Origin: Streptomyces sp. NRRL WC-3605 | Lineage (GTDB): Bacteria; Actinomycetota; Actinomycetes; Streptomycetales; Streptomycetaceae | DNA length: 64,000 nt | Assembly: GCF_001509795.1 (NCBI RefSeq) | Contig: NZ_LLZN01000035.1 | Coordinates: 1 to 64,000 of the forward strand | Direction: 5' to 3' | Shown: positions 1-64,000 of the stretch, one piece after another | Numbering within the stretch: position 1 is the stretch's first letter | Layout: every line of letters begins with the position of its first letter | The notes under the pieces: generated by a model | What the model was told of the DNA's origin: nothing | Databases searched by the model: none | Seen by the model: only the letters and a program-made list of their open reading frames with translations | Position numbers and translations under genes: made by a program

Positions 1-95
1 AAACGCCCGGTTACATTCCGAACCCGGAAGCTAAGCCTTACAGCGCCGATGGTACTGCAGGGGGGACCCTGTGGGAGAGTAGGACACCGCCGAAC
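1..95 (+). rRNA. rrf: 5S ribosomal RNA, 3' part (cut by window start)
   Basis: The sequence matches the internal and 3' part of an actinobacterial 5S rRNA: the CCGAACCCGGAAGCTAAG loop region, GCGCCGATGGTACTGCAGG, and the closing CCGCCGAAC. The first ~20-25 nt lie outside the window. It is the last gene of an rRNA operon and is followed directly by a strong terminator. Confidence 0.95.
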
Positions 96-104
96 AATTA
101 TTAG

Positions 105-147
105 AGGGCTGGATCCGAAACTTAGGTTTTGGGTCCAGCCCTTTTTT
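105..147 (+). terminator. rRNA operon terminator
   Basis: A 12-bp stem (AGGGCTGGATCC pairing with GGGTCCAGCCCT, one G-T wobble) is followed by a run of six T. It lies 10 nt after 5S rRNA and is a classical Rho-independent terminator. Confidence 0.9.
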
Positions 148-193
148 ATTGCCCGTCATCTGGCGTTCACGTGTCGCGCGCAGCATCCATGGC

Positions 194-871
194 ATGGGTA
201 CTGCTGCAATGCTCCGGGCCGCCGGCATAGGTGTCGGTGACGAGGTCGTCGTACCGGCCTTCGGAAACGTCGAGTTGGCCGAAGCCCTGGTGCTCGGGGG
301 TGCGCTGCCCGTGTTCGCCGACATAGACCCGGTGACGTACTGCCTGGACGCCGCTGCCGTGGACGCGGTCGTCGGTCCGCGGACGGCCGGTGTCGTCGCC
401 GTGCACCGCTTCGGGAGGACTGCTGATGTCGCGCGGCTGCGGGCCGTCGGGCGGCGGCATGGGCTGCTGGTGCTGGAGCAGGGGGAGTCCGAGGCGCCGT
501 ACGACGAGGTCGCGCAGCGCCGGCAGCGGGCGGCCTATCTGGACGCCAAGTTGAAGGGCGTGCTGGTGCCCGACGGGGGTGACGGGCACACCTATCAGCA
601 GTACGTGGTGCGGGTGCCGGGGAACGGGCGGCCCGACCGGGACGCGTTCGCACGGGCCCTGCGCGTCAGGGGAGTCGAGTGCCGCGTGCCGGTGAAGACG
701 CCGGTGCACCGGCTGCCCCAGTACCGGAGGTGTGTGTCCCTGCCGGAGACCGAGCGGGCCGCCGACGAGACTCTGGCGCTGCCCGTCGACGCCTCCCTCA
801 CCAAGCGGGAGTTGCAGCGCGTGGTGTCGGCCTGCAATGCGCTGGGCGGACTGCTCCAGCCCGCCTTCTGA
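194..871 (+). CDS. Reduced DegT/DnrJ/EryC1-family aminotransferase-like protein
   Basis: The translated protein (about 225 aa from the ATG at 194; an upstream TTG at 149 would sit on the rRNA terminator) resembles DegT/DnrJ/EryC1/StrS sugar aminotransferases, which are normally ~370 aa. Visible family blocks are GTAAMLRAAGIGVGDEVVVP near the N-terminus, the VFADIDP strand, and the C-terminal HQYVVRVP-like segment (here YQQYVVRVPG). The usual ~45 N-terminal residues are absent. After LLVLEQGES the protein jumps straight to the C-terminal domain, so the ~90-residue stretch with the PLP-binding lysine is missing. It is therefore unlikely to be an active aminotransferase. The frame is intact and its codon use fits the neighbours. 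It could be a conserved non-catalytic relic or a decaying gene. Confidence 0.6.
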   Translation: MGTAAMLRAAGIGVGDEVVVPAFGNVELAEALVLGGALPVFADIDPVTYCLDAAAVDAVVGPRTAGVVAVHRFGRTADVARLRAVGRRHGLLVLEQGESEAPYDEVAQRRQRAAYLDAKLKGVLVPDGGDGHTYQQYVVRVPGNGRPDRDAFARALRVRGVECRVPVKTPVHRLPQYRRCVSLPETERAADETLALPVDASLTKRELQRVVSACNALGGLLQPAF

Positions 872-946
872 CGGAATTTGGGAGCACGGGCGCGTTCAGG
901 GTACGATCTCTTTCGTTGCCGCGAGGGAAACCCCGCAAGGCAGCCG

Positions 947-1019
947 GCCCCTATAGCTCAGTCGGTAGAGCGTCTCCATGGTAAGGAGAAGGTCAACGGT
1001 TCGATTCCGTTTGGGGGCT
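947..1019 (+). tRNA. tRNA-Thr (anticodon GGT)
   Basis: A 73-nt cloverleaf. The acceptor GCCCCTA pairs with TGGGGGC, the D-arm is GCTCAGTCGGTAGAGC, the anticodon stem TCTCC/GGAGA encloses the loop ATGGTAA giving anticodon GGT, and the T-arm contains GGTTCGATTCC. The discriminator base is T and CCA is not encoded. Confidence 0.95.
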
Positions 1020-1027
1020 CAGAAGAT

Positions 1028-1058
1028 AAGGCCCCGCCCCTTCGGGCGGGGCCTTTTT
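1028..1058. terminator. Terminator shared by tRNA-Thr and convergent osaC
   Basis: A GC-rich hairpin (AAGGCCCCGCCC / GGGCGGGGCCTT with a TTC-type loop) followed by T residues on the + strand. The inverted repeat lies between the tRNA and the stop codon of the convergent gene at 1081, so it can act in both directions. Confidence 0.8.
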
Positions 1059-1080
1059 CATGCCCGTCTTCCGTCTTCTC

Positions 1081-3825
1081 TCAGTCCTGGTGGACTTCCG
1101 GGACGCGCATGGCCAGGATCGCCATGTCGTCGGAGGGGGCGTCGGAGGCGAAGCGTTCGACCGCGCGCATGATGCGGGCGGCGACCGCGCCGGCCGTCAG
1201 GCCCGTGCAGGTGGTGAGGACGTCGGCGAGACCGTCGTCGCCCAGCATGCGGGTGCCTTCGCGGCGTTCGGTGACGCCGTCGGTGACGCACAGCAGGACG
1301 TCGCCCGGGTCGAGGGTGACCGTCTGCTCGTAGAGCTCCAGGTCCTCCATGACGCCCAGGAGCGGCTGGGGTTCGGCCGCCGGTTCGACCGTGCCGTCCT
1401 GGCGCAGGCGAAGGGGGAGCGGGTGGCCGGCGCAGACCACCTTCAGTTCCGCGCTGCCGTCCTCCTGCGGGCGCATCTCGCCGTAGAGGAGGGTCAGGAA
1501 GCGGCTGCGGGCTCCCTCGTCGAGGATCGCGGAGTTCAGGCGCTCCAGGACCGCGGGGCCGCTGAGGCCCTCACGGGCGAGCAGGCGCAGTGCGTGCCGG
1601 GCGAGGCCGGTGACCGCGGCGGCGTTGGGGCCGGTGCCGCAGACGTCGCCGATGGCGAAGCCGTAGGCGCCGTCGCTGATGGGGAAGAGGTCGTAGAAGT
1701 CGCCGCCGACCTCGTTGCCCTCGCCGGCGGCGCGGTAGATGACCTCGACCTCCACGCCGTCGATCTCGGGCAGCTCGGGCGGGAGGAGGCTGCGCTGGAG
1801 GGACTGGCTGATGGCCGTGCGCTCGGAGTAGAGGCGGGCGTTGTCCAGGGCGAGGGCGGCCCGTCTGCTGAGGTCCTCGGCGAGTTCGAGGATCTCCTGG
1901 CGGAAGTGCTCGTCGGTCGGCTTGCCGAGGGTCAGCATGCCGATGACGCGGTTGCGGGCGACGAGCGGCAGGACGACGGTCTCGCCGCCCACGGCGGAGG
2001 CGGTGGCGAGCGTGGGGCCGATGCCCGCGCTGACGCGGCGGACCGGTTCGCCGAGGCCGAGGCTGCGCATGGAGGTGCGCAGGGCGGCCTGGTGTGCCGA
2101 CTCGGCGGGGGCCGACCAGACGCGGGCGCCCGGGGTGGGTACCGGGTCCGGCGGGGGGATCTTCGACAGCAACGACTTGATGCCGTCGATGAGTTCCTCG
2201 TCCTCGTGCAGGACGTACGACAGGTAGGGCTCGGAGGCCTGGTCGGCGATCGTGTAGACCGCGCACCAGGTGGCGAGGGTCGGGACCGTCATCTGGGCCA
2301 TGAGGGCCAGGGTCTGGTCGCGGTCCAGGGTGCCGGCGAGCAGGTCGGACGCCTCGACCAGGAAGCTGAGGGAGCCTCTGCGCAGCCGTTCGAGCTCGCC
2401 GAGGCGGGCGGACTCGACGGCCAGGGCGATGCGGTCGGCGGCGAACTGGAGGCGCAGGGCCTCCTCGTTGGAGTACCGGCCGGGTCCCTCCGCGGCGACG
2501 CCGAGGGAGCCCGTGAGGCGGCCCTCGACCTTGAGGGGGACGGTGACCACGGAGCGCATGCCGGTGCCGCGCAGCAGGGGGACGGCGCCGGGCACCATCG
2601 TGAGGTCCTCGTGGACCGCGGGCATTCTGGCGGAGCCGTAGCGGCCGGGGCCGGCCTCGACCGGGACGCGGGCGAAGCGCTGGCGGGCGGAGGGCAGGCC
2701 GGTGGAGGCGCGGACCTCCAGTTCGGTCTCGTCGTCGGTGGCGAGCAGCAGGAAGGCGGAGTCGCCGTCGAGCATGTCGCGGGCGCGTTCCACGGTGCGC
2801 TGGAGGAGGCCGTCGAGGTCGTCGGGGGCGGGGGAGCCGATGAACACCTCGAACGGGTCGGTGCTCGTGGAGTCCGAGGAGGAGTCGCCGGCCGGTACGC
2901 GCAGGGGCGTCTGCAGGACGGCCCGCTCGTGGTTGCGGACCAGGAGACAGACGGTGGAGGGCTCGCCGTCGGTGTCGCGGACGCGCAGGTGGGAGGCGTA
3001 CACGGGGGTGACGCGGCCGTCGGCGCCCCTTATGCCGTAGCTGCCCTCCCAGCGGGAGAGCTGGAGGGCCTCGGCGATGCCGGTGCTGGTGCCGGGGGTG
3101 TGCGGCCAGGCCGCGAAGTCGGTGAGGGGCTTGCCGACGACCTGCTCCGACGCGTAGCCGAAGAGGTCCTCGGCGTCCTCGTTCCACGAGGAGATGGCGC
3201 CGGTCCGGTCGATCTGCACCACGGCGACGCGGACGCGGCCGTCGGCGAGCGGAAGGAGGTCGAGGGGGAGCGCCGGCCCGGCGGCGCGGGTGCCGACGGG
3301 GCGCTCGGGAAGGTCGAGCTGGAACCAGACCTGCTTGTGGGTGGGGGAGTAGTCGACGCCCCAGCGGCCGGCGAGCGCCGCGCACAGCTGGAGGCCGCGG
3401 CCTCCCTCGCGGTCGGGGCTGCCCATGTTGACGGGGGAGCCCTGGAGCGGGATCTCGCGCTCCGGGTAGCGGTCGGCCACTTCGATCCGTACGCCGTCCT
3501 CGCTGCGCAGGCACAGGACGTCCGCGGAGGTGCCCGCGTGGACGACGGCGTTCGTCACCAGTTCGCTGGTGAGGACCACGGCGTCGTCGACGATGTCGGC
3601 GAAGCCCCAGCCCTGCAGGGTGTCGCGGACGAAGGAGCGGGCGCTCGCGACGGACCGCCCCACGGGCTCGAAGCTGGCTGCCGCGCGCGCGGTGATCACT
3701 GAACTCCTCGTCCGGTCGTCGACATGCAGGGCTTCGCGGCCGGCCGGGTCGTGCCGCTGGTGCGGCATCTGTCCGCCCGTCGGCCCGTCCGGGGTCGGTG
3801 CCCCCGGAATCAGTCCGGTGGTCAT
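1081..3825 (-). CDS. osaC: OsaC-like multidomain regulator (HATPase-PAS-GAF-PP2C)
   Basis: A 914-aa cytoplasmic regulator. In order it has an RsbW-like HATPase domain (DDAVVLTSELVTNAVVHAG N-box, GGRGLQL G-box; about residues 45-165), a PAS domain (AVVQIDRTGAISSWNEDAEDLFGY), two GAF-type domains, and a C-terminal SpoIIE/PP2C phosphatase (LLPPELPEIDGVEV, GGDFYDLF, FAIGDVCGTGPNAA). In S. coelicolor the protein in this position, divergent from osaA, is OsaC, described as an anti-sigma factor for SigB needed to return to homeostasis after osmotic stress; the name is transferred by architecture and context. The ATG at 3825 is preceded by GGAGGGGCAG and is preferred over a longer frame to 3912. The fusion of kinase and phosphatase halves of a partner-switching system in one chain is notable. 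Confidence 0.9.
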   Translation of the reverse strand: MTTGLIPGAPTPDGPTGGQMPHQRHDPAGREALHVDDRTRSSVITARAAASFEPVGRSVASARSFVRDTLQGWGFADIVDDAVVLTSELVTNAVVHAGTSADVLCLRSEDGVRIEVADRYPEREIPLQGSPVNMGSPDREGGRGLQLCAALAGRWGVDYSPTHKQVWFQLDLPERPVGTRAAGPALPLDLLPLADGRVRVAVVQIDRTGAISSWNEDAEDLFGYASEQVVGKPLTDFAAWPHTPGTSTGIAEALQLSRWEGSYGIRGADGRVTPVYASHLRVRDTDGEPSTVCLLVRNHERAVLQTPLRVPAGDSSSDSTSTDPFEVFIGSPAPDDLDGLLQRTVERARDMLDGDSAFLLLATDDETELEVRASTGLPSARQRFARVPVEAGPGRYGSARMPAVHEDLTMVPGAVPLLRGTGMRSVVTVPLKVEGRLTGSLGVAAEGPGRYSNEEALRLQFAADRIALAVESARLGELERLRRGSLSFLVEASDLLAGTLDRDQTLALMAQMTVPTLATWCAVYTIADQASEPYLSYVLHEDEELIDGIKSLLSKIPPPDPVPTPGARVWSAPAESAHQAALRTSMRSLGLGEPVRRVSAGIGPTLATASAVGGETVVLPLVARNRVIGMLTLGKPTDEHFRQEILELAEDLSRRAALALDNARLYSERTAISQSLQRSLLPPELPEIDGVEVEVIYRAAGEGNEVGGDFYDLFPISDGAYGFAIGDVCGTGPNAAAVTGLARHALRLLAREGLSGPAVLERLNSAILDEGARSRFLTLLYGEMRPQEDGSAELKVVCAGHPLPLRLRQDGTVEPAAEPQPLLGVMEDLELYEQTVTLDPGDVLLCVTDGVTERREGTRMLGDDGLADVLTTCTGLTAGAVAARIMRAVERFASDAPSDDMAILAMRVPEVHQD

Positions 3826-4203
3826 GTCCGGCTGCCCCTCCGTTGCCCGCTCGTGCTCCTCCTGCCACCGCCCAGGCCGGACGGACCGGCGCGGCTGGAC
3901 AGCCGCATGCAAGGTTACTTACCTTCGCGGCCCCTGCGGATGCCGGTCTGCAGTGTTTCCGTCCGGAGGGTGTGCGGACGATGTGCGAAGCTGCCGAACT
4001 GTTATGGCCGGGTTCAGCCGGGGTGAAACACTGGGCAGGCTTCTGGTGAAGGTCCGGGCAGGCCGAGTGCGAGGCGGGTCCGGTGGGCAGCAGCCCCTGG
4101 TGCGGCCGGGTTCGTCCGGGCGGGCCACCCGGTGGACAACGGGTACGCGGAAGCAGCAGCACCGAGCACGACAGTGATGGTCGACCCCTGCGGGAGGGAC
4201 ACA
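3826..4203. promoter_or_regulatory. Divergent osaC/osaA control region
   Basis: A 378-bp gap between two divergent stress-regulator genes. It holds two oppositely oriented copies of CAGTGTTTC (3951-3959) / GAAACACTG (4025-4033), 65 bp apart. GGGTAC at 4141-4146, 58 bp before osaA, matches the -10 half of the SigB-type consensus, although no convincing -35 was found at the expected distance. No gene was recognised here. The boundaries are simply those of the gap. Confidence 0.45.
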
Positions 4204-9681
<5,478 letters not shown>

Positions 9682-9710
9682 CAGGAACAGACCGGCGTGC
9701 CGTGGTTTTG

Positions 9711-9739
9711 TTGACTCAGGGTGCTCGAAGCTGTGTAGA
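9711..9739 (+). promoter_or_regulatory. Candidate osaB promoter
   Basis: TTGACT at 9711-9716 and TGTAGA at 9734-9739 are separated by 17 bp, in the 244-bp gap between osaA and osaB. This would allow osaB to be transcribed apart from its kinase. Confidence 0.4.
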
Positions 9740-9925
9740 AGTGCGGGATTCGGGGAACCTTCTGGTCTCCCACTACGTTTCTGCTACGTGCACAGTGACA
9801 TCGCGGTGACAGGGTGTGGCGACAGGCGGGGTGCGGCTACCATGACCGGCACGAGGGCGGACGGCGTAAGGGAGCTGTCCCCTGGGGCGGAGCCCGGTGC
9901 ACTGCCGGGGCGAGGAGGGCGGGCC

Positions 9926-10609
9926 ATGGTGCAGAAGGCCAAGATCCTCCTGGTCGATGACCGGCCGGAGAATCTGCTGGCGCTGGAGGCGATCCTCTCT
10001 GCGCTCGATCAGACCCTGGTGCGGGCATCGTCCGGGGAGGAAGCGCTCAAAGCACTGCTGACGGACGACTTCGCGGTCATTCTGCTGGACGTCCAGATGC
10101 CGGGAATGGACGGTTTCGAAACCGCGGCGCACATCAAGCGACGGGAACGGACCCGGGACATCCCGATCATCTTCCTCACCGCGATCAACCACGGTCCGCA
10201 CCACACCTTCCGCGGATACGCGGCGGGCGCGGTGGACTACATCTCGAAGCCGTTCGACCCGTGGGTGCTGCGGGCGAAGGTCTCGGTGTTCGTCGAGCTG
10301 TACATGAAGAACTGCCAGCTGCGCGAGCAGGCGGCACTCCTGCGGCTCCAGTTGGAGGGCAACGGCGGGAAGGCGGCCGGCGCCGAGTCCAAGGAGCCCG
10401 CCGGACTGCTCGCCGAGCTGTCGGCGCGCCTGGCGGCCGTCGAGGAGCAGGCCGAGGCGCTCTCGAAGCAGCTCGACGACGACTCGGCCGACGCGGCCGC
10501 GGTGGCCACGGCGGCCCATCTCGAACGCAAACTCACGGGTCTGCGGCGGGCGCTGGACGCGCTGGAGCCGGGCGCCGGAAACGCGTCGTCGGTGTCCTCG
10601 CAGAACTGA
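9926..10609 (+). CDS. osaB: OsaB-like response regulator with coiled-coil output
   Basis: A 227-aa response regulator. The receiver domain spans about residues 3-125, with acidic pair DD in LLVDDRPEN, phospho-acceptor Asp55 in LLDVQMPGMDG, T in FLTA, and K in ISKPFDP. The C-terminal ~95 residues are charged and helical (coiled-coil-like, rich in E, A, L and Q), with no recognisable DNA-binding domain. It follows the kinase gene osaA, as in S. coelicolor, where OsaB is its cognate regulator. The ATG at 9926 has AGGAGGG 9 nt upstream and places the receiver at the N-terminus; frames to 9842 or 9788 add residues with no similarity. The output is probably protein-protein interaction. Confidence 0.88.
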   Translation: MVQKAKILLVDDRPENLLALEAILSALDQTLVRASSGEEALKALLTDDFAVILLDVQMPGMDGFETAAHIKRRERTRDIPIIFLTAINHGPHHTFRGYAAGAVDYISKPFDPWVLRAKVSVFVELYMKNCQLREQAALLRLQLEGNGGKAAGAESKEPAGLLAELSARLAAVEEQAEALSKQLDDDSADAAAVATAAHLERKLTGLRRALDALEPGAGNASSVSSQN

Positions 10610-10743
10610 CCGCGAGGCGGCCCCGGTTGGTGACGGGCGGCGCTATGTCCCGATGTGTGATCCGGCGTCAGTTCGCCGCCTCCGCACGGGCGACACGAAC
10701 GGGTGAAGCAGTGGGCACACGTGTCCACTGTCACCTCCACCGG

Positions 10744-10749
10744 TAACCT
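10744..10749 (+). promoter_or_regulatory. -10 element of ftsK, leaderless type
   Basis: TAACCT ends 7 nt before the ftsK ATG (10757), and no Shine-Dalgarno sequence lies between. The transcript probably begins at or next to the start codon. No clear -35 was seen. Confidence 0.5.
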
Positions 10750-10756
10750 CACCTCC

Positions 10757-13504
10757 ATGGCCTCACGTTCCTCCGCAGCCAAGAAGCCGCCCGCGAAGAA
10801 GGCGGCCGCTCCGGCGAAGGCTCCGGCGAAGAAGGCCGCCGCCAGGAAAGCCCCCGCGAAGAAGGCGCCGGCGAAGAAGGCCGCGGCCCGCAGAGCCGCG
10901 CCCCCGCCCAAGCCCGCGCCCAGCCCCACGGGGGGCGTGTACCGGTTCGTGCGCGCGATCTGGCTCGGGCTCGCGCACGCCGTCGGCGCGGTGTTCCGCG
11001 GGATAGGGCAGGGCGCGAAGAACCTCGACCCCGCTCACCGCAAGGACGGCGTCGCCCTGCTGCTGCTCGGGCTGTCCCTGATCGTCGCCGCCGGGACCTG
11101 GTCCAATCTGCGCGGCCCCGTCGGGGACCTCGTCGAGATCATCGTGACCGGTGCCTTCGGCCGGCTCGACCTGCTGGTGCCGATCCTGCTCGCGGTCATC
11201 GCCGTGCGCTTCATCCGGCACCCCGAGAAGCCCGAGGCCAACGGCCGCATCGTCATCGGCCTGTCCGCGCTCGCCGTCGGCGTGCTCGGCCAGGTCCACA
11301 TCGCGGTCGGCTCACCCGCCCGCAGCGCCGGCATGCAGGCCATAAGGGACGCCGGGGGGCTCATCGGCTGGGGCGCGGCGACCCCGCTGACGTACACCAT
11401 GGGCGAGGTCCTGGCCGTCCCGCTGCTCGTGCTGCTGACCGTCTTCGGGCTGCTGGTCGTCACGGCCACCCCCGTCAACGCCATCCCGCAGCGGCTGCGG
11501 CTGCTCGGCGTGAAGCTGGGTCTGCTGCCCGACCCGGAGGACGACGAGGACTACACCGAGGACGACGAGCGCTACGACGAGCAGTGGCGCGAATCGCTGC
11601 CCGCCGCGCGCGGGCGCAAGCGGGGCCGGCCGCGTGAGGCGTACGACCCCGAGGACGCCGAGCAGGAGGCCCTCTCGCGGCGTCGCGGGCGCCCCAGGCG
11701 CTCCGCGGTGCCCCAGCCCGAGATGGACCGTCCCATGGACGCCGTGGACGTCGCCGCCGCCGCGGCGGCCGCGCTCGACGGCGCCGTGATGCACGGCATG
11801 CCGCCCTCGCCGATCGTCGCCGACCTCACCCAGGGCGTCAGCGTGGGCGACCGCGAGGACACCACGCCCGTGCCCACGCCTGTCCCTGCGGCGCGGCCCC
11901 AGCAGGACCGGCTGCCCAGGGCCAAGGCCGCCGACCTCACCAAGACGGAGGTCCCCGACCTCACCAAGGCCGCGCCCGTACCCGACGAGATCCGCGATCT
12001 GCCCCCGCGCGCGGAGCAGCTCCAGCTGTCCGGCGACATCACCTACGCGCTGCCGTCGCTGGACCTGCTCGAACGCGGCGGTCCCGGCAAGTCGCGCAGC
12101 GCCGCCAACGACGCCGTCGTCGCGTCCCTCACCACCGTCTTCACCGAGTTCAAGGTCGACGCCCGCGTCACCGGCTTCACGCGCGGGCCTACGGTCACGC
12201 GCTACGAGGTCGAGCTGGGCCCGGCCGTCAAGGTCGAGCGCATCACCGCGCTCACCAAGAACATCGCGTACGCCGTCGCCAGCCCCGACGTGCGGATCAT
12301 CAGCCCGATCCCCGGCAAGTCCGCGGTCGGCATCGAGATCCCCAACACCGACCGCGAGATGGTCAACCTCGGGGACGTGCTGCGGCTCGCCGCGGCCGCC
12401 GAGGACGACCACCCCATGCTGGTCGCGCTCGGCAAGGACGTCGAGGGCGGCTACGTCATGGCGAACATCGCCAAGATGCCGCACGTCCTGGTCGCCGGCG
12501 CGACCGGCTCCGGAAAGTCGTCCTGCATCAACTGCCTGATCACCTCGATCATGATGCGGGCGACCCCGGAGGACGTCCGGATGGTCCTGGTCGACCCCAA
12601 GCGCGTCGAGCTGACCGCGTACGAGGGCATCCCGCACCTGATCACGCCGATCATCACCAACCCGAAGCGGGCCGCCGAGGCGCTCCAGTGGGTCGTCCGC
12701 GAGATGGACCTGCGGTACGACGACCTGGCGGCGTACGGCTACCGGCACATCGACGACTTCAACGAGGCCGTCCGCAGCGGCAAGGTGAAGGCCCCCGAGG
12801 GCAGCGAGCGCGAGCTCCAGCCCTACCCGTACCTGCTGGTCATCGTGGACGAGCTCGCCGACCTGATGATGGTCGCGCCGCGGGACGTGGAGGACGCCAT
12901 CGTCCGCATCACGCAGCTCGCGCGCGCGGCCGGCATCCACCTGGTGCTCGCCACCCAGCGGCCGTCCGTCGACGTCGTCACCGGTCTGATCAAGGCGAAC
13001 GTGCCCTCGCGGCTCGCCTTCGCCACCTCCTCGCTCGCCGACTCCCGGGTCATCCTCGACCAGCCGGGCGCCGAGAAGCTGATCGGCAAGGGCGACGGCC
13101 TGTTCCTGCCCATGGGCGCGAACAAGCCGACCCGTATGCAGGGCGCGTTCGTGACCGAGGACGAGGTCGCGGCGGTCGTCCAGCACTGCAAGGACCAGAT
13201 GGCACCCGTCTTCCGGGACGACGTCGTCGTCGGGACCAAGCAGAAGAAGGAGATCGACGAGGAGATCGGCGACGACCTCGACCTGCTGTGCCAGGCGGCG
13301 GAACTGGTGGTGTCCACGCAGTTCGGCTCGACGTCGATGCTCCAGCGCAAGCTGCGGGTCGGGTTCGCCAAGGCGGGACGCCTGATGGACCTCATGGAGT
13401 CGCGCGGCGTCGTGGGGCCGAGCGAGGGATCCAAGGCCCGGGACGTCCTCGTGAAGGCCGACGAGCTCGACGGCGTGCTCGCGGTGATCCGTGGGGAGGC
13501 TTGA
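10757..13504 (+). CDS. ftsK: FtsK/SpoIIIE DNA translocase
   Basis: A 915-aa septal DNA translocase that moves chromosome arms through closing septa, mainly sporulation septa in Streptomyces. The N-terminal ~45 residues are a Lys/Ala/Pro-rich basic tail with PAKKA-type repeats. Four hydrophobic segments follow between about residues 95 and 240, then an acidic/proline-rich linker. The motor domain has Walker A GATGSGKSS (about residue 580) and Walker B VIVDELADLM (about residue 695). A C-terminal winged-helix gamma domain ends in RKLRVGFAKAGRLMDLME. The ATG at 10757 is preferred over the GTG at 10703 because the product then starts MASRSSA, as in other streptomycetes from memory, and a -10 hexamer sits 7 nt before it. 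Confidence 0.95.
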   Translation: MASRSSAAKKPPAKKAAAPAKAPAKKAAARKAPAKKAPAKKAAARRAAPPPKPAPSPTGGVYRFVRAIWLGLAHAVGAVFRGIGQGAKNLDPAHRKDGVALLLLGLSLIVAAGTWSNLRGPVGDLVEIIVTGAFGRLDLLVPILLAVIAVRFIRHPEKPEANGRIVIGLSALAVGVLGQVHIAVGSPARSAGMQAIRDAGGLIGWGAATPLTYTMGEVLAVPLLVLLTVFGLLVVTATPVNAIPQRLRLLGVKLGLLPDPEDDEDYTEDDERYDEQWRESLPAARGRKRGRPREAYDPEDAEQEALSRRRGRPRRSAVPQPEMDRPMDAVDVAAAAAAALDGAVMHGMPPSPIVADLTQGVSVGDREDTTPVPTPVPAARPQQDRLPRAKAADLTKTEVPDLTKAAPVPDEIRDLPPRAEQLQLSGDITYALPSLDLLERGGPGKSRSAANDAVVASLTTVFTEFKVDARVTGFTRGPTVTRYEVELGPAVKVERITALTKNIAYAVASPDVRIISPIPGKSAVGIEIPNTDREMVNLGDVLRLAAAAEDDHPMLVALGKDVEGGYVMANIAKMPHVLVAGATGSGKSSCINCLITSIMMRATPEDVRMVLVDPKRVELTAYEGIPHLITPIITNPKRAAEALQWVVREMDLRYDDLAAYGYRHIDDFNEAVRSGKVKAPEGSERELQPYPYLLVIVDELADLMMVAPRDVEDAIVRITQLARAAGIHLVLATQRPSVDVVTGLIKANVPSRLAFATSSLADSRVILDQPGAEKLIGKGDGLFLPMGANKPTRMQGAFVTEDEVAAVVQHCKDQMAPVFRDDVVVGTKQKKEIDEEIGDDLDLLCQAAELVVSTQFGSTSMLQRKLRVGFAKAGRLMDLMESRGVVGPSEGSKARDVLVKADELDGVLAVIRGEA

Positions 13505-13780
13505 TTGTGTCCCTCACGGAAAGACGGACCCTTGGTGGCGGACGGGCCGGGTAGGCGATGAGTCGATGCCTGATCGTGACTCACCCGTAGGGGATCATTG
13601 AGCAACCGTTTCCCTTCGACGTACGTCAAGTTGAGCGAAACGACAAACTCTTGGCCGCCATCGGCGTGTCCGGCCCTTCCGATGGCGTACAAAGTCCCAC
13701 CGCCCGCTTGCCCCACCCTTTTGTCGCCCCCCTAGACTGAACCTCCAGCACAGGTGGCTCAACGCTCGAAAGGCGCCCCC

Positions 13781-14620
13781 GTGTCCATCGGCAACTCCCC
13801 TGAAGACGAGCGTCCGTTCGACGACGAGTCCGACGACTCCCGGCCCTCGATCGGGCATGCCCTGCGGCAGGCCCGTCTCGACGCCGGGCTGACCGTCGAC
13901 GACGTCAGCACCGCCACCCGGGTCCGCATCGCCATCGTGCAGGCCATCGAGGCGGACAACTTCGCCCCCTGTGGTGGCGACGTGTACGCCCGTGGCCACA
14001 TCCGGACCCTGGCCAAGGCCGTCCACCTCGATCCGGCCCCGCTGCTCGCGCAGTACGACGCGTCCCACGGCGGACGGCCGGCGCCCACCCCGGCGGCCCC
14101 CCTGTTCGAGGCGGAGCGCATCCGTCCCGAGCGGCGCGGGCCGAACTGGACCGCGGCCATGGTCGCCGCGATCGTCGCCGTGATCGGGTTCGTCGGCTTC
14201 ACCGCCTTCAAGGGCGGCGACGACGAGGGCGGGAAGTCCGCAGTCGCCGAGGGCGGCTCCACGCCGTCGGCCGACAAGAGCACGCCGACCCCCAAGACCG
14301 ACAAGCCGAAGGACCCCGAGCCCGAGCCCTCCGACAGCGCCATCGCCGCCGTTCCGCAGGACAAGGTGACCGTGCGGGTCAGCGCCGTCGACGGCCGCAG
14401 CTGGGTGGCCGCCAAGGACCACAACGGCCGGCTGCTCTTCGACGGCCTCCTCAAGAAGGGCGACAGCAAGACCTTCCAGGACAGCGAGAAGATCAACCTG
14501 GTCCTCGGCGACGCCGGCGCGATCGACCTGTACGTCAACGGCAAGAAGATCGAGGACGACTGGCAGCCGGGCGCCGTGGAGCGCCTGACCTACACCAAGG
14601 GCGACCCGCAGGCCGGATAG
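13781..14620 (+). CDS. RodZ-like HTH membrane protein
   Basis: A 279-aa bitopic protein. An N-terminal helix-turn-helix of the RodZ type spans about residues 22-95 ([20 protein letters not shown], then [27 protein letters not shown]). A single membrane helix lies near 125-145 ([19 protein letters not shown]). A Thr/Pro/Lys/Asp-rich linker leads to an extracellular beta domain of the DUF4115 type. RodZ proteins link cytoskeleton or cell-wall machinery to the membrane in rods; in Streptomyces the role is less clear. The GTG at 13781, with GAAAGG 8 nt upstream, is preferred over a GTG at 13754 with no ribosome binding site. A candidate -10 TAGACT lies at 13734-13739. Confidence 0.8.
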
Positions 14621-14640
14621 GTCCGGACCACAAGGGGAGC

Positions 14641-14680
14641 CGTCGACGGGGTTGGCCAGGATCGGCCAACCCCGTCGACG
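14641..14680 (+). terminator. Terminator after the rodZ-like gene
   Basis: A perfect 17-bp stem (CGTCGACGGGGTTGGCC with its complement) around a 6-nt AGGATC loop, 20 nt after the stop codon. It has no T tract, as is usual in Streptomyces. Confidence 0.8.
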
Positions 14681-14685
14681 TGGGG

Positions 14686-14707
14686 CGTCAGTGAGACAAA
14701 GTAGTCT
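14686..14707 (+). promoter_or_regulatory. RecA-NDp-like promoter of rimO
   Basis: CGTCAGTG (14686-14693), 8 bp, then TAGTCT (14702-14707). This is the same arrangement as the promoter just upstream of recA (TTGTCAGTG-N8-TAGCGT) at 36831-36853. The -10 ends 7 nt before the rimO ATG, so the mRNA should be leaderless. Confidence 0.55.
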
Positions 14708-14714
14708 TGAGCCC

Positions 14715-16184
14715 ATGCCTGAACGCCGTACCGTCGCACTCGTCACTCTTGGCTGCGCCCGCAACGAGGTGGACTCGGAGGAGCTCGCAGGCCGTTTGGA
14801 GGCGGACGGCTGGGACCTCGTGGAGGACGCCGCCGACGCGGACGTCGCCGTCGTCAACACCTGCGGCTTCGTCGACGCCGCCAAGAAGGACTCCGTCGAC
14901 GCCCTCCTGGAGGCCAACGATCTCAAGGGCCACGGGAGAACCCAGGCCGTCGTGGCGGTGGGCTGCATGGCCGAGCGCTACGGCAAGGACCTCGCCGAAG
15001 CCCTTCCCGAGGCCGACGGCGTGCTCGGCTTCGACGACTACGCGGACATCTCCGACCGCCTCCAGACCATCCTGTCCGGCGGCATCCACGCCGCGCACAC
15101 CCCGCGGGACCGGCGCAAGCTGCTGCCCATCAGCCCGGCCGAGCGCCAGGAGTCCGCGGCCGGGGTCGCGCTGCCCGGGCACGCCCCCGTCGACCTGCCG
15201 GAGGGGCTCGCTCCGGCCTCCGGGCCGCGGGCGCCGCTGCGCCGCCGCCTCGACGGCGCCCCCGTCGCCTCGGTGAAGCTCGCCTCCGGCTGCGACCGGC
15301 GCTGCTCCTTCTGCGCCATCCCGTCCTTCCGCGGCTCCTTCATCTCGCGCCGCCCGAGCGACGTGCTCAACGAGACGCGGTGGCTCGCCGAGCAGGGCGT
15401 CAAGGAGATCATGCTGGTCTCCGAGAACAACACGTCGTACGGCAAGGACCTGGGCGACATCCGGCTGCTGGAGTCCCTGCTGCCCGAGCTCGCCGAGGTC
15501 GACGGCCTCGAGCGGGTCCGCGTCAGCTACCTGCAGCCGGCCGAGATGCGGCCCGGCCTGATCGACGTCCTGACGTCGACGCCGAAGGTCGCCCCCTACT
15601 TCGACCTGTCCTTCCAGCACTCCGCGCCCGACGTGCTGCGCGCGATGCGCCGCTTCGGCGACACCGACCGCTTCCTGGAGCTGCTGGACACCATCCGCGG
15701 CAAGGCGCCCCAGGCCGGCGTGCGCTCCAACTTCATCGTGGGCTTCCCCGGGGAGACCGAGGCCGACCTCGCCGAGCTGGAGCGCTTCCTCAACGGGGCC
15801 CGGCTCGACGCGATCGGCGTCTTCGGCTACTCCGACGAGGAGGGCACCGAGGCCGCCACCTACGACCGCAAGCTGCCCGAGGACGTCGTCGCCGAGCGGC
15901 TGGCCCGGGTGTCCCGGCTGGCCGAGGAACTGGTGTCGCAGCGTGCCGAGGAGCGCCTCGGCGAGACGGTGCACGTGCTGGTGGAGTCCATCGACGAGGA
16001 CGGCGTGTACGGGCGCGGTGCGCACCAGGCGCCGGAGACGGACGGCCAGGTGCTGCTCACGAGCGGCGCGGGCCTGAGCATCGGTCGTATGGTCGAGGCG
16101 AAGGTGGTCGGCACCGAAGGTGTCGATCTGGTGGCCGAACCGCTCCCGGGCACGCTCGCGTGTAGTGAGGAGTCGGGCAGATGA
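14715..16184 (+). CDS. rimO: Ribosomal protein S12 methylthiotransferase RimO
   Basis: A 489-aa radical-SAM enzyme that methylthiolates an aspartate of ribosomal protein S12. The N-terminal UPF0004 domain carries Cys14 in [11 protein letters not shown] and further cysteines in VNTCGF and VAVGCMAE. The radical-SAM cluster motif CDRRCSFC gives Cys193, Cys197 and Cys200. A C-terminal TRAM-type domain follows. [11 protein letters not shown] and an insert between the two domains distinguish it from MiaB, which is encoded separately at 49717. The ATG at 14715 lies 7 nt after a -10 element. The stop overlaps the pgsA start (ATGA), so rimO-pgsA-cinA read as one operon. Confidence 0.93.
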
Positions 16185-16972
16185 CCGGAGTTCCGGCGTC
16201 CGCCGCGGGCGGCCCCTCCCCGGCGGGTGCGACGGGCAAGGTGAGCGCGGTGGGTACGACGGGGAAGGCGAACGCGACGGGTGCGTCCCAGGCCGGTGCG
16301 TCCCGGCCCGCGGGCGCCGACCAGGGTGCCGAGGGCGACGGCCGGCCCGCGCGCGGCGCCAAGATCGCGGCAGCGGCCGTCAACCAGGCGAGCATCTGGA
16401 ACATCGCGAATCTGCTGACCATGCTCCGGCTGGTCCTGGTGCCGGCGTTCGTCGCCCTGATGCTGGCCGACGGCGGCTACGACCCCGCCTGGCGCTCGTT
16501 CGCCTGGGCGGCCTTCGCCATCGCCATGATCACCGACCTGTTCGACGGGCATCTGGCCCGGGCGTACGACCTGGTCACCGACTTCGGCAAGATCGCCGAC
16601 CCCATCGCCGACAAGGCGATCATGGGGGCGGCCCTCATCTGCCTGTCCGGGCTCGGCGATCTGCCGTGGTGGGTCACGGGCGTGATCCTCGGCCGGGAAC
16701 TCGGGATCACCCTGCTGCGTTTCATCGTCATCCGGTACGGCGTCATCCCGGCGAGCCGCGGTGGCAAGCTGAAGACGCTCACCCAGGGCGTGGCCGTCGG
16801 CATGTACATCCTGGCGCTGACGGGGTGGCTGGCCACGTTGCGCTGGTGGGTGATGGCGGCCGCCGTCGTGCTGACGGTGGTGACCGGGCTCGACTATGTG
16901 AGACAGGCCATTGTGCTGAGGCGGCAGGGAATCGCGGAGCGCAGGGCGGCGTTGGAGGAGACGGGAGCGTGA
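16181..16972 (+). CDS. pgsA: CDP-diacylglycerol-glycerol-3-phosphate phosphatidyltransferase
   Basis: A 263-aa integral membrane enzyme that makes phosphatidylglycerol phosphate from CDP-diacylglycerol. The CDP-alcohol phosphotransferase signature D-x2-D-G-x2-A-R-x8-G-x3-D-x3-D is visible as [19 protein letters not shown] followed by IADPIADK, from about residue 118. Several hydrophobic helices follow. The first ~65 residues are a low-complexity Ala/Gly/Thr extension that is probably cytoplasmic and disordered. The start codon overlaps the rimO stop and the stop overlaps the cinA start, which shows tight translational coupling. Confidence 0.9.
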
Positions 16973-17514
16973 ACTCTGGCGCCGCGGACGTCGTGCGACT
17001 ACTCACGGTGAAGGGCGAGACGCTCGCCGTCGCCGAGTCGCTGACGGGTGGACTGGTCGCGGCGGACATCACCGGCGTTCCGGGAGCGTCCAAGGTCTTC
17101 CGTGGATCGGTGACCGCCTACGCCACCGAGCTCAAGCACCGGCTGCTCGACGTCGACGCCACCTTGCTGGAGCGGCGTGGAGCGGTGGACGCGCAGGTCG
17201 CGGCGGAGATGGCGGCCGGCGTGCGCAAGGCGCTGGGAGCCGACTGGGGCATCGCGACGACGGGTGTGGCCGGGCCGGACCCGCAGGACGGGCAGCCCGT
17301 GGGCACCGTCTTCGTGGCCGTGGACGGCCCTGTCCGTCCGGGTTCCGGTTCTGCCGGTGGCGGAAAAGTGGAGGCCCTGCGGTTGAACGGCGGCCGGGCG
17401 GAAATTCGTATGGAGAGTGTACGGAGCGTGCTCGCACTGCTTCTGAGGGAGCTGGCGGGCGAACACAGTGGGAATGAGCGGGCACAGGATACGGAACGGA
17501 ACGGGGGGTTTTGA
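16969..17514 (+). CDS. cinA: CinA C-terminal family nicotinamide-nucleotide amidohydrolase
   Basis: A 181-aa protein made only of the CinA C-terminal domain, which in this family is an NMN deamidase (PncC). Visible motifs are AVAESLTGG, FRGSVTAYATELK, LGADWGIATTGVAGPD and PVGTVFVAV. The start is the GTG that overlaps the pgsA stop (GTGA), with a GGAGGAGACGGGAG region ahead of it. It is the last gene of the rimO-pgsA-cinA operon and is followed by clgR, an order also seen in mycobacteria (pgsA-clgR). Confidence 0.88.
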   Translation: MNSGAADVVRLLTVKGETLAVAESLTGGLVAADITGVPGASKVFRGSVTAYATELKHRLLDVDATLLERRGAVDAQVAAEMAAGVRKALGADWGIATTGVAGPDPQDGQPVGTVFVAVDGPVRPGSGSAGGGKVEALRLNGGRAEIRMESVRSVLALLLRELAGEHSGNERAQDTERNGGF

Positions 17515-17623
17515 TGTTTGCAGCCCTGAGTGAACACGACATCGCTCCCCGCACGGCCGCGGCGCAAGGCGGTACGGTGGGGCGTGAAGGATGCGGCTAC
17601 GCGGTCCGAGGAGGGAGCCACCG

Positions 17624-18004
17624 ATGATTCTGCTCCGTCGCCTGCTGGGTGACGTGCTGCGTCGGCAGCGCCAGCGCCAGGGCCGTACTCTGCGCGAAGT
17701 CTCCTCGTCCGCCCGAGTCTCGCTCGGCTATCTCTCCGAGGTGGAGCGGGGGCAGAAGGAGGCTTCCTCCGAGCTGCTCGCCGCGATCTGCGACGCGCTG
17801 GACGTACGGATGTCCGAGCTCATGCGGGAAGTGAGCGACGAGCTCGCCCTCGCCGAGCTGGCCCAGTCTGCTGCGGCCACCCCCAGCGAGCCTGTTCCCA
17901 CGTCGGTCCGGCCGATGCTGGGTTCCGTATCGGTGACCGGTGTGCCACCGGAACGGGTGACCATCAAGGCGCCGTCCGAAGCGGTGGACGTGGTCGCCGC
18001 GTGA
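17624..18004 (+). CDS. clgR: ClgR, activator of clp and lon protease genes
   Basis: A 126-aa XRE-type regulator. The helix-turn-helix spans about residues 10-70 ([40 protein letters not shown]) and is very close to mycobacterial ClgR as remembered. ClgR activates clp/lon and some other proteostasis genes. The C-terminus ends in VVAA, and in S. lividans terminal alanines make ClgR a ClpP substrate, so self-limiting turnover is likely here. The ATG at 17624 has GAGGAGGGA about 7 nt upstream and leaves a ~108-nt gap after cinA, so clgR may have its own promoter. Confidence 0.9.
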
Positions 18005-18274
18005 CGGTGCCACCCGTGCGTGTGAACTGACCATGCGCTGAGGTGTGGTGTGAGGCCCCGGCCAGGGCTCCTCCAGTCGGATCTGGAGAGTGCGGGTCGG
18101 GGTTTCGTGCTGTCCGGGCTTCCGCGAGCCGTCGGGGCGCGCTTGCCGAGGTGCCGCGCGCCGGTCAGGGTGGGTGTGTGACGGCGCATTGACGCGCGGT
18201 GACGAGGTCGCCGGCGCCGTGTACGCCCCCTGGTGGCGCGAGGAGTGATCCGGCGCCGGGCTGGAGGTGAGCGG

Positions 18275-18553
18275 ATGGCACGGCCCATAGCCCGCTGGGG
18301 GGCGGTCCTCGGGGGTTCCGCGCTGTGGTGGTGGGCCGTGGTGCGGCTCGTGTGCGTACCGGGCGCGGGAGCGCTGGAGGCGGCCGTCGCCGCCGGCGGG
18401 TGGGGGCTGAGCCTGCTGCCGGTGCACTGCGAACCGAAGCACCAGGCGGACGGAGCCGTCGACGCGAAGCAGTGGGTGAGGGCCTGGCGCGCGGGACGCG
18501 CTACCACGGCATCGCCACACCACCGTTCGGACGCAGGATCTGCCCCGTCGTGA
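18275..18553 (+). CDS. Small Trp-rich membrane protein, unknown function
   Basis: A 92-aa protein. The N-terminal half has one or two hydrophobic segments (WGAVLGGSALWWWAVVRLVCV, then an Ala/Gly/Leu stretch). The C-terminal half is polar and may be partly unconstrained. GGAGGTGAGCGG directly ahead of the ATG at 18275 is a good ribosome binding site. The last 53 nt overlap the 3' end of the convergent SDR gene. I do not recognise a family. It is kept as a gene because of the start context and the membrane-like composition. Confidence 0.5.
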   Translation: MARPIARWGAVLGGSALWWWAVVRLVCVPGAGALEAAVAAGGWGLSLLPVHCEPKHQADGAVDAKQWVRAWRAGRATTASPHHRSDAGSAPS

Positions 18554-19265
18554 ACGACGAGGCGTCCGACGCCAGATGAAGCACCGTGTGCGCGACGTCC
18601 TCCGGTTCGCCCACCCGGCCCAGCGGTGACAGCCGCGCCATGGACGACTCCGTCCGCGCCTGTACGGCGTCGTCGTGCCGGTCGGTCATGGGGGTGCGGA
18701 TCCAGCCCGGGGCGACCGCGTTCACGCGGATGCCGTGCGGGCCCAGCTCCGCCGCGAGGATCCTCGTCAGCTGGACCACGGCGGCCTTGGCCGCGCCGTA
18801 CGCCAGGAGGCCGGGCACCCCGGAGTCGACGGCGCCCGAGGCCATCGTGACGATACTGCCGGGGACGGCCCGGTCGAGCATGACGCGGGCGGCCTCCTGA
18901 CAGGCGTACAGCACGCCCTTGAAATTGACGTCAAGGACCCGGTCCAGATCCTCGTCACGGGTGTCCAGGACCGGGCTGCTGTGCATGATCCCGGCGATCG
19001 CCGCCAGCACGTCCAGCCGCTCGCAGGAGGAGACGACACGGTGGAGCGCCGCTCGGTCGGTGACGTCCAGGGGGTGGGTGCGGGCGCTGCCGCCGGCCGC
19101 CTTGACGAGGTCCGCCGTCTCCGACAGGCCCCGCGCGTCGCGGTCGGCGCAGTGCACCGTGGCACCGGCTCGGGCGAGCAGGACGGCCGAGGCGCGGCCG
19201 ATGCCCCCGGCGGCGCCGGTGACGAACGCGGTGCGGCCGGTGAGGTCGTACGCCGTGACGGGCAT
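18501..19265 (-). CDS. SDR-family oxidoreductase
   Basis: A 254-aa classical short-chain dehydrogenase/reductase. The Rossmann signature TGAAGGIG follows GRTAFV near residue 15. An Asp-containing acidic site for the cofactor follows AADRD-like CADRD. The active site has Ser in MASGAVDSG and Tyr-x3-Lys in AYGAAKAA. The C-terminal GGVAMPW is SDR-like. The substrate cannot be told from sequence. The ATG at 19265 is chosen because the fold then starts at the usual position and a -10 hexamer lies 6 nt upstream; a TTG at 19301 overlapping the glycosylase stop is possible. Confidence 0.85.
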   Translation of the reverse strand: MPVTAYDLTGRTAFVTGAAGGIGRASAVLLARAGATVHCADRDARGLSETADLVKAAGGSARTHPLDVTDRAALHRVVSSCERLDVLAAIAGIMHSSPVLDTRDEDLDRVLDVNFKGVLYACQEAARVMLDRAVPGSIVTMASGAVDSGVPGLLAYGAAKAAVVQLTRILAAELGPHGIRVNAVAPGWIRTPMTDRHDDAVQARTESSMARLSPLGRVGEPEDVAHTVLHLASDASSFTTGQILRPNGGVAMPW

Positions 19266-19271
19266 GAGGGG

Positions 19272-19277
19272 ACCGTA
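19272..19277 (-). promoter_or_regulatory. -10 element of the SDR gene, leaderless type
   Basis: TACGGT on the minus strand ends 6 nt before the SDR ATG (19265), with no Shine-Dalgarno sequence. Confidence 0.45.
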
Positions 19278-19297
19278 GAGCCGCTTCTGACGGGGCG

Positions 19298-20203
19298 TCA
19301 ACTCTTCGCGCGGTCGCGGTCAGGGTCGCGGCCAGGGGCGCGGTCGCGGTCACCGGGGCGCGGGGGCGTGCCGGTCGGGGCGGGGCCCGCCTGGCAGTTC
19401 GGGCACCAGTAGGTGGGGCGTTCACGGGAGCCGTCGCCCTGCTGCGCCACGCGGATCCGGGTGCCGCAGCGCACGCAGGGACGCCTCGCGCGGCCGTACA
19501 CGAACAGGTCCTGGCCGCGCAGGCCCGTCGTCCTGCGGATCGGGCGGTCGCGGTTGGCCTCCAGCAGCTTCTTGGTCAGCAGCGGCAGCTGGGCGGTGTG
19601 CTCGGCGGGGAGCGCGCCGACCGGCAGCCAGGGGGTGACCCGCAGCAGGAAGCAGATCTCGCTCTTGTAGACGTTGCCGACACCGGCGAGATTGCGCTGG
19701 TCCAGCAGGGCCTCGCCGAGCGGACGCCCGGGGTCGGCGAGCAGGTTGGCCAGGGCGCGGTCCGGGTCCCAGTCCGGGCCCAGCAGGTCGGGGCCGAGAT
19801 GCCCGACCACCGTGTCCTCCTCGGCGGTGCGCAGGACCTCCAGGACGGGGAGGCGGTAGCCGACGGCCGTACGGGCCGGGCGCGCCCCGGCGGTGGCCGC
19901 GTCCGGGGCGGGGGCGGTGGTCAGGACCGCCCGGATCTGGTGGACGGGACCGCCCGTCCAGCGCTCTTCGTCGGTGAAGATCCGCCAGGAGCCCTCCATG
20001 CCGAGGTGCGAGTGGATCGTCACCCCGCCCTCGACGCGGGTGAGGAGGTGCTTGCCCCGCGCGGTGACGTCCAGGACGGTACGGCCCGACAGGTCGACCA
20101 GGGCGAACTTCGGCACCCGGAAGTCGCTCAGGGCCAGCACGCGGCCCGCGAGCGCGGCGTGGAGCCGCTTCGCCGATTGCCAGACCGTGTCACCTTCGGG
20201 CAT
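19298..20203 (-). CDS. Nei2-type DNA glycosylase/AP lyase
   Basis: A 301-aa Fpg/Nei-family base-excision repair enzyme. It starts MPEGDTVW, the Nei2 pattern rather than the MPELPE of Fpg; Pro2 is the expected Schiff-base nucleophile and Glu3 the partner. The helix-two-turn-helix segment reads LLDQRNLAGVGNVYKSE. A C-terminal zinc finger has CVRC and, about 20 residues on, CPNC. After the finger there is an Arg/Asp/Pro-rich tail of ~30 residues. A GGAG lies a few nt ahead of the ATG. The lhr helicase gene just upstream on the same strand fits a repair context. Confidence 0.88.
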   Translation of the reverse strand: MPEGDTVWQSAKRLHAALAGRVLALSDFRVPKFALVDLSGRTVLDVTARGKHLLTRVEGGVTIHSHLGMEGSWRIFTDEERWTGGPVHQIRAVLTTAPAPDAATAGARPARTAVGYRLPVLEVLRTAEEDTVVGHLGPDLLGPDWDPDRALANLLADPGRPLGEALLDQRNLAGVGNVYKSEICFLLRVTPWLPVGALPAEHTAQLPLLTKKLLEANRDRPIRRTTGLRGQDLFVYGRARRPCVRCGTRIRVAQQGDGSRERPTYWCPNCQAGPAPTGTPPRPGDRDRAPGRDPDRDRAKS

Positions 20204-20296
20204 GTCTCCAAGGGTGACACGAGGGGGCGGGGAGCACGCCGGGGAGCCGGTCCCGCGGTGCCTCGGGTGGCTGCGGTGCCGGCGGTGGCCGGGCCG

Positions 20297-23200
20297 TCAG
20301 GCACGGAGGCGGAGCCCTCGCGGGGTCGCGATGAAGCCGGCCGCCTCCAGGAGCGTGCCCACGGAGGAGGTCAGGGCCGCTGCACCGTTCACCCGCTCCA
20401 CCGTGACCGTGCCGAGGGAACCCGCCGCGGCGGCGCCCGCCAGGGCTTCGGCGGCGGCCCGCAGCCGGACGTCGTCGGCGGGCTCGGTCTCCGGGGCCGA
20501 CGGCCAGGCGAGCAGGGTCTTCCCACCGCGCTCCATGTAGAGCGTGAGCTCCCCGTCGACCAGGACGACGAGCGAGCCCGCCTTGCGGCCCGGCTTGTGC
20601 CCGGCGCCGGTGGGCGGCTCGGGCCAGGGCAGGGCGGCGCCGTACGCGTTCGCCGGGTCGGCCGCCGCGAGGACCACGGCCCGCGTGTCCGGGGCCGGTC
20701 TGTTGCGGCGGGCGCCGTTCGCCCACGGGGCGTTCGGTCCCCGGCGGGTGCCGGCGGCGGCCCGGTCCAGGGGGGAGACGTACTCGTCCGGCTTGAGCCG
20801 GTCCAGGTGCGCGTCGAGGAAGTCGTGGTCGAGGTCGGGGATGTCGTAGGACGGGCCGCCGTCCGGGTCGTCCGGGGTGCCGCCCGAGCCGTCGGTGCCG
20901 GGTGCGCGCGGGGCGGGCAGGTCCTCCCCGCGGTCGCGGGCGTTGGACACCGCGCGCAGCCGGTCCACCGCGCCGTCCATCGCGAACTGCGCCGCGCCCA
21001 GACCCTCCACCACATAGCCGCGCCGGGCCTGGCCGCTCTCCTCGAAGGCGGCCAGGATGCGGTACGTCGCCGAGAAGCCGCCCTCGACGCCCTCGGCGGC
21101 GACCGCGCCGCGCGTCACCACGCCGTGCCGATCCAGCAGGGTGCGGGCCAGGGCGTGGGCCCGCACGGTCGGATCCGGTTCGTGCGCGGGCAGCAGGGAC
21201 CAGCGGCCCGCGACGGTCGGCGGGCCGGTACGGGAGGCGGTGCGGGCGGCGGCGGTCAGCGAGCCGTACCGACCGCGCGGGACCGTGCGCTTGGCGCGGT
21301 GGGCCGTGGAACCCGCGGTGCGGCCCGAGCCCAGCAGCGAACGCATCGGTGCGAGCGTGTCGTTGGTCAGCCGACCCGACCAGGCCAGCTCCCACAGGGC
21401 GTCCGCGAGCTGCGGGTCGGTGGCCTCCGGGTGGGTGGTGGCGCGGATCTGGTCCGCGATCTGACGGAAGAACAGGCCGTAGCCGCCGGACAGCGCGTCC
21501 AGGATCGACTGGTGCAGCGCCGTCAGCTCCAGGGGGTGGGGCTGCGGCAGCAGCAGGGGGGCCGTGTCCGCCATGTAGAGGGAGACCCAGCCGTCCTTGC
21601 CCGGCAGTGAGCCCGCCCCCGCCCACACGACCTCACCGGCGGCCGTCAGCTCGTCGAGCATGGCCGGCTGGTACCCGGCGACACGGGACGGCAGGACGAG
21701 CTTCTCCAGCGCGGACGCGGGCACGGAGGCACCCTGCAACTGCTCGATGGCGCGGACCAGTCCGTCGATTCCCCGCAGGCCGTGGCCCTTGCCGATGTGC
21801 TGCCACTGCGGCAGGAACTGCGCGAGCGCGCCCGGCGGCACCGGCTCCAGTTCGTGCCGCAGCGCGGCGAGGGAGCGGCGGCGCAACCGGCGCAGCACAG
21901 CGGCGTCGCACCACTCCTGGCCGATGCCGGCCGGATGGAACTCGCCCTGCACCACGCGTCCGTTCGCCGCCAGCCGCTGCAGCGCGCCGTCGGTGATCGC
22001 CACGCCCAGGCCGAACCGGGCCGCCGCCGTCGCCGACGTGAACGGGCCGTGGGTGCGGGCGTAGCGCGCGAGGAGGTCGCCGAGGGGGTCCTTGACCGGC
22101 TCGGTGAAGGCCTCCGGCACACCCACGGGCAGCGCTGTGCCCAGCGCGTCGCGCAGGCGGCCCGCGTCCTCGATGGCCGCCCAGTGGTCGGCGCCGCCGA
22201 TCCGCACCTTGATGGCGCGGCGGGCACCGGCCAGCTCCCGCGCCCACGCCGGCTCCGCGCCGCGCTCGGCCAGCTCGGCGTCCGTGAGCGGGCCGAGGAC
22301 GCGCAGGAGGTCCGCGACGCCCTCGACGTCCTTGATCCGGCGGTCCTCGGTGAGCCACTGCAGCTCGCGCTCCAGCTCGCCCAGCACCTCGGCGTCCAGC
22401 AGCTCGCGCAGCTCCGCCTGCCCGAGCAGCTCGGCCAGGAGCCGCGAGTCGAGCGACAGGGCGGCGGCGCGGCGCTCGGCGAGCGGCGAGTCCCCCTCGT
22501 ACAGGAACTGGGCGACGTACCCGAAGAGGAGGGAGCGCGCGAAGGGGGACGGCTCGGGGGTGGTGACCTCGACGAGCCGCACCTTGCGGGCCTCCAGGTC
22601 GCCCATCAGCTCCACGAGCCCGGGGACGTCGAAGACGTCCTGAAGGCACTCGCGGACCGCTTCCAGGACGATCGGGAACGAACCGAACTCGCCGGCCACC
22701 TCCAGCAGTTGCGCGGCTCGCTGGCGCTGCTGCCACAGCGGGGTGCGCTTCCCGGGGTTGCGGCGCGGAAGCAGCAGGGCGCGCGCGGCGCACTCGCGGA
22801 AACGGGACGCGAACAGCGCGGAGCCCCCGACCTGGTCGGTGACGACCTGGTCGACGTCGCCCTTGTCGAAGACGACGTCCGCCGCGCCGACGGGCGCCTG
22901 GTCGGCGTCGTACTCCGTGCCGCCCTTCCTGGGCTCCTGGTCCAGCAGGTCCAGGCCCATGAGGTCGGCGTCCGGCAGACGCAGCACGATGCCGTCGTCG
23001 GCGTGCATGACCTGCGCGTCCATGCCGTAGCGCTCGGAGAGCTTCGCACCCAGCGCCAGCGCCCAGGGGGCATGGACCTGGGCGCCGAAGGGGGAGTGCA
23101 CGACCACACGCCAGTCGCCCAGCTCGTCGCGGAAGCGCTCGACGACGATCGTGCGGTCGTCCGGGATGTGACCGCACGCCTCGCGCTGCTCGTCCAGGTA

Positions 23201-25171
23201 CGACAGCACGTTGTCCGCGGCCCAGGCGTCCAGGCCCGCGGTGACCAGGCGGAGCCGGGCGTCCTCCTTCGACAGCGAACCGACCTCGCGCAGGAACGCG
23301 CCCACCGCGCGGCCCAGCTCCAGCGGGCGGCCCAGCTGGTCGCCCTTCCAGAACGGCAGGCGGCCCGGCACACCCGGGGCGGGGGAGACCAGCACCCGGT
23401 CACGCGTGATGTCCTCGATGTGCCACGAGCTGGTGCCCAGCGTGAACACGTCGCCGACACGGGACTCGTAGACCATCTCCTCGTCCAGCTCGCCGACCCG
23501 GCCGCCGCCCTTCTTCGGGTCCGATCCGGCGAGGAACACCCCGAACAGGCCCCGGTCGGGGATCGTGCCGCCCGAGGTGACCGCGAGACGCTGGGCGCCC
23601 GGCCGGCCGGTGACGGTGCCGGCGACCCGGTCCCACACCACGCGCGGGCGCAGCTCCGCGAAGGCGTCCGACGGATAGCGGCCGGCGAGCATGTCGAGGA
23701 CCGCCGTGAACGCCGACTCGGGCAGCGACGCGAAGGGAGCCGCCCGGCGGGCCAGCGCGAGAAGGTCGTCGAACTGCCAGGTGTCCATCGCCGTCATGGC
23801 GACCAGCTGCTGAGCGAGGACGTCCAGCGGGTTCGCCGGGACGCGCAGGGACTCGATGGCGCCCGTGCGCATGCGCTCGGTGACCACGGCGGCCTGGACC
23901 AGGTCGCCCCGGTACTTCGGGAACACCACGCCCGTGGACACGGCTCCGACCTGGTGTCCCGCGCGGCCCACGCGCTGCAGGCCCGACGCCACGGACGGCG
24001 GCGACTCGACCTGGACGACGAGGTCGACCGCGCCCATGTCGATGCCGAGCTCCAGGCTGGAGGTGGCGACGACCGCGGGGAGACGGCCCGCCTTGAGGTC
24101 CTCCTCCACCAGGGCGCGCTGCTCCTTGGAGACCGAGCCGTGGTGGGCGCGGGCGATGACCACGGGCGCGCCCTGGGCGGCACCGGAACCGCCCATCAGC
24201 TCCGCCGGGGAGTGGTGCTCGTCCAGGGGCTCGCCGGTGGCCCGCTCGTAGGCGATCTCGTTCAGGCGGTTGCACAGGCGCTCCGCGAGACGGCGGGAGT
24301 TGGCGAAGACGATCGTGGAGCGGTGCGACTGGACGAGGTCGGTGATCCGCTCCTCGACATGCGGCCAGATCGACGGGCGCTCCTGGCCCTCGGAGCCGTC
24401 GGACACCGGGGAGCCGCCCAGCTCGCCCAGGTCCTCGACGGGGACGACGACCGACAGGTCGAACTCCTTGCCCGACTCCGGCTGGACGATCTCCACCTTC
24501 CGGCGCGGCGAGAGATAGCGCGCGATCTCGTCGACCGGGCGGACGGTCGCGGACAGGCCGATCCGCCGCGCCGGCTTCGGCAGCAGCTCGTCCAGGCGCT
24601 CCAGGCTGAGCGCGAGATGGGCGCCGCGCTTGGTGCCCGCCACCGCGTGCACCTCGTCCAGGATCACCGTCTCGATGCCGGTCAGCGCGTCGCGGGTCGC
24701 CGACGTCAGCATGAGGAACAGGGATTCGGGCGTGGTGATCAGGATGTCCGGGGGCCGGGTCGACAGCGCCCGCCGCTCCGCCGCCGGGGTGTCGCCGGAG
24801 CGGATGCCGACCTTGACCTCCGGCTCGGGCAGGCCGAGCCGGACGGACTCCTGGCGGATGCCGGTCAGCGGGCTGCGCAGATTGCGCTCCACGTCCACGG
24901 CGAGGGCCTTCAGCGGGGAGACGTACAGGACGCGGCAGCGCTTCTTCGGGTCGGCCGGCGGGGGCGCGGAGGCCAGCTGGTCCAGGGCGGCGAGGAACGC
25001 GGCCAGCGTCTTGCCGGAACCGGTCGGGGCCACGACCAGCACGTCCGAGCCCTGGTGGATGGCCTGCCACGCGCCTGCCTGCGCCGCGGTGGGCGCGGAG
25101 AAGGCACCCGTGAACCAGCCACGGGTCGCGGGGGAGAAGCCGTCCAGGGCTCGCTGCGGATCGCTGACCAT
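20297..25171 (-). CDS. lhr: Lhr-type giant ATP-dependent helicase
   Basis: A 1624-aa superfamily 2 helicase. Motif I APTGSGKTLAAF, motif II ILDEVHAV (DEVH) and motif III SATVRP are visible near the N-terminus. Later motifs include IVFANSRRLAERL and ATSSLELGIDMG and the arginine-finger motif QRVGRAGHQ. A long C-terminal part with winged-helix and Lhr-specific domains follows. Length and order match mycobacterial Lhr (~1500 aa), a 3'-5' DNA helicase in DNA damage repair. The ATG at 25171 gives MVSDPQRALDGFSP; a longer frame to 25948 runs antisense through the AraC gene and is not real. CAGGAT lies 6 nt upstream of the ATG, so the message may be leaderless. Confidence 0.93.
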   Translation of the reverse strand: MVSDPQRALDGFSPATRGWFTGAFSAPTAAQAGAWQAIHQGSDVLVVAPTGSGKTLAAFLAALDQLASAPPPADPKKRCRVLYVSPLKALAVDVERNLRSPLTGIRQESVRLGLPEPEVKVGIRSGDTPAAERRALSTRPPDILITTPESLFLMLTSATRDALTGIETVILDEVHAVAGTKRGAHLALSLERLDELLPKPARRIGLSATVRPVDEIARYLSPRRKVEIVQPESGKEFDLSVVVPVEDLGELGGSPVSDGSEGQERPSIWPHVEERITDLVQSHRSTIVFANSRRLAERLCNRLNEIAYERATGEPLDEHHSPAELMGGSGAAQGAPVVIARAHHGSVSKEQRALVEEDLKAGRLPAVVATSSLELGIDMGAVDLVVQVESPPSVASGLQRVGRAGHQVGAVSTGVVFPKYRGDLVQAAVVTERMRTGAIESLRVPANPLDVLAQQLVAMTAMDTWQFDDLLALARRAAPFASLPESAFTAVLDMLAGRYPSDAFAELRPRVVWDRVAGTVTGRPGAQRLAVTSGGTIPDRGLFGVFLAGSDPKKGGGRVGELDEEMVYESRVGDVFTLGTSSWHIEDITRDRVLVSPAPGVPGRLPFWKGDQLGRPLELGRAVGAFLREVGSLSKEDARLRLVTAGLDAWAADNVLSYLDEQREACGHIPDDRTIVVERFRDELGDWRVVVHSPFGAQVHAPWALALGAKLSERYGMDAQVMHADDGIVLRLPDADLMGLDLLDQEPRKGGTEYDADQAPVGAADVVFDKGDVDQVVTDQVGGSALFASRFRECAARALLLPRRNPGKRTPLWQQRQRAAQLLEVAGEFGSFPIVLEAVRECLQDVFDVPGLVELMGDLEARKVRLVEVTTPEPSPFARSLLFGYVAQFLYEGDSPLAERRAAALSLDSRLLAELLGQAELRELLDAEVLGELERELQWLTEDRRIKDVEGVADLLRVLGPLTDAELAERGAEPAWARELAGARRAIKVRIGGADHWAAIEDAGRLRDALGTALPVGVPEAFTEPVKDPLGDLLARYARTHGPFTSATAAARFGLGVAITDGALQRLAANGRVVQGEFHPAGIGQEWCDAAVLRRLRRRSLAALRHELEPVPPGALAQFLPQWQHIGKGHGLRGIDGLVRAIEQLQGASVPASALEKLVLPSRVAGYQPAMLDELTAAGEVVWAGAGSLPGKDGWVSLYMADTAPLLLPQPHPLELTALHQSILDALSGGYGLFFRQIADQIRATTHPEATDPQLADALWELAWSGRLTNDTLAPMRSLLGSGRTAGSTAHRAKRTVPRGRYGSLTAAARTASRTGPPTVAGRWSLLPAHEPDPTVRAHALARTLLDRHGVVTRGAVAAEGVEGGFSATYRILAAFEESGQARRGYVVEGLGAAQFAMDGAVDRLRAVSNARDRGEDLPAPRAPGTDGSGGTPDDPDGGPSYDIPDLDHDFLDAHLDRLKPDEYVSPLDRAAAGTRRGPNAPWANGARRNRPAPDTRAVVLAAADPANAYGAALPWPEPPTGAGHKPGRKAGSLVVLVDGELTLYMERGGKTLLAWPSAPETEPADDVRLRAAAEALAGAAAAGSLGTVTVERVNGAAALTSSVGTLLEAAGFIATPRGLRLRA

Positions 25172-25285
25172 GCGTCCATCCTGCACCCGGGGACTGACAA
25201 GACGGCTGACCTGCGCGGATGTCGCCGAGCCGGAACCGCCGGCGGGCCCCTTCGCACCCGGGGCGAGGGAGGAGCGCGGGTCGCG

Positions 25286-25291
25286 GACAAT
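25286..25291 (+). promoter_or_regulatory. -10 element of the AraC-type gene, leaderless type
   Basis: GACAAT ends 6 nt before the ATG at 25298. Confidence 0.4.
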
Positions 25292-25297
25292 GGGGAC

Positions 25298-26149
25298 ATG
25301 GCGGGGCAGGGTGAGAAGGCGCGGCACTGGCGGTACGCCGAGCTGCCCGACGTCGACCTGCTGCGCGCCCGCTACATCCGCAAGGCGTTCGTGCGGCACA
25401 CCCACGAGCACTTCGTGATCGCCGCGATCGCCGACGGCGTGGAGGTCTTCCACCACGGGGGCGCCGACCAGTACGCCGGGGCCGGGGCGCTCGCGCTGGT
25501 CAACCCGGACACGCCCCACACCGGGCGGGCCGGTGTCCCCGAGGGCTGGCAGTACGGGGCGGTCTACCCCTCGCCGCAGGTCGTCGCGGAGATCGCCGCC
25601 GAGACGACGTCGATCAGGGGGACGCCCGGGTTCGTACGGCCCGTGCTGGACGATCCGTACGCCGTGTCCCTGGTCCACCAGGTGCTGCGGGCCGCCGACG
25701 AGGGCAACGCGCTCGCCGCCGACACCCTCCTGCGGGTCGCCGTGACCCGGCTGCTGCGGCTGAACGGAGGGGAGCTGCCGCAGCGCGAGGTGCGGTCGGC
25801 CGGCGCCCGTGTCGCGGCACGCGCGCGCGAGGTGCTCGAACGGCGCATGGCCGAGCCGCCCAGCCTGGAGAGGCTCGCCGGCGACCTGGGCGCCAGCCCC
25901 TTCGCCCTGCTGCGGGCGTTCGGGGACACCTACGGGATGCCGCCGCACACCTGGCTGACCGACGCGCGCGTGCGGCGCGCCCGCCGGATGCTGGACGCGG
26001 GCGTCTCACCCGCCGAGGCCGCGCTCGCCGTGGGCTTCACCGACCAGCCCCACCTCAACCGGCACTTCAGCCGGATCGTCGGCGTGCCGCCCGGCGCCTA
26101 CCAGCGCGAGCGCAAGAACGTACAAGACGCCTGGCGGGAGCCGTCCTAG
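25298..26149 (+). CDS. AraC-family transcriptional regulator next to azlCD
   Basis: A 283-aa regulator. The N-terminal cupin-like AraC-binding domain contains FVRHTHEHFVIAAI and NPDTPHTG. The C-terminal double helix-turn-helix contains LERLAGDLGASPFALLRAF and AALAVGFTDQPHLNRHFSR, the usual AraC signature. It is divergent from lhr and runs straight into azlC on the same strand, so the likely target is the azlCD exporter, with a branched-chain amino acid or related compound as ligand (inference). Its TAG stop codon forms part of the -10 hexamer proposed for azlC. Confidence 0.85.
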   Translation: MAGQGEKARHWRYAELPDVDLLRARYIRKAFVRHTHEHFVIAAIADGVEVFHHGGADQYAGAGALALVNPDTPHTGRAGVPEGWQYGAVYPSPQVVAEIAAETTSIRGTPGFVRPVLDDPYAVSLVHQVLRAADEGNALAADTLLRVAVTRLLRLNGGELPQREVRSAGARVAARAREVLERRMAEPPSLERLAGDLGASPFALLRAFGDTYGMPPHTWLTDARVRRARRMLDAGVSPAEAALAVGFTDQPHLNRHFSRIVGVPPGAYQRERKNVQDAWREPS

Positions 26150-26152
26150 CGT
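26147..26152 (+). promoter_or_regulatory. -10 element of azlC overlapping the araC stop codon
   Basis: TAGCGT ends 7 nt before the azlC GTG (26160), and its first three bases are the AraC-type gene's stop codon. It matches the other leaderless starts in the window. Confidence 0.4.
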
Positions 26153-26159
26153 TGCGGAC

Positions 26160-27020
26160 GTGTCAGAACGGAAAGCCCTCGCAGGACCCAGGACAGATCA
26201 GGCCCAGGACCCAGCACCGGACCGGGACCCGGACCGCGCCCCCGGGACGGATCCCGACGACGGGGACCGCGCCCCCGGGACGGATCCCGACGACGGGGAC
26301 CACACCCACGGGACGGATCCCGACGACGGCCGGGGCAAGCCCGACGCCGCCGTGGTGCGCGACGCCCTCGGTGTGGGTGTCGCCGTCGGGCTGTCCGGCT
26401 TCGCCTTCGGAGTGACGTCCGCCGGCAGCGGACTCACCCTCGCGCAGACCTGTGCGCTCAGCCTGCTGGTCTTCACCGGGGCCTCCCAGTTCGCGCTCGT
26501 CGGGGCGCTCGCGGCGGGCGGCAGCCCGCTGACCGCGGCCGCCGGCGCCTTCTTCCTCGGCGTGCGCAACGCCTTCTACGGGCTGCGCCTGTCGCAGGTG
26601 CTGCGCCTCACGCGCGCGATACGGCCGTTCGCCGCCCAGTGGGTGATCGACGAGACGACCGCGGTGACGCTGGCGCAGCCGACCCGGCGCAGCGCCCGGA
26701 TCGGGTTCCTGGTGACCGGGCTGAGCCTGTACGTGCTGTGGAACCTCACGACCCTGCTGGGTGCCCTGGGCGCCGAGGCCATCGGGGACACCGACGCCTG
26801 GGGGCTCGACGCGGCGGGACCCGCGGTCTTCCTCGCCCTGCTCGCGCCGATGCTGAAGTCCACGACCGAGCGCGCCGTGGCCGGTCTGGCCGTGGTGCTG
26901 GGACTCGGACTGCTGCCCGTCCTGCCCGCCGGTGTGCCGGTCCTGGTGGCCGCGCTGGCGGCGCCGGTCGTGCTGTGGGCGCGGGGCCGTCGGGGCGGCG
27001 CACCGGAGGAGGGACGATGA
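26160..27020 (+). CDS. azlC: AzlC-family branched-chain amino acid exporter subunit
   Basis: A 286-aa membrane protein, the large subunit of the AzlCD-type LIV-E exporter. About residues 64-280 hold the AzlC domain with several helices (GVAVGLSGFAFGVTSAGSGL, FTGASQFALVGALAAGG, FFLGVRNAFYGLRLSQ, WVIDETTAV). The first ~64 residues are hydrophilic and contain three copies of an 11-residue repeat (DRAPGTDPDDG type). A GTG at 26352 would remove this extension. The GTG at 26160 is kept because a -10 hexamer lies 7 nt ahead of it. The stop overlaps the azlD start (ATGA). Confidence 0.85.
   Translation: MSERKALAGPRTDQAQDPAPDRDPDRAPGTDPDDGDRAPGTDPDDGDHTHGTDPDDGRGKPDAAVVRDALGVGVAVGLSGFAFGVTSAGSGLTLAQTCALSLLVFTGASQFALVGALAAGGSPLTAAAGAFFLGVRNAFYGLRLSQVLRLTRAIRPFAAQWVIDETTAVTLAQPTRRSARIGFLVTGLSLYVLWNLTTLLGALGAEAIGDTDAWGLDAAGPAVFLALLAPMLKSTTERAVAGLAVVLGLGLLPVLPAGVPVLVAALAAPVVLWARGRRGGAPEEGR
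26234..26333 (+). repeat. Three 33-bp tandem repeats in azlC 5' region
   Basis: GGGACGGATCCCGACGACGG recurs at 26244, 26277 and 26310 with exact 33-bp spacing. It encodes an 11-residue Asp/Pro/Gly-rich repeat in the hydrophilic N-terminal extension. Confidence 0.85.
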
Positions 27021-27325
27021 ACGTCTGGATCGCGATCGCCGTCACCGCGATCGGCTGCTACGCCGTGAAGCTGATCGGGCTCCTCGTGCCCGCAGGTGCC
27101 CTGGAGCGGCCCCTCGTGCGGCGCCTGGCCGCCCTGCTGCCGGTCGCCCTCCTGGCCGCGCTGACCGCCCAGCAGACGTTCGCCGACGGGCGGGAGCTCG
27201 TCCTGGACGCGCGCGTGGGCGGGCTCGCCGCGGCCGCCGTCATGCTGATCCTGCGGGCACCCTTCCTGCTCGTCGTCGCGGCGGCCGTCCTCGTGACGGC
27301 GGGGGTGCGGGCCCTCGGAGGCTGA
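27017..27325 (+). CDS. azlD: AzlD-family exporter small subunit
   Basis: A 102-aa protein with three or four hydrophobic segments (WIAIAVTAIGCYAVKLIGLL, LLPVALLAALTAQQTF, AAAVMLILRAPFLLVVAAAV). It belongs to the AzlD family, the partner of AzlC in branched-chain amino acid export. It is translationally coupled to azlC by a 4-nt overlap, with GGAGGAGGGAC as ribosome binding site. Confidence 0.88.
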   Translation: MNVWIAIAVTAIGCYAVKLIGLLVPAGALERPLVRRLAALLPVALLAALTAQQTFADGRELVLDARVGGLAAAAVMLILRAPFLLVVAAAVLVTAGVRALGG

Positions 27326-27353
27326 CCGTGCCCTTGGGGGCGCGGGGTGCCGG

Positions 27354-28289
27354 TCAGCCGATGTGGCGGCCGTACGCCCGGAGGGTGCGCAGCGCCTCGA
27401 TGGTCGCCATGGGGCGGGTCTCCAGCGCGATACCGGGCGCCCACCGGTGCCGGCGGGTCGGCCAGCCGCCGTCCTCCCGCTGCTCGCCGGTGAGCCGGTC
27501 GAGGGAGCGCTCCATCTCCTCGTCCGTGAACCACGCGCGCGCGAGGGAGTCCGGACGGGGCGCGTACTCGTGCGGGAAGTGGGACGCCCCCTCCGCGAGC
27601 GGGGAGCCGTCGGCGCCGCTCGGCTCCGGTGCCACCAGGCGCTGCCTGCGCACCAGCCGGCCCAGCCGGTCGGCGGCCGCCTCCGCGCGCGGGCGGTCCG
27701 GAGCCGAGTCCAGGAAGGCGACCGCCGCCTCCACCTCGTACGGATGCGACTTCTCCAGGGACTCGACGACCTGCCAGCAGAAGTCCGTCGCGCGGAACAG
27801 CCAGGCGTGCCAGACGTCGTTGCGATGCAGCAGGCCCACCACCGGCCCCGTGGCCAGGAGGGAGCTGGGCGCCGGCTCCACGACCGGCAGCGACGGTGCC
27901 GCGGGGTAGCCGCGCAGGCTGGGATGGACGGCCGGCAGGGCGCCGTCCGGGGCCGAGACCGAGGTGAGATGGCGGCAGACGCGGTCCACACGCTGTCCGC
28001 CGCACCGCCCGATCGCGTCCAGCACCTGGAGCGCGCGGCAGGCGTGCAGCGGCTGGCTGACCGGGCCCCGCAGGTCCGGGTCCAGACCGTGGCCGTACCC
28101 GCCGTCGTCGTTGCGGTAGGCGTCCAGCGCGGTCTCCACCGGGTCGGCGGGGCCGTTCAGGAAGTGGTAGGCGAAGAGGCGCTGTTCCAGCACGCGCGCG
28201 GTCAGCCAGACGAACTGCTCGGCGTTAAACAGCGGGGAGCGCGCCGGGGGAGGCGCCTGGCTGAGCGGGGAGGCTCCTGGTTCGGGCAT
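27354..28289 (-). CDS. Prenyltransferase/squalene-cyclase-like alpha-helical repeat protein
   Basis: A 311-aa protein of unknown role. Motifs such as YRNDDGGYGHGLDPDLRG and GEQREDGGWPTRRHRWAPG are the QDGGW-type turns of the terpenoid cyclase/prenyltransferase alpha/alpha toroid fold. There is no DXDD or other catalytic cyclase motif, so enzyme activity is doubtful. The ATG at 28289 is preceded by a -10 hexamer (TACGGT) 7 nt upstream. It stands alone, convergent with azlD and divergent from the LacI gene. Confidence 0.75.
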   Translation of the reverse strand: MPEPGASPLSQAPPPARSPLFNAEQFVWLTARVLEQRLFAYHFLNGPADPVETALDAYRNDDGGYGHGLDPDLRGPVSQPLHACRALQVLDAIGRCGGQRVDRVCRHLTSVSAPDGALPAVHPSLRGYPAAPSLPVVEPAPSSLLATGPVVGLLHRNDVWHAWLFRATDFCWQVVESLEKSHPYEVEAAVAFLDSAPDRPRAEAAADRLGRLVRRQRLVAPEPSGADGSPLAEGASHFPHEYAPRPDSLARAWFTDEEMERSLDRLTGEQREDGGWPTRRHRWAPGIALETRPMATIEALRTLRAYGRHIG

Positions 28290-28296
28290 GCGACAG

Positions 28297-28302
28297 ACCG
28301 TA
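28297..28302 (-). promoter_or_regulatory. -10 element of the toroid-fold gene, leaderless type
   Basis: TACGGT on the minus strand ends 7 nt before the ATG at 28289. Confidence 0.45.
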
Positions 28303-28495
28303 GGGCGGAATGCGGTCTCGGCAAGGGGTACCGGCCCAGGCCCACTCTCAGGGGCGGGATACCGGACGCGTCCGGTTGACGGTCGCAGCGGGTACTTGCC
28401 CGTGGACCGTGACCCCTCGTCCGGACTCACAGGTCTCCCGGCCCTCGATCATGCGCGCGCACGGCCCGTAGGATCGGGTGCCCTTGGGGGTGGTT

Positions 28496-29509
28496 ATGGG
28501 GAGGCAGCGCCCTGGTTCGCCGACACTGGAAGAGGTCGCGGCCCTGGCCGGTGTCGGGCGGGGGACCGTCTCGCGGGTCATCAACAACGCGGCGGGCGTG
28601 AAGGATTCGACGCGCCGGACCGTCGAGCGGGCCATCGCCGAACTGGGCTATGTCCCGAACCTGGCGGCGCGCTCCCTGGCCGGCCGGCGCGCGGACGCCG
28701 TGACGCTGGTCATGACCGAGCGGGACTGGCGGCTGTTCGGGGAACCCTTCTTCGCGGAGATCGTCCAGTCGGTCGGCGACGCCCTCGCCGATGCCTCGGT
28801 CCAGCTGCTGCTCACCCTGGTCCGCACCGGCGCCGAGCGGCGGCGCCTGGTGGCGTACGCGCGCGGCGGACGGGTGGACGGGGTCCTGCTGATGTCCGTA
28901 CGCAGCGAGGACCGGCTGCCGGACATGCTCGCCGAGGCCGGACTGCCCACGGTGCTGCTCGGGCGCCGCTCGGGCGACGAGAACGTCACGTACGTCGACG
29001 CGGACAACGTGGGCGGTGCCCGTGACGCGGTGAGGCACCTGGTGCGTGGCGGGCGCACCCGGATCGCCGCGGTCACCGGTCCGCTCGACATGTACGTCAC
29101 CCAGTGCCGGCTGCGCGGCTACCGGGAGGCCCTCGCCGACGCGGGGCTGGAACCGCTGGTCGTCGAGGGCGACTTCACCGAGGGCAGCGGGCGCCGGGCG
29201 GCGGCCGAACTCCTGGAGCGGCACCCGGACGTCGACGCCGTGTTCGCCGCCTCGGACACCATGGCCGCCGGGGCGCTGGGCGTGCTGCGGGGCGCCGGGC
29301 GTCGGGTGCCCGAGGACGTCGCGGTGATCGGCTTCGACGACTTCCCGCTCGCCCAGCACACCGACCCGCCGCTGACGACGGTCCGCCAGCCGATGGAGGA
29401 GATCGGGCGGACCATGGTGCGGCTGCTGCTGGAGGAGATGGAGCGGCCCGAGGTGGCGTGGCGGCACGTCATCCTGCGCACGCGACTGGTGGTGCGCGGC
29501 TCCGCCTGA
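28496..29509 (+). CDS. LacI-family repressor of the cellulose island (CebR-like)
   Basis: A 337-aa LacI/GalR regulator. The N-terminal helix-turn-helix and hinge (TLEEVAALAGVGRGTVSRVI, AIAELGYVPNLAARSLAG) closely resemble those of CebR, the cellobiose-responsive repressor. A periplasmic-binding-type effector domain follows, with DAVFAASDTMAAGALGVL and VIGFDDFPLA. Three GGGAGCGCTCCC palindromes of the kind CebR binds lie downstream, between its stop codon and the GH12 gene, so it probably represses the three following genes until cello-oligosaccharides arrive (inference). It is not the cebR of the cebEFG-bglC locus, as no such importer is here. The ATG at 28496 has GGGGGTGG just upstream; a GTG at 28478 is possible. 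Confidence 0.88.
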   Translation: MGRQRPGSPTLEEVAALAGVGRGTVSRVINNAAGVKDSTRRTVERAIAELGYVPNLAARSLAGRRADAVTLVMTERDWRLFGEPFFAEIVQSVGDALADASVQLLLTLVRTGAERRRLVAYARGGRVDGVLLMSVRSEDRLPDMLAEAGLPTVLLGRRSGDENVTYVDADNVGGARDAVRHLVRGGRTRIAAVTGPLDMYVTQCRLRGYREALADAGLEPLVVEGDFTEGSGRRAAAELLERHPDVDAVFAASDTMAAGALGVLRGAGRRVPEDVAVIGFDDFPLAQHTDPPLTTVRQPMEEIGRTMVRLLLEEMERPEVAWRHVILRTRLVVRGSA

Positions 29510-29532
29510 GCCCGATTTGTTACGCAACATTT

Positions 29533-29546
29533 CGGGAGCGCTCCCA
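29533..29546. promoter_or_regulatory. CebR-type operator 1
   Basis: CGGGAGCGCTCCCA, one mismatch from the perfect palindrome TGGGAGCGCTCCCA. It lies 24 bp after the LacI stop. Confidence 0.75.
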
Positions 29547-29673
29547 AGGCGCCGGACGGCCTCAGACGCACCCTCGGGCTGACGTGCGGCTTCGAAAATC
29601 CGTCGCCGAAGTCCTTGCGCATGGGGTTGTCAGGGACATGTGAGGCTCCTACAGTCCGGACTCGGACGGTGAG

Positions 29674-29687
29674 TGGGAGCGCTCCCA
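29674..29687. promoter_or_regulatory. CebR-type operator 2 (perfect palindrome)
   Basis: TGGGAGCGCTCCCA, identical to the published CebR-box consensus for streptomycetes as remembered. It lies upstream of the GH12 gene. Confidence 0.85.
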
Positions 29688-29698
29688 CCAGTGAGGGG

Positions 29699-29712
29699 TG
29701 GGAGCGCTCCCG
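29699..29712. promoter_or_regulatory. CebR-type operator 3
   Basis: TGGGAGCGCTCCCG, 25 bp centre to centre from operator 2. That places the two sites 2-3 helical turns apart, 67 bp before the GH12 start codon. Confidence 0.8.
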
Positions 29713-29778
29713 AAATGAGCCGTCCGGCTCCCTCCGTGAGACGCGACCTGTCCGGATCTTCTTCCGAGAGGCACCCGC

Positions 29779-30915
29779 ATGCGACCGTCACCGCACAGCC
29801 CTCGCACCGCGCGCGGCCTGTTAGCCGCGCTGCTCTCCGCCCTCGCCGCCGTCGCGGCGCTCCTCGTGGCGACCCAGCCGGCCCAGGCCGCCGACACCGT
29901 GATCTGCGAGCAGTTCGGCTCGGCCGTCGTCCAGGGGCGCTACGTCGTACAGAACAACCGCTGGGGCACCAGCGCCGCCCAGTGCGTCACCGCCACCGAC
30001 ACCGGCTTCCGCGTGACCCAGGCGGACGGCTCGGTCCCGACCAACGGCGCCCCCAAGTCGTACCCGTCGGTCTTCAACGGCTGTCACTACACGAACTGTT
30101 CGCCGGGGACCAACCTCCCGGCGCAGGTCAGCACCATCTCCAGCGCGCCCAGCAGCATCTCGTACGGCTATGTGTCGAACGCCGTCTACAACGCCTCGTA
30201 CGACATCTGGCTGGACCCGACGCCCCGCACCGACGGCGTCAACCGGACCGAGATCATGATCTGGTTCAACCGCGTCGGGCCGATCCAGCCGATCGGCTCT
30301 CCGGTCGGCACCGCCTCCGTGGGCGGCCGCTCCTGGGAGGTGTGGACCGGGAGCAACGGCTCCAACGACGTGATCTCCTTCGTCGCCCCCTCGGCGATCG
30401 GCGGCTGGAGCTTCGACGTCATGGACTTCGTCGACCAGACCGTCGCCCGGGGCCTGGCACAGAACAACTGGTACCTGACCAGCGTTCAGGCCGGGTTCGA
30501 GCCCTGGCAGAACGGCGCGGGTCTGGCCGTGAACTCCTTCTCCTCCACCGTCGACCTCGGCGGCGGCGGTGACCCGGGCGGCCCCGGTGGTCCCGCCACG
30601 GCCTGCCAGGTGACCTATGCGACCAACGTCTGGCAGGGCGGCTTCACGGCGGACGTCACCGTCAGGAACACCGGTTCCGCCGCCGTGGACAACTGGCGGC
30701 TCGGCTTCACCCTGCCCTCCGGACAGCGCGTCACCAACTCCTGGAACGCCGACCTGTCCGGCTCCTCGGGCGCCGTGACGGCGAGCCCCGCGGCGCACAA
30801 CGCGCGGATCGCCGCCGGGGGCAGTCAGACCTTCGGCTTCCAGGGCACTTACAGCGGCACGTTCACCAGGCCCACCGGATTCAGCCTGAACGGCACCGCC
30901 TGCACCAGCGCGTGA
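29779..30915 (+). CDS. celB: Secreted GH12 endoglucanase with CBM2 (CelB-like)
   Basis: A 378-aa secreted cellulase. The signal peptide ends at about QAA (residue 38). The GH12 catalytic domain covers about 39-265; nucleophile Glu158 lies in RTEIMIW and acid/base Glu241 in AGFEPW. A Gly/Pro linker (GGGGDPGGPGGP) leads to a C-terminal CBM2 with CQVTYATNVWQGGFTADVTV and TNSWNADL. The catalytic domain is very similar to S. lividans CelB as remembered. It cuts internal beta-1,4-glucan bonds outside the cell. It is the first structural gene after the LacI regulator and its operators. Confidence 0.93.
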   Translation: MRPSPHSPRTARGLLAALLSALAAVAALLVATQPAQAADTVICEQFGSAVVQGRYVVQNNRWGTSAAQCVTATDTGFRVTQADGSVPTNGAPKSYPSVFNGCHYTNCSPGTNLPAQVSTISSAPSSISYGYVSNAVYNASYDIWLDPTPRTDGVNRTEIMIWFNRVGPIQPIGSPVGTASVGGRSWEVWTGSNGSNDVISFVAPSAIGGWSFDVMDFVDQTVARGLAQNNWYLTSVQAGFEPWQNGAGLAVNSFSSTVDLGGGGDPGGPGGPATACQVTYATNVWQGGFTADVTVRNTGSAAVDNWRLGFTLPSGQRVTNSWNADLSGSSGAVTASPAAHNARIAAGGSQTFGFQGTYSGTFTRPTGFSLNGTACTSA

Positions 30916-30918
30916 CCG

Positions 30919-30941
30919 ACGCCGGTGCGCCGCACCGGCGT
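30919..30941 (+). terminator. Hairpin after the GH12 gene
   Basis: ACGCCGGTGCG and its exact complement flank a single C, 4 nt after the stop codon. The loop is very tight, so the outer 9-10 bp would form the stem. A terminator is likely. Confidence 0.55.
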
Positions 30942-31134
30942 TCGGGGCCTGCCCCGCCTTCCCGCACCGACGGGGGCAGGCCCTCTCCCCCCTCCGGCCC
31001 GCGCCCGGAAAGGCCCACCCCCCATGAGCCCGAGCCCCATCCTGCCGTTACGCGGCTCCGCGACAGCCGCAGTACTGCGCGCCGCGGCCCACGCCCCGAC
31101 CGGTGAGGCCCCGACGGCCGCCGCCCTTCACTGG

Positions 31135-31275
31135 CAGTACTCCCGTCAGGCGGGCCGTCGCCCGGGACGGGCCGTCCTTCCCTGCCAGTACTCCCGTCAG
31201 GCGGGCCGTCGCCCGGGGCGGGCCGTCCTGCCCTGCCAGGACCCCCGCCAGCCGGGCCGCCGCCCGGGACGCCCT
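31135..31275 (+). repeat. 51-bp tandem repeat array (about 2.7 copies)
   Basis: The block beginning CAGTACTCCCGTCAGGCGGG starts at 31135, 31186 and (diverged) 31237, with exact 51-bp spacing. Confidence 0.85.
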
Positions 31276-31323
31276 GTCGCCGGCCGCCACCACCTCATCC
31301 GGCCGCACCGCGCATGGGACCGG

Positions 31324-31505
31324 GCACCCCCGCTCCTGTCGCCACCGCCTCGGCCGGCTTCATCGCGAGCGGTACCGGGGGCACCCCCGCTCCTGTCGCC
31401 ACCACCATCGTTCGGCTTCACCGCGAACGAGACCGGGGGACTCCCACTCCTCTCGCCCCCATCGTCCGGCTTCACCGCGAGCGGTACCGGGGGCACCCCC
31501 GCTCC
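31324..31505 (+). repeat. 57-bp tandem repeat array (about 3.2 copies)
   Basis: GCACCCCCGCTCCTGTCGCC and relatives recur at 31324, 31381 and ~31438, with a partial copy at ~31494. Units share CGGCTTCACCGCGAGCGGTA-like ends and a short CGGGGGCACCCCCG hairpin at the junction. Confidence 0.85.
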
Positions 31506-31568
31506 GCGGTGCGCCGGGTCCTGACGCACGACCGGCACACACCCGCACCCACCACCGAGGAGGGCACG

Positions 31569-33779
31569 ATGACCAATCCGACCAGAGCCGACGGCGCCGC
31601 GCTGCCGCGCAAGCGCCGACGACGGTCGGCAGCCCTGGCCACCGCCCTGGCCGCCCTGATGCTCGGGGCGGCGGGCCAGATCGCGGGACAGCCCGCCGCA
31701 GCGGCGGAAGCCCATGTCGACAACCCCTTCGCGGGGGCGACCTTCTACGTCAACCCCGACTACGCCGAGCTGGTGGACACGTCCATCGGGCAGACCTCCG
31801 ACGCCACGCTCAAGGCGAAGATGGAGAAGGTCAAGAGCTATCCGACCGCCGTCTGGATGGACCGGATCGCGGCCGTCCACGGCGGTGAGGACAACGCGGG
31901 ACGCAAGGGCCTGGCCGACCACCTCGACCTGGCGCTCGCCCAGAAGAAGCCCGGACAGCCGATCACCGCCACCTTCGTGGTGTACGACCTGCCGGGACGG
32001 GACTGCGCCGCCCTCGCCTCCAGCGGCGAACTCCCGCTCACGCAGGCGGGTCTGGACCGCTACAAGAGCGAGTACATCGACGTCATCGCGGACGTCATGA
32101 AGAACCCCAAGTACCAGGACATCCGCATCACCACGGTCATCGAGCCCGACAGCCTGCCCAACCTGGTCACCAACACCTCCGACCCCGAGTGCGCCCAGGC
32201 CAAGAGCAGCGGCCTGTACGTCAAGGGCGTCCAGTACGCCCTGGACAAGCTGCACGCGATCCCGAACGTGTACACGTACCTGGACTACGCGCACTCCGGC
32301 TGGCTCGGCTGGGACAACAACCTCACCCAGACCGTGCAGCAGTACACCGAGGTGGCCCGGGGCACCGCGGCCGGGCTGAGCAGCGTCGACGGGCTGATCA
32401 CGAACGTCGCCAACTACACGCCGCTGGAGGAACCGTTCCTCACCAACCCTGACAAGACGGTCGGCGGCAACCCGGTCAAGTCCGGCAAGTACTACGAGTG
32501 GAACCCGAACTTCGACGAGGTGGATTTCACGAGGAACGTGCACCGGGCGCTGGTCTCGGCGGGCTGGCCCGCCTCCACCGGCCTGGTGATCGACACCTCC
32601 CGCAACGGCTGGGGCGGCACCGCGCGACCCACCGCGGAGAGCACCAGCACCACCCTCGACACCTACGTCAACGAGTCGAAGGTCGACCGCCGCGCCCACC
32701 GCGGACTGTGGTGCAACACGAGCGGAGCCGGACTCGGACAGCCCCCGCAGGCCGCGCCCTCGGGACACTCCGACTCGCACCTCGACGCCTTCCTGTGGGT
32801 CAAGCCGCCGGGGGAGTCCGACGGGGCCAGCAAGGACATCCCCAACGAGGAGGGCAAGCACGCGGACCCGATGTGCGACCCCGACTACACCGCGTCCAAC
32901 GCGGGCAACAACAAGACCGGGGCGCTTCCCGACGCACCGCTGGCCGGCCACTGGTTCCACAACCAGTTCCTGATGCTGGTGCGCAACGCCTACCCCGCCG
33001 TGCCGACGGGCGGCACCGACCCGGGTGACACCACCGCCCCGACCGCCCCGACCGGACTGCTGGCCACCGCCAAGACGGCGAGCAGTGTCTCCCTGGCCTG
33101 GACCGCGGCCACCGACAACGTGGGCGTGACCGGGTACGACGTGTACCGCGACGGCACCCGGGTGGGTTCGCCGTCCGCCGGGACCACGTACACGGACACC
33201 GGGCTGAGCGCCGCCACGGCCTACAGCTACACCGTGCGGGCCCGCGACGCCGCGGGGAACGTCTCCGCCGCCTCCGCCGCGCTGAGCGTCACCACCGAGG
33301 CGGGCGGCGGCGGCCCCGACCCGGCCGGCGGGCTGAAGGTCTCGTACAAGAACAACGACTCCTCGGCCACCGACAACGCCATCCGGCCCGGCCTGCGGAT
33401 CACCAACACCGGCAGCGCCGCCGTCGACCTGACCGGGGTGACCGCCCGCTACTACTTCACCCGGGACGGCGGCTCGTCCACGGTGAGCGCCTGGTGCGAC
33501 TACGCGGCGGTCGGCTGCTCCAACGTCAAGCTCAGGGTCGTTCCGCTGACCTCACCGGTCGCGGGCGCGGACGCCTACCTGGAGGTCGGCTTCTCGGCCG
33601 GCTCCCTCGCCGCGGGCCGCGACACCGGTGACATCCAGCTCCGGATGGCCAAGAGCGACTGGTCCGCGTTCGACGAGACCGACGACCACAGCCGCGGCAC
33701 CGCCACGACCTACACCGACGCCCCGGCGATCCCCGGCTACCTCGGCAGTGTCCTGGCCTGGGGCGCACCCCCCGCCTGA
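31569..33779 (+). CDS. Secreted GH6 cellobiohydrolase with FN3 and CBM3
   Basis: A 736-aa secreted cellulase. The N-terminus has an arginine run (RKRRRR) before a hydrophobic signal segment, with cleavage near AAA-EAH (about residue 47). The GH6 domain covers about 50-475: FYVNPDY, VWMDRIAAV, FVVYDLPGRDCAA, TVIEPDSLPN, YLDYAHSGWLGW, DTSRNGWGG and the long loop insertions typical of the exo-acting Cel6B type. An FN3 domain follows (APTGLLATAKTASSVSLAW), then a CBM3-like domain (LKVSYKNNDSSATDNAIRPG, WSAFDETDDHS). The ATG at 31569 has GAGGAGGG upstream. It is expected to release cellobiose processively from non-reducing ends, alongside the GH12 and AA10 neighbours. Confidence 0.93.
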   Translation: MTNPTRADGAALPRKRRRRSAALATALAALMLGAAGQIAGQPAAAAEAHVDNPFAGATFYVNPDYAELVDTSIGQTSDATLKAKMEKVKSYPTAVWMDRIAAVHGGEDNAGRKGLADHLDLALAQKKPGQPITATFVVYDLPGRDCAALASSGELPLTQAGLDRYKSEYIDVIADVMKNPKYQDIRITTVIEPDSLPNLVTNTSDPECAQAKSSGLYVKGVQYALDKLHAIPNVYTYLDYAHSGWLGWDNNLTQTVQQYTEVARGTAAGLSSVDGLITNVANYTPLEEPFLTNPDKTVGGNPVKSGKYYEWNPNFDEVDFTRNVHRALVSAGWPASTGLVIDTSRNGWGGTARPTAESTSTTLDTYVNESKVDRRAHRGLWCNTSGAGLGQPPQAAPSGHSDSHLDAFLWVKPPGESDGASKDIPNEEGKHADPMCDPDYTASNAGNNKTGALPDAPLAGHWFHNQFLMLVRNAYPAVPTGGTDPGDTTAPTAPTGLLATAKTASSVSLAWTAATDNVGVTGYDVYRDGTRVGSPSAGTTYTDTGLSAATAYSYTVRARDAAGNVSAASAALSVTTEAGGGGPDPAGGLKVSYKNNDSSATDNAIRPGLRITNTGSAAVDLTGVTARYYFTRDGGSSTVSAWCDYAAVGCSNVKLRVVPLTSPVAGADAYLEVGFSAGSLAAGRDTGDIQLRMAKSDWSAFDETDDHSRGTATTYTDAPAIPGYLGSVLAWGAPPA

Positions 33780-33805
33780 TCCGCGCACCTCCCCCACACT
33801 CCCCC

Positions 33806-33838
33806 GCCCGCCCGGAGCGACCACGACCCCGGGCGGGC
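33806..33838 (+). terminator. Hairpin between the GH6 and AA10 genes
   Basis: GCCCGCCCGG and CCGGGCGGGC form a 10-bp stem with a 13-nt loop, 26 nt after the GH6 stop. It may terminate or protect the message end. Confidence 0.6.
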
Positions 33839-33881
33839 CGGGGGCCCCACAGCGGACAGCCACGGAACGACAGGAGGCACC

Positions 33882-34958
33882 ATGGTTCGACGCAGAAACC
33901 GGCTCTTCTCCTGGGCGGCGGTGCTCGCCACCCTGCTCGGCGGGCTCGGCCTGGCCCTGCTCGGGCAGGGCAGCGCGCAGGCGCACGGGGTGGCGATGAT
34001 GCCCGGATCGCGGACCTATCTCTGCTATCTGGACGCCAAGACCGGTACCGGCGCCCTGGACCCGACGAACCCGGCGTGCAAGGCGGCGCTGGCGGAGAGC
34101 GGATCGACGGCGCTCTACAACTGGTTCGCCGTGCTCGACTCCAACGCGGGCGGGCGCGGCGCGGGGTACGTGCCGGACGGCAAGCTGTGCAGCGCCGGCG
34201 ACCGCTCCCCGTACAACTTCACGGGCTACAACGCCGCCCGCTCCGACTGGCCCCGCACGCATCTGACCTCCGGGAAGAGCATGCAGGTCCGGTACAGCAA
34301 CTGGGCGGCGCACCCGGGCGACTTCCGGGTCTATCTGTCCAAGCCCGGCTACTCGCCCAGCACCGAGCTGGGCTGGGACGACCTGGAACTCATCCAGACC
34401 GTCACCAATCCCGCGCAGTCGGGCTCGCCGGGCAGCGAGTCCGGGCACTACTACTGGAACCTGAACCTGCCCGCGGGCCGCTCGGGTGACGCGGTGCTGT
34501 TCATCCAGTGGGTGCGCTCGGACAGCCAGGAGAACTTCTTCTCCTGCTCCGACATCGTCTTCGACGGCGGCAACGGCGAGGTGACGGGCATCCGCGGCTC
34601 GGACGGTACGCCGACTCCGACTCCGACTCCCACGCCGACCGACCCGCACACCGGCTGCATGGCCGTCTACTCCGTGACGAACTCCTGGAGCGGTGGCTTC
34701 CAGGGCTCCGTCGAGGTGATGAACCACAACACGGCCGCGCTCACCGGCTGGGCCGTGCGCTGGCAGCCGGGCACCGGAACGCGGCTGAGCAGTGTGTGGA
34801 ACGGGACGCTGAGCACCGGAAGCGACGGCACGGTCACCGTCAGGAACGTCGACCACAACCGGAGCATCCCACCGGACGGCAGCGTCACCTTCGGCTTCAC
34901 CGCCACCTCCACCGGCAACGACCTGCCCGTCGGCTCGATCGGCTGCGTCACCCCGTAA
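33882..34958 (+). CDS. Secreted AA10 lytic polysaccharide monooxygenase with CBM2 (CelS2-like)
   Basis: A 358-aa copper enzyme for oxidative cellulose cleavage. The signal peptide (RRR, then SWAAVLATLLGGLGLALLG) ends at AQA, exposing His35 as mature residue 1. With His144 in NWAAHPGDF it forms the copper histidine brace. The AA10 domain covers about 35-230 and is followed by a TP-repeat linker (PTPTPTPTPT) and a C-terminal CBM2 (CMAVYSVTNSWSGGFQGSVE). It resembles S. coelicolor CelS2, which sits next to celB there. GACAGGAGG lies just ahead of the ATG. With the GH12 and GH6 enzymes it makes a complete secreted set for crystalline cellulose. Confidence 0.93.
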   Translation: MVRRRNRLFSWAAVLATLLGGLGLALLGQGSAQAHGVAMMPGSRTYLCYLDAKTGTGALDPTNPACKAALAESGSTALYNWFAVLDSNAGGRGAGYVPDGKLCSAGDRSPYNFTGYNAARSDWPRTHLTSGKSMQVRYSNWAAHPGDFRVYLSKPGYSPSTELGWDDLELIQTVTNPAQSGSPGSESGHYYWNLNLPAGRSGDAVLFIQWVRSDSQENFFSCSDIVFDGGNGEVTGIRGSDGTPTPTPTPTPTDPHTGCMAVYSVTNSWSGGFQGSVEVMNHNTAALTGWAVRWQPGTGTRLSSVWNGTLSTGSDGTVTVRNVDHNRSIPPDGSVTFGFTATSTGNDLPVGSIGCVTP

Positions 34959-35102
34959 CGGGCCCTTTCCCGGCGCCGGCTCCCGTCCTCCGGGGGTCGG
35001 CGCACTCGCGCGTGCCGGTGGGGTCCAGGCTTTACTCTGCGTAGAAGCGGGGGCGTGAAGAATGGGAAACGTGCAGATGATGGCGGGTATGGAGCGGGAC
35101 TC

Positions 35103-35297
35103 ATGCGGTTGACGGTCTTCTGGCAGCGGATGGCGGAGCACTTCGGAGCGGGGTACGCCGAGACGTTCGCGCGCGACCATGTCATGACGGAACTCGGCGG
35201 ACGCACCGTGCACGAGGCGCTGGGGGCCGGCTGGGACGCCAAGGACGTGTGGCGCGTGGTGTGCGAGGTCATGAACGTCCCGGGGGAGAAGCGCTGA
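35103..35297 (+). CDS. DUF3046 family small protein
   Basis: A 64-aa protein of unknown function that begins MRLTVFWQRMAEHFG and contains TELGGRTVHEALGAGWDAKDVWRVVC, the DUF3046 pattern. This family is found in actinobacteria next to recA, as here. GGAGCGGG lies ~5 nt before the ATG. The longer frame from 35055 is not supported. Confidence 0.8.
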   Translation: MRLTVFWQRMAEHFGAGYAETFARDHVMTELGGRTVHEALGAGWDAKDVWRVVCEVMNVPGEKR

Positions 35298-35345
35298 CCC
35301 GTCACAGAGATCGCAGGCCCGGGTCCGATTGTCACCGCCGTGGGC

Positions 35346-35351
35346 GAGACT
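35346..35351 (+). promoter_or_regulatory. -10 element of the AI-2E-type gene, leaderless type
   Basis: GAGACT ends 6 nt before the GTG at 35358. The same hexamer and spacing precede miaA. Confidence 0.35.
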
Positions 35352-35357
35352 TGCTCC

Positions 35358-36677
35358 GTGGCACGCACTGAGGAGACCGGGCAGCTCACCCGGCAGGAAC
35401 CCCCGTCCGGCACGACCCCGCCCGGCCCGCCCCCGACCGAGGCCGGTGGCGGGGCGGACGCGCGCATGCCGCGCTGGCTGCCGCGCGCCCTGGTGCTGAC
35501 GCTGGCCCTCGTCGGTGTGTTCCAGCTCGGCAGCTGGGCCTTCCACCAGCTCACCGGGCTGCTGATCAACATCCTCATCGCGTTCTTCCTGGCGCTCGCC
35601 ATCGAGCCCGCGGTGAGCTGGATGGCCTCCCGCGGCATGCGCCGGGGACTGGCCACCGCCTTCGTCTTCCTCGCCGTGATGATCGTCTCCGCAGGGTTCG
35701 TGACCCTGCTGGGGTCGATGCTCGCCGGGCAGATCATCAAGATCGTCGAGGACTTCCCGCAGTACCTCGACTCCGTCATCAACTGGATCAACACGCACTT
35801 CGGCACCGAGTTGCGGCGCGTGGACGTCCAGGAGGGGCTGCTGCGCTCCGACTGGCTGCGCAACTACGTGCAGAACAGCGCGACCGGCGTCCTGGACGTC
35901 TCCGCCCAGGTGCTCGGCGGTCTGTTCCAGCTGCTGACGATCACGCTGTTCTCGTTCTACTTCGCCGCGGACGGCCCGCGCCTGCGGCGGGCGCTGTGCT
36001 CCGTGCTGCCGCCGGCCCGCCAGGCCGAGGTGCTGCGGGCCTGGGAGATCGCTGTCAACAAGACCGGCGGCTACCTGTACTCGCGCGGCCTGATGGCGCT
36101 GATCTCGGGCATAGCGCACTACATCCTGCTGGTCGTTCTGGACGTGCCGTACGCGCCCGTGCTCGCCGTGTGGGTGGGTCTGGTCTCGCAGTTCATCCCC
36201 ACCATCGGCACCTATCTCGCGGGCGCCCTGCCCATGCTGATCGCGTTCACGGTCGACCCCTGGTACGCGCTGTGGGTGCTGGCCTTCGTCGTGGTCTACC
36301 AGCAGTTCGAGAACTACGTCCTCCAGCCCAAGCTGACCTCCAAGACCGTCGACATCCACCCGGCGGTCGCCTTCGGCTCGGTCATCGCGGGCACGGCCCT
36401 GCTCGGCGCGGTGGGTGCCCTGGTCGCCATTCCGGCGGTCGCCACGCTGCAGGCGTTCCTGGGTGCCTATGTGAAGCGGTACGACGTGACGGACGACCCG
36501 CGTGTCCACGGGCACCGGGACCGGGGCGCCGGGCGCGGGCTCGTCGGGCGGATACGCGAGGCGTGGAACCGCAAAACCGAGAGCGCGGGAGACTCGGGGA
36601 ACTCTGGTGACTCGGGGGACCCGGGGGACCCGGGGGACCAGGAGAACCTCGGGGGATCCGGGACGGGGCCTTCCTGA
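35358..36677 (+). CDS. AI-2E family transporter (permease)
   Basis: A 439-aa polytopic membrane protein of the AI-2E/PerM family. It has about eight hydrophobic helices (LVLTLALVGVFQLGSWAF, LLINILIAFFLALAIEPAVSW, FVFLAVMIVSAGFVTLLGSM, LFQLLTITLFSFYFA, LMALISGIAHYILLVVL). The family hallmark is in VGLVSQFIPTIGTYLAGALP. The C-terminus is a charged tail with a GDSGDPGD-type repeat. Substrates of the family are diverse and not predictable here. It lies between DUF3046 and recA. The GTG at 35358 is chosen over one at 35340 because of the -10 spacing, but this is uncertain. Confidence 0.85.
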   Translation: MARTEETGQLTRQEPPSGTTPPGPPPTEAGGGADARMPRWLPRALVLTLALVGVFQLGSWAFHQLTGLLINILIAFFLALAIEPAVSWMASRGMRRGLATAFVFLAVMIVSAGFVTLLGSMLAGQIIKIVEDFPQYLDSVINWINTHFGTELRRVDVQEGLLRSDWLRNYVQNSATGVLDVSAQVLGGLFQLLTITLFSFYFAADGPRLRRALCSVLPPARQAEVLRAWEIAVNKTGGYLYSRGLMALISGIAHYILLVVLDVPYAPVLAVWVGLVSQFIPTIGTYLAGALPMLIAFTVDPWYALWVLAFVVVYQQFENYVLQPKLTSKTVDIHPAVAFGSVIAGTALLGAVGALVAIPAVATLQAFLGAYVKRYDVTDDPRVHGHRDRGAGRGLVGRIREAWNRKTESAGDSGNSGDSGDPGDPGDQENLGGSGTGPS

Positions 36678-36706
36678 GGGGCCTGCCCGGGGAGGGTGTG
36701 GCGCGC

Positions 36707-36736
36707 TTGACACAAAAATCGAACATCTATTCTTAT
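36707..36736 (+). promoter_or_regulatory. recA promoter with LexA (SOS) box
   Basis: -35 TTGACA (36707-36712) and a -10-like TCTTAT (36731-36736) enclose CGAACATCTATTCTT (36720-36734). This is a close relative of the Gram-positive SOS box CGAAC-N4-GTTCG (right half degenerate). It is the LexA-dependent recA promoter. Confidence 0.7.
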
Positions 36737-36830
36737 GGAGGCTCCGGCAGGCCACTCGGTGGGCGTTTCGCCACAGTTCAGGGGGAGATGTCCCCGAGTT
36801 ATCCACAGGCTGGACGGGCGTCGGGGCGCG

Positions 36831-36853
36831 TTGTCAGTGGCAGGCGTTAGCGT
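36831..36853 (+). promoter_or_regulatory. RecA-NDp-type promoter of recA
   Basis: TTGTCAGTGGC (36831-36841), 6 bp, TAGCGT (36848-36853). This matches the LexA-independent DNA-damage promoter described for mycobacterial recA (TTGTCRGTG-N8-TANNNT), where PafBC is the activator. It lies 43 bp before the recA start codon. Confidence 0.75.
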
Positions 36854-36896
36854 CTTTGACGTGAAGCGATCGACTCAAGCAAACCGGGTGGAACCC

Positions 36897-38018
36897 ATGG
36901 CAGGAACCGACCGCGAGAAGGCCCTGGATGCCGCTCTCGCACAGATTGAACGGCAATTCGGCAAGGGCGCGGTCATGCGCATGGGCGAGCGGTCGATGGA
37001 GCCGATCGAGGTCATCTCGACCGGATCGACCGCCCTCGACGTCGCCCTCGGCGTCGGCGGCCTGCCGCGCGGCCGTGTGGTGGAGATCTACGGACCGGAG
37101 TCCTCCGGTAAGACGACCCTGACCCTGCACGCCGTCGCCAACGCGCAGAAGGCCGGCGGCCAGGTCGCCTTCGTGGACGCGGAGCACGCGCTCGACCCCG
37201 AGTACGCGAAGAAGCTCGGCGTCGACATCGACAACCTGATCCTGTCCCAGCCGGACAACGGCGAGCAGGCACTCGAGATCGTGGACATGCTGGTCCGCTC
37301 CGGCGCCCTCGACCTCATCGTCATCGACTCCGTCGCCGCGCTCGTCCCGCGCGCGGAGATCGAGGGCGAGATGGGCGACAGCCACGTCGGTCTCCAGGCC
37401 CGTCTGATGAGCCAGGCCCTGCGGAAGATCACCAGCGCCCTCAACCAGTCCAAGACCACGGCGATCTTCATCAACCAGCTCCGCGAGAAGATCGGCGTGA
37501 TGTTCGGCTCCCCGGAGACCACGACCGGTGGCCGGGCGCTGAAGTTCTATGCCTCGGTGCGTATCGACATCCGCCGCATCGAGACCCTGAAGGACGGCAC
37601 GGAGGCGGTCGGCAACCGCACCCGCTGCAAGGTCGTCAAGAACAAGGTGGCGCCGCCCTTCAAGCAGGCTGAGTTCGACATCCTCTACGGCCAGGGCATC
37701 TCCCGCGAGGGCGGCCTGATCGACATGGGCGTGGAGCACGGCTTCGTCCGCAAGGCCGGCGCCTGGTACACGTACGAGGGCGACCAGCTCGGCCAGGGCA
37801 AGGAGAACGCCCGCAACTTCCTGAAGGACAACCCCGACCTCGCCAACGAGATCGAGAAGAAGATCAAGGAGAAGCTGGGCGTCGGCGTGCGTCCGGAGGA
37901 GCCCGCGGCCGAGCCCGGCGCGGAGGCCGCTGCCGCCACCTCGGACGACGCCGCGAAGTCGGTGCCCGCGCCGGCGGCCAAGGCAGCCAAGACCAAGGCC
38001 GCGGCTGCCAAGAGCTGA
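36897..38018 (+). CDS. recA: Recombinase RecA
   Basis: A 373-aa DNA strand-exchange protein for homologous recombination and LexA co-protease activity. Walker A is GPESSGKTT and Walker [19 protein letters not shown]. The L2-loop region reads [22 protein letters not shown]. The C-terminal tail is Ala/Lys/Pro-rich (~40 residues), as in other streptomycetes. The ATG at 36897 gives [14 protein letters not shown] and the standard length. Two stacked promoters (LexA-type and RecA-NDp-type) lie upstream. recX follows after 3 nt, so the two are co-transcribed. Confidence 0.97.
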
Positions 38019-38021
38019 TCC

Positions 38022-38873
38022 GTGACACGGCGAACGGACTGGGCCGGGTACACCGACCACCCGGAGGCCCCGCGCGGGTGGGGGAGAGCCGACGCGGGCT
38101 CCTCCGGGACGGGCGGGTACATCCCCGACGGGGATCCGGCCCATGAAGCGGACGAGGGGATCGACAGCGGGGCCCGGCGAGAGGGCGGCACGGCGTACGA
38201 CGGTGCCGCCGCCTCCCGTGGAGGCTCCCGCCGCCGACGGAATCGCGGCGGGGCATGGGGTTCGGGCGGGCCGGAAGGTCCGCGCGGACGACGCCGGCGC
38301 GGACGTACGGAGCCGTCCGGCGAGGACGGTGGCGCCCCTTCCTCGTCGAGGGCCGAGGAGGGGACGCCACCGGGGGACCCGGTCGAGCGGGCACGGGCGA
38401 TCTGCCTGCGCCTGCTCACCGGGACTCCGCGCACGCGCAAGCAGCTCGCCGACGCCCTGCGCAAGCGGGAGATCCCGGACGACGCCGCCGAGGAGGTGCT
38501 GTCGCGGTTCGAGGAGGTCGGGCTCATCAACGACAGCGCGTTCGCGGACGCCTGGGTGGAGTCCCGGCACCACGGCCGCGGGCTCGCCCGACGGGCGCTC
38601 GCCAGGGAGCTGCGTACCAAGGGCGTGGACTCCGCGCTGATCGACGAGGCCGTCTCCCAGCTCGACTCCGAACAGGAGGAGGCGACGGCCCGCGAACTCG
38701 TCGCGCGCAAGCTGCGCTCCACCCGGGGACTCGACCGCGACAAGCGCCTGCGCCGCCTTGCGGGCATGCTCGCCCGCAAGGGCTACCCCGAGGGCATGGC
38801 GCTGCGGGTGGTCCGGCAGGCACTGGAGGAGGAGGGCGAGGACACCGACTTCCTGGGGGACGAGGGGGGCTGA
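38022..38873 (+). CDS. recX: RecX regulatory protein
   Basis: A 283-aa inhibitor of RecA filaments. The RecX three-helix modules occupy about residues 120-270: RARAICLRLLTGTPRTRKQL, AEEVLSRFEEVGLINDSAFA, WVESRHHGRGLARRALAREL, LARKGYPEGMALRVV. The first ~115 residues are disordered, Gly/Arg/Ser-rich and basic (for example GGSRRRRNRGG), much longer than in E. coli RecX (166 aa total). The GTG start at 38022 is 3 nt after the recA stop, which indicates coupling. Confidence 0.92.
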   Translation: MTRRTDWAGYTDHPEAPRGWGRADAGSSGTGGYIPDGDPAHEADEGIDSGARREGGTAYDGAAASRGGSRRRRNRGGAWGSGGPEGPRGRRRRGRTEPSGEDGGAPSSSRAEEGTPPGDPVERARAICLRLLTGTPRTRKQLADALRKREIPDDAAEEVLSRFEEVGLINDSAFADAWVESRHHGRGLARRALARELRTKGVDSALIDEAVSQLDSEQEEATARELVARKLRSTRGLDRDKRLRRLAGMLARKGYPEGMALRVVRQALEEEGEDTDFLGDEGG

Positions 38874-39150
38874 CTTCGCGGGGGAGGAGGGGGCCTGACT
38901 CGCGGGGGAGGAGGTGCCCGGCGTCCGCTGGGAGGGCGGACGTGCGGCATGTGTGGAAGGTGCGCGAGGTGCCGAACGCGGTGGACGTGCGGGGGCGCCC
39001 ATCGCGTACGGGGTCGCTTCCGGGTCCACGTCCGGGTCCGGGTTCGCTTCTGGCTTCGGGTCCGCGTCCGGGGTCGCGTCTGGCTCCGGGGATCGGCTCG
39101 GGAGCCAGCCGGGGCCGGTCGGAGGTAGCCGGGCCCGGTCGGCCGGGAGC
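38874..39150. other. Intergenic region with a degenerate hexamer repeat
   Basis: The 277-bp gap after recX contains, at about 39010-39110, a run of 6-bp units of the TCCGGG / TCCGCG / TCTGGC type. No gene is supported; the frames across it encode low-complexity Ser/Gly or Arg/Thr peptides. Confidence 0.6.
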
Positions 39151-39585
39151 CTAGGAGGCGCCCTGGCTCTCCGAGCCCGGCGTCACCGGTAGCCCCGCCG
39201 CACGCCACGCCTGGAAGCCGCCGACCAGGTCGGTGGCCCGGTGCAGACCCAGGCGATGCAGCGACTCCGCCGCCAGGCTCGACGCGTAGCCCTCGTTGCA
39301 GAGCACCACGACCCGCAGGCCATGGCTCGTGGCCTCGGGGAGGCGATGGCTGCCCTGAGGGTCGAGCCGCCACTCCAGCTCGTTGCGTTCGACGACCAGC
39401 GCGCCCGGGATCAGACCGTCCCGTTCACGCAGGGCCGCGTACCGGATGTCGACCAGCAGGGCCTCACCGTTCTCGGCGGCCGCGTAGGCGTCCCGTGGCT
39501 CGATCCGCTCGTAGCCGGACCGCACCCGCTCCAGCAACGCGTCGATGCCGACGGGCCGTTCACCCCTGCTCTCCGTACCGCTCAT
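39151..39585 (-). CDS. Rhodanese-domain sulfurtransferase
   Basis: A 144-aa single-domain rhodanese. ENGEALLVDIR gives the family start, LIPGALVVERNELEW the middle, and the active-site loop is CNEGYASSLAA with the catalytic cysteine. GGFQAWRAAGLPV near the end is typical. It lies 27 nt downstream of the cysteine dioxygenase-like gene on the same strand, with GGAGGGG before its ATG. Co-expression suggests a role in handling persulfide or thiosulfate arising from cysteine breakdown. Confidence 0.88.
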   Translation of the reverse strand: MSGTESRGERPVGIDALLERVRSGYERIEPRDAYAAAENGEALLVDIRYAALRERDGLIPGALVVERNELEWRLDPQGSHRLPEATSHGLRVVVLCNEGYASSLAAESLHRLGLHRATDLVGGFQAWRAAGLPVTPGSESQGAS

Positions 39586-39612
39586 CGCCGTTCCCCTCCA
39601 CTCGGTGCTCGC

Positions 39613-40176
39613 TCACTGCCAGTCTTCGGGCTGCTCGACCTGTTCCAGGCGCAGCACCGGGCCGCTGCGGCTGAACCGGCGGATGAGCGGGAGAGGCGGG
39701 TAGTAGGCGTGCACGGAGATCGCGTGCCGCTCGGTCGACTCGTTGAGGACCTCGTGCACATGGTGACGGCCGAAGGCGCGGCCCTTGCCGGCGGACAGGC
39801 GGCGTGAGCGGTCCACGTCGTCGGCCAGTTCCAGGGTCTTCCAGCCGCCGGCCGGGAGCCGGACAGCGAGCGAGTGCTCGGTGAGTTCACCGGAAGCCGT
39901 GACGAACGCCCCGACCGACTCGGCGTGGTCGTGCCAGCCGGTGCCGGTACCGGGAGGCCAGCCGATCAGCCAGGCCTCGCTGCCACCGGGACCTTCGAGC
40001 CGTACCCAGGTGCGGCCCTCGGGGTCGAGCGGGAGCGAGGCGATCAACTCTGCGTCGGCGGCGGCGCGCCGGACGAAGTCGAGCAGGTCCGCCTGCGTCG
40101 GCGCGGAGGCAGAGGAGGAGGCGTCGGCCGCTGAGTTCTGCTGCGAGGAGGCAACGGCGGCAGGGGAGACAGACAA
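39613..40176 (-). CDS. Cysteine dioxygenase family cupin protein
   Basis: A 187-aa cupin of the cysteine dioxygenase type, which oxidises cysteine to cysteine sulfinate with non-haem iron. The metal site is visible as GWHDHAESVGAF (two His) and HHVHEVLNES (third His). HAISVHAYYPPLPLIRRF closes the cupin. The first ~35 residues are Ser/Ala-rich. The TTG at 40176 preceded by AGGACGG is my preferred start; a GTG at 40221 is possible. A 15-codon leader peptide ending in cysteine lies 87 nt upstream of this start. It is followed by a rhodanese gene in the same operon. Confidence 0.82.
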   Translation of the reverse strand: MSVSPAAVASSQQNSAADASSSASAPTQADLLDFVRRAAADAELIASLPLDPEGRTWVRLEGPGGSEAWLIGWPPGTGTGWHDHAESVGAFVTASGELTEHSLAVRLPAGGWKTLELADDVDRSRRLSAGKGRAFGRHHVHEVLNESTERHAISVHAYYPPLPLIRRFSRSGPVLRLEQVEQPEDWQ

Positions 40177-40263
40177 GGGGCACCGTCCTGAAGGGAGTTC
40201 GCGAAGAGCGCGCGGCAGCACGAGCGAAGGTCGCGGCGCACGCGGAGGGAGAAAGAGGCGAAG

Positions 40264-40311
40264 TCAGCAGGACGGACGACACACGCAGCCCGCATAGCGG
40301 ACGAGGTCCAT
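40264..40311 (-). CDS. Cysteine-containing leader peptide (15 aa) upstream of cysteine dioxygenase
   Basis: A tiny frame encoding MDLVRYAGCVCRPSC, with three cysteines in the last seven codons and the last one just before the TGA. GGAGGG sits 6-7 nt ahead of its ATG. A promoter (TTGACC-N17-TGTACT) lies 47 nt farther upstream. Actinobacterial leader peptides with C-terminal cysteines are known to sense cysteinyl-tRNA by ribosome stalling ahead of sulfur-metabolism genes. Here the controlled genes degrade rather than make cysteine. It is too short for routine gene callers. Confidence 0.7.
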   Translation of the reverse strand: MDLVRYAGCVCRPSC

Positions 40312-40357
40312 ATGGACCCTCCGCCACAGGCGCACACAGGTGTCGGTCACGATCGGG

Positions 40358-40386
40358 AGTACACCACGCGGGTCGGGACCGGTCAA
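40358..40386 (-). promoter_or_regulatory. Promoter of the cysteine leader-CDO-rhodanese operon
   Basis: On the minus strand, -35 TTGACC (40386-40381) and -10 TGTACT (40363-40358) have exactly 17 bp between them. Transcription should start near 40351, about 40 nt before the leader peptide. Confidence 0.65.
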
Positions 40387-40423
40387 CTCACCGTCACTAT
40401 GCGGACCCCACAGTGACGGTGAG
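40387..40423. repeat. Perfect 12-bp inverted repeat next to the CDO promoter
   Basis: CTCACCGTCACT (40387-40398) and AGTGACGGTGAG (40412-40423) flank a 13-nt spacer. It abuts the -35 element of the leader promoter and lies 48 nt beyond the stop codon of the upstream monooxygenase. It could be that gene's terminator or an operator. Confidence 0.8.
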
Positions 40424-40470
40424 TGCCGTTCCCGTGTACCAAGCCGGCACACGGGAGGGCGGGGGTGATC

Positions 40471-42135
40471 TCAGCGGGAAGCAGCTCCGGCCCGTTCCGC
40501 ACCGGCCTGTGTCCGTCCCCCGGCTTCTGCCCGGTCCTGGGCCTGGGGCGGTCCGCCCAGGGCGGCCTCGGCCGCCGCGTAGAGGTCAGCGGGTCGCACC
40601 CCGCCGAGGGCGGTCACGAGATGCCCGTCGGGGCGTACCAGCAGGACCGAGTGCGCGGCCGCGCCCGGATAGCTCTCCGCGACGAGCAACTCGGCCCGGT
40701 ACGGCAGCGCCGTCACCGCCGCCGCCAGGCGCGGCATGATGCCGGCGGTCGCCCAGTGCTTGCGGTCCCACACACCCGTGCCCGGCGCGATGAGGACGAC
40801 CAGCAGCGCACCGCGCCCGAGCCGGTCCCGGAGCCGGGCGAAGGAGCCGTCCTCGGCGGTGACCCGGACGTCCGCGACCGGAGCGCCGCGCGGCGTGTCG
40901 ACGGGGACCTCGCCCTCCAGCGGGCCCGGGGCGAGCGGTGAGTCGGCGTACGTCCCCGGCGCTCCGACGGTTCCCTGGCCGAGGTGCCCGTCCATCAGCA
41001 GGGCCTCATGACCGCGGGCCGACCCGGGCACGAGCGTGCGCAGACCGCTGCCGGAGCGCAGCAGCGGAAGTGCCTGGTCGGCGGCGCGCAGCCGGGCGGC
41101 GACGGCTGTGCGCCGCTCGGTCTGGTAGGAGTCGAGCAGCGCTTCGTGCGTGCCGTGGTGCCAGGCGGGTGCCAGTTTCCAGGCGAGGTTGTCGGCGTCG
41201 CGCAGCCCCTCGTCGAGGCCGTGGGTGCCGAGGGTGCCGAGGCAGTGGGCGGCGTCGCCCGCGAGGAAGACGCGGCCGGTGCGCCAGCGGCGGGCGAGCC
41301 GGTGGTGCACGGTGTGCACACCGGTGTCGAGCAGGTCGTACGGCGGTGTCGCCCCCTCGCACCAGCCCGCGAGGGTCTCCCGGATGTGCGTGACCAGCAG
41401 CTCGGGGGTGACGAGGTCCTTGCCCGGCGGCAGCAGCCAGTCCAGGCGCCACACGTCGTCGGGCAGTGGGCGTCCGGTGATCTCGCCGGCCGAGGGCGCG
41501 GACGTGCGCCAGGGTGGCATGCGGTGGAGCAACGCGTGGCCCTTCCAGGGGAGTTCCACGCGGAGTGCGGCCACGGCGTGCCGTTCGACGGCGGTGCGGC
41601 CGGGGAAGCGGATGTCCTGGAGCTTGCGGACGGTCGAGCGGGGGCCGTCGCAGCCGACCACGTAACTGCCGCGCCACCACGTGCCCTGGGGGCCGCGGGT
41701 GTGCACGGTGACGCCGGAGGGCTCCTGTTCCATCGCGTCCAGGCGGCTGTCCACGGCGAGCTTGACGAGGGGTTCGTGCGCGAGGGCGGTGCGCAGGGCG
41801 CCGGTCAGGGCGTGCTGGGCGATGTGCAGCGGGGCGGGGCTGGGGTGCCCTTCGGGCTGGGCGGAGGCGTCCTCGAAGGAGACCTCGCGTGTCACCTGCT
41901 TGCGCCGCATCGACCGCCATCCGGCCCATCGGGTGCCGAGCGCGCCGAGCGGGGTGCCGGTGAGGCGTTCCACGAGGGCGGTGGTGTCCTCCCGCAGGAC
42001 GACGGTGCGGGCGAGACGGGGTTCGTCCTTGCCGGGGCCCTCGTCGAGCACGACGCAGGGCACCTCCTGACGGGCCAGTGCCAGGGCGAGGGTGAGCCCG
42101 ACGGGCCCCGCGCCGACGATGATCACCGGGTCCAC
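40471..42135 (-). CDS. FAD-dependent aromatic monooxygenase
   Basis: A 554-aa flavoprotein hydroxylase of the PheA/UbiH class. The FAD site is IIVGAGPVGLTLALALA at the N-terminus, the second dinucleotide motif DG is in VVGCDGPRSTVRK, and the GD motif is RVFLAGDAAH. A C-terminal thioredoxin-like domain (LLVVLIAPGTGVWDRK, VLLVRPDGHLVTALGG) is typical of phenol-hydroxylase-like enzymes. The last ~25 residues are low complexity. The GTG at 42135 gives VDPVIIVGAG; the frame to 42225 has no similarity. The substrate is unknown. No catabolic or biosynthetic partner genes are adjacent. Confidence 0.87.
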   Translation of the reverse strand: MDPVIIVGAGPVGLTLALALARQEVPCVVLDEGPGKDEPRLARTVVLREDTTALVERLTGTPLGALGTRWAGWRSMRRKQVTREVSFEDASAQPEGHPSPAPLHIAQHALTGALRTALAHEPLVKLAVDSRLDAMEQEPSGVTVHTRGPQGTWWRGSYVVGCDGPRSTVRKLQDIRFPGRTAVERHAVAALRVELPWKGHALLHRMPPWRTSAPSAGEITGRPLPDDVWRLDWLLPPGKDLVTPELLVTHIRETLAGWCEGATPPYDLLDTGVHTVHHRLARRWRTGRVFLAGDAAHCLGTLGTHGLDEGLRDADNLAWKLAPAWHHGTHEALLDSYQTERRTAVAARLRAADQALPLLRSGSGLRTLVPGSARGHEALLMDGHLGQGTVGAPGTYADSPLAPGPLEGEVPVDTPRGAPVADVRVTAEDGSFARLRDRLGRGALLVVLIAPGTGVWDRKHWATAGIMPRLAAAVTALPYRAELLVAESYPGAAAHSVLLVRPDGHLVTALGGVRPADLYAAAEAALGGPPQAQDRAEAGGRTQAGAERAGAASR

Positions 42136-42323
42136 GGCGTGGCGCCCCCTGCCCGCAACGGTGTCCCGAGGGACGCGAGTGAACAAGAAGATGGAGCAGG
42201 GTGCACGATCACAGAACGTATGCAACCCATTGCCAGTGTTTGCGTCAAGCGACGGAGGGCTGTGGCGATCATGTCATCGCATGTGGGGTGGTTCGGGTGG
42301 GGCGCCAGGGTGCGGGAGAGCGA

Positions 42324-42355
42324 AGAGGGCAGTGGCGATCACGCCACTGCCCTCT
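42324..42355 (-). terminator. Terminator of the glu operon
   Basis: A perfect 14-bp stem (AGAGGGCAGTGGCG and its complement) with the loop ATCA, 24 nt beyond the gluD stop on the minus strand. Confidence 0.85.
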
Positions 42356-42379
42356 CTGCTTGTGAGATATGACCAGAAG

Positions 42380-43288
42380 TCAGATGGACCCTCCGGCCCC
42401 GGTCCCGAAGGTGCCACCCGTAGCGGCCGGGTTGAGCTCCTCCATGTCCTCGGCCCCGAGGACGGCGCCCGTGCTGCGCTTGCTCCGCCGCAGCCGCTTC
42501 TCCAGCCAGCTCGCGAAGCTGGTGAGGGCGAAGTTCAGGACGATGAAGATGATCGCCACGACGACGAAGCTGGGGATGACGTTGCCGTAGAAGGCAGCCA
42601 GCGTCGAGCGCGAGTTGAGCAGTTCGGTGAACCCGATCATCACGCCGCCCAGCGCGGTGTCCTTCACGATGACCACGAGCTGGCTGACAATGGCCGGCAG
42701 CATCGCCGTCACGGCCTGCGGCAGCAGGATGGTGGTCATGGTCTGGCCCTTGCGCAGACCGATGGCCTGTGCGGCCTCGGTCTGCCCCTTCGGGAGGGCC
42801 AGGATGCCTGCGCGGACAACCTCGGCCAGGACCGATGCGTTGTAGAGCACCAGGCCCGTGACCACCGCGTAGAGCGGACGCTCATCGCTCGGGATGCCCG
42901 TGGAACGGACGTAGAACTCGTTGGCGAACAGCATCAGCAGCAGGACGGGGATGGCGCGGAAGAACTCGACGACCACACCGGCAGGAACCCGTACCCACTT
43001 GTGGTCCGACATGCGTGCGATACCGAAGGCGGCGCCCAGCGGAAGAGCGATGACCATGGAGAGCGCCGCAGCCTTGAGCGTGTTGGCCAGTCCCGGCCAC
43101 AGATACGTCGACCAGGCCTCGGACTGGGTGAACGGCTTCCACAGGGACCACTCGAGCTGGTTCTTCTCGTCCATGGTCTTCCAGACCCACCACAGCAGCG
43201 CGGCGAGCAGGACGACGAAGACCACAGAGAGGACTATGTTGCGCCGCTTGGCGCGAGGGCCGGGAGTGTCGTAAAGGACCGAGCTCAT
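42380..43288 (-). CDS. gluD: Glutamate ABC transporter permease GluD
   Basis: A 302-aa inner-membrane permease of a polar amino acid ABC importer. The helices start with IVLSVVFVVLLAALLWWVW. The EAA loop, which contacts the ATPase, reads EAAQAIGLRKGQTMTTILLPQA. The start codon overlaps the gluC stop (ATGA). It is last in gluABCD and is followed by a strong terminator. The C-terminal tail is basic and then Glu/Gly-rich. Confidence 0.93.
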   Translation of the reverse strand: MSSVLYDTPGPRAKRRNIVLSVVFVVLLAALLWWVWKTMDEKNQLEWSLWKPFTQSEAWSTYLWPGLANTLKAAALSMVIALPLGAAFGIARMSDHKWVRVPAGVVVEFFRAIPVLLLMLFANEFYVRSTGIPSDERPLYAVVTGLVLYNASVLAEVVRAGILALPKGQTEAAQAIGLRKGQTMTTILLPQAVTAMLPAIVSQLVVIVKDTALGGVMIGFTELLNSRSTLAAFYGNVIPSFVVVAIIFIVLNFALTSFASWLEKRLRRSKRSTGAVLGAEDMEELNPAATGGTFGTGAGGSI

Positions 43289-43959
43289 CGCTTCACCGCC
43301 AGTCGCTTGCTCAGCCAGCCGAGGAACAGGCCGGTGGGCAGGGTCAGTACCACGAAACCGAAGGCGAAGACCGCGCCGATCAGCACTGTCTGAGCTTCGT
43401 TCTCGATCATTTCCTTCATCAGCAGAGCTGCTTCCGCGACGCCGATCGCGGCCGCCACGGTGGTGTTCTTGGTCAGGGCGATGAGCACGTTGGCCAGGGG
43501 ACCGATGACCGCACGGAACGCCTGCGGCAGCACGATGAGCCTGAGTGTCTGGCTGAAGTTCAGGCCGATGGCGCGCGCGGCCTCCGCCTGTCCCAGCGGC
43601 ACGGTGTTGATGCCGGAACGGATCGCTTCGCAGACGAACGCCGCGGTGTAGGCGGCCAGGCCCAGAACGGCCAAGCGGAAGTCCCGGGTCTCGAACACCT
43701 TGGAGCCCATCGTCACGCCGAAGATGTCGGCGAGACCGAGAGAGGTGAAGAGGATGATGACGGTCAGGGGGACGTTCCGGACGACGTTGACGTAGACCGT
43801 GCCGAAGCCGCGCATCAGTGGCACCGGACTGACCCGCATGGCGGCCAGGAGGGTGCCCCAGATCAGGGAGCCGACGCCGGACAGGAGGGTGAGTTTGATC
43901 GTCACCCAGAAGGCGCCCAGCAGGCTGGGGTCGTTGTAGTCAGAAAGAAAGTCGAACAC
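43285..43959 (-). CDS. gluC: Glutamate ABC transporter permease GluC
   Basis: A 224-aa permease with about five helices and the EAA-type loop EAARAIGLNFSQTLRLIVLPQA. It pairs with GluD in the membrane. The GTG at 43959 (product VFDFLSDYNDPSLLG) has GGGAG just upstream; a TTG at 43998 would add 13 residues. Which one is used cannot be settled from sequence alone. Confidence 0.9.
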   Translation of the reverse strand: MFDFLSDYNDPSLLGAFWVTIKLTLLSGVGSLIWGTLLAAMRVSPVPLMRGFGTVYVNVVRNVPLTVIILFTSLGLADIFGVTMGSKVFETRDFRLAVLGLAAYTAAFVCEAIRSGINTVPLGQAEAARAIGLNFSQTLRLIVLPQAFRAVIGPLANVLIALTKNTTVAAAIGVAEAALLMKEMIENEAQTVLIGAVFAFGFVVLTLPTGLFLGWLSKRLAVKR

Positions 43960-44055
43960 GATCTCCCGCGCTTCCGGGTGGGTGACGTATATGGACAAGA
44001 CGACGTGCCGCCGCCTCGATCGCGGTCGGCGACGGCACGCCGGTGAACCCTCGCG

Positions 44056-44898
44056 TTACTTGACGATGGTGCCGGTCTTCGGCGCGGGCTCGTTCTTGTA
44101 GTTGGCCGGACCGAAGTTGTCCTGGACGGCCTTGTCCCAGGCGCCGTCCTTGACCATCTTCTCGAGCGCGGTGTTGATCTTGTTCACGGTCTCGGTGTCA
44201 CCCTTCTTCACACCGATGCCGTAGTTTTCGTTGCTCAGCTTGAGGCCGGCAAGCTTGAACTTGCCCTTGTACTGGCTCTGCGCGGCGAAGCCGGCGAGGA
44301 TCGAGTCGTCCGTGGTGACCGCGTCCACAGCGCCGCTCTGCAGGGCGGCGATGCACTCGGAGTAGCCGCTGTACTGCTTCAGGTTGGCCTTGGGAGCGAT
44401 GCTCTCCTTGACGTTCTGAGCGGAGGTCGAGCCGGTCACCGAGCACAGGTTCTTGCCGTTGAGGTCGGTGCCCTTGGAGATGTTCGAGTCGGCCTTGATC
44501 AGCAGGTCCTGGTGGGCCAGCAGGTACGGACCCGCGAAGTCCACCTTCTCCTTGCGCTCGTCGGTGATCGAGTACGTCGCCGCGATCATCTTGACGTCAC
44601 CACGCGCAAGCGCGTTCTCGCGGTCCGCGCTCTTCGTCTCGACGAACTCGATCTGGCCGGCGTCGTAGCCGAGCTCCTTGGCGACGTACGTGGCGACGTC
44701 CACGTCGAAGCCGGAGAACTTGCCGCCCGGCTCCTTCAGACCCAGACCAGGCTGGTCGTACTTGATACCGATCTTGATCTTGTCGCCCCCACCGGAGCCC
44801 GACCCGCCCTCGCTGTCGCCGTCGCCGCCGCAGGCGGTGGCGGTGAGGGTGAGGACGAGTGCCGTGGCGGCCGCGGCGGAGACCTTGCGGAGCTTCAT
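44056..44898 (-). CDS. gluB: Glutamate-binding lipoprotein GluB
   Basis: A 280-aa extracellular solute-binding protein anchored as a lipoprotein. The signal peptide is KLRKVSAAAATALVLTLTA with the lipobox cysteine in TATACGG (about residue 23), then a Gly/Ser linker. The SBP family 3 domain contains GFDVDVATYVAKELGY, AATYSITDERKEKVDFAGPY, and AALQSGAVDAVTTDD. AAAGGA lies 8 nt before the ATG at 44898; an ATG 9 nt upstream overlaps that site and is less likely. It supplies substrate to GluC/GluD. Confidence 0.93.
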   Translation of the reverse strand: MKLRKVSAAAATALVLTLTATACGGDGDSEGGSGSGGGDKIKIGIKYDQPGLGLKEPGGKFSGFDVDVATYVAKELGYDAGQIEFVETKSADRENALARGDVKMIAATYSITDERKEKVDFAGPYLLAHQDLLIKADSNISKGTDLNGKNLCSVTGSTSAQNVKESIAPKANLKQYSGYSECIAALQSGAVDAVTTDDSILAGFAAQSQYKGKFKLAGLKLSNENYGIGVKKGDTETVNKINTALEKMVKDGAWDKAVQDNFGPANYKNEPAPKTGTIVK

Positions 44899-44986
44899 GG
44901 TGAACATCCTTTGTGTGATGAAGAGACACGTGCCCTGAAGACGGGCCGGCGGGTGACGCAGGGCGTCGGCTGCGATGCGCAGTCCG

Positions 44987-45763
44987 TCAGTGGTGCAGGA
45001 TCTTGGACAGGAAGTCCTTCGCCCGGTCGCTGCGCGGGGCGCTGAAGAACTGGTCGGGCACGGCCTCCTCGACGATCTTGCCGTCGGCCATGAAGACGAC
45101 CCGGTTGGCCGCCGAACGCGCGAAGCCCATCTCGTGGGTGACCACGATCATGGTCATGCCGTCGCGGGCCAGCTGCTGCATGACCTCCAGGACCTCGTTG
45201 ATCATCTCCGGGTCGAGCGCCGACGTGGGCTCGTCGAAGAGCATGACCTTGGGGTCCATGGCCAGGGCCCGGGCGATGGCGACACGCTGCTGCTGCCCGC
45301 CGGAGAGCTGCGCGGGGTACTTGTCCGCCTGGGTCGCCACGCCCACGCGGTCCAGCAGCTGCCGGGCCTTCTCCTCGGCCTTCTTCTTGTCCGCCTTGCG
45401 GACCTTGATCTGCCCGAGCATCACGTTCTCGAGCACGGTCTTGTGCGCGAAGAGGTTGAAGCTCTGGAAGACCATGCCGACGTCGGCGCGCAGCCGGGCC
45501 AGCTCCTTGCCCTCCTGGGGCAGCGGCTTGCCGTCGATGGTGATCGAGCCGGAGTCGATCGTCTCGAGGCGGTTGATGGTGCGGCACAGGGTGGACTTGC
45601 CGGACCCGGAGGGCCCGATGACGACGACGACCTCACCGCGGGTGATCGTCAGATCGATGTCCTGGAGCACGTGCAACGCGCCGAAGTGCTTGTTCACATC
45701 TTTCAGGACCACAAGGTCGCCGGACGCGGCCACGTCGTCCTTGGCCACCGATACTTCGGTCAT
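44987..45763 (-). CDS. gluA: Glutamate ABC transporter ATPase GluA
   Basis: A 258-aa ABC ATPase. Walker A GPSGSGKST, Q-loop VFQSFNLFAH, signature LSGGQQQR, Walker B VMLFDEPTSALD and the switch His in VVTHEM are all intact. It is the first gene of gluABCD and is divergent from gluR, whose two-component system regulates glutamate uptake in S. coelicolor. The gap to gluB (~88 nt) is larger than the other gaps in the operon. Confidence 0.95.
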   Translation of the reverse strand: MTEVSVAKDDVAASGDLVVLKDVNKHFGALHVLQDIDLTITRGEVVVVIGPSGSGKSTLCRTINRLETIDSGSITIDGKPLPQEGKELARLRADVGMVFQSFNLFAHKTVLENVMLGQIKVRKADKKKAEEKARQLLDRVGVATQADKYPAQLSGGQQQRVAIARALAMDPKVMLFDEPTSALDPEMINEVLEVMQQLARDGMTMIVVTHEMGFARSAANRVVFMADGKIVEEAVPDQFFSAPRSDRAKDFLSKILHH

Positions 45764-46049
45764 CGCTCTCAGGCTCCGTCCTCCTCGGTTTCGGAGGACA
45801 GTAGTGACCGTTCCCGACCTGCGTCATTACTTCTGAGGTGAATCTGAGCATCACGATCCGATAGCAATCGGACACGTGTCGTAGTACCGGCGAACGGGCG
45901 CGTACCGGCTGCATAACGGAAACAGCGAGCAACCGGAACCCTCTTGACGGCGTCCTCGTCCATCAGCGTGACTGCCATGTGCACGCGCGGGTCCCCCCAG
46001 GATCCATACCTGTCCGAACCGTACGCCCGGTGAACCGAAGGAGGCACGG

Positions 46050-46736
46050 ATGAGACTGCTTCTCGTCGAGGACGACAACCACGTCGCCGCCGCGCTGTCC
46101 GCGGTGCTCGCCCGGCACGGTTTCGACGTCACGCACGCCCGCAGCGGCGAGGAGGCTCTTCAGGCGCTGGTCCCGGAGGGCAACGGCTTCGGCGTCGTCC
46201 TGCTCGACCTCGGCCTGCCCGACCAGGACGGCTACGAGGTCTGCGGCAAGATCCGCAAACGCACGAGCACCCCGGTGATCATGGTGACCGCGCGCTCCGA
46301 CGTCCGCTCCCGCATCCACGGGCTCAACCTCGGCGCCGACGACTACGTCGTGAAGCCGTACGACACCGGGGAACTGCTCGCCCGCATCCACGCCGTCAGC
46401 CGTCGCAGCGTGCCCGAGGACGCCACGACGGGCGGCGAGGGCGTGCTGCGCCTGGGCGCCGTGCACATAGAGCTGCCCACCCGCCAGGTCAGCGTGGACG
46501 GCTCGGTCGTCCAGCTCACGCGCAAGGAGTTCGACCTGCTCGCCCTCCTCGCGCAGCGGCCCGGCGTGGTCTTCCGCCGGGAGCAGATCATCAGCGAGGT
46601 CTGGCGGACGAGCTGGGAGGGCACCGGCCGCACCCTTGAGGTGCATGTGGCGTCCCTGCGGGCCAAGCTGCGCATGCCGGCGCTGATCGAGACCGTGCGC
46701 GGGGTCGGGTACCGGCTCGTGGCCCCGGCGGCGTAG
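46050..46736 (+). CDS. gluR: GluR-like OmpR-family response regulator
   Basis: A 228-aa regulator. The receiver has LLVEDDNHVAAAL, phospho-Asp in VLLDLGLPDQDGYEV, and K in YVVKPYD. The winged-helix DNA-binding domain of the OmpR type includes LTRKEFDLLALLAQRPGVVF and TLEVHVASLRAKL. CGAAGGAGG lies ahead of the ATG. It is divergent from gluABCD and followed by its kinase gene. In S. coelicolor the pair in this position is GluR-GluK, reported to sense glutamate and control gluABCD. Confidence 0.9.
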   Translation: MRLLLVEDDNHVAAALSAVLARHGFDVTHARSGEEALQALVPEGNGFGVVLLDLGLPDQDGYEVCGKIRKRTSTPVIMVTARSDVRSRIHGLNLGADDYVVKPYDTGELLARIHAVSRRSVPEDATTGGEGVLRLGAVHIELPTRQVSVDGSVVQLTRKEFDLLALLAQRPGVVFRREQIISEVWRTSWEGTGRTLEVHVASLRAKLRMPALIETVRGVGYRLVAPAA

Positions 46737-46745
46737 CGGGCCAGG

Positions 46746-48137
46746 GTGCGCACTCGGCTTCTCCCGCTGCTCATCGTCCTCATGGCGGCCGTGCTGCTCG
46801 CGCTCGGCGTGCCCCTCGCGGTCAGCCTGGCCGCCGCACAGCAGCAGAAGGTCGTCGTCGACAGGATCGACGACACGGCGTACTTCGCGGCCATCGCGCG
46901 CCCCGCCACCGACACCGCCACCGGCTCCCGAGACGTCCTGCGCGTCCTCAGCCGGGAACTGGAGAACTACTACGAGGTCTACGGCATCCGCGCCGGTGTC
47001 TTCCTGCCCAACGACACCCCCCTGGCCAGCGGCCCGACCACCTGGTTCCTGCCCGGGACCGGCGAGGTGCGCGACGCCTTCGAGGAGTCCCTGCTCAGCC
47101 GGCGCAGCCACGACCCGCAGCAGGTCTGGCCCTGGCAGCGCGGCCGGCTGGTGGTCGCCTCGCCGGTGATCCGGGACGGTGACGTCGTCGCCGTCGTGGT
47201 CACCGACTCGCCCACCGGGCCCATGCGGTCCCGCATCCTGCACGGCTGGCTGATCATCGGCGCCGGTCTGACCGCCGCCATGCTGGTGGCCGTCGGAGCG
47301 GCGCTCCGGCTGACCGGATGGGTACTCAGACCGGTGCGGGTCCTCGACGTCACCACGCACGAGATCGCGAGCGGACGCCTGAAGTCGCGGGTCGCCGTGG
47401 CCAGCGGGCCGCCGGAACTGCGGCGGCTGGCGCGGTCGTTCAACGAGATGGCAGACAACGTCGAGGACGTCCTGGAACAGCAGCGCGCCTTCGTCGCCGA
47501 CGCCTCCCACCAGTTGCGCAACCCGCTCGCCGCCCTGCTGCTGCGCATCGAACTGCTCGCCTTCGAACTGCCCGAGGGCAACGAGGAGATCGCCTCGGTC
47601 CAGGCCGAAGGGCGGCGCCTGGCGCAGGTCCTCGACGACCTGCTCGACCTGGCCCTCGCCGAGCACACCGAGGCCGACATCCGGCTGACCGACATCGGCG
47701 CGCTCACCGCCGAGCGCGTCGCGGCGTGGGCGCCGACCGCCGAGGCCAAGGGCGTACGGCTGCACGGGACCTGCCCGGCCACCACCGCCTGGGCCGACCC
47801 GGTGGCCCTGTCCAGCGCCCTGGACGCCGTGATCGACAACGCGGTGAAGTTCACCCCGCGGGACGAGAGCGTCGAGGTGACCGTCGCGTCCGACGGCGAC
47901 GCGGCGACGATCGAGGTGGCCGACCGCGGACCGGGCCTCACCGACGAGGAGCTCGCCCGCATCGGCGACCGCTTCTGGCGCAGCGGACGCCACCAGAACG
48001 TCAAGGGCTCGGGTCTCGGCCTGTCGATCTCGCGGGCCCTGCTCGCGGCGGGGGGCGGCACGATCGCGTACGCCCACCACGAGCCGCACGGCCTGCGGGT
48101 GACGGTGACCCTGCCCAGAAACGGCCCGGTCGACTAG
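46746..48137 (+). CDS. gluK: GluK-like sensor histidine kinase
   Basis: A 463-aa membrane kinase. The first helix is LLPLLIVLMAAVLLALGVPLA, an extracytoplasmic sensor region covers about residues 35-160, and the second helix is GWLIIGAGLTAAMLVAVGAAL. A HAMP domain follows, then the dimerisation box with the phospho-acceptor His in VADASHQLRNPLAA. The ATPase has an N-box in DAVIDNAVKFTP, a G1 box in VADRGPGLTDEE, and GSGLGLSI. The GTG start is 10 nt after the gluR stop. It ends convergently with the TAXI-protein gene, a possible ligand-binding partner. Confidence 0.9.
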   Translation: MRTRLLPLLIVLMAAVLLALGVPLAVSLAAAQQQKVVVDRIDDTAYFAAIARPATDTATGSRDVLRVLSRELENYYEVYGIRAGVFLPNDTPLASGPTTWFLPGTGEVRDAFEESLLSRRSHDPQQVWPWQRGRLVVASPVIRDGDVVAVVVTDSPTGPMRSRILHGWLIIGAGLTAAMLVAVGAALRLTGWVLRPVRVLDVTTHEIASGRLKSRVAVASGPPELRRLARSFNEMADNVEDVLEQQRAFVADASHQLRNPLAALLLRIELLAFELPEGNEEIASVQAEGRRLAQVLDDLLDLALAEHTEADIRLTDIGALTAERVAAWAPTAEAKGVRLHGTCPATTAWADPVALSSALDAVIDNAVKFTPRDESVEVTVASDGDAATIEVADRGPGLTDEELARIGDRFWRSGRHQNVKGSGLGLSISRALLAAGGGTIAYAHHEPHGLRVTVTLPRNGPVD

Positions 48138-48170
48138 GACGCGTTTCGCCCTGGTGCCACGGGACAGCTC

Positions 48171-49166
48171 TTAGGGCTTCACTGACCGGTAGTACCGCCG
48201 CGCGCCCTCGTGGAGGCCCAGCGGGTCCGTATAGATCGCCGTGCGCAGGTCCACCAGCTGCGCGGAGTGCACGTGCGCGCCGATGCCGTCGCGGCTCTTG
48301 ATCACCGTCCGGGTCAGCCACTCCGTGAGCCGGGGGTCCATGTCCTCGCGGGTGATCAGCAGGTTGGAGACGGCGATGGTCGGCACCGTGCTGCCGTTCT
48401 GGACGGTGGGATAGGCCGACTCCGGCATGTTCGTCGCGCGGTAGAAGTGCGCCGCGTCACCCTGCGCGTGCACCTTGGCGACCAGGTCGGCGTCGATGGG
48501 CACGAAACGGAACGAGGACGTCTGCGCGATCTTCTCCAGGCCGTCCGTCGGCACCCCGCTCGACCAGAAGAACGCGTCGAGCTCGCGCCCGAGCCGCTCG
48601 GGGCCGGTGTCGATGCCGTCCGAGCGGGCGGTGATGTCCTTCTCCGGGTCGATGCCCGCCGCCTCCAGCACTCGGGTGGCGATCAGCCGCACCCCGGAGT
48701 CCGGCAGCCCTATGGCCACCCGCTTGCCCTTGAGGTCGGCGACGGAGCGGATGTCCGAGTCCGGCGGCACGACGAGCTGGACGTAGTCGTCGTACAGGCG
48801 GGCCACCCCGCGGAGCCGGTCCATGACGGGCTTGCCGCCGATCCGGTAGGTGTCCACGGCGTCGGCGGCGGCGATCGTGAAGTCGGCCCGGCCGGTCGCC
48901 ACCCGCTGGACGTTCTCCTGCGAGCCGTCGCTCGTGAGCAGCCGCACCTTCAGCTGGGGCATGTCCTCGGCCAGCTCCTCGCGCAGCAGCTCGCCGTACT
49001 CCTGGTACACACCCGCGCGTGTGCCGGTGCTGAACGTGATCGTCCCGCTCGGCGGGTCCTCGCCCAGGGGCAGCATCCACCACAGCAGCAGCCCGAGGGC
49101 CACGACGCCGGCGGCCGCGCCCTGGAGGGCCCGGCGCCTGCTCATGCGGGTCAGTGCGGTGGACAT
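48171..49166 (-). CDS. TAXI-family solute-binding protein (orphan)
   Basis: A 331-aa exported or membrane-tethered binding protein. The N-terminal RRRALQGAAAGVVALGLLLWWMLP could be a Tat-like signal or an anchor. The TAXI domain follows (ITFSTGTRAGVYQEYGELL, LLTSDGSQENVQRVATGRADFTI, KGKRVAIGLPDSGVRLIATRVLEAAGI). TAXI proteins usually feed TRAP transporters, but no TRAP permease gene is in the window. The gene ends 33 nt from the gluK stop, facing it, so a sensory role with a histidine kinase is possible (inference). CAGGAT lies 7 nt before the ATG at 49166, suggesting a leaderless message. Confidence 0.88.
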   Translation of the reverse strand: MSTALTRMSRRRALQGAAAGVVALGLLLWWMLPLGEDPPSGTITFSTGTRAGVYQEYGELLREELAEDMPQLKVRLLTSDGSQENVQRVATGRADFTIAAADAVDTYRIGGKPVMDRLRGVARLYDDYVQLVVPPDSDIRSVADLKGKRVAIGLPDSGVRLIATRVLEAAGIDPEKDITARSDGIDTGPERLGRELDAFFWSSGVPTDGLEKIAQTSSFRFVPIDADLVAKVHAQGDAAHFYRATNMPESAYPTVQNGSTVPTIAVSNLLITREDMDPRLTEWLTRTVIKSRDGIGAHVHSAQLVDLRTAIYTDPLGLHEGARRYYRSVKP

Positions 49167-49247
49167 GGCCGCGATCCTGCCAGTCGCCGCACCCGCTGAC
49201 CAGGGCCGGGGTCACAGGCGGGGGCCGGACCGGTGCCGGCCGCTCGC

Positions 49248-49253
49248 TACAGT
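49248..49253 (+). promoter_or_regulatory. -10 element of the MazG-like gene, leaderless type
   Basis: TACAGT ends 7 nt before the ATG at 49261. No Shine-Dalgarno sequence is present. Confidence 0.5.
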
Positions 49254-49260
49254 CGGCCGC

Positions 49261-49665
49261 ATGAGTCCCTCTCCCGCCGACCTGGTCCGCGAGTTCCACC
49301 TGGCCTTCGGGCTCGACGCCCGCACCGCCCCGACGGAGGTGGCGCCGGAGCTCGCCGCCCACCGGGGAGAGCTGCTCGCCGAGGAGGCCGCGGAGGTCGC
49401 CGAGGTCTCGGTCACCGGCCCCCTCGACCGGCTCGCGCACGAGCTGGCGGACGTCGTGTACGTGGCCTACGGCACCGCCCTCGTGCACGGCATCGACCTG
49501 GACGCCGTCCTGGCCGAGATCCACCGCTCCAACATGACCAAGCTCGGCCCGGACGGCCAGGTCGCCCGCCGGGCCGACGGCAAGGTCCTCAAGGGCGACC
49601 ACTACGAGGCGCCGGACGTGGGTGCCGTACTGCGCCGCCAGGGATGGAAGGGCGGCACCGCCTAG
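49261..49665 (+). CDS. MazG-like nucleotide pyrophosphohydrolase
   Basis: A 134-aa all-alpha NTP pyrophosphatase-like protein. The metal-binding pattern of the MazG/PRA-PH fold is visible as ELLAEEAAEVAEV followed by ELADVVYVAYGTA, and IHRSNMTKLGPDG resembles the later conserved segment of phage-type MazG-like proteins. It probably hydrolyses a non-canonical or surplus nucleotide; the exact substrate is unknown. It stands alone before miaB with a leaderless-type start. Confidence 0.8.
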   Translation: MSPSPADLVREFHLAFGLDARTAPTEVAPELAAHRGELLAEEAAEVAEVSVTGPLDRLAHELADVVYVAYGTALVHGIDLDAVLAEIHRSNMTKLGPDGQVARRADGKVLKGDHYEAPDVGAVLRRQGWKGGTA

Positions 49666-49704
49666 GCGTACGGGACACCGGGGAGAGGGGTCCGGACGAC
49701 CGCA

Positions 49705-49710
49705 TACCCT
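49705..49710 (+). promoter_or_regulatory. -10 element of miaB, leaderless type
   Basis: TACCCT ends 6 nt before the miaB ATG (49717). Confidence 0.5.
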
Positions 49711-49716
49711 TGTCCC

Positions 49717-51231
49717 ATGAGCAGCAGCGACCGGAGCCAGGCAGTGGGCGTCAGGACATATGAGGTACGCACCTACGGGTGCCAGATGAACGTCCACGAT
49801 TCCGAGCGATTGTCCGGTCTGCTGGAGGACGCCGGGTACGTCCGCGCGCCCGAGGGCTCCGACGGTGACGCCGACGTCGTCGTCTTCAACACCTGCGCGG
49901 TGCGCGAGAACGCCGACAACAAGCTGTACGGCAACCTCGGCCACCTCGCCCCGAAGAAGGCGAGCCGGCCCGGCATGCAGATCGCCGTCGGCGGCTGCCT
50001 CGCCCAGAAGGACCGCGACACCATCGTCAAGCGGGCCCCCTGGGTCGACGTGGTCTTCGGCACGCACAACATCGGCAAGCTGCCCGTCCTGCTGGAGCGC
50101 GCGCGCGTGCAGGAGGAGGCGCAGGTCGAGATCGCCGAGTCGCTGGAGGAGTTCCCCTCCACGCTGCCGACCCGGCGCGAGAGCGCCTACGCGGCCTGGG
50201 TGTCGATCTCCGTCGGCTGCAACAACACCTGCACGTTCTGTATCGTCCCGGCCCTGCGCGGCAAGGAGAAGGACCGCCGTCCCGGCGACATCCTCGCCGA
50301 GGTCGAGGCGCTGGTCGCCGAAGGCGTCAGCGAGATCACGCTGCTCGGGCAGAACGTCAACGCGTACGGCTCGGACATCGGCGACCGCGAGGCGTTCAGC
50401 AAGCTGCTGCGGGCCTGCGGGAACATCGAGGGCCTGGAGCGCGTCCGCTTCACCTCGCCGCACCCGCGCGACTTCACCGACGACGTGATCGCCGCCATGG
50501 CCGAGACGCCGAACGTGATGCCGCAGCTGCACATGCCGCTCCAGTCCGGTTCGGACACCGTGCTGAAGGCGATGCGCCGCTCCTACCGCCAGGAGCGCTA
50601 CCTCGGGATCATCGAGAAGGTCCGCGCCGCCATCCCGCACGCCGCGATCACCACCGACATCATCGTGGGCTTCCCCGGCGAGACCGAGGAGGACTTCGAG
50701 CAGACGCTGCACGTCGTCCGCGAGGCGCGCTTCGCGCAGGCGTTCACGTTCCAGTACTCCAAGCGCCCCGGCACCCCGGCGGCCACCATGGACGGCCAGA
50801 TCCCCAAGAAGGTCGTCCAGGAGCGCTACGAGCGGCTGGTCGCCCTCCAGGAGGAGATCTCCTGGGAGGAGAACAAGAAGCAGGTCGGCCGCACCCTGGA
50901 GCTGATGGTCGCCGAGGGCGAGGGCCGCAAGGACGACGCCACGCACCGCCTCTCCGGCCGCGCCCCCGACAACCGCCTCGTGCACTTCACCAAGCCGGAC
51001 CAGGAGGTCCGCCCCGGTGACGTGGTGACCGTCGAGATCACCTACGCCGCCCCGCACCACCTCCTCGCCGAGGGTTCCGTCCTCGACGTGCGCCGCACGC
51101 GCGCGGGCGACGCCTGGGAGAAGCGCAACGCCGCCGAGCAGGCCAAGCCGGCCGGTGTGCTGCTGGGCCTGCCCAAGGTGGGCGTGCCCGCGCCGCTGCC
51201 GGTGGCCACCTCGGGCTGCGCGATCGACTGA
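49717..51231 (+). CDS. miaB: tRNA-2-methylthio-N6-dimethylallyladenosine synthase MiaB
   Basis: A 504-aa radical-SAM methylthiotransferase acting on i6A37 of tRNAs. The UPF0004 domain has [31 protein letters not shown] and VGGCLAQKD. The radical-SAM motif is CNNTCTFC. The TRAM domain near the C-terminus is followed by a ~40-residue tail. It works downstream of MiaA, encoded at 52887. The two intervening minus-strand genes break any operon between them. The start is supported by a -10 hexamer 6 nt upstream. Confidence 0.95.
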
Positions 51232-51297
51232 CGGCGCCGCCGGAGCCGCCCCGGGCACGCCGCGGGAGCTGTCCCGGGCCGCCGTACGGCGCCGCAG

Positions 51298-51303
51298 TAG
51301 GCT
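51298..51303 (+). promoter_or_regulatory. -10 element of the extradiol-dioxygenase-like gene, leaderless type
   Basis: TAGGCT ends 7 nt before the ATG at 51311. Confidence 0.5.
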
Positions 51304-51310
51304 GCCGATC

Positions 51311-52057
51311 ATGCTTGTCGCCGCCGCAGTCTGCCCATGCCCGCCCCTCCTCGTGCCCGAGGTCGCGGCGGGCGCCGCCCCCGAGCTGGACGCCGCGCGT
51401 GCCGCGTGCGCCGACGCGCTCGGGGTGCTCGCCGCCGCCCGGCCCGACCTGCTGGTGGTCGTCGGGCCCGCCGGGGAGACCGGGACCTTCCCCGAGGGCA
51501 CGCCGGGCTCCTTCCGGGGCTTCGGCGTCGACGTCGCCGTACGTCTCGGCGCGAGCGCCACGAGCGCCACGAGCGCGCCTGGGGCCCTGGGAGCCGCGCG
51601 AGCGGAGCCACAGGGTGTCCTGCCGCCGTCCCTCGCCGTCGCCGCCTGGCTGCTGGAGCGCACCGGATGGTCGGACGCCCCGATCGAGGGACTCGGCATC
51701 GCGGAACCGACAACCGCCGAGCGGTGTATCCAGACGGGGAGGGAGCTCGCCGCCCAGGCCGGCCGGGTGGCGCTGCTGGTGATGGGCGACGCCAGCGCCT
51801 GCCGCACGCTCAAGGCGCCCGGCTATCTGGACGAGCGGGCGGCGCCCTTCGACGCGTCCGTCGCGCGTGCGCTGGGTTCCGCGGACGTGCCGGCCCTCCA
51901 GGAGCTCGACATCGCGCTCGCCCGGGAGCTGCAGGCGTCGGGCCGGGCCCCGTGGCAGGTCCTGGCCGGAGCCGCGGAGGCCGCGGACCTGGCGGGCGCC
52001 CTGCTGTACGAGGACGCGCCGTACGGGGTCGGCTACCTGGTGGCCACCTGGTCCTAG
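51311..52057 (+). CDS. Class III extradiol dioxygenase subunit B-like protein
   Basis: A 248-aa protein with the fold of the LigB-type dioxygenase superfamily, as judged by MLVAAAVCPCPPLLVPEVAAG at the start and LLVVVGPAGETG, LLVMGDASACRTLKAPGYLDERAAPFD and PYGVGYLVATW later. The family start usually reads CPHPPLLVPE; here the metal-ligand His is Cys/Pro (CPCPPLLVP), and the second His of the site is not obvious either, so catalysis is doubtful. This protein is conserved between miaB and miaA in streptomycetes as I recall. The function is unknown. Confidence 0.75.
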   Translation: MLVAAAVCPCPPLLVPEVAAGAAPELDAARAACADALGVLAAARPDLLVVVGPAGETGTFPEGTPGSFRGFGVDVAVRLGASATSATSAPGALGAARAEPQGVLPPSLAVAAWLLERTGWSDAPIEGLGIAEPTTAERCIQTGRELAAQAGRVALLVMGDASACRTLKAPGYLDERAAPFDASVARALGSADVPALQELDIALARELQASGRAPWQVLAGAAEAADLAGALLYEDAPYGVGYLVATWS

Positions 52058-52058
52058 G

Positions 52059-52082
52059 GGCTGTCTGACACCGCGGACAGCC
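52059..52082 (+). terminator. Hairpin after the extradiol-like gene
   Basis: GGCTGTC and GACAGCC form a 7-bp stem around a 10-nt loop, directly after the stop codon. Confidence 0.45.
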
Positions 52083-52131
52083 GCGCGCCCGAAGGCCGCG
52101 AGACCGTCCGCGAAGGTGCCGGAGGTGCCGG

Positions 52132-52401
52132 TCAGGTGGTCGGCGGCGGGGCGTCCGGCGGTGGTGTGCCGCCGCCCGTCGCCGGGTCGTCGCCCTTGTG
52201 CGCGAGGCGGCCCATGGCCCCGTGTGCCTTGCCCGTCCCCGAGTGGATCTTGTCGCGGTACTTGCCCTTGGTCCGCTCGTCGACGACCTTGGCGGCCTTG
52301 TCGAGGCCGTGATGCACCTTGTCCTCGTGCCGCTGTGCGAAGTCGGAGACCTTGTCCTTGGCCGGGGCGATCCTGGCTTTCAGGTTGTCCATCAGACCCA
52401 T
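52132..52401 (-). CDS. MT0933/Rv0909-like antitoxin family protein
   Basis: An 89-aa basic, helical protein. MGLMDNLKARIAPAKDKVSD, HEDKVHHGLDKAAKVVDERTKGKY and DKIHSGTGKAHGAMGRL match the pattern of the MT0933 antitoxin family (Rv0909 of M. tuberculosis). It ends in a Pro/Gly/Thr tail. No toxin-like partner (Rv0910 type) is adjacent. The gene upstream on the same strand encodes a small acidic protein. GGAAGGTGA is a good ribosome binding site. Confidence 0.8.
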   Translation of the reverse strand: MGLMDNLKARIAPAKDKVSDFAQRHEDKVHHGLDKAAKVVDERTKGKYRDKIHSGTGKAHGAMGRLAHKGDDPATGGGTPPPDAPPPTT

Positions 52402-52425
52402 GCTTCACCTTCCCGCGCGGGGCAG

Positions 52426-52704
52426 TTACCTGCGGGCGCCCTCACCGGCCTCGCTGTCGGCGGCCTTGTCGGCGGACTGCTGCTTGGGGATCTCGACGCC
52501 GTCGTCGGTGCCGGTCCCGTCGGTGTCGGCGGCCGCCGCGGAGGCCGTCTCCTCCGCCTCGGCATCCGACGGACCCGAGGGCTCCGCCGCCTCAGCAGCG
52601 GGCCCGGCCGTCTCCGTACCGGCCTCCGCCTCGACCTCGACCTCGGCGGACGAGGCCTCCTCCGAGCCCTTCGACCTGCCAAAAATCCGTGCGAAAACGC
52701 CCAT
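52426..52704 (-). CDS. Small acidic protein, unknown function
   Basis: A 92-aa protein. It starts with a short conserved-looking motif MGVFARIFGRSKG and continues as a strongly acidic Ala/Glu/Asp/Thr-rich, probably disordered chain (for example SSAEVEVEAEAGTE). GGAGTGG precedes the ATG at 52704. It lies 24 nt upstream of the antitoxin-like gene, and the opposite net charges of the two products would suit binding. I do not recognise a function. Confidence 0.6.
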   Translation of the reverse strand: MGVFARIFGRSKGSEEASSAEVEVEAEAGTETAGPAAEAAEPSGPSDAEAEETASAAAADTDGTGTDDGVEIPKQQSADKAADSEAGEGARR

Positions 52705-52874
52705 ATCCACTCCATACGGTACTCGTGCGGGCGAAATCCCGCGTCGTCCGGTGCGTCCGTTTGCGCCCCCGGGTCGCCGCCCCCACCGAATCGGCGGCGA
52801 AAACCTCGCAACAGGCAACGACCCCGCACACGGGCCGTCACGTAACTCGTTCGAGACCACCCTCTGAGGTTTGC

Positions 52875-52880
52875 GAGACT
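52875..52880 (+). promoter_or_regulatory. -10 element of miaA, leaderless type
   Basis: GAGACT ends 6 nt before the GTG at 52887. Confidence 0.35.
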
Positions 52881-52886
52881 GGGGCG

Positions 52887-53825
52887 GTGAGCAGTGCACC
52901 CCCCTCCCCGCGCGTCATCGCCGTCGTCGGACCCACCGCGGCCGGAAAGTCCGATCTGGGCGTCTTCCTGGCGCAGCGACTCGGCGGTGAGGTCGTCAAC
53001 GCCGACTCCATGCAGCTCTACCGGGGGATGGACATCGGCACGGCCAAGCTGACGCCCGAGGAGCGCCAGGCGGTGCCGCACCACCTGCTGGACATCTGGG
53101 ACGTCACGGTCACCGCCTCGGTCGCCGAGTACCAGCGCCTCGCCCGCGCGCGCATCGACGCCCTGCTCGCCGAGGGCCGCTGGCCCGTCCTGGTCGGCGG
53201 ATCGGGACTGTACGTCCGGGGCGCCGTCGACAACCTCGAGTTCCCCGGCACCGACCCCGAGGTCCGGGCCCGGCTGGAGGAGGAGCTGGCGCTGCGCGGG
53301 TCCGGAGCGCTGCACGCCCGTCTGGCCGCCGCCGACCCCGACGCCGCCCAGGCGATCCTGCCCAGCAACGGCCGCCGTATCGTCCGTGCCCTGGAGGTCA
53401 TCGAGATCACCGGACGGCCCTTCACCGCCAACCTGCCGGGCCACGACTCCGTGTACGACACCGTCCAGATCGGCGTCGACGTCGCCCGCCCCGAACTCGA
53501 CGAGCGCATCGCCCGCCGCGTCGACCGGATGTGGAACGCCGGGCTCGTCGACGAGGTGCGCGCACTGGAGGTGAAAGGGTTGCGCGAGGGGCGTACGGCC
53601 TCGCGCGCGCTCGGCTACCAGCAGGTGCTCGCGGCGCTCGAGGGGGAGTGCACCCTCGACGAGGCCCGCGCGGAGACCGTCCGTGCCACCAAACGCTTCG
53701 CGCGCCGTCAGGATTCATGGTTCAGACGCGACCCGCGGGTGCACTGGCTCAGTGGGGCTGCGGCAGATGTCACAGAACTTCCGCAGCTGGCCCTGGCGTT
53801 GGTCGAACGAGCGGTTACAGCCTGA
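52887..53825 (+). CDS. miaA: tRNA dimethylallyltransferase MiaA
   Basis: A 312-aa enzyme that puts the dimethylallyl group on A37 of tRNAs reading U-starting codons. The P-loop is VVGPTAAGKSDLG and the family block NADSMQLYRGMDIGTAKLT follows. PVLVGGSGLYVRGAVDNLEFPG and TRALGYQQ-like SRALGYQQVLAALEG are present, with RRQDSWFRRDPRVHWL near the end. The GTG at 52887 gives the usual length; the longer frame upstream runs antisense over other genes. It supplies the substrate for MiaB. Confidence 0.95.
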   Translation: MSSAPPSPRVIAVVGPTAAGKSDLGVFLAQRLGGEVVNADSMQLYRGMDIGTAKLTPEERQAVPHHLLDIWDVTVTASVAEYQRLARARIDALLAEGRWPVLVGGSGLYVRGAVDNLEFPGTDPEVRARLEEELALRGSGALHARLAAADPDAAQAILPSNGRRIVRALEVIEITGRPFTANLPGHDSVYDTVQIGVDVARPELDERIARRVDRMWNAGLVDEVRALEVKGLREGRTASRALGYQQVLAALEGECTLDEARAETVRATKRFARRQDSWFRRDPRVHWLSGAAADVTELPQLALALVERAVTA

Positions 53826-53927
53826 TCACGTGATGGCATCGGGACGCCCCGGTCGTCATCCGGGCCTGCGCCACCGTGCCATCATCGAGCTTCGATCGAC
53901 CAAGTGGAGTCCGAGTTGGGAGGGCGC

Positions 53928-54443
53928 GTGGCGATGGAGGCCGGCCCTCGCGACACCGCACAAGGCACGGGGAACCGCACCACCGGCACCGGTGAGCGGG
54001 AGCCCGACGGCGAGCGGCTGGGCCCGGACGTGACCGACGACGCCGACGTCGACGGCGGCGTGACCGACGACGGGCCCCCGCCGGAGGAGATGTACACCGG
54101 CGGCCCCGAGGTCGAGGTCGAGCTCCGCCCGCAGCGCAGGCTGCGCCTGTGGCAGCTCGCGCCCATCGTGGGCCTGGCCGCGCTCGGCTCCCTGATGTTC
54201 GCGTTCCCGCTCGCCTTCGACTTCGGCGACAGCGGTGCCGTGATCGCCATGCTGGGGCTGCTCATCTGCCTCTGCGCGGCCGGCTGGGGCATGATGGCCG
54301 CCCGCCGCGTGGGCTACACCTGGCCCGGCCTGCCGCCGCGCGGCTCCGGCCGCAGACCGGACTGGCGCGTCCTCGGGGCGTACTGCCTGCTGGTCGTGGC
54401 GATCGTCGCCCTGGCCGTGTGGCGCGTGGCACGCCTGCGCTGA
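53928..54443 (+). CDS. Membrane protein with acidic N-terminus, unknown function
   Basis: A 171-aa protein. The first ~75 residues are hydrophilic and acidic (DVTDDADVDGGVTDDG). Three hydrophobic segments follow (LAPIVGLAALGSLMFAFPLAF, VIAMLGLLICLCAAGWGMMA, LGAYCLLVVAIVALAVWRVA). The GTG at 53928 is preceded by GGGAGGG; an ATG two codons later or a GTG at 53904 is possible. It lies between miaA and dapF in the same direction. Confidence 0.75.
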   Translation: MAMEAGPRDTAQGTGNRTTGTGEREPDGERLGPDVTDDADVDGGVTDDGPPPEEMYTGGPEVEVELRPQRRLRLWQLAPIVGLAALGSLMFAFPLAFDFGDSGAVIAMLGLLICLCAAGWGMMAARRVGYTWPGLPPRGSGRRPDWRVLGAYCLLVVAIVALAVWRVARLR

Positions 54444-54552
54444 GCCGGGCCCCGCACGCCGTCACCGCCGTACTGGGCCGGTCCTCGCGCGCCGCGACCG
54501 CCGTACTGGGCCGCGCGCCGCGACCGCCGTACGGGATGTCCGACCCGCACCG

Positions 54553-54558
54553 TACGAT
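54553..54558 (+). promoter_or_regulatory. -10 element of dapF, leaderless type
   Basis: TACGAT ends 6 nt before the dapF ATG (54565). The intervening CGAGGA is too close to the ATG for a normal Shine-Dalgarno. Confidence 0.5.
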
Positions 54559-54564
54559 CGAGGA

Positions 54565-55434
54565 ATGAGCACGCGGATCGCCTTCCTCAAGGGCCACGGC
54601 ACCGAGAACGACTTCGTGATCGTCCCCGACCCGGAGAACGTCATCGAGCTGCCCCCGGCCGCCGTCGCCGCCCTGTGCGACCGCCGCGCGGGCATCGGCG
54701 GCGACGGCCTGCTGCACGTCGTGCGCTCCGCGGCCCACCCCGAGGCCCGGCACCTGGCGGCCGAGGCCGAATGGTTCATGGACTACCGCAACGGCGACGG
54801 CTCGGTCGCGGAGATGTGCGGCAACGGCGTGCGGGTCTTCGCCCGCTACCTCCAGCGCGCCGGGCACACCGGCGAGGGCGATCTCGCCGTGGCCACGCGC
54901 GGCGGCGTGAAGACCGTGCACATCGACAAGGACGGCGGCATCACCGTCGGCATGGGCAGGGCCCGCCTCCCCGAGGGAGACGTCACCGTCGCCGTCGGCG
55001 ACCGCAGCTGGCCCGCCCGCAACGTGAACATGGGCAACCCGCACGCCGTGGCCTTCGTCGACGACCTCGGGGACGCCGGCGCGCTCCTCGAGGCGCCGCC
55101 GGTCAGCCCGGCCGCCGCCTACCCCGACGGGGTCAACGTCGAGTTCGTCGTGGACCGCGGCCCCCGGCACGTGGCGATGCGCGTCCACGAGCGGGGCTCC
55201 GGCGAGACCCGGTCCTGCGGCACCGGCGCCTGCGCGGTCGCCGTGGCCACCGCCCGCCGCGACGGCGCCGACCCGGCCGTCACCGGCGCCCCGGAGACGT
55301 ACACCGTCGACGTCCCCGGCGGCACCCTGGTCATCACCGAGCGGCCGGACGGCGAGATCGAGATGACCGGCCCCGCCGTGATCGTGGCCGAGGGCGAGCT
55401 CGACGCGGAATGGCTGGAATCGTTCGGCCGCTGA
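54565..55434 (+). CDS. dapF: Diaminopimelate epimerase
   Basis: A 289-aa cofactor-free racemase that converts LL- to meso-diaminopimelate for lysine synthesis (streptomycetes use LL-DAP in peptidoglycan). Two catalytic cysteines are visible, in SVAEMCGNGVR and ETRSCGTGACA. KGHGTENDFVIV opens the chain, NVNMGNPHAV and NVEFV precede the second cysteine, and ERPDGEIEMTGPAVIVAEGE closes it. It stands alone with a leaderless-type start. Confidence 0.95.
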   Translation: MSTRIAFLKGHGTENDFVIVPDPENVIELPPAAVAALCDRRAGIGGDGLLHVVRSAAHPEARHLAAEAEWFMDYRNGDGSVAEMCGNGVRVFARYLQRAGHTGEGDLAVATRGGVKTVHIDKDGGITVGMGRARLPEGDVTVAVGDRSWPARNVNMGNPHAVAFVDDLGDAGALLEAPPVSPAAAYPDGVNVEFVVDRGPRHVAMRVHERGSGETRSCGTGACAVAVATARRDGADPAVTGAPETYTVDVPGGTLVITERPDGEIEMTGPAVIVAEGELDAEWLESFGR

Positions 55435-55732
55435 GGTGCTCCGGCCGCTCCGGTGCCCGGGCCGAGCGGCCCTCGCCCCCGCCGTTCCCGGGGAAGCGCC
55501 GTCCCGCCGCGTTCGACGGCGGGAACCCGCCCCTGCCGGATGGCGCAAACCGTAAACATGCGAAGCCTCGCTCGAATGGGTGATCCGTTTCACGCTCGGC
55601 CGGAGGCGGCCGGAAGCACGTGATGGGCTCGGTAGCATCAAGCACCGGCCCGGACGGGGAGAAGTCGCCATCCCCTGCGCCGAGTCCGTCATGGGGAACC
55701 CCGTCCGCCGGTCCACGCAGCCGGAGGTGCCC

Positions 55733-57916
55733 ATGAGTGCGGAGGCCACGAATTCCGCGACGCCAGGCCCGGTATCGGGCGCCGTGACGCCCGCCGTGCC
55801 CCGCAGGAAGTCCCGCGCCCGCATCGACCTGCGCCGCCTCGGCCGCGCCGCGCTGCTCGGCCCCACCGCGCGCGGCCGGCTGCCCGACGCCATCAGCCAC
55901 GTCGTGGACGCGCACCGCGCCCACCACCCCGACGCCGGCCTCGAACCCCTGCGCCGCGCCTACGTCCTGGCCGAGTCCTCGCACCGCGGCCAGATGCGCA
56001 AGAGCGGCGAGCCGTACATCACCCACCCGCTCGCGGTGACCCTCATCCTCGCCGAACTCGGCGCCGAGACCACGACGTTGACCGCGTCCCTGCTCCACGA
56101 CACCGTCGAGGACACCGATGTGACGCTCGACCAGGTCGGCGAGCAGTTCGGCGAGGAGGTCCGCTTCCTCGTCGACGGCGTCACCAAACTGGAGAAGGTC
56201 GACTACGGCGCCGCCGCCGAGCCCGAGACCTTCCGCAAGATGCTCGTCGCCACCGGCAACGACGTGCGCGTGATGTCGATCAAACTCGCCGACCGGCTGC
56301 ACAACATGCGCACCCTCGGTGTGATGCGCCCCGAGAAACAGGCCCGCATCGCCAAGGTCACCCGGGACGTCCTCATCCCGCTCGCCGAGCGGCTCGGCGT
56401 CCAGGCGCTCAAGACCGAGCTGGAGGACCTGGTCTTCGCGATCCTGCACCCCGAGGAGTACGAGCACACCCGGGAGCTGATCGCCGAGAACGCCGCCCGC
56501 GCCGACGACCCGCTCACCGAGATGGCCGACGAGATGCGCACGGTCCTGCGCGAGGCCGGCATCCAGGCCGAAGTCCTCATCAGGCCCCGGCACTTCGTCT
56601 CCGTACACCGTGTCTCCCGCAAACGCGGCCGGCTGCGCGGCGCCGACTTCGGGCGGCTGCTGGTCCTGGTGAACGAGGACGCGGACTGCTACGGCGTCCT
56701 CGGCGAACTGCACACCTGCATGACCCCGGTGGTCTCGGAGTTCAAGGACTTCATCGCCGTCCCCAAGTTCAACCTGTACCAGTCGCTGCACACCGCCGTG
56801 GCCCGCGAGGACGGCCAGGTCGCCGAGGTGCTCATCCGCACCCACCAGATGCACAAGGTCGCCGAGGCCGGTGTGGTCGCGCTCGGCAACCCCTACACCG
56901 GCCCCGCGGAGGAGCAGACCGCCGCGGGCGACGGCGAGCGCGCCGACCCGACCCGCCCCGGCTGGCTCTCCCGCCTGCTGGACTGGCAGGAGGCCGCGCC
57001 CGACCCCGACACGTTCTGGTCGACCCTGCGGGAGGACCTCGCCCAGGACCGCGAGATCACCGTCTTCCGGCCCGACGGCGGCACCCTGGGCCTGCCCGAG
57101 GGCGCCACCTGCGTGGACGCCGCCTACGCCCAGTACGGCGAGGACGCGCACGCGTGCATCGGCGCCCGCGTCAACGGCCGGCTGGCCACCCTCAGCACCG
57201 TCCTGCGCGACGGGGACAGCGTGCAGCTCCTCATGGGACAGGACCCGGCCTCCGAGCCGTCCCGCGAGTGGCTGGAGCACGCGCACACGCCCGGCGCCCG
57301 CATCGCCATCCAGCGGTGGCTCGCCTCCCATCCCGCGCCGGGCGAGCCCGGCCCCGAGGACGGCCGGGAGGGGGCGCCCTTCCGGCAGCCCGCCGAAGGA
57401 GCCGGGAGCCAGGCGGGTCCCGCGTTCCGGCCCGGCGCCGAGGGGGCGGGCGGCCGTCCCACCGCAGCCGGTGTCCTGGCCGACCGGCCCGGCGCCGCCG
57501 TACGGCTCGCCGGGTGCTGTACGCCCGTTCCGCCCGACGAGATCACCGGGTTCGCCGTGCGCGGGGGAGCGGTCACCGTCCACCGCGCCGGATGCTCCGC
57601 CGTGGCGCGGATGCGTGGCGCCGGGCGTGCGGAGGTCGGCGTGCGCTGGGGGGACACCGCGGAGTGCCGGGTCACCCTGGTCGCCGAATCGTTCGTCCGT
57701 CCACATCTGCTGGCGGACCTGACCGAGGCGATGGCGCAGGAGGGCGCGGAGATCGTCTCGGCGACCGTGGAGCCTCCGACCCAGCAGCGCGTCCGCCACA
57801 CCTACACCGTCGAGCTGCCCGACGCCGGCCGGCTCCCCGGCCTGATGCGCGCCATGCGGGACGTCGCGGGCGTGTACGACGTCAGCCGCGCGCACGCCCC
57901 GGCCCAGCGGACCTGA
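55733..57916 (+). CDS. rshA: RshA, RelA/SpoT homologue with intact HD and degenerate synthetase domain
   Basis: A 727-aa (p)ppGpp metabolic protein. The HD hydrolase domain is intact (HRGQMRKSGEPYITHPLAV, ASLLHDTVEDTDVT, KLADRLHNMRTL). The synthetase region is abnormal: the G-loop expected as GRPKHxYS reads IRPRHFVS, the arginine before the metal site in GIRI is lost (GRLLVLVNE), RFKD is EFKD, and ExQIRT is EVLIRT. A TGS domain (ITVFRPDGGTLGLPEGATCVD), a zinc/cysteine segment (GCCTPVPPDEITGF) and a C-terminal ACT domain follow, with an extra ~45-residue linker. The ATG at 55733 has GGAGGTG upstream. A candidate -10 TAGCAT lies at 55633. It probably acts mainly as a hydrolase. The S. coelicolor homologue in this position is RshA. 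Confidence 0.9.
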   Translation: MSAEATNSATPGPVSGAVTPAVPRRKSRARIDLRRLGRAALLGPTARGRLPDAISHVVDAHRAHHPDAGLEPLRRAYVLAESSHRGQMRKSGEPYITHPLAVTLILAELGAETTTLTASLLHDTVEDTDVTLDQVGEQFGEEVRFLVDGVTKLEKVDYGAAAEPETFRKMLVATGNDVRVMSIKLADRLHNMRTLGVMRPEKQARIAKVTRDVLIPLAERLGVQALKTELEDLVFAILHPEEYEHTRELIAENAARADDPLTEMADEMRTVLREAGIQAEVLIRPRHFVSVHRVSRKRGRLRGADFGRLLVLVNEDADCYGVLGELHTCMTPVVSEFKDFIAVPKFNLYQSLHTAVAREDGQVAEVLIRTHQMHKVAEAGVVALGNPYTGPAEEQTAAGDGERADPTRPGWLSRLLDWQEAAPDPDTFWSTLREDLAQDREITVFRPDGGTLGLPEGATCVDAAYAQYGEDAHACIGARVNGRLATLSTVLRDGDSVQLLMGQDPASEPSREWLEHAHTPGARIAIQRWLASHPAPGEPGPEDGREGAPFRQPAEGAGSQAGPAFRPGAEGAGGRPTAAGVLADRPGAAVRLAGCCTPVPPDEITGFAVRGGAVTVHRAGCSAVARMRGAGRAEVGVRWGDTAECRVTLVAESFVRPHLLADLTEAMAQEGAEIVSATVEPPTQQRVRHTYTVELPDAGRLPGLMRAMRDVAGVYDVSRAHAPAQRT

Positions 57917-58012
57917 GGAGCGGCGGGCCTGAGGAGACCGCGGGCCACCCGTTCGGGTGGGGCGATCGCGCGCCGTCCACGTCCCGTCGCCGCGCGCTGA
58001 TAGCCGTGGTCC

Positions 58013-59599
58013 ATGCTGCACTCCTCCCGCAGCGAGGCTCAGCGACCGGCCCCTGGCGCTCCTCGCACCCGTTCCGGACCCCGTCGGCGCCTGAAGGTGC
58101 CCGCCCTGCTCATCCCCGTCGTCTCCCTCTGCCTGCTCGCCGCCAGCGCCCCCGCCACCCCGCTCGGCGTCGGCGACCGGCTCTACCCCCACCTGGGCAA
58201 CCCCGGCTACGACGTGGCCTCGTACGACCTCTCCTTCACCTACTCCGGCGCCAACGACAAGCCCCTCAAGGCCGTCACCACGATCGACGCCTGGACGACC
58301 GACGACCTGAAGCGCGTCAACCTGGACTTCGCGCACGGCAAGGTCGACTCGGTCGTCGTCGACGGCGAGCCCGCGACCTTCCGGAGCGCGGGCGAGGACC
58401 TCGTGGTCACCCCCGCCGAGGAGGTGCCCGAGGGCAGCTGGATGCGCATCACCGTGCGGCACAGCAGCGACCCCGTGTACGGGCAGAAGCGCGAGGGCGG
58501 CTGGGTGCGCACCGCCGACGGCCTCGCCATGGCCAACCAGGCCGACGCCGCGCACGTCGTCTTCCCGTGCAACGACCACCCCTCCGACAAGGCGATCTTC
58601 ACCATCCGGATCACCGCGCCCACCGGCTACACCGCCGTGGCCAACGGCCTGCGGACCGACGTCGACCGGGCGGGGAAGTCCACCACGTGGACGTACCGCA
58701 CCCGGCACCCCATGGCCACCGAGCTCGCCCAGGTGTCCATCGGCCGTTCCAAGGTCCTGCACCGCACCGGCCCGCACGGCCTGCCCGTCCGGGACGTCGT
58801 GCCCGCCAAGGACGCGAAGCTGCTCGAACCCTGGCTGAAGAAGACCCCGGGCCAGATCGCCTGGCTGGAGGGCAAGGTCGGCCGCTACCCGTTCGAGACG
58901 TACGGCCTGCTCATGGCGCACGCCACCACCGGTTTCGAACTGGAGACACAGACGCTCTCCCTGTTCGAACGGGACCTGTTCACCCAGCCCGCCTTCCCGA
59001 AGTGGTACGTCGAGTCGATCATGGTGCACGAGCTGGCGCACCAGTGGTTCGGCGACAGCGTCAGCCCGCGGACCTGGTCCGACCTGTGGCTCAGCGAGGG
59101 CCATGCCACCTGGTACGAGGCCCTGTACGCGGCCGAGAAGGCGGACCGCCCCATGGAGGCGCGGATGAAGGCCGCCTACGCGGCCTCCGACCGCTGGCGC
59201 GCGGCGGGCGGACCGCCCGCGGCCCCGAAGGCACCCGACCCGGGCAAGAAGATCAGCATCTTCCGCCCCAACGTGTACGACGGCGCGGCCCTCGTCCTGT
59301 ACGCCCTGCGCGAGGAGATCGGCGCCCCCGCGTTCGACCGGCTGGAGCGCGCCTGGGTGAGCCGCAACCGCGACGGTTCCGCCTCGACCGCGGACTTCGT
59401 CGCCCTCGCCGAGGACGTCTCCGGACGGCACCTGGACGGCTTCCTGCACGCCTGGCTGTACGGCGAGAAGACCCCGCCGATGCCCGGCCGGCCCGACTGG
59501 AAGAGCGCCGACCCCGCCAAGCCGGCGGCCAAGGGCAAGCGGGCTCCCGAACAGCGGGCGGGCGTCCACGCGAAGGCCGGGAAGCCGGGCGTGCGATAA
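58013..59599 (+). CDS. Secreted M1-family metallopeptidase
   Basis: A 528-aa zinc aminopeptidase. The signal region contains LKVPALLIPVVSLCLLAASAPATPL after a basic N-terminus. An N-terminal beta domain is followed by the catalytic domain with zinc site HELAHQWFGD and the third ligand Glu in LWLSEGHATWYEAL. The GAMEN-like exopeptidase loop is replaced by ATTGFELETQ. The Tyr proton donor is probably in FRPNVYDGAALVLYAL. The C-terminal tail is Lys/Ala/Pro-rich. It should trim peptides outside the cell. It stands alone between rshA and hflX. Confidence 0.88.
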   Translation: MLHSSRSEAQRPAPGAPRTRSGPRRRLKVPALLIPVVSLCLLAASAPATPLGVGDRLYPHLGNPGYDVASYDLSFTYSGANDKPLKAVTTIDAWTTDDLKRVNLDFAHGKVDSVVVDGEPATFRSAGEDLVVTPAEEVPEGSWMRITVRHSSDPVYGQKREGGWVRTADGLAMANQADAAHVVFPCNDHPSDKAIFTIRITAPTGYTAVANGLRTDVDRAGKSTTWTYRTRHPMATELAQVSIGRSKVLHRTGPHGLPVRDVVPAKDAKLLEPWLKKTPGQIAWLEGKVGRYPFETYGLLMAHATTGFELETQTLSLFERDLFTQPAFPKWYVESIMVHELAHQWFGDSVSPRTWSDLWLSEGHATWYEALYAAEKADRPMEARMKAAYAASDRWRAAGGPPAAPKAPDPGKKISIFRPNVYDGAALVLYALREEIGAPAFDRLERAWVSRNRDGSASTADFVALAEDVSGRHLDGFLHAWLYGEKTPPMPGRPDWKSADPAKPAAKGKRAPEQRAGVHAKAGKPGVR

Positions 59600-59613
59600 G
59601 CCGGTGACGAGAC

Positions 59614-59657
59614 GGCCCGTGCCGTGCGACCATCGTCCGGTCGGCGCGACACGGGCC
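59614..59657 (+). terminator. Hairpin after the M1 peptidase gene
   Basis: GGCCCGTG (59614-59621) and CACGGGCC (59650-59657) form an 8-bp stem around a 28-nt, partly self-complementary loop. Confidence 0.45.
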
Positions 59658-59787
59658 ACGGGAATCTCCCGGGGTACCCGTACGTTGTGACCAGTGACGG
59701 AACAGCTCTCCGACGCACCACCGAGCGTGACGTCCAGGCCGCTGCCTCGTCGCCGCACCACGGAATCCCCAACGACGTAAGGACCCA

Positions 59788-61281
59788 ATGACCTCCTCTT
59801 CTTCCTTTTCCCAGGACTCGAAGCGCCTCGCGCACACTCACCCCGACGGTCTTCGGGCCGATGCCCTGATGGAAGAGGACGTCGCCTGGAGCCACGAGAT
59901 CGACGGAGACCGGGACGGCGACCAGTTCGACCGCTCCGACCGCGCGGCCCTGCGGCGCGTCGCGGGCCTCTCCACCGAGCTCGAGGACGTCACCGAGGTC
60001 GAGTACCGCCAGCTCCGTCTGGAGCGGGTCGTCCTCGTGGGCGTCTGGACCTCGGGGACCGTGCAGGACGCGGAGAACTCCCTCGCGGAGCTCGCCGCCC
60101 TCGCGGAGACCGCGGGCGCCCTCGTGCTCGACGGCGTGATCCAGCGCCGCGACAAGCCCGACGCGGCCACCTACATCGGCTCCGGCAAGGCGCAGGAGCT
60201 GCGGGACATCGTGCTGGACACCGGCGCCGACACCGTCATCTGCGATGGTGAACTCAGCCCGGGCCAGCTCATCCACCTCGAGGACGTCGTCAAGGTCAAG
60301 GTCATCGACCGTACGGCCCTGATCCTCGACATCTTCGCCCAGCACGCCAAGTCCCGGGAGGGCAAGGCACAGGTCGCGCTCGCGCAGATGCAGTACATGC
60401 TGCCGCGGCTGCGCGGCTGGGGTCAGTCGCTGTCCCGGCAGATGGGCGGCGGCAAGGGCGGCGGCCTCGCCACCCGTGGTCCCGGTGAGACCAAGATCGA
60501 GACCGACCGGCGGCGGATCCGCGAGAAGATGGCGAAGATGCGCCGGGAGATCGCGGAGATGAAGACCGGCCGCGACATCCAGCGCCAGTCCCGCCGACGC
60601 AACAAGGTGCCCTCGGTCGCGATCGCGGGCTACACCAACGCCGGCAAGTCCTCCCTGCTCAACCGCCTCACCGGCGCGGGCGTCCTGGTCGAGAACGCCC
60701 TGTTCGCGACCCTGGACCCGACCGTGCGCCGGGCCGAGACCCCGAGCGGGCGGCTGTACACGCTGGCCGACACGGTCGGCTTCGTACGCCACCTGCCGCA
60801 CCACCTGGTCGAGGCGTTCCGCTCCACGATGGAGGAGGTCGGTGACTCCGACCTGATCCTGCACGTGGTCGACGGCTCGCATCCGAACCCGGAGGAGCAG
60901 CTGGCCGCCGTGCGCGAGGTGATCCGGGACGTCGGCGCCACCGGCGTGCCCGAGATCGTCGTGATCAACAAGGCGGACGCGGCCGACCCGCTGACACTCC
61001 AGCGGTTGCTGCGGATCGAGAAGCGCTCCATCGCCGTCTCGGCCCGCACCGGCCAGGGCATCGCCGAGCTGCTCGCCCTGATCGACAACGAGCTGCCGCG
61101 CCCGTCCGTCGAGGTCGAGGCACTCGTGCCGTACACCCACGGCAAGCTCGTCGCCCGCGCCCACACCGAGGGCGAGGTGATCTCCGAGGAGCACACCCCG
61201 GAGGGCACGCTGCTCAAGGTGCGCGTGCACGAGGAGCTGGCGGCGGATCTCGCGCCGTACATGCCGACACCGGCCGGCTGA
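59788..61281 (+). CDS. hflX: GTPase HflX
   Basis: A 497-aa ribosome-associated GTPase that splits stalled or stressed ribosomes. The HflX N-terminal domain includes LVGVWTSGTVQDAENSLAEL and TYIGSGKAQEL. A coiled linker with the conserved GGGKGGGLATRGPGETKIE follows. The G domain has G1 GYTNAGKSSLLN, G3 DTVGF, and G4 NKAD. The C-terminal extension is short. TAAGGA precedes the ATG at 59788. It converges on the serine protease gene, with a shared terminator between. Confidence 0.95.
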   Translation: MTSSSSFSQDSKRLAHTHPDGLRADALMEEDVAWSHEIDGDRDGDQFDRSDRAALRRVAGLSTELEDVTEVEYRQLRLERVVLVGVWTSGTVQDAENSLAELAALAETAGALVLDGVIQRRDKPDAATYIGSGKAQELRDIVLDTGADTVICDGELSPGQLIHLEDVVKVKVIDRTALILDIFAQHAKSREGKAQVALAQMQYMLPRLRGWGQSLSRQMGGGKGGGLATRGPGETKIETDRRRIREKMAKMRREIAEMKTGRDIQRQSRRRNKVPSVAIAGYTNAGKSSLLNRLTGAGVLVENALFATLDPTVRRAETPSGRLYTLADTVGFVRHLPHHLVEAFRSTMEEVGDSDLILHVVDGSHPNPEEQLAAVREVIRDVGATGVPEIVVINKADAADPLTLQRLLRIEKRSIAVSARTGQGIAELLALIDNELPRPSVEVEALVPYTHGKLVARAHTEGEVISEEHTPEGTLLKVRVHEELAADLAPYMPTPAG

Positions 61282-61304
61282 GCCGTCCGGCACCGGACAG
61301 ACGG

Positions 61305-61336
61305 AAGGCCCGCTCCCCTCGGGGAAGCGGGCCCTT
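61305..61336. terminator. Bidirectional terminator between hflX and the serine protease gene
   Basis: AAGGCCCGCTCCCC and GGGGAAGCGGGCCCTTT form a stem of about 12 bp (one bulge), followed by TTT on the + strand and a mirror tract on the other. It lies between convergent stops. Confidence 0.8.
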
Positions 61337-61347
61337 TCGCGTGCCGG

Positions 61348-62571
61348 TCAGCGCCCGGCGAACTTGTCGCTGACCCCGTCGAAGACGGTCTTGGCCTCCT
61401 TGCCCAGCCGCGGGCCGGCGAGCCAGCCCGACTCGACCGGGCCGATGGAGGTGTTGGACACCAGCGCCGGCTTGCCGTCGTTGCCGGTGGCGACCCAGCC
61501 ACCGCCCGACGAGCCGCCCGTCATGGTGCAGCCGATGCGGTACATCGTCGGGTCCGAGGCCCGCAGCGACAGCCGGCCCGGACGGTCCTGGCACTGGTAC
61601 AGCTTCTGCCCGTCGTACGGAGCGGCGGCCGGGTAGCCGATCGCCTTGATGCTCTTCACCTTCGGCACCGCCGGCGCGGCGAACTCGACCGGCAGGGCCG
61701 AACCGACCGTCTCCTCCAGTGACTTGCCGCCCCCGTTCTCCGGCTTCACATGCAGCACGGCGAAGTCGTACGGGGCGCCGTCACCGCCGGTCGCGCCGCC
61801 CTGCGCGATCCACTGGTCCGAGGTCTGCGCCCAGTCGGCCCACCAGACGCCGTAGGGAACGACCTCCTCCTTGGGGACCCCCCGCAACTCGGCCTCGGTG
61901 CGGCCCGCGTCGTTGTACGACGGCACGAACGCGATGTTCCGGTACCAGCCGCCGCTCTTGCCCGCGTGCACACAGTGGCCCGCCGTCCACACCATGTTGG
62001 ACTTCCCGGGGTGCGCGGGGTCCTTCACGACGGTCGCCGAGCACACCATCGTGCCCTCGGGGGAGTCGAAGAAGACCTTGCCCGCCTCGGGCACGCTCGC
62101 GTGGTAGCGGGGCGCCACGGCCTGCGCGTCCACCGGGTCCGGCGTCGGGTCGGTCACGCCCTGGTCACCGGACAGGTCGTTCTCGTCGACCCCCCGGTCC
62201 GGGTCCTCGGCGTCCCGCATACGGTCCGGGTCCCAGAGGTCCTCGATGATCGGATTGACGTAGTCCTTGGCCTCGCGCAGCCAGTCGTCCCGGTCCCAGT
62301 TCTTCCAGTCGCCGTCCCGCCACTTGTCGATGTCGATCCCGTGCTCGCGGAGCTTGTCCTTGATGTCGTCCGGGATCGTGATCCTGCCTTCGCCGCCGGC
62401 CCCGGCCGCCGCGGACGCGGTCGCGGCGCCCCCGGCATCGGCGTCCCCGGACTCACAGGCGGTGGCCGTGAGGGCCAGGGCGGCGGCGAGCGCCACCACC
62501 GGCAGCGGGGGGACACCGCGGCGCGCGCTCCTCTCCCTGCGGGCGGTGAACGACGGCCGTATGGATCGCAT
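61348..62571 (-). CDS. Secreted trypsin-like serine protease (lipoprotein)
   Basis: A 407-aa S1/V8-type peptidase. The N-terminus has a basic segment, a hydrophobic stretch (PLPVVALAAALALTATA) and a lipobox-type Cys in ATACESG. A ~115-residue acidic propeptide-like region rich in Asp and Trp follows. The triad is His in WTAGHCVH, Asp in YDFAVLHV, and Ser in TGGSSGGGW. CAGGGGGAG lies ahead of the ATG at 62571; an upstream extension of the frame has no support. The target is unknown. Confidence 0.88.
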   Translation of the reverse strand: MRSIRPSFTARRERSARRGVPPLPVVALAAALALTATACESGDADAGGAATASAAAGAGGEGRITIPDDIKDKLREHGIDIDKWRDGDWKNWDRDDWLREAKDYVNPIIEDLWDPDRMRDAEDPDRGVDENDLSGDQGVTDPTPDPVDAQAVAPRYHASVPEAGKVFFDSPEGTMVCSATVVKDPAHPGKSNMVWTAGHCVHAGKSGGWYRNIAFVPSYNDAGRTEAELRGVPKEEVVPYGVWWADWAQTSDQWIAQGGATGGDGAPYDFAVLHVKPENGGGKSLEETVGSALPVEFAAPAVPKVKSIKAIGYPAAAPYDGQKLYQCQDRPGRLSLRASDPTMYRIGCTMTGGSSGGGWVATGNDGKPALVSNTSIGPVESGWLAGPRLGKEAKTVFDGVSDKFAGR

Positions 62572-63054
62572 GGTGTGACTCCCCCTGAGGTGACGGTACT
62601 TGTGCCGCTCTCGCATACGTGCGCCGGCCGCTGTCCGATCAACTCGTCCGGCCAGCGGGCCGATCGTCCGCCACACGGCGTGCGCGTACGGCTCGCGGCT
62701 CGGTGGAACGGCACCACACACTATGCGGTCGCTGTGGGCGAGTTCTGACGGAACGGCAACGGTTCAGCCACAGCCCGCGGAGCCGGGCAGGTCACGGCGC
62801 CGGGACGGCGTCCGGCCGTCACCGCCGGTCGCCGGTAGCGCCCCTTCGGGGCTACGCCGGACGGAGATTGTGCGGCAACCCGTAACCCGGTGCGTGTCCC
62901 GCTCTTTTTAGCGGTGGGGGCCGGCCGTGCGTGCGCGGTCCCCGGTCCCCGGTTCCCCGCAGTTTCGAGTGGACGCTCGCGGGGCTGCGTATGTCGGGAC
63001 GGGCGAGGACACGTAAGACCCGCTCGCCCCTGGACAGCGGGAGGACAGGGAGCC
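62572..63054. other. Divergent intergenic region, 483 bp
   Basis: The gap between the serine protease and aminotransferase genes. Frames here overlap each other and give low-complexity Arg-rich peptides, so no gene is called. A short T-rich segment (CTCTTTTTAGCGG, 62900-62912) stands out in otherwise GC-rich DNA. No clear promoter, iron box or RNA element was recognised. Confidence 0.5.
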
Positions 63055-64000
63055 ATGGCCGTAACCGAATCCGTGCGCGGGGGATCACCCGGGACCGAAG
63101 ACGCGCGCACCGCGCACGAGGGGATCCTGCGACGGCAGTCGGCCCGCGAGTCCGCGGCCCGCACGTACGCCCGCGCCCTGCCGATCGTGCCGGTCCGGGC
63201 CAGGGGCATGACCATCGAGGGCGCGGACGGCCGCCGTTACCTCGACTGCCTCTCCGGCGCCGGCACCCTCGCCCTCGGCCACAACCACCCCGTGGTCCTC
63301 GAGGCCATCCGCGGCGTCCTGGACTCGGGGGCACCCCTGCACGTCCTCGACCTCGCCACCCCGGTCAAGGACGCCTTCGTCACCGAGCTGTTCCACACGC
63401 TGCCGCCCGGACTCGCGGGCCGCGCGCGCGTGCAGTTCTGCGGACCGGCCGGCACCGACGCGGTCGAAGCCGCCTTCACCCTCGTCCGGGCCGCCACCGG
63501 ACGCCGCGGCATCCTCGCCTTCAGCGGCGCCTACCACGGGATGACCACCGGGGCGCTCGCCGCCTCCGGGGGCGCCCCCGACGTACGGGTCGCGCGCCTG
63601 CCGTTCCCGCAGGACTACCGCTGCCCCTTCGGCGTCGGTGGGGAACACGGCGCCGAACTCGCCGCCCGCTGGACCGAGTCCGTCCTCGACGACCCCAAGT
63701 CGGGCGTGCCCGACCCGGCCGGGATGATCCTCGAACCCGTCCAGGGAGAGGGCGGCGTGCTGCCCGCGCCGGACGCCTGGCTGCGGCGCATGCGGCGGAT
63801 CACCGCCGACCGTTCCATCCCGCTGATCGCCGACGAGGTGCAGACCGGCGTCGGACGCACCGGCGCCTTCTGGGCCGTGGAGCACAGCGGTGTCACCCCC
63901 GACGTCATGGTCCTGTCCAAGGCCATCGGCGGCAGCCTGCCCCTCGCGGTGATCGTCTACCGCGACGAGCTCGACGCCTGGCAGCCGGGCGCCCACGCCG
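63055..64000 (+). CDS. Class III PLP aminotransferase (diaminobutyrate/GABA type), cut by window end
   Basis: The first 315 residues are in the window; the gene runs off the right edge. It belongs to the acetylornithine/GABA/diaminobutyrate class III family: DCLSGAGTLALGHNHP, FCGPAGTDAVEAAFTLVRAATGR, FSGAYHGMTTGALA, GMILEPVQGEGGVLPAP, and IADEVQTGVGRTG. The PLP lysine is in VLSKAIGG. The FCGPAGTDAVEAA block is typical of diaminobutyrate-2-oxoglutarate transaminases, often linked to siderophore or ectoine pathways; the missing downstream genes would decide. CGGGAGGACAGGGAG precedes the ATG at 63055. Confidence 0.88.
   Translation, partial: MAVTESVRGGSPGTEDARTAHEGILRRQSARESAARTYARALPIVPVRARGMTIEGADGRRYLDCLSGAGTLALGHNHPVVLEAIRGVLDSGAPLHVLDLATPVKDAFVTELFHTLPPGLAGRARVQFCGPAGTDAVEAAFTLVRAATGRRGILAFSGAYHGMTTGALAASGGAPDVRVARLPFPQDYRCPFGVGGEHGAELAARWTESVLDDPKSGVPDPAGMILEPVQGEGGVLPAPDAWLRRMRRITADRSIPLIADEVQTGVGRTGAFWAVEHSGVTPDVMVLSKAIGGSLPLAVIVYRDELDAWQPGAHA

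Follow-up and report, generated by a model that had tools for sequence, protein, structure and literature searches.

A conserved cysteine-codon leader complementary to the ribosome-binding site of a Streptomyces cysteine dioxygenase gene: a possible cysteine checkpoint in translation

The cysteine dioxygenase gene of Streptomyces sp. NRRL WC-3605 is preceded by a short reading frame with conserved cysteine codons, and the last codons of this frame (CCG-UCC-UG) are the exact complement of the ribosome-binding site of the dioxygenase, CAGGACGG. We propose, with a probability of about one half, that region 40350-40183 of the window (the whole 64,000 nt stretch of DNA analysed) is a translation-control element of the dioxygenase mRNA and acts as a cysteine checkpoint, with the dioxygenase being translated when Cys-tRNA is plentiful, which agrees with the need for this enzyme when cysteine is abundant. 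An earlier note on this DNA described a 15-codon, cysteine-ended leader and suggested that it acts with a logic opposite to that of leaders of sulfur-assimilation genes. Its observation was partly confirmed and its interpretation partly supported: a conserved cysteine leader is present and an arm complementary to the site, downstream of Cys22, offers a concrete route for such control, with the sign of the response to cysteine being one that we only infer. The pairing of this arm with the ribosome-binding site was absent from that account. The cysteine dioxygenase-rhodanese operon named in the note was recovered by family searches:

39613..40176, minus strand: cysteine dioxygenase (CDO_I), start codon TTG at 40176 (PF05995, E 1.2e-50)
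39151..39585, minus strand: rhodanese-like protein, second gene (PF00581, E 5.6e-13)

The dioxygenase protein as translated contains no cysteines. A second, distant cysteine dioxygenase-like gene is present in the same genome (G000:C38:22323-22691, L002; 38% identity, E 7e-11).

We compared 180 cysteine dioxygenase (cdo) regions (the window and L003-L181), and an in-frame leader peptide was found by one pattern in 173 of these, giving 163 distinct sequences, which are related to each other, so that counts over these loci are not independent events. The seven remaining regions comprise L135, L138, L140 and L141 with a divergent leader, L041 and L127 which are cut by contig ends, and L139, where no leader was seen and the 5' part of the dioxygenase gene appears disrupted. 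The promoter and leader in the window are:

40381..40386, minus strand: -35 hexamer TTGACC, from the sequence, with TTGAC conserved upstream of the leader start
40358..40363, minus strand: -10 hexamer TGTACT, separated by 7 nt from the start codon of the leader, from comparison of -10 contexts
40264..40350, minus strand: leader ORF of 28 codons, VTDTCVRLWRRVHMDLVRYAGCVCRPSC-stop, start codon GTG, probably leaderless (conservation, NF042934 above cut-off)

The promoter-like pair TTGACC-N17-TGTACT was read directly from the minus strand (40386-40358), and TTGAC is located at -36, -37 or -35 from the leader start codon in 152 of the 163 distinct loci; a strict sigma-70 scan, which requires A as the second base of its second hexamer, listed no promoter at TTGACC/TGTACT. 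The same minus-strand reading agreed with the layout given in the earlier note, with GGAGGG followed by a frame MDLVRYAGCVCRPSC-stop at 40311-40264 and then 87 nt to the dioxygenase start. However, this 15-codon frame from ATG 40311 is the second half of the conserved frame, which has 28 codons and starts at GTG 40350. The leader start codon (GTG in 107 loci, ATG in 56) lies 8 codons before an invariant Trp in 161/163 loci, and the remaining two differ in length by whole codons. There were no stops inside the leader frame in any of the 163 loci, with stops breaking the +1 frame in 162 of them and the +2 frame in 17, and residues W9, R10, V12, H13, D15, L16, R18 and G21 were identical in all of them. 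Conservation of the leader in these sequences is far beyond chance.

Translation from ATG 40311, with GGAGGG as ribosome-binding site, was rejected as general start because codon 14 is CTG (15 loci) or CTC (5 loci) in 20/163, with ATG in 133 and GTG in 10; initiation at codon 14 is possible in the loci without CTG or CTC there. We infer that initiation of the leader is probably leaderless, with GTG 40350 adjoining the -10 hexamer. The leader was matched by the NCBIfam model NF042934 (cis_reg_atten, putative leader peptide) at 34.1 bits versus a cut-off of 27 (35.5 bits in a whole-genome search), and the match begins 8 residues before the ATG of the earlier note, where the description of the leader as invisible to gene callers was too strong. 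The leader retains several unusual codons: Arg11 is AGG, the codon making GGAGGG inside the ORF, in 150/163 loci (AGG is 2% of Arg codons in cdo genes), and His13 is CAT in 137, Tyr19 is TAT in 95 and Cys24 is TGT in 163 (n = 163; window 40320-40279, minus strand).

The conserved in-frame cysteine codons that mark a cysteine-responsive leader attenuator were found at two positions, named here by their distance from the invariant Asp15 (D+7 and D+9):

40285..40287, minus strand: Cys22 codon TGC (D+7), Cys in 161/163 loci, and in the mean of the simulation the last A-site position with the site still closed
40279..40281, minus strand: Cys24 codon TGT (D+9), Cys in 163/163 loci and always TGT, homologous to the family cysteine

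These are cysteines 9 and 11 of the shorter frame. The earlier note had expected terminal Cys codons to be kept in an alignment of upstream regions across Streptomyces; the frame is open throughout and these two cysteines are the conserved ones, and the terminal cysteine, on which the note put weight, is less well conserved. Cys28 is conserved in 147/163 loci and replaced or missing in 16/163, and in L070 the terminal TGC has become a TGA stop with the pairing letters CCGTCCTG / CCGTCCTGA retained, and the terminal cysteine was therefore rejected as the key codon. In six ordinary genes of the window, 2 of the 11 Cys codons are TGT.

The end of the leader and the dioxygenase ribosome-binding site form the two arms of the proposed control element:

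40268..40275, minus strand: 5' arm CCGUCCUG, codons Pro26-Ser27-Cys28, complementary to the ribosome-binding site (predicted fold and comparison)
40183..40190, minus strand: dioxygenase ribosome-binding site CAGGACGG, 3' arm, identical in 159/163 loci

The commonest octamer at the site of the next gene was found in 68/115 loci (using a cruder start finder), versus the 159/163 of the dioxygenase site. Complementarity kept in relatives, as in translation attenuation by a hidden site, was evident, with a contiguous arm:site helix of 8 pairs possible in 127/163 loci and of at least 6 pairs in 146/163; among other 12-nt windows of the same leaders, at least 6 pairs were possible in 229/3589 and 8 pairs in 0/3589. 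Fewer than 6 contiguous pairs are available in 17/163 loci, and fewer than 4 pairs are expected in 27/160. The codons of the arm are biased, as Pro26 is CCG in 138/149 (43% expected) and Ser27 is TCC in 156/160 (46% expected from cdo genes), and Arg25 directly before the arm varies (CGC, CGT, CGA, CGG). When the last four codons of 80 loci were replaced by random synonymous ones, the mean fold weakened from -37.05 (natural) to -32.82 kcal/mol, with the natural leader ends being in the best tenth of their own recodings in just 27/80. Differences seen by eye outside Streptomyces include CGGGACGG in L241 and L242 from a sister genus, where a U-G pair replaces U-A, and CCCGUCCG opposite CGGACGGG in L140 from another family, with a U-A to G-C difference.

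As a separate observation, L014, L027, L031, L034, L036, L046 and relatives have CAGGACC or CAGGATC just before TCAGGACGG, a duplication-like second copy of the first letters of the site.

In the fold of minimum energy predicted for the window RNA, CCGUCCUG (codons 26-28) is paired with CAGGACGG, and UUCGC after the leader stop with GCGAA before the site. Besides the two arms, the structural parts are:

40295..40326, minus strand: hairpin inside the leader ORF (UGGCGGAGGGUCC / GGACC..UCCGCUA), paired in 99.7% of cells, 7/12 pairs invariant
40258..40262, minus strand: UUCGC, 5' side of the second helix, just past the leader stop, pairing in 65% of cells (alignment A1)
40198..40202, minus strand: GCGAA, 3' side of the second helix (predicted fold)

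The fold z-score was -2.7 for the whole 191 nt and -1.1 for a shorter piece. In the 55 aligned Streptomyces sequences (alignment A1) 95.2% of cells allow the pairs of the arm:site helix, and none of its 8 pairs shows double-sided changes, with the arm varying without compensation; covariation therefore gives no proof of this helix. RNAalifold did not choose the arm:site helix on the same alignment, where 3 site nucleotides were instead joined to the 5' end of the leader. Between clades this alignment is shifted by one base at the second helix. Exchanging 3' sides among loci weakened the pairing of the second helix (-5.97, sd 0.09, lowest -6.23 of 200, versus -6.24 observed) and clearly weakened that of the inner hairpin (-16.44, sd 0.21, versus -19.36 observed). 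As the loci are related, these permutations are taken with caution as covariation evidence for the inner part. The variable GC-rich hairpin may assist closing of the arm:site helix, together with UUCGC/GCGAA, according to the predicted folds. No terminator-like sites were found in window 39000-40600, and thus not the intrinsic terminator after the leader that defines a classical transcription attenuator, and an Rfam search gave no match in this interval.

In the checkpoint that we propose, a ribosome would initiate at the extreme 5' end of the mRNA (GTG 40350) and read the 28-codon leader. On an mRNA lacking a leader ribosome, CCGUCCUG would pair with CAGGACGG, aided by UUCGC/GCGAA and the GC-rich hairpin, and the dioxygenase would hardly be translated. 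When Cys-tRNA is scarce, a ribosome waiting at codon 22 would halt just short of the arm with the hairpin intact, and the site would therefore stay shut; when Cys-tRNA is charged, the ribosome would pass codons 22 and 24, reach the stop and cover the arm, making the site easier to open, so that production of the cysteine-destroying enzyme would follow an ample supply of charged Cys-tRNA. Of this scheme, the frame, the promoter spacing, the cysteine codons and the complementarity of arm and site come from comparison of the loci, and the helix with its dependence on ribosome position comes from predicted folds.

Dependence on ribosome position was predicted by computing the free energy of site opening while a stretch from 13 nt upstream to 15 nt downstream of the P-site start was kept unpaired. 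We took every second of the 158 standard-geometry loci (79) and left out four with a poor site match or a long gap, leaving 75 loci. The mean opening cost was 11.2 kcal/mol with no ribosome and 8.9-9.1 with the ribosome at codons 18-20; it rose from 9.6 at codon 21 to 10.6 when the A site held Cys22, fell to 7.4 at codon 23 and to 6.8 at Cys24, and reached 4.9 at the stop. The site was costlier to open with the ribosome at Cys22 than at Cys24 in 66/75 loci and no harder in 9/75, with the difference being at least 1 kcal/mol in 62/75 and at least 2 in 55/75, and Cys22 was the highest among codons 21-23 in 48/75. The profile of the window itself is ragged (12.0 without ribosome, 7.6-9.0 at codons 18-20, 7.4 at codon 21, 9.4 at Cys22, 6.8 at codon 23, 6.2 at Cys24, 8.2 at codon 25 and 4.6 at the stop). 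Over 160 loci the probability of the site being unpaired was 0.05 with no ribosome, 0.03-0.04 at Cys22, 0.15-0.20 at Cys24 and 0.24-0.25 at the stop, and since it reaches just this last value the predicted open state is only partial. In the sister genus the predicted switch is strong, with costs for no ribosome, Cys22, Cys24 and stop of 13.7, 15.4, 7.4 and 6.8 in L241, and of 13.9, 15.1, 6.1 and 6.5 in L242. Based on these modelled opening-cost profiles, the site in Streptomyces and the sister genus would typically be shut until Cys22 is decoded, and then loosen as the ribosome advances.

Further away the pattern differs. In family f3, L140 has a weak switch (11.5 to 8.6), and in L141, with Cys at D+7, the site is never strongly closed (6.3, 5.1, 5.3 and 3.8). 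Using the patterns applied, 7 of 14 loci of genus g2 have a one-Cys leader and 7 have none; 6 of the 7 with a leader lack a comparable switch, and L230 shows another pattern (9.5 with no ribosome, 5.5 at D+7, 4.8 at D+9 and 9.2 at the stop). By the motif pattern used, no leader was found at seven dioxygenase loci (L221-L227; E <= 1e-20, 296 sampled genomes) that belong to other families of the class, nor at the truncated Streptomyces dioxygenase gene L220.

The source genome contains 8 recognisable members of NF042934 down to E 0.017, of which 6 are over the cut-off. They precede genes that are sulfite/nitrite-reductase-like, thiosulfate sulfurtransferase-like, CysO/MoaD-like, sulfonate-binding-protein-like, an ABC permease, GST-like, ROK-like and cdo, with all names except cdo being assigned by reading the loci and not by family searches. 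We collected 38 family loci from six Streptomyces (the 8 of the source genome and 30 of the 34 matches listed), 6 being cdo and 32 others. Taking the pattern as observed, with no formal definition, Cys is present nine residues after Asp in 163/163 cdo leaders and in 25 of 27 parsed non-cdo leaders, where it is encoded by TGT, with the other two having a stop there. At D+7 these 27 leaders have Ala (26) or Met (1) and never Cys, and five unparsed sulfurtransferase leaders of the form VDLCRVAAMLC have, by eye, Met at D+7 and Cys at D+9. Since Cys at D+7 is found in 0/32 of the other leaders and in 161/163 cdo leaders, Cys24 is the family cysteine, and Cys22 an addition of the dioxygenase leader. 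The cdo leader thus shares with its family the DLxR-x5-C motif and the conserved UGU cysteine at D+9, and the placement of members before sulfur-gene-like genes of the same genome (by reading), but differs in the extra Cys at D+7, the catabolic target and a site paired with the leader end. For six of the eight source-genome leaders the unpaired probability of the downstream site was 0.07 (cdo), 0.17 (ROK-like) and 0.39-0.47 (the other four), and in this genome the leaders of the sulfite-reductase-like, sulfurtransferase-like, CysO-like and GST-like genes did not show the hidden-site architecture. The two parsed leaders with a stop at D+9 (among L182-L189 and L243-L272) precede a GST-like gene; their stop is UGA, and a Cys lies four codons before it.

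The identity of the family cysteine speaks against the checkpoint, as it is Cys24 and not Cys22, and when cysteine runs short a ribosome stalled at Cys24 would make the site easier to open. The same hairpin could then work with the opposite sign: with little Cys-tRNA the ribosome would stall at Cys24, whose codon UGU is rare, or at Cys28, the arm would be covered, and the dioxygenase would be made when cysteine is scarce. This is favoured by the invariance of Cys24 and its UGU codon, by its homologues in the other leaders being all UGU, by the scarcity of UGU in the six window genes, and by the mean opening cost having already dropped to 6.8 with Cys24 in the A site. However, the ribosome meets Cys22 first, which would hold it in the closed state in most loci, and such a response would run against the physiology of an enzyme that destroys cysteine, and we consider this version unlikely. 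For the checkpoint with Cys22 as the controlling codon, a wider extension can be put forward tentatively, in which one leader family governs both the building and the breakdown of cysteine in Streptomyces with opposite sign, set by the Cys at D+7 and an anti-site arm placed exactly one ribosome length after it. If the leader does gate the dioxygenase, the geometry of this control would be readable from sequence and the frozen dioxygenase site across Streptomyces would be explained; the UGU codon common to the NF042934 family is a clue to how such leaders sense cysteine.

Leader peptides can also respond to the free amino acid, as in the tna operon, a catabolic operon switched on by its own amino acid via TnaC. 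An arrest peptide of this kind would halt the ribosome near codons 24-29 when cysteine is high and keep the site open, and might also mask a Rho entry site beyond the stop codon, where the sequence is rich in pyrimidines (C makes up 48% and T 27% of the next 25 nt). The eight invariant residues from W9 to G21, the recurrence of an RRxHxDLxR-like motif in other leaders with different codons, and the lack of an intrinsic terminator are consistent with this. However, much of the conserved segment also forms the conserved hairpin, and amino acid conservation is therefore inseparable from RNA constraint within the cdo leaders; we regard arrest as a rather improbable explanation. The likeness of TnaC to the proposed cdo control lies in a catabolic operon, a leader peptide and the operon's own amino acid, and the difference in TnaC acting by nascent-chain arrest and Rho, whereas the proposed cdo control would act through passage of the leader ribosome. 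In erm-type translation attenuation, the position of the leader ribosome decides whether the downstream ribosome-binding site is hidden; for the cdo leader the signal would be an amino acid and not an antibiotic, and the predicted open state follows passage and not a stall.

Plain translational coupling, where translation of the leader opens the site without any cysteine sensing and the Cys codons are family inheritance, could account for arm and site being largely kept even without the terminal Cys (such as in L070 and in PSH and PSR forms), but it fits poorly with Cys22 and Cys24 almost never changing when several neighbouring codons do, and seems improbable. That the conserved block is mainly a DNA element with an incidental peptide, as the 14-nt palindrome GGTCCATATGGACC inside the ORF (a potential operator) and a 13-nt inverted repeat adjoining the -35 might suggest, is very improbable given the frame-keeping length changes, the ATG/GTG alternation at the start, the absence of stops, a varying palindrome centre (CATATG, CATGTG, CACATG, CATCTG) and an upstream repeat of at least 8 in only 75/162 loci.

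This inverted repeat (ACTCACCGTCACT / AGTGACGGTGAGT; 40424-40386, minus strand) abuts the -35 hexamer, and close relatives have comparable repeats in which the changes match (CCGTCAC or CTGTCAC). Some repeat of at least 8 was detected upstream of the -35 in the 75/162 loci mentioned versus 16 after one shuffle of each, and it may be either an operator or the terminator of the upstream FAD monooxygenase gene.

Expression of cdo genes has been reported for feather-degrading streptomycetes, with the mRNA of two cdo genes of Streptomyces sp. SCUT-3 being up 50-fold (cdo1) and 8-fold in feather medium in the portion of PMC7181669 covered, and two CdoI genes of S. shaoguanensis being low up to 48 h and raised at 96 h of feather culture in that of PMC12763843. 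We count the rise of SCUT-3 cdo1 in favour of the checkpoint, as a change at mRNA level in what is possibly another gene than the dioxygenase studied here; neither data set bears directly on the leader.

Both cysteine leaders as a concept and a profile matching this leader peptide are known already, since leaders were predicted earlier and the NF042934 profile exists. Cysteine leaders before cys and cbs operons of other actinobacteria were predicted by Seliverstov 2005 (PMC1262725), and in the parts of that paper covered these resemble the cdo leader as short ORFs with Cys codons near the stop and without terminators, and differ in belonging to Mycobacterium, Propionibacterium and Bifidobacterium and to biosynthetic operons; neither a Streptomyces cysteine leader nor a hidden ribosome-binding site was met in those parts. 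The polycysteine leaderless short ORFs of mycobacteria (Ms5788A type; Canestrari 2020) mediate, according to citing papers, cysteine-responsive attenuation of downstream translation. As far as described there they are likewise leaderless ORFs with Cys codons, but the cdo leader lacks a contiguous Cys run and has a catabolic target, and its score with the model of that type (NF042933) was 15.8 versus the 45 bits required. The cysteine leaders compared from the literature precede uptake or synthesis genes, and a leader gating cysteine destruction would, if true, combine the same sensor with the opposite output. No description of a Streptomyces cdo leader was found among the literature matches listed, a coverage that most subscription papers fall outside, and three features are new within the literature searched: the predicted pairing of the leader end with the dioxygenase site, the additional Cys, and a catabolic gene as target. 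Eight leaders are listed for S. lividans in the part of PMC8079986 covered, none of them at cdo. In Table 4 of that source the "methionine-dependent" leader metL before metNIQ, MSTTSDRTPATEATTTPGARCMCRRMCAF, has CMC and MC near its end, and it might be a cysteine leader.
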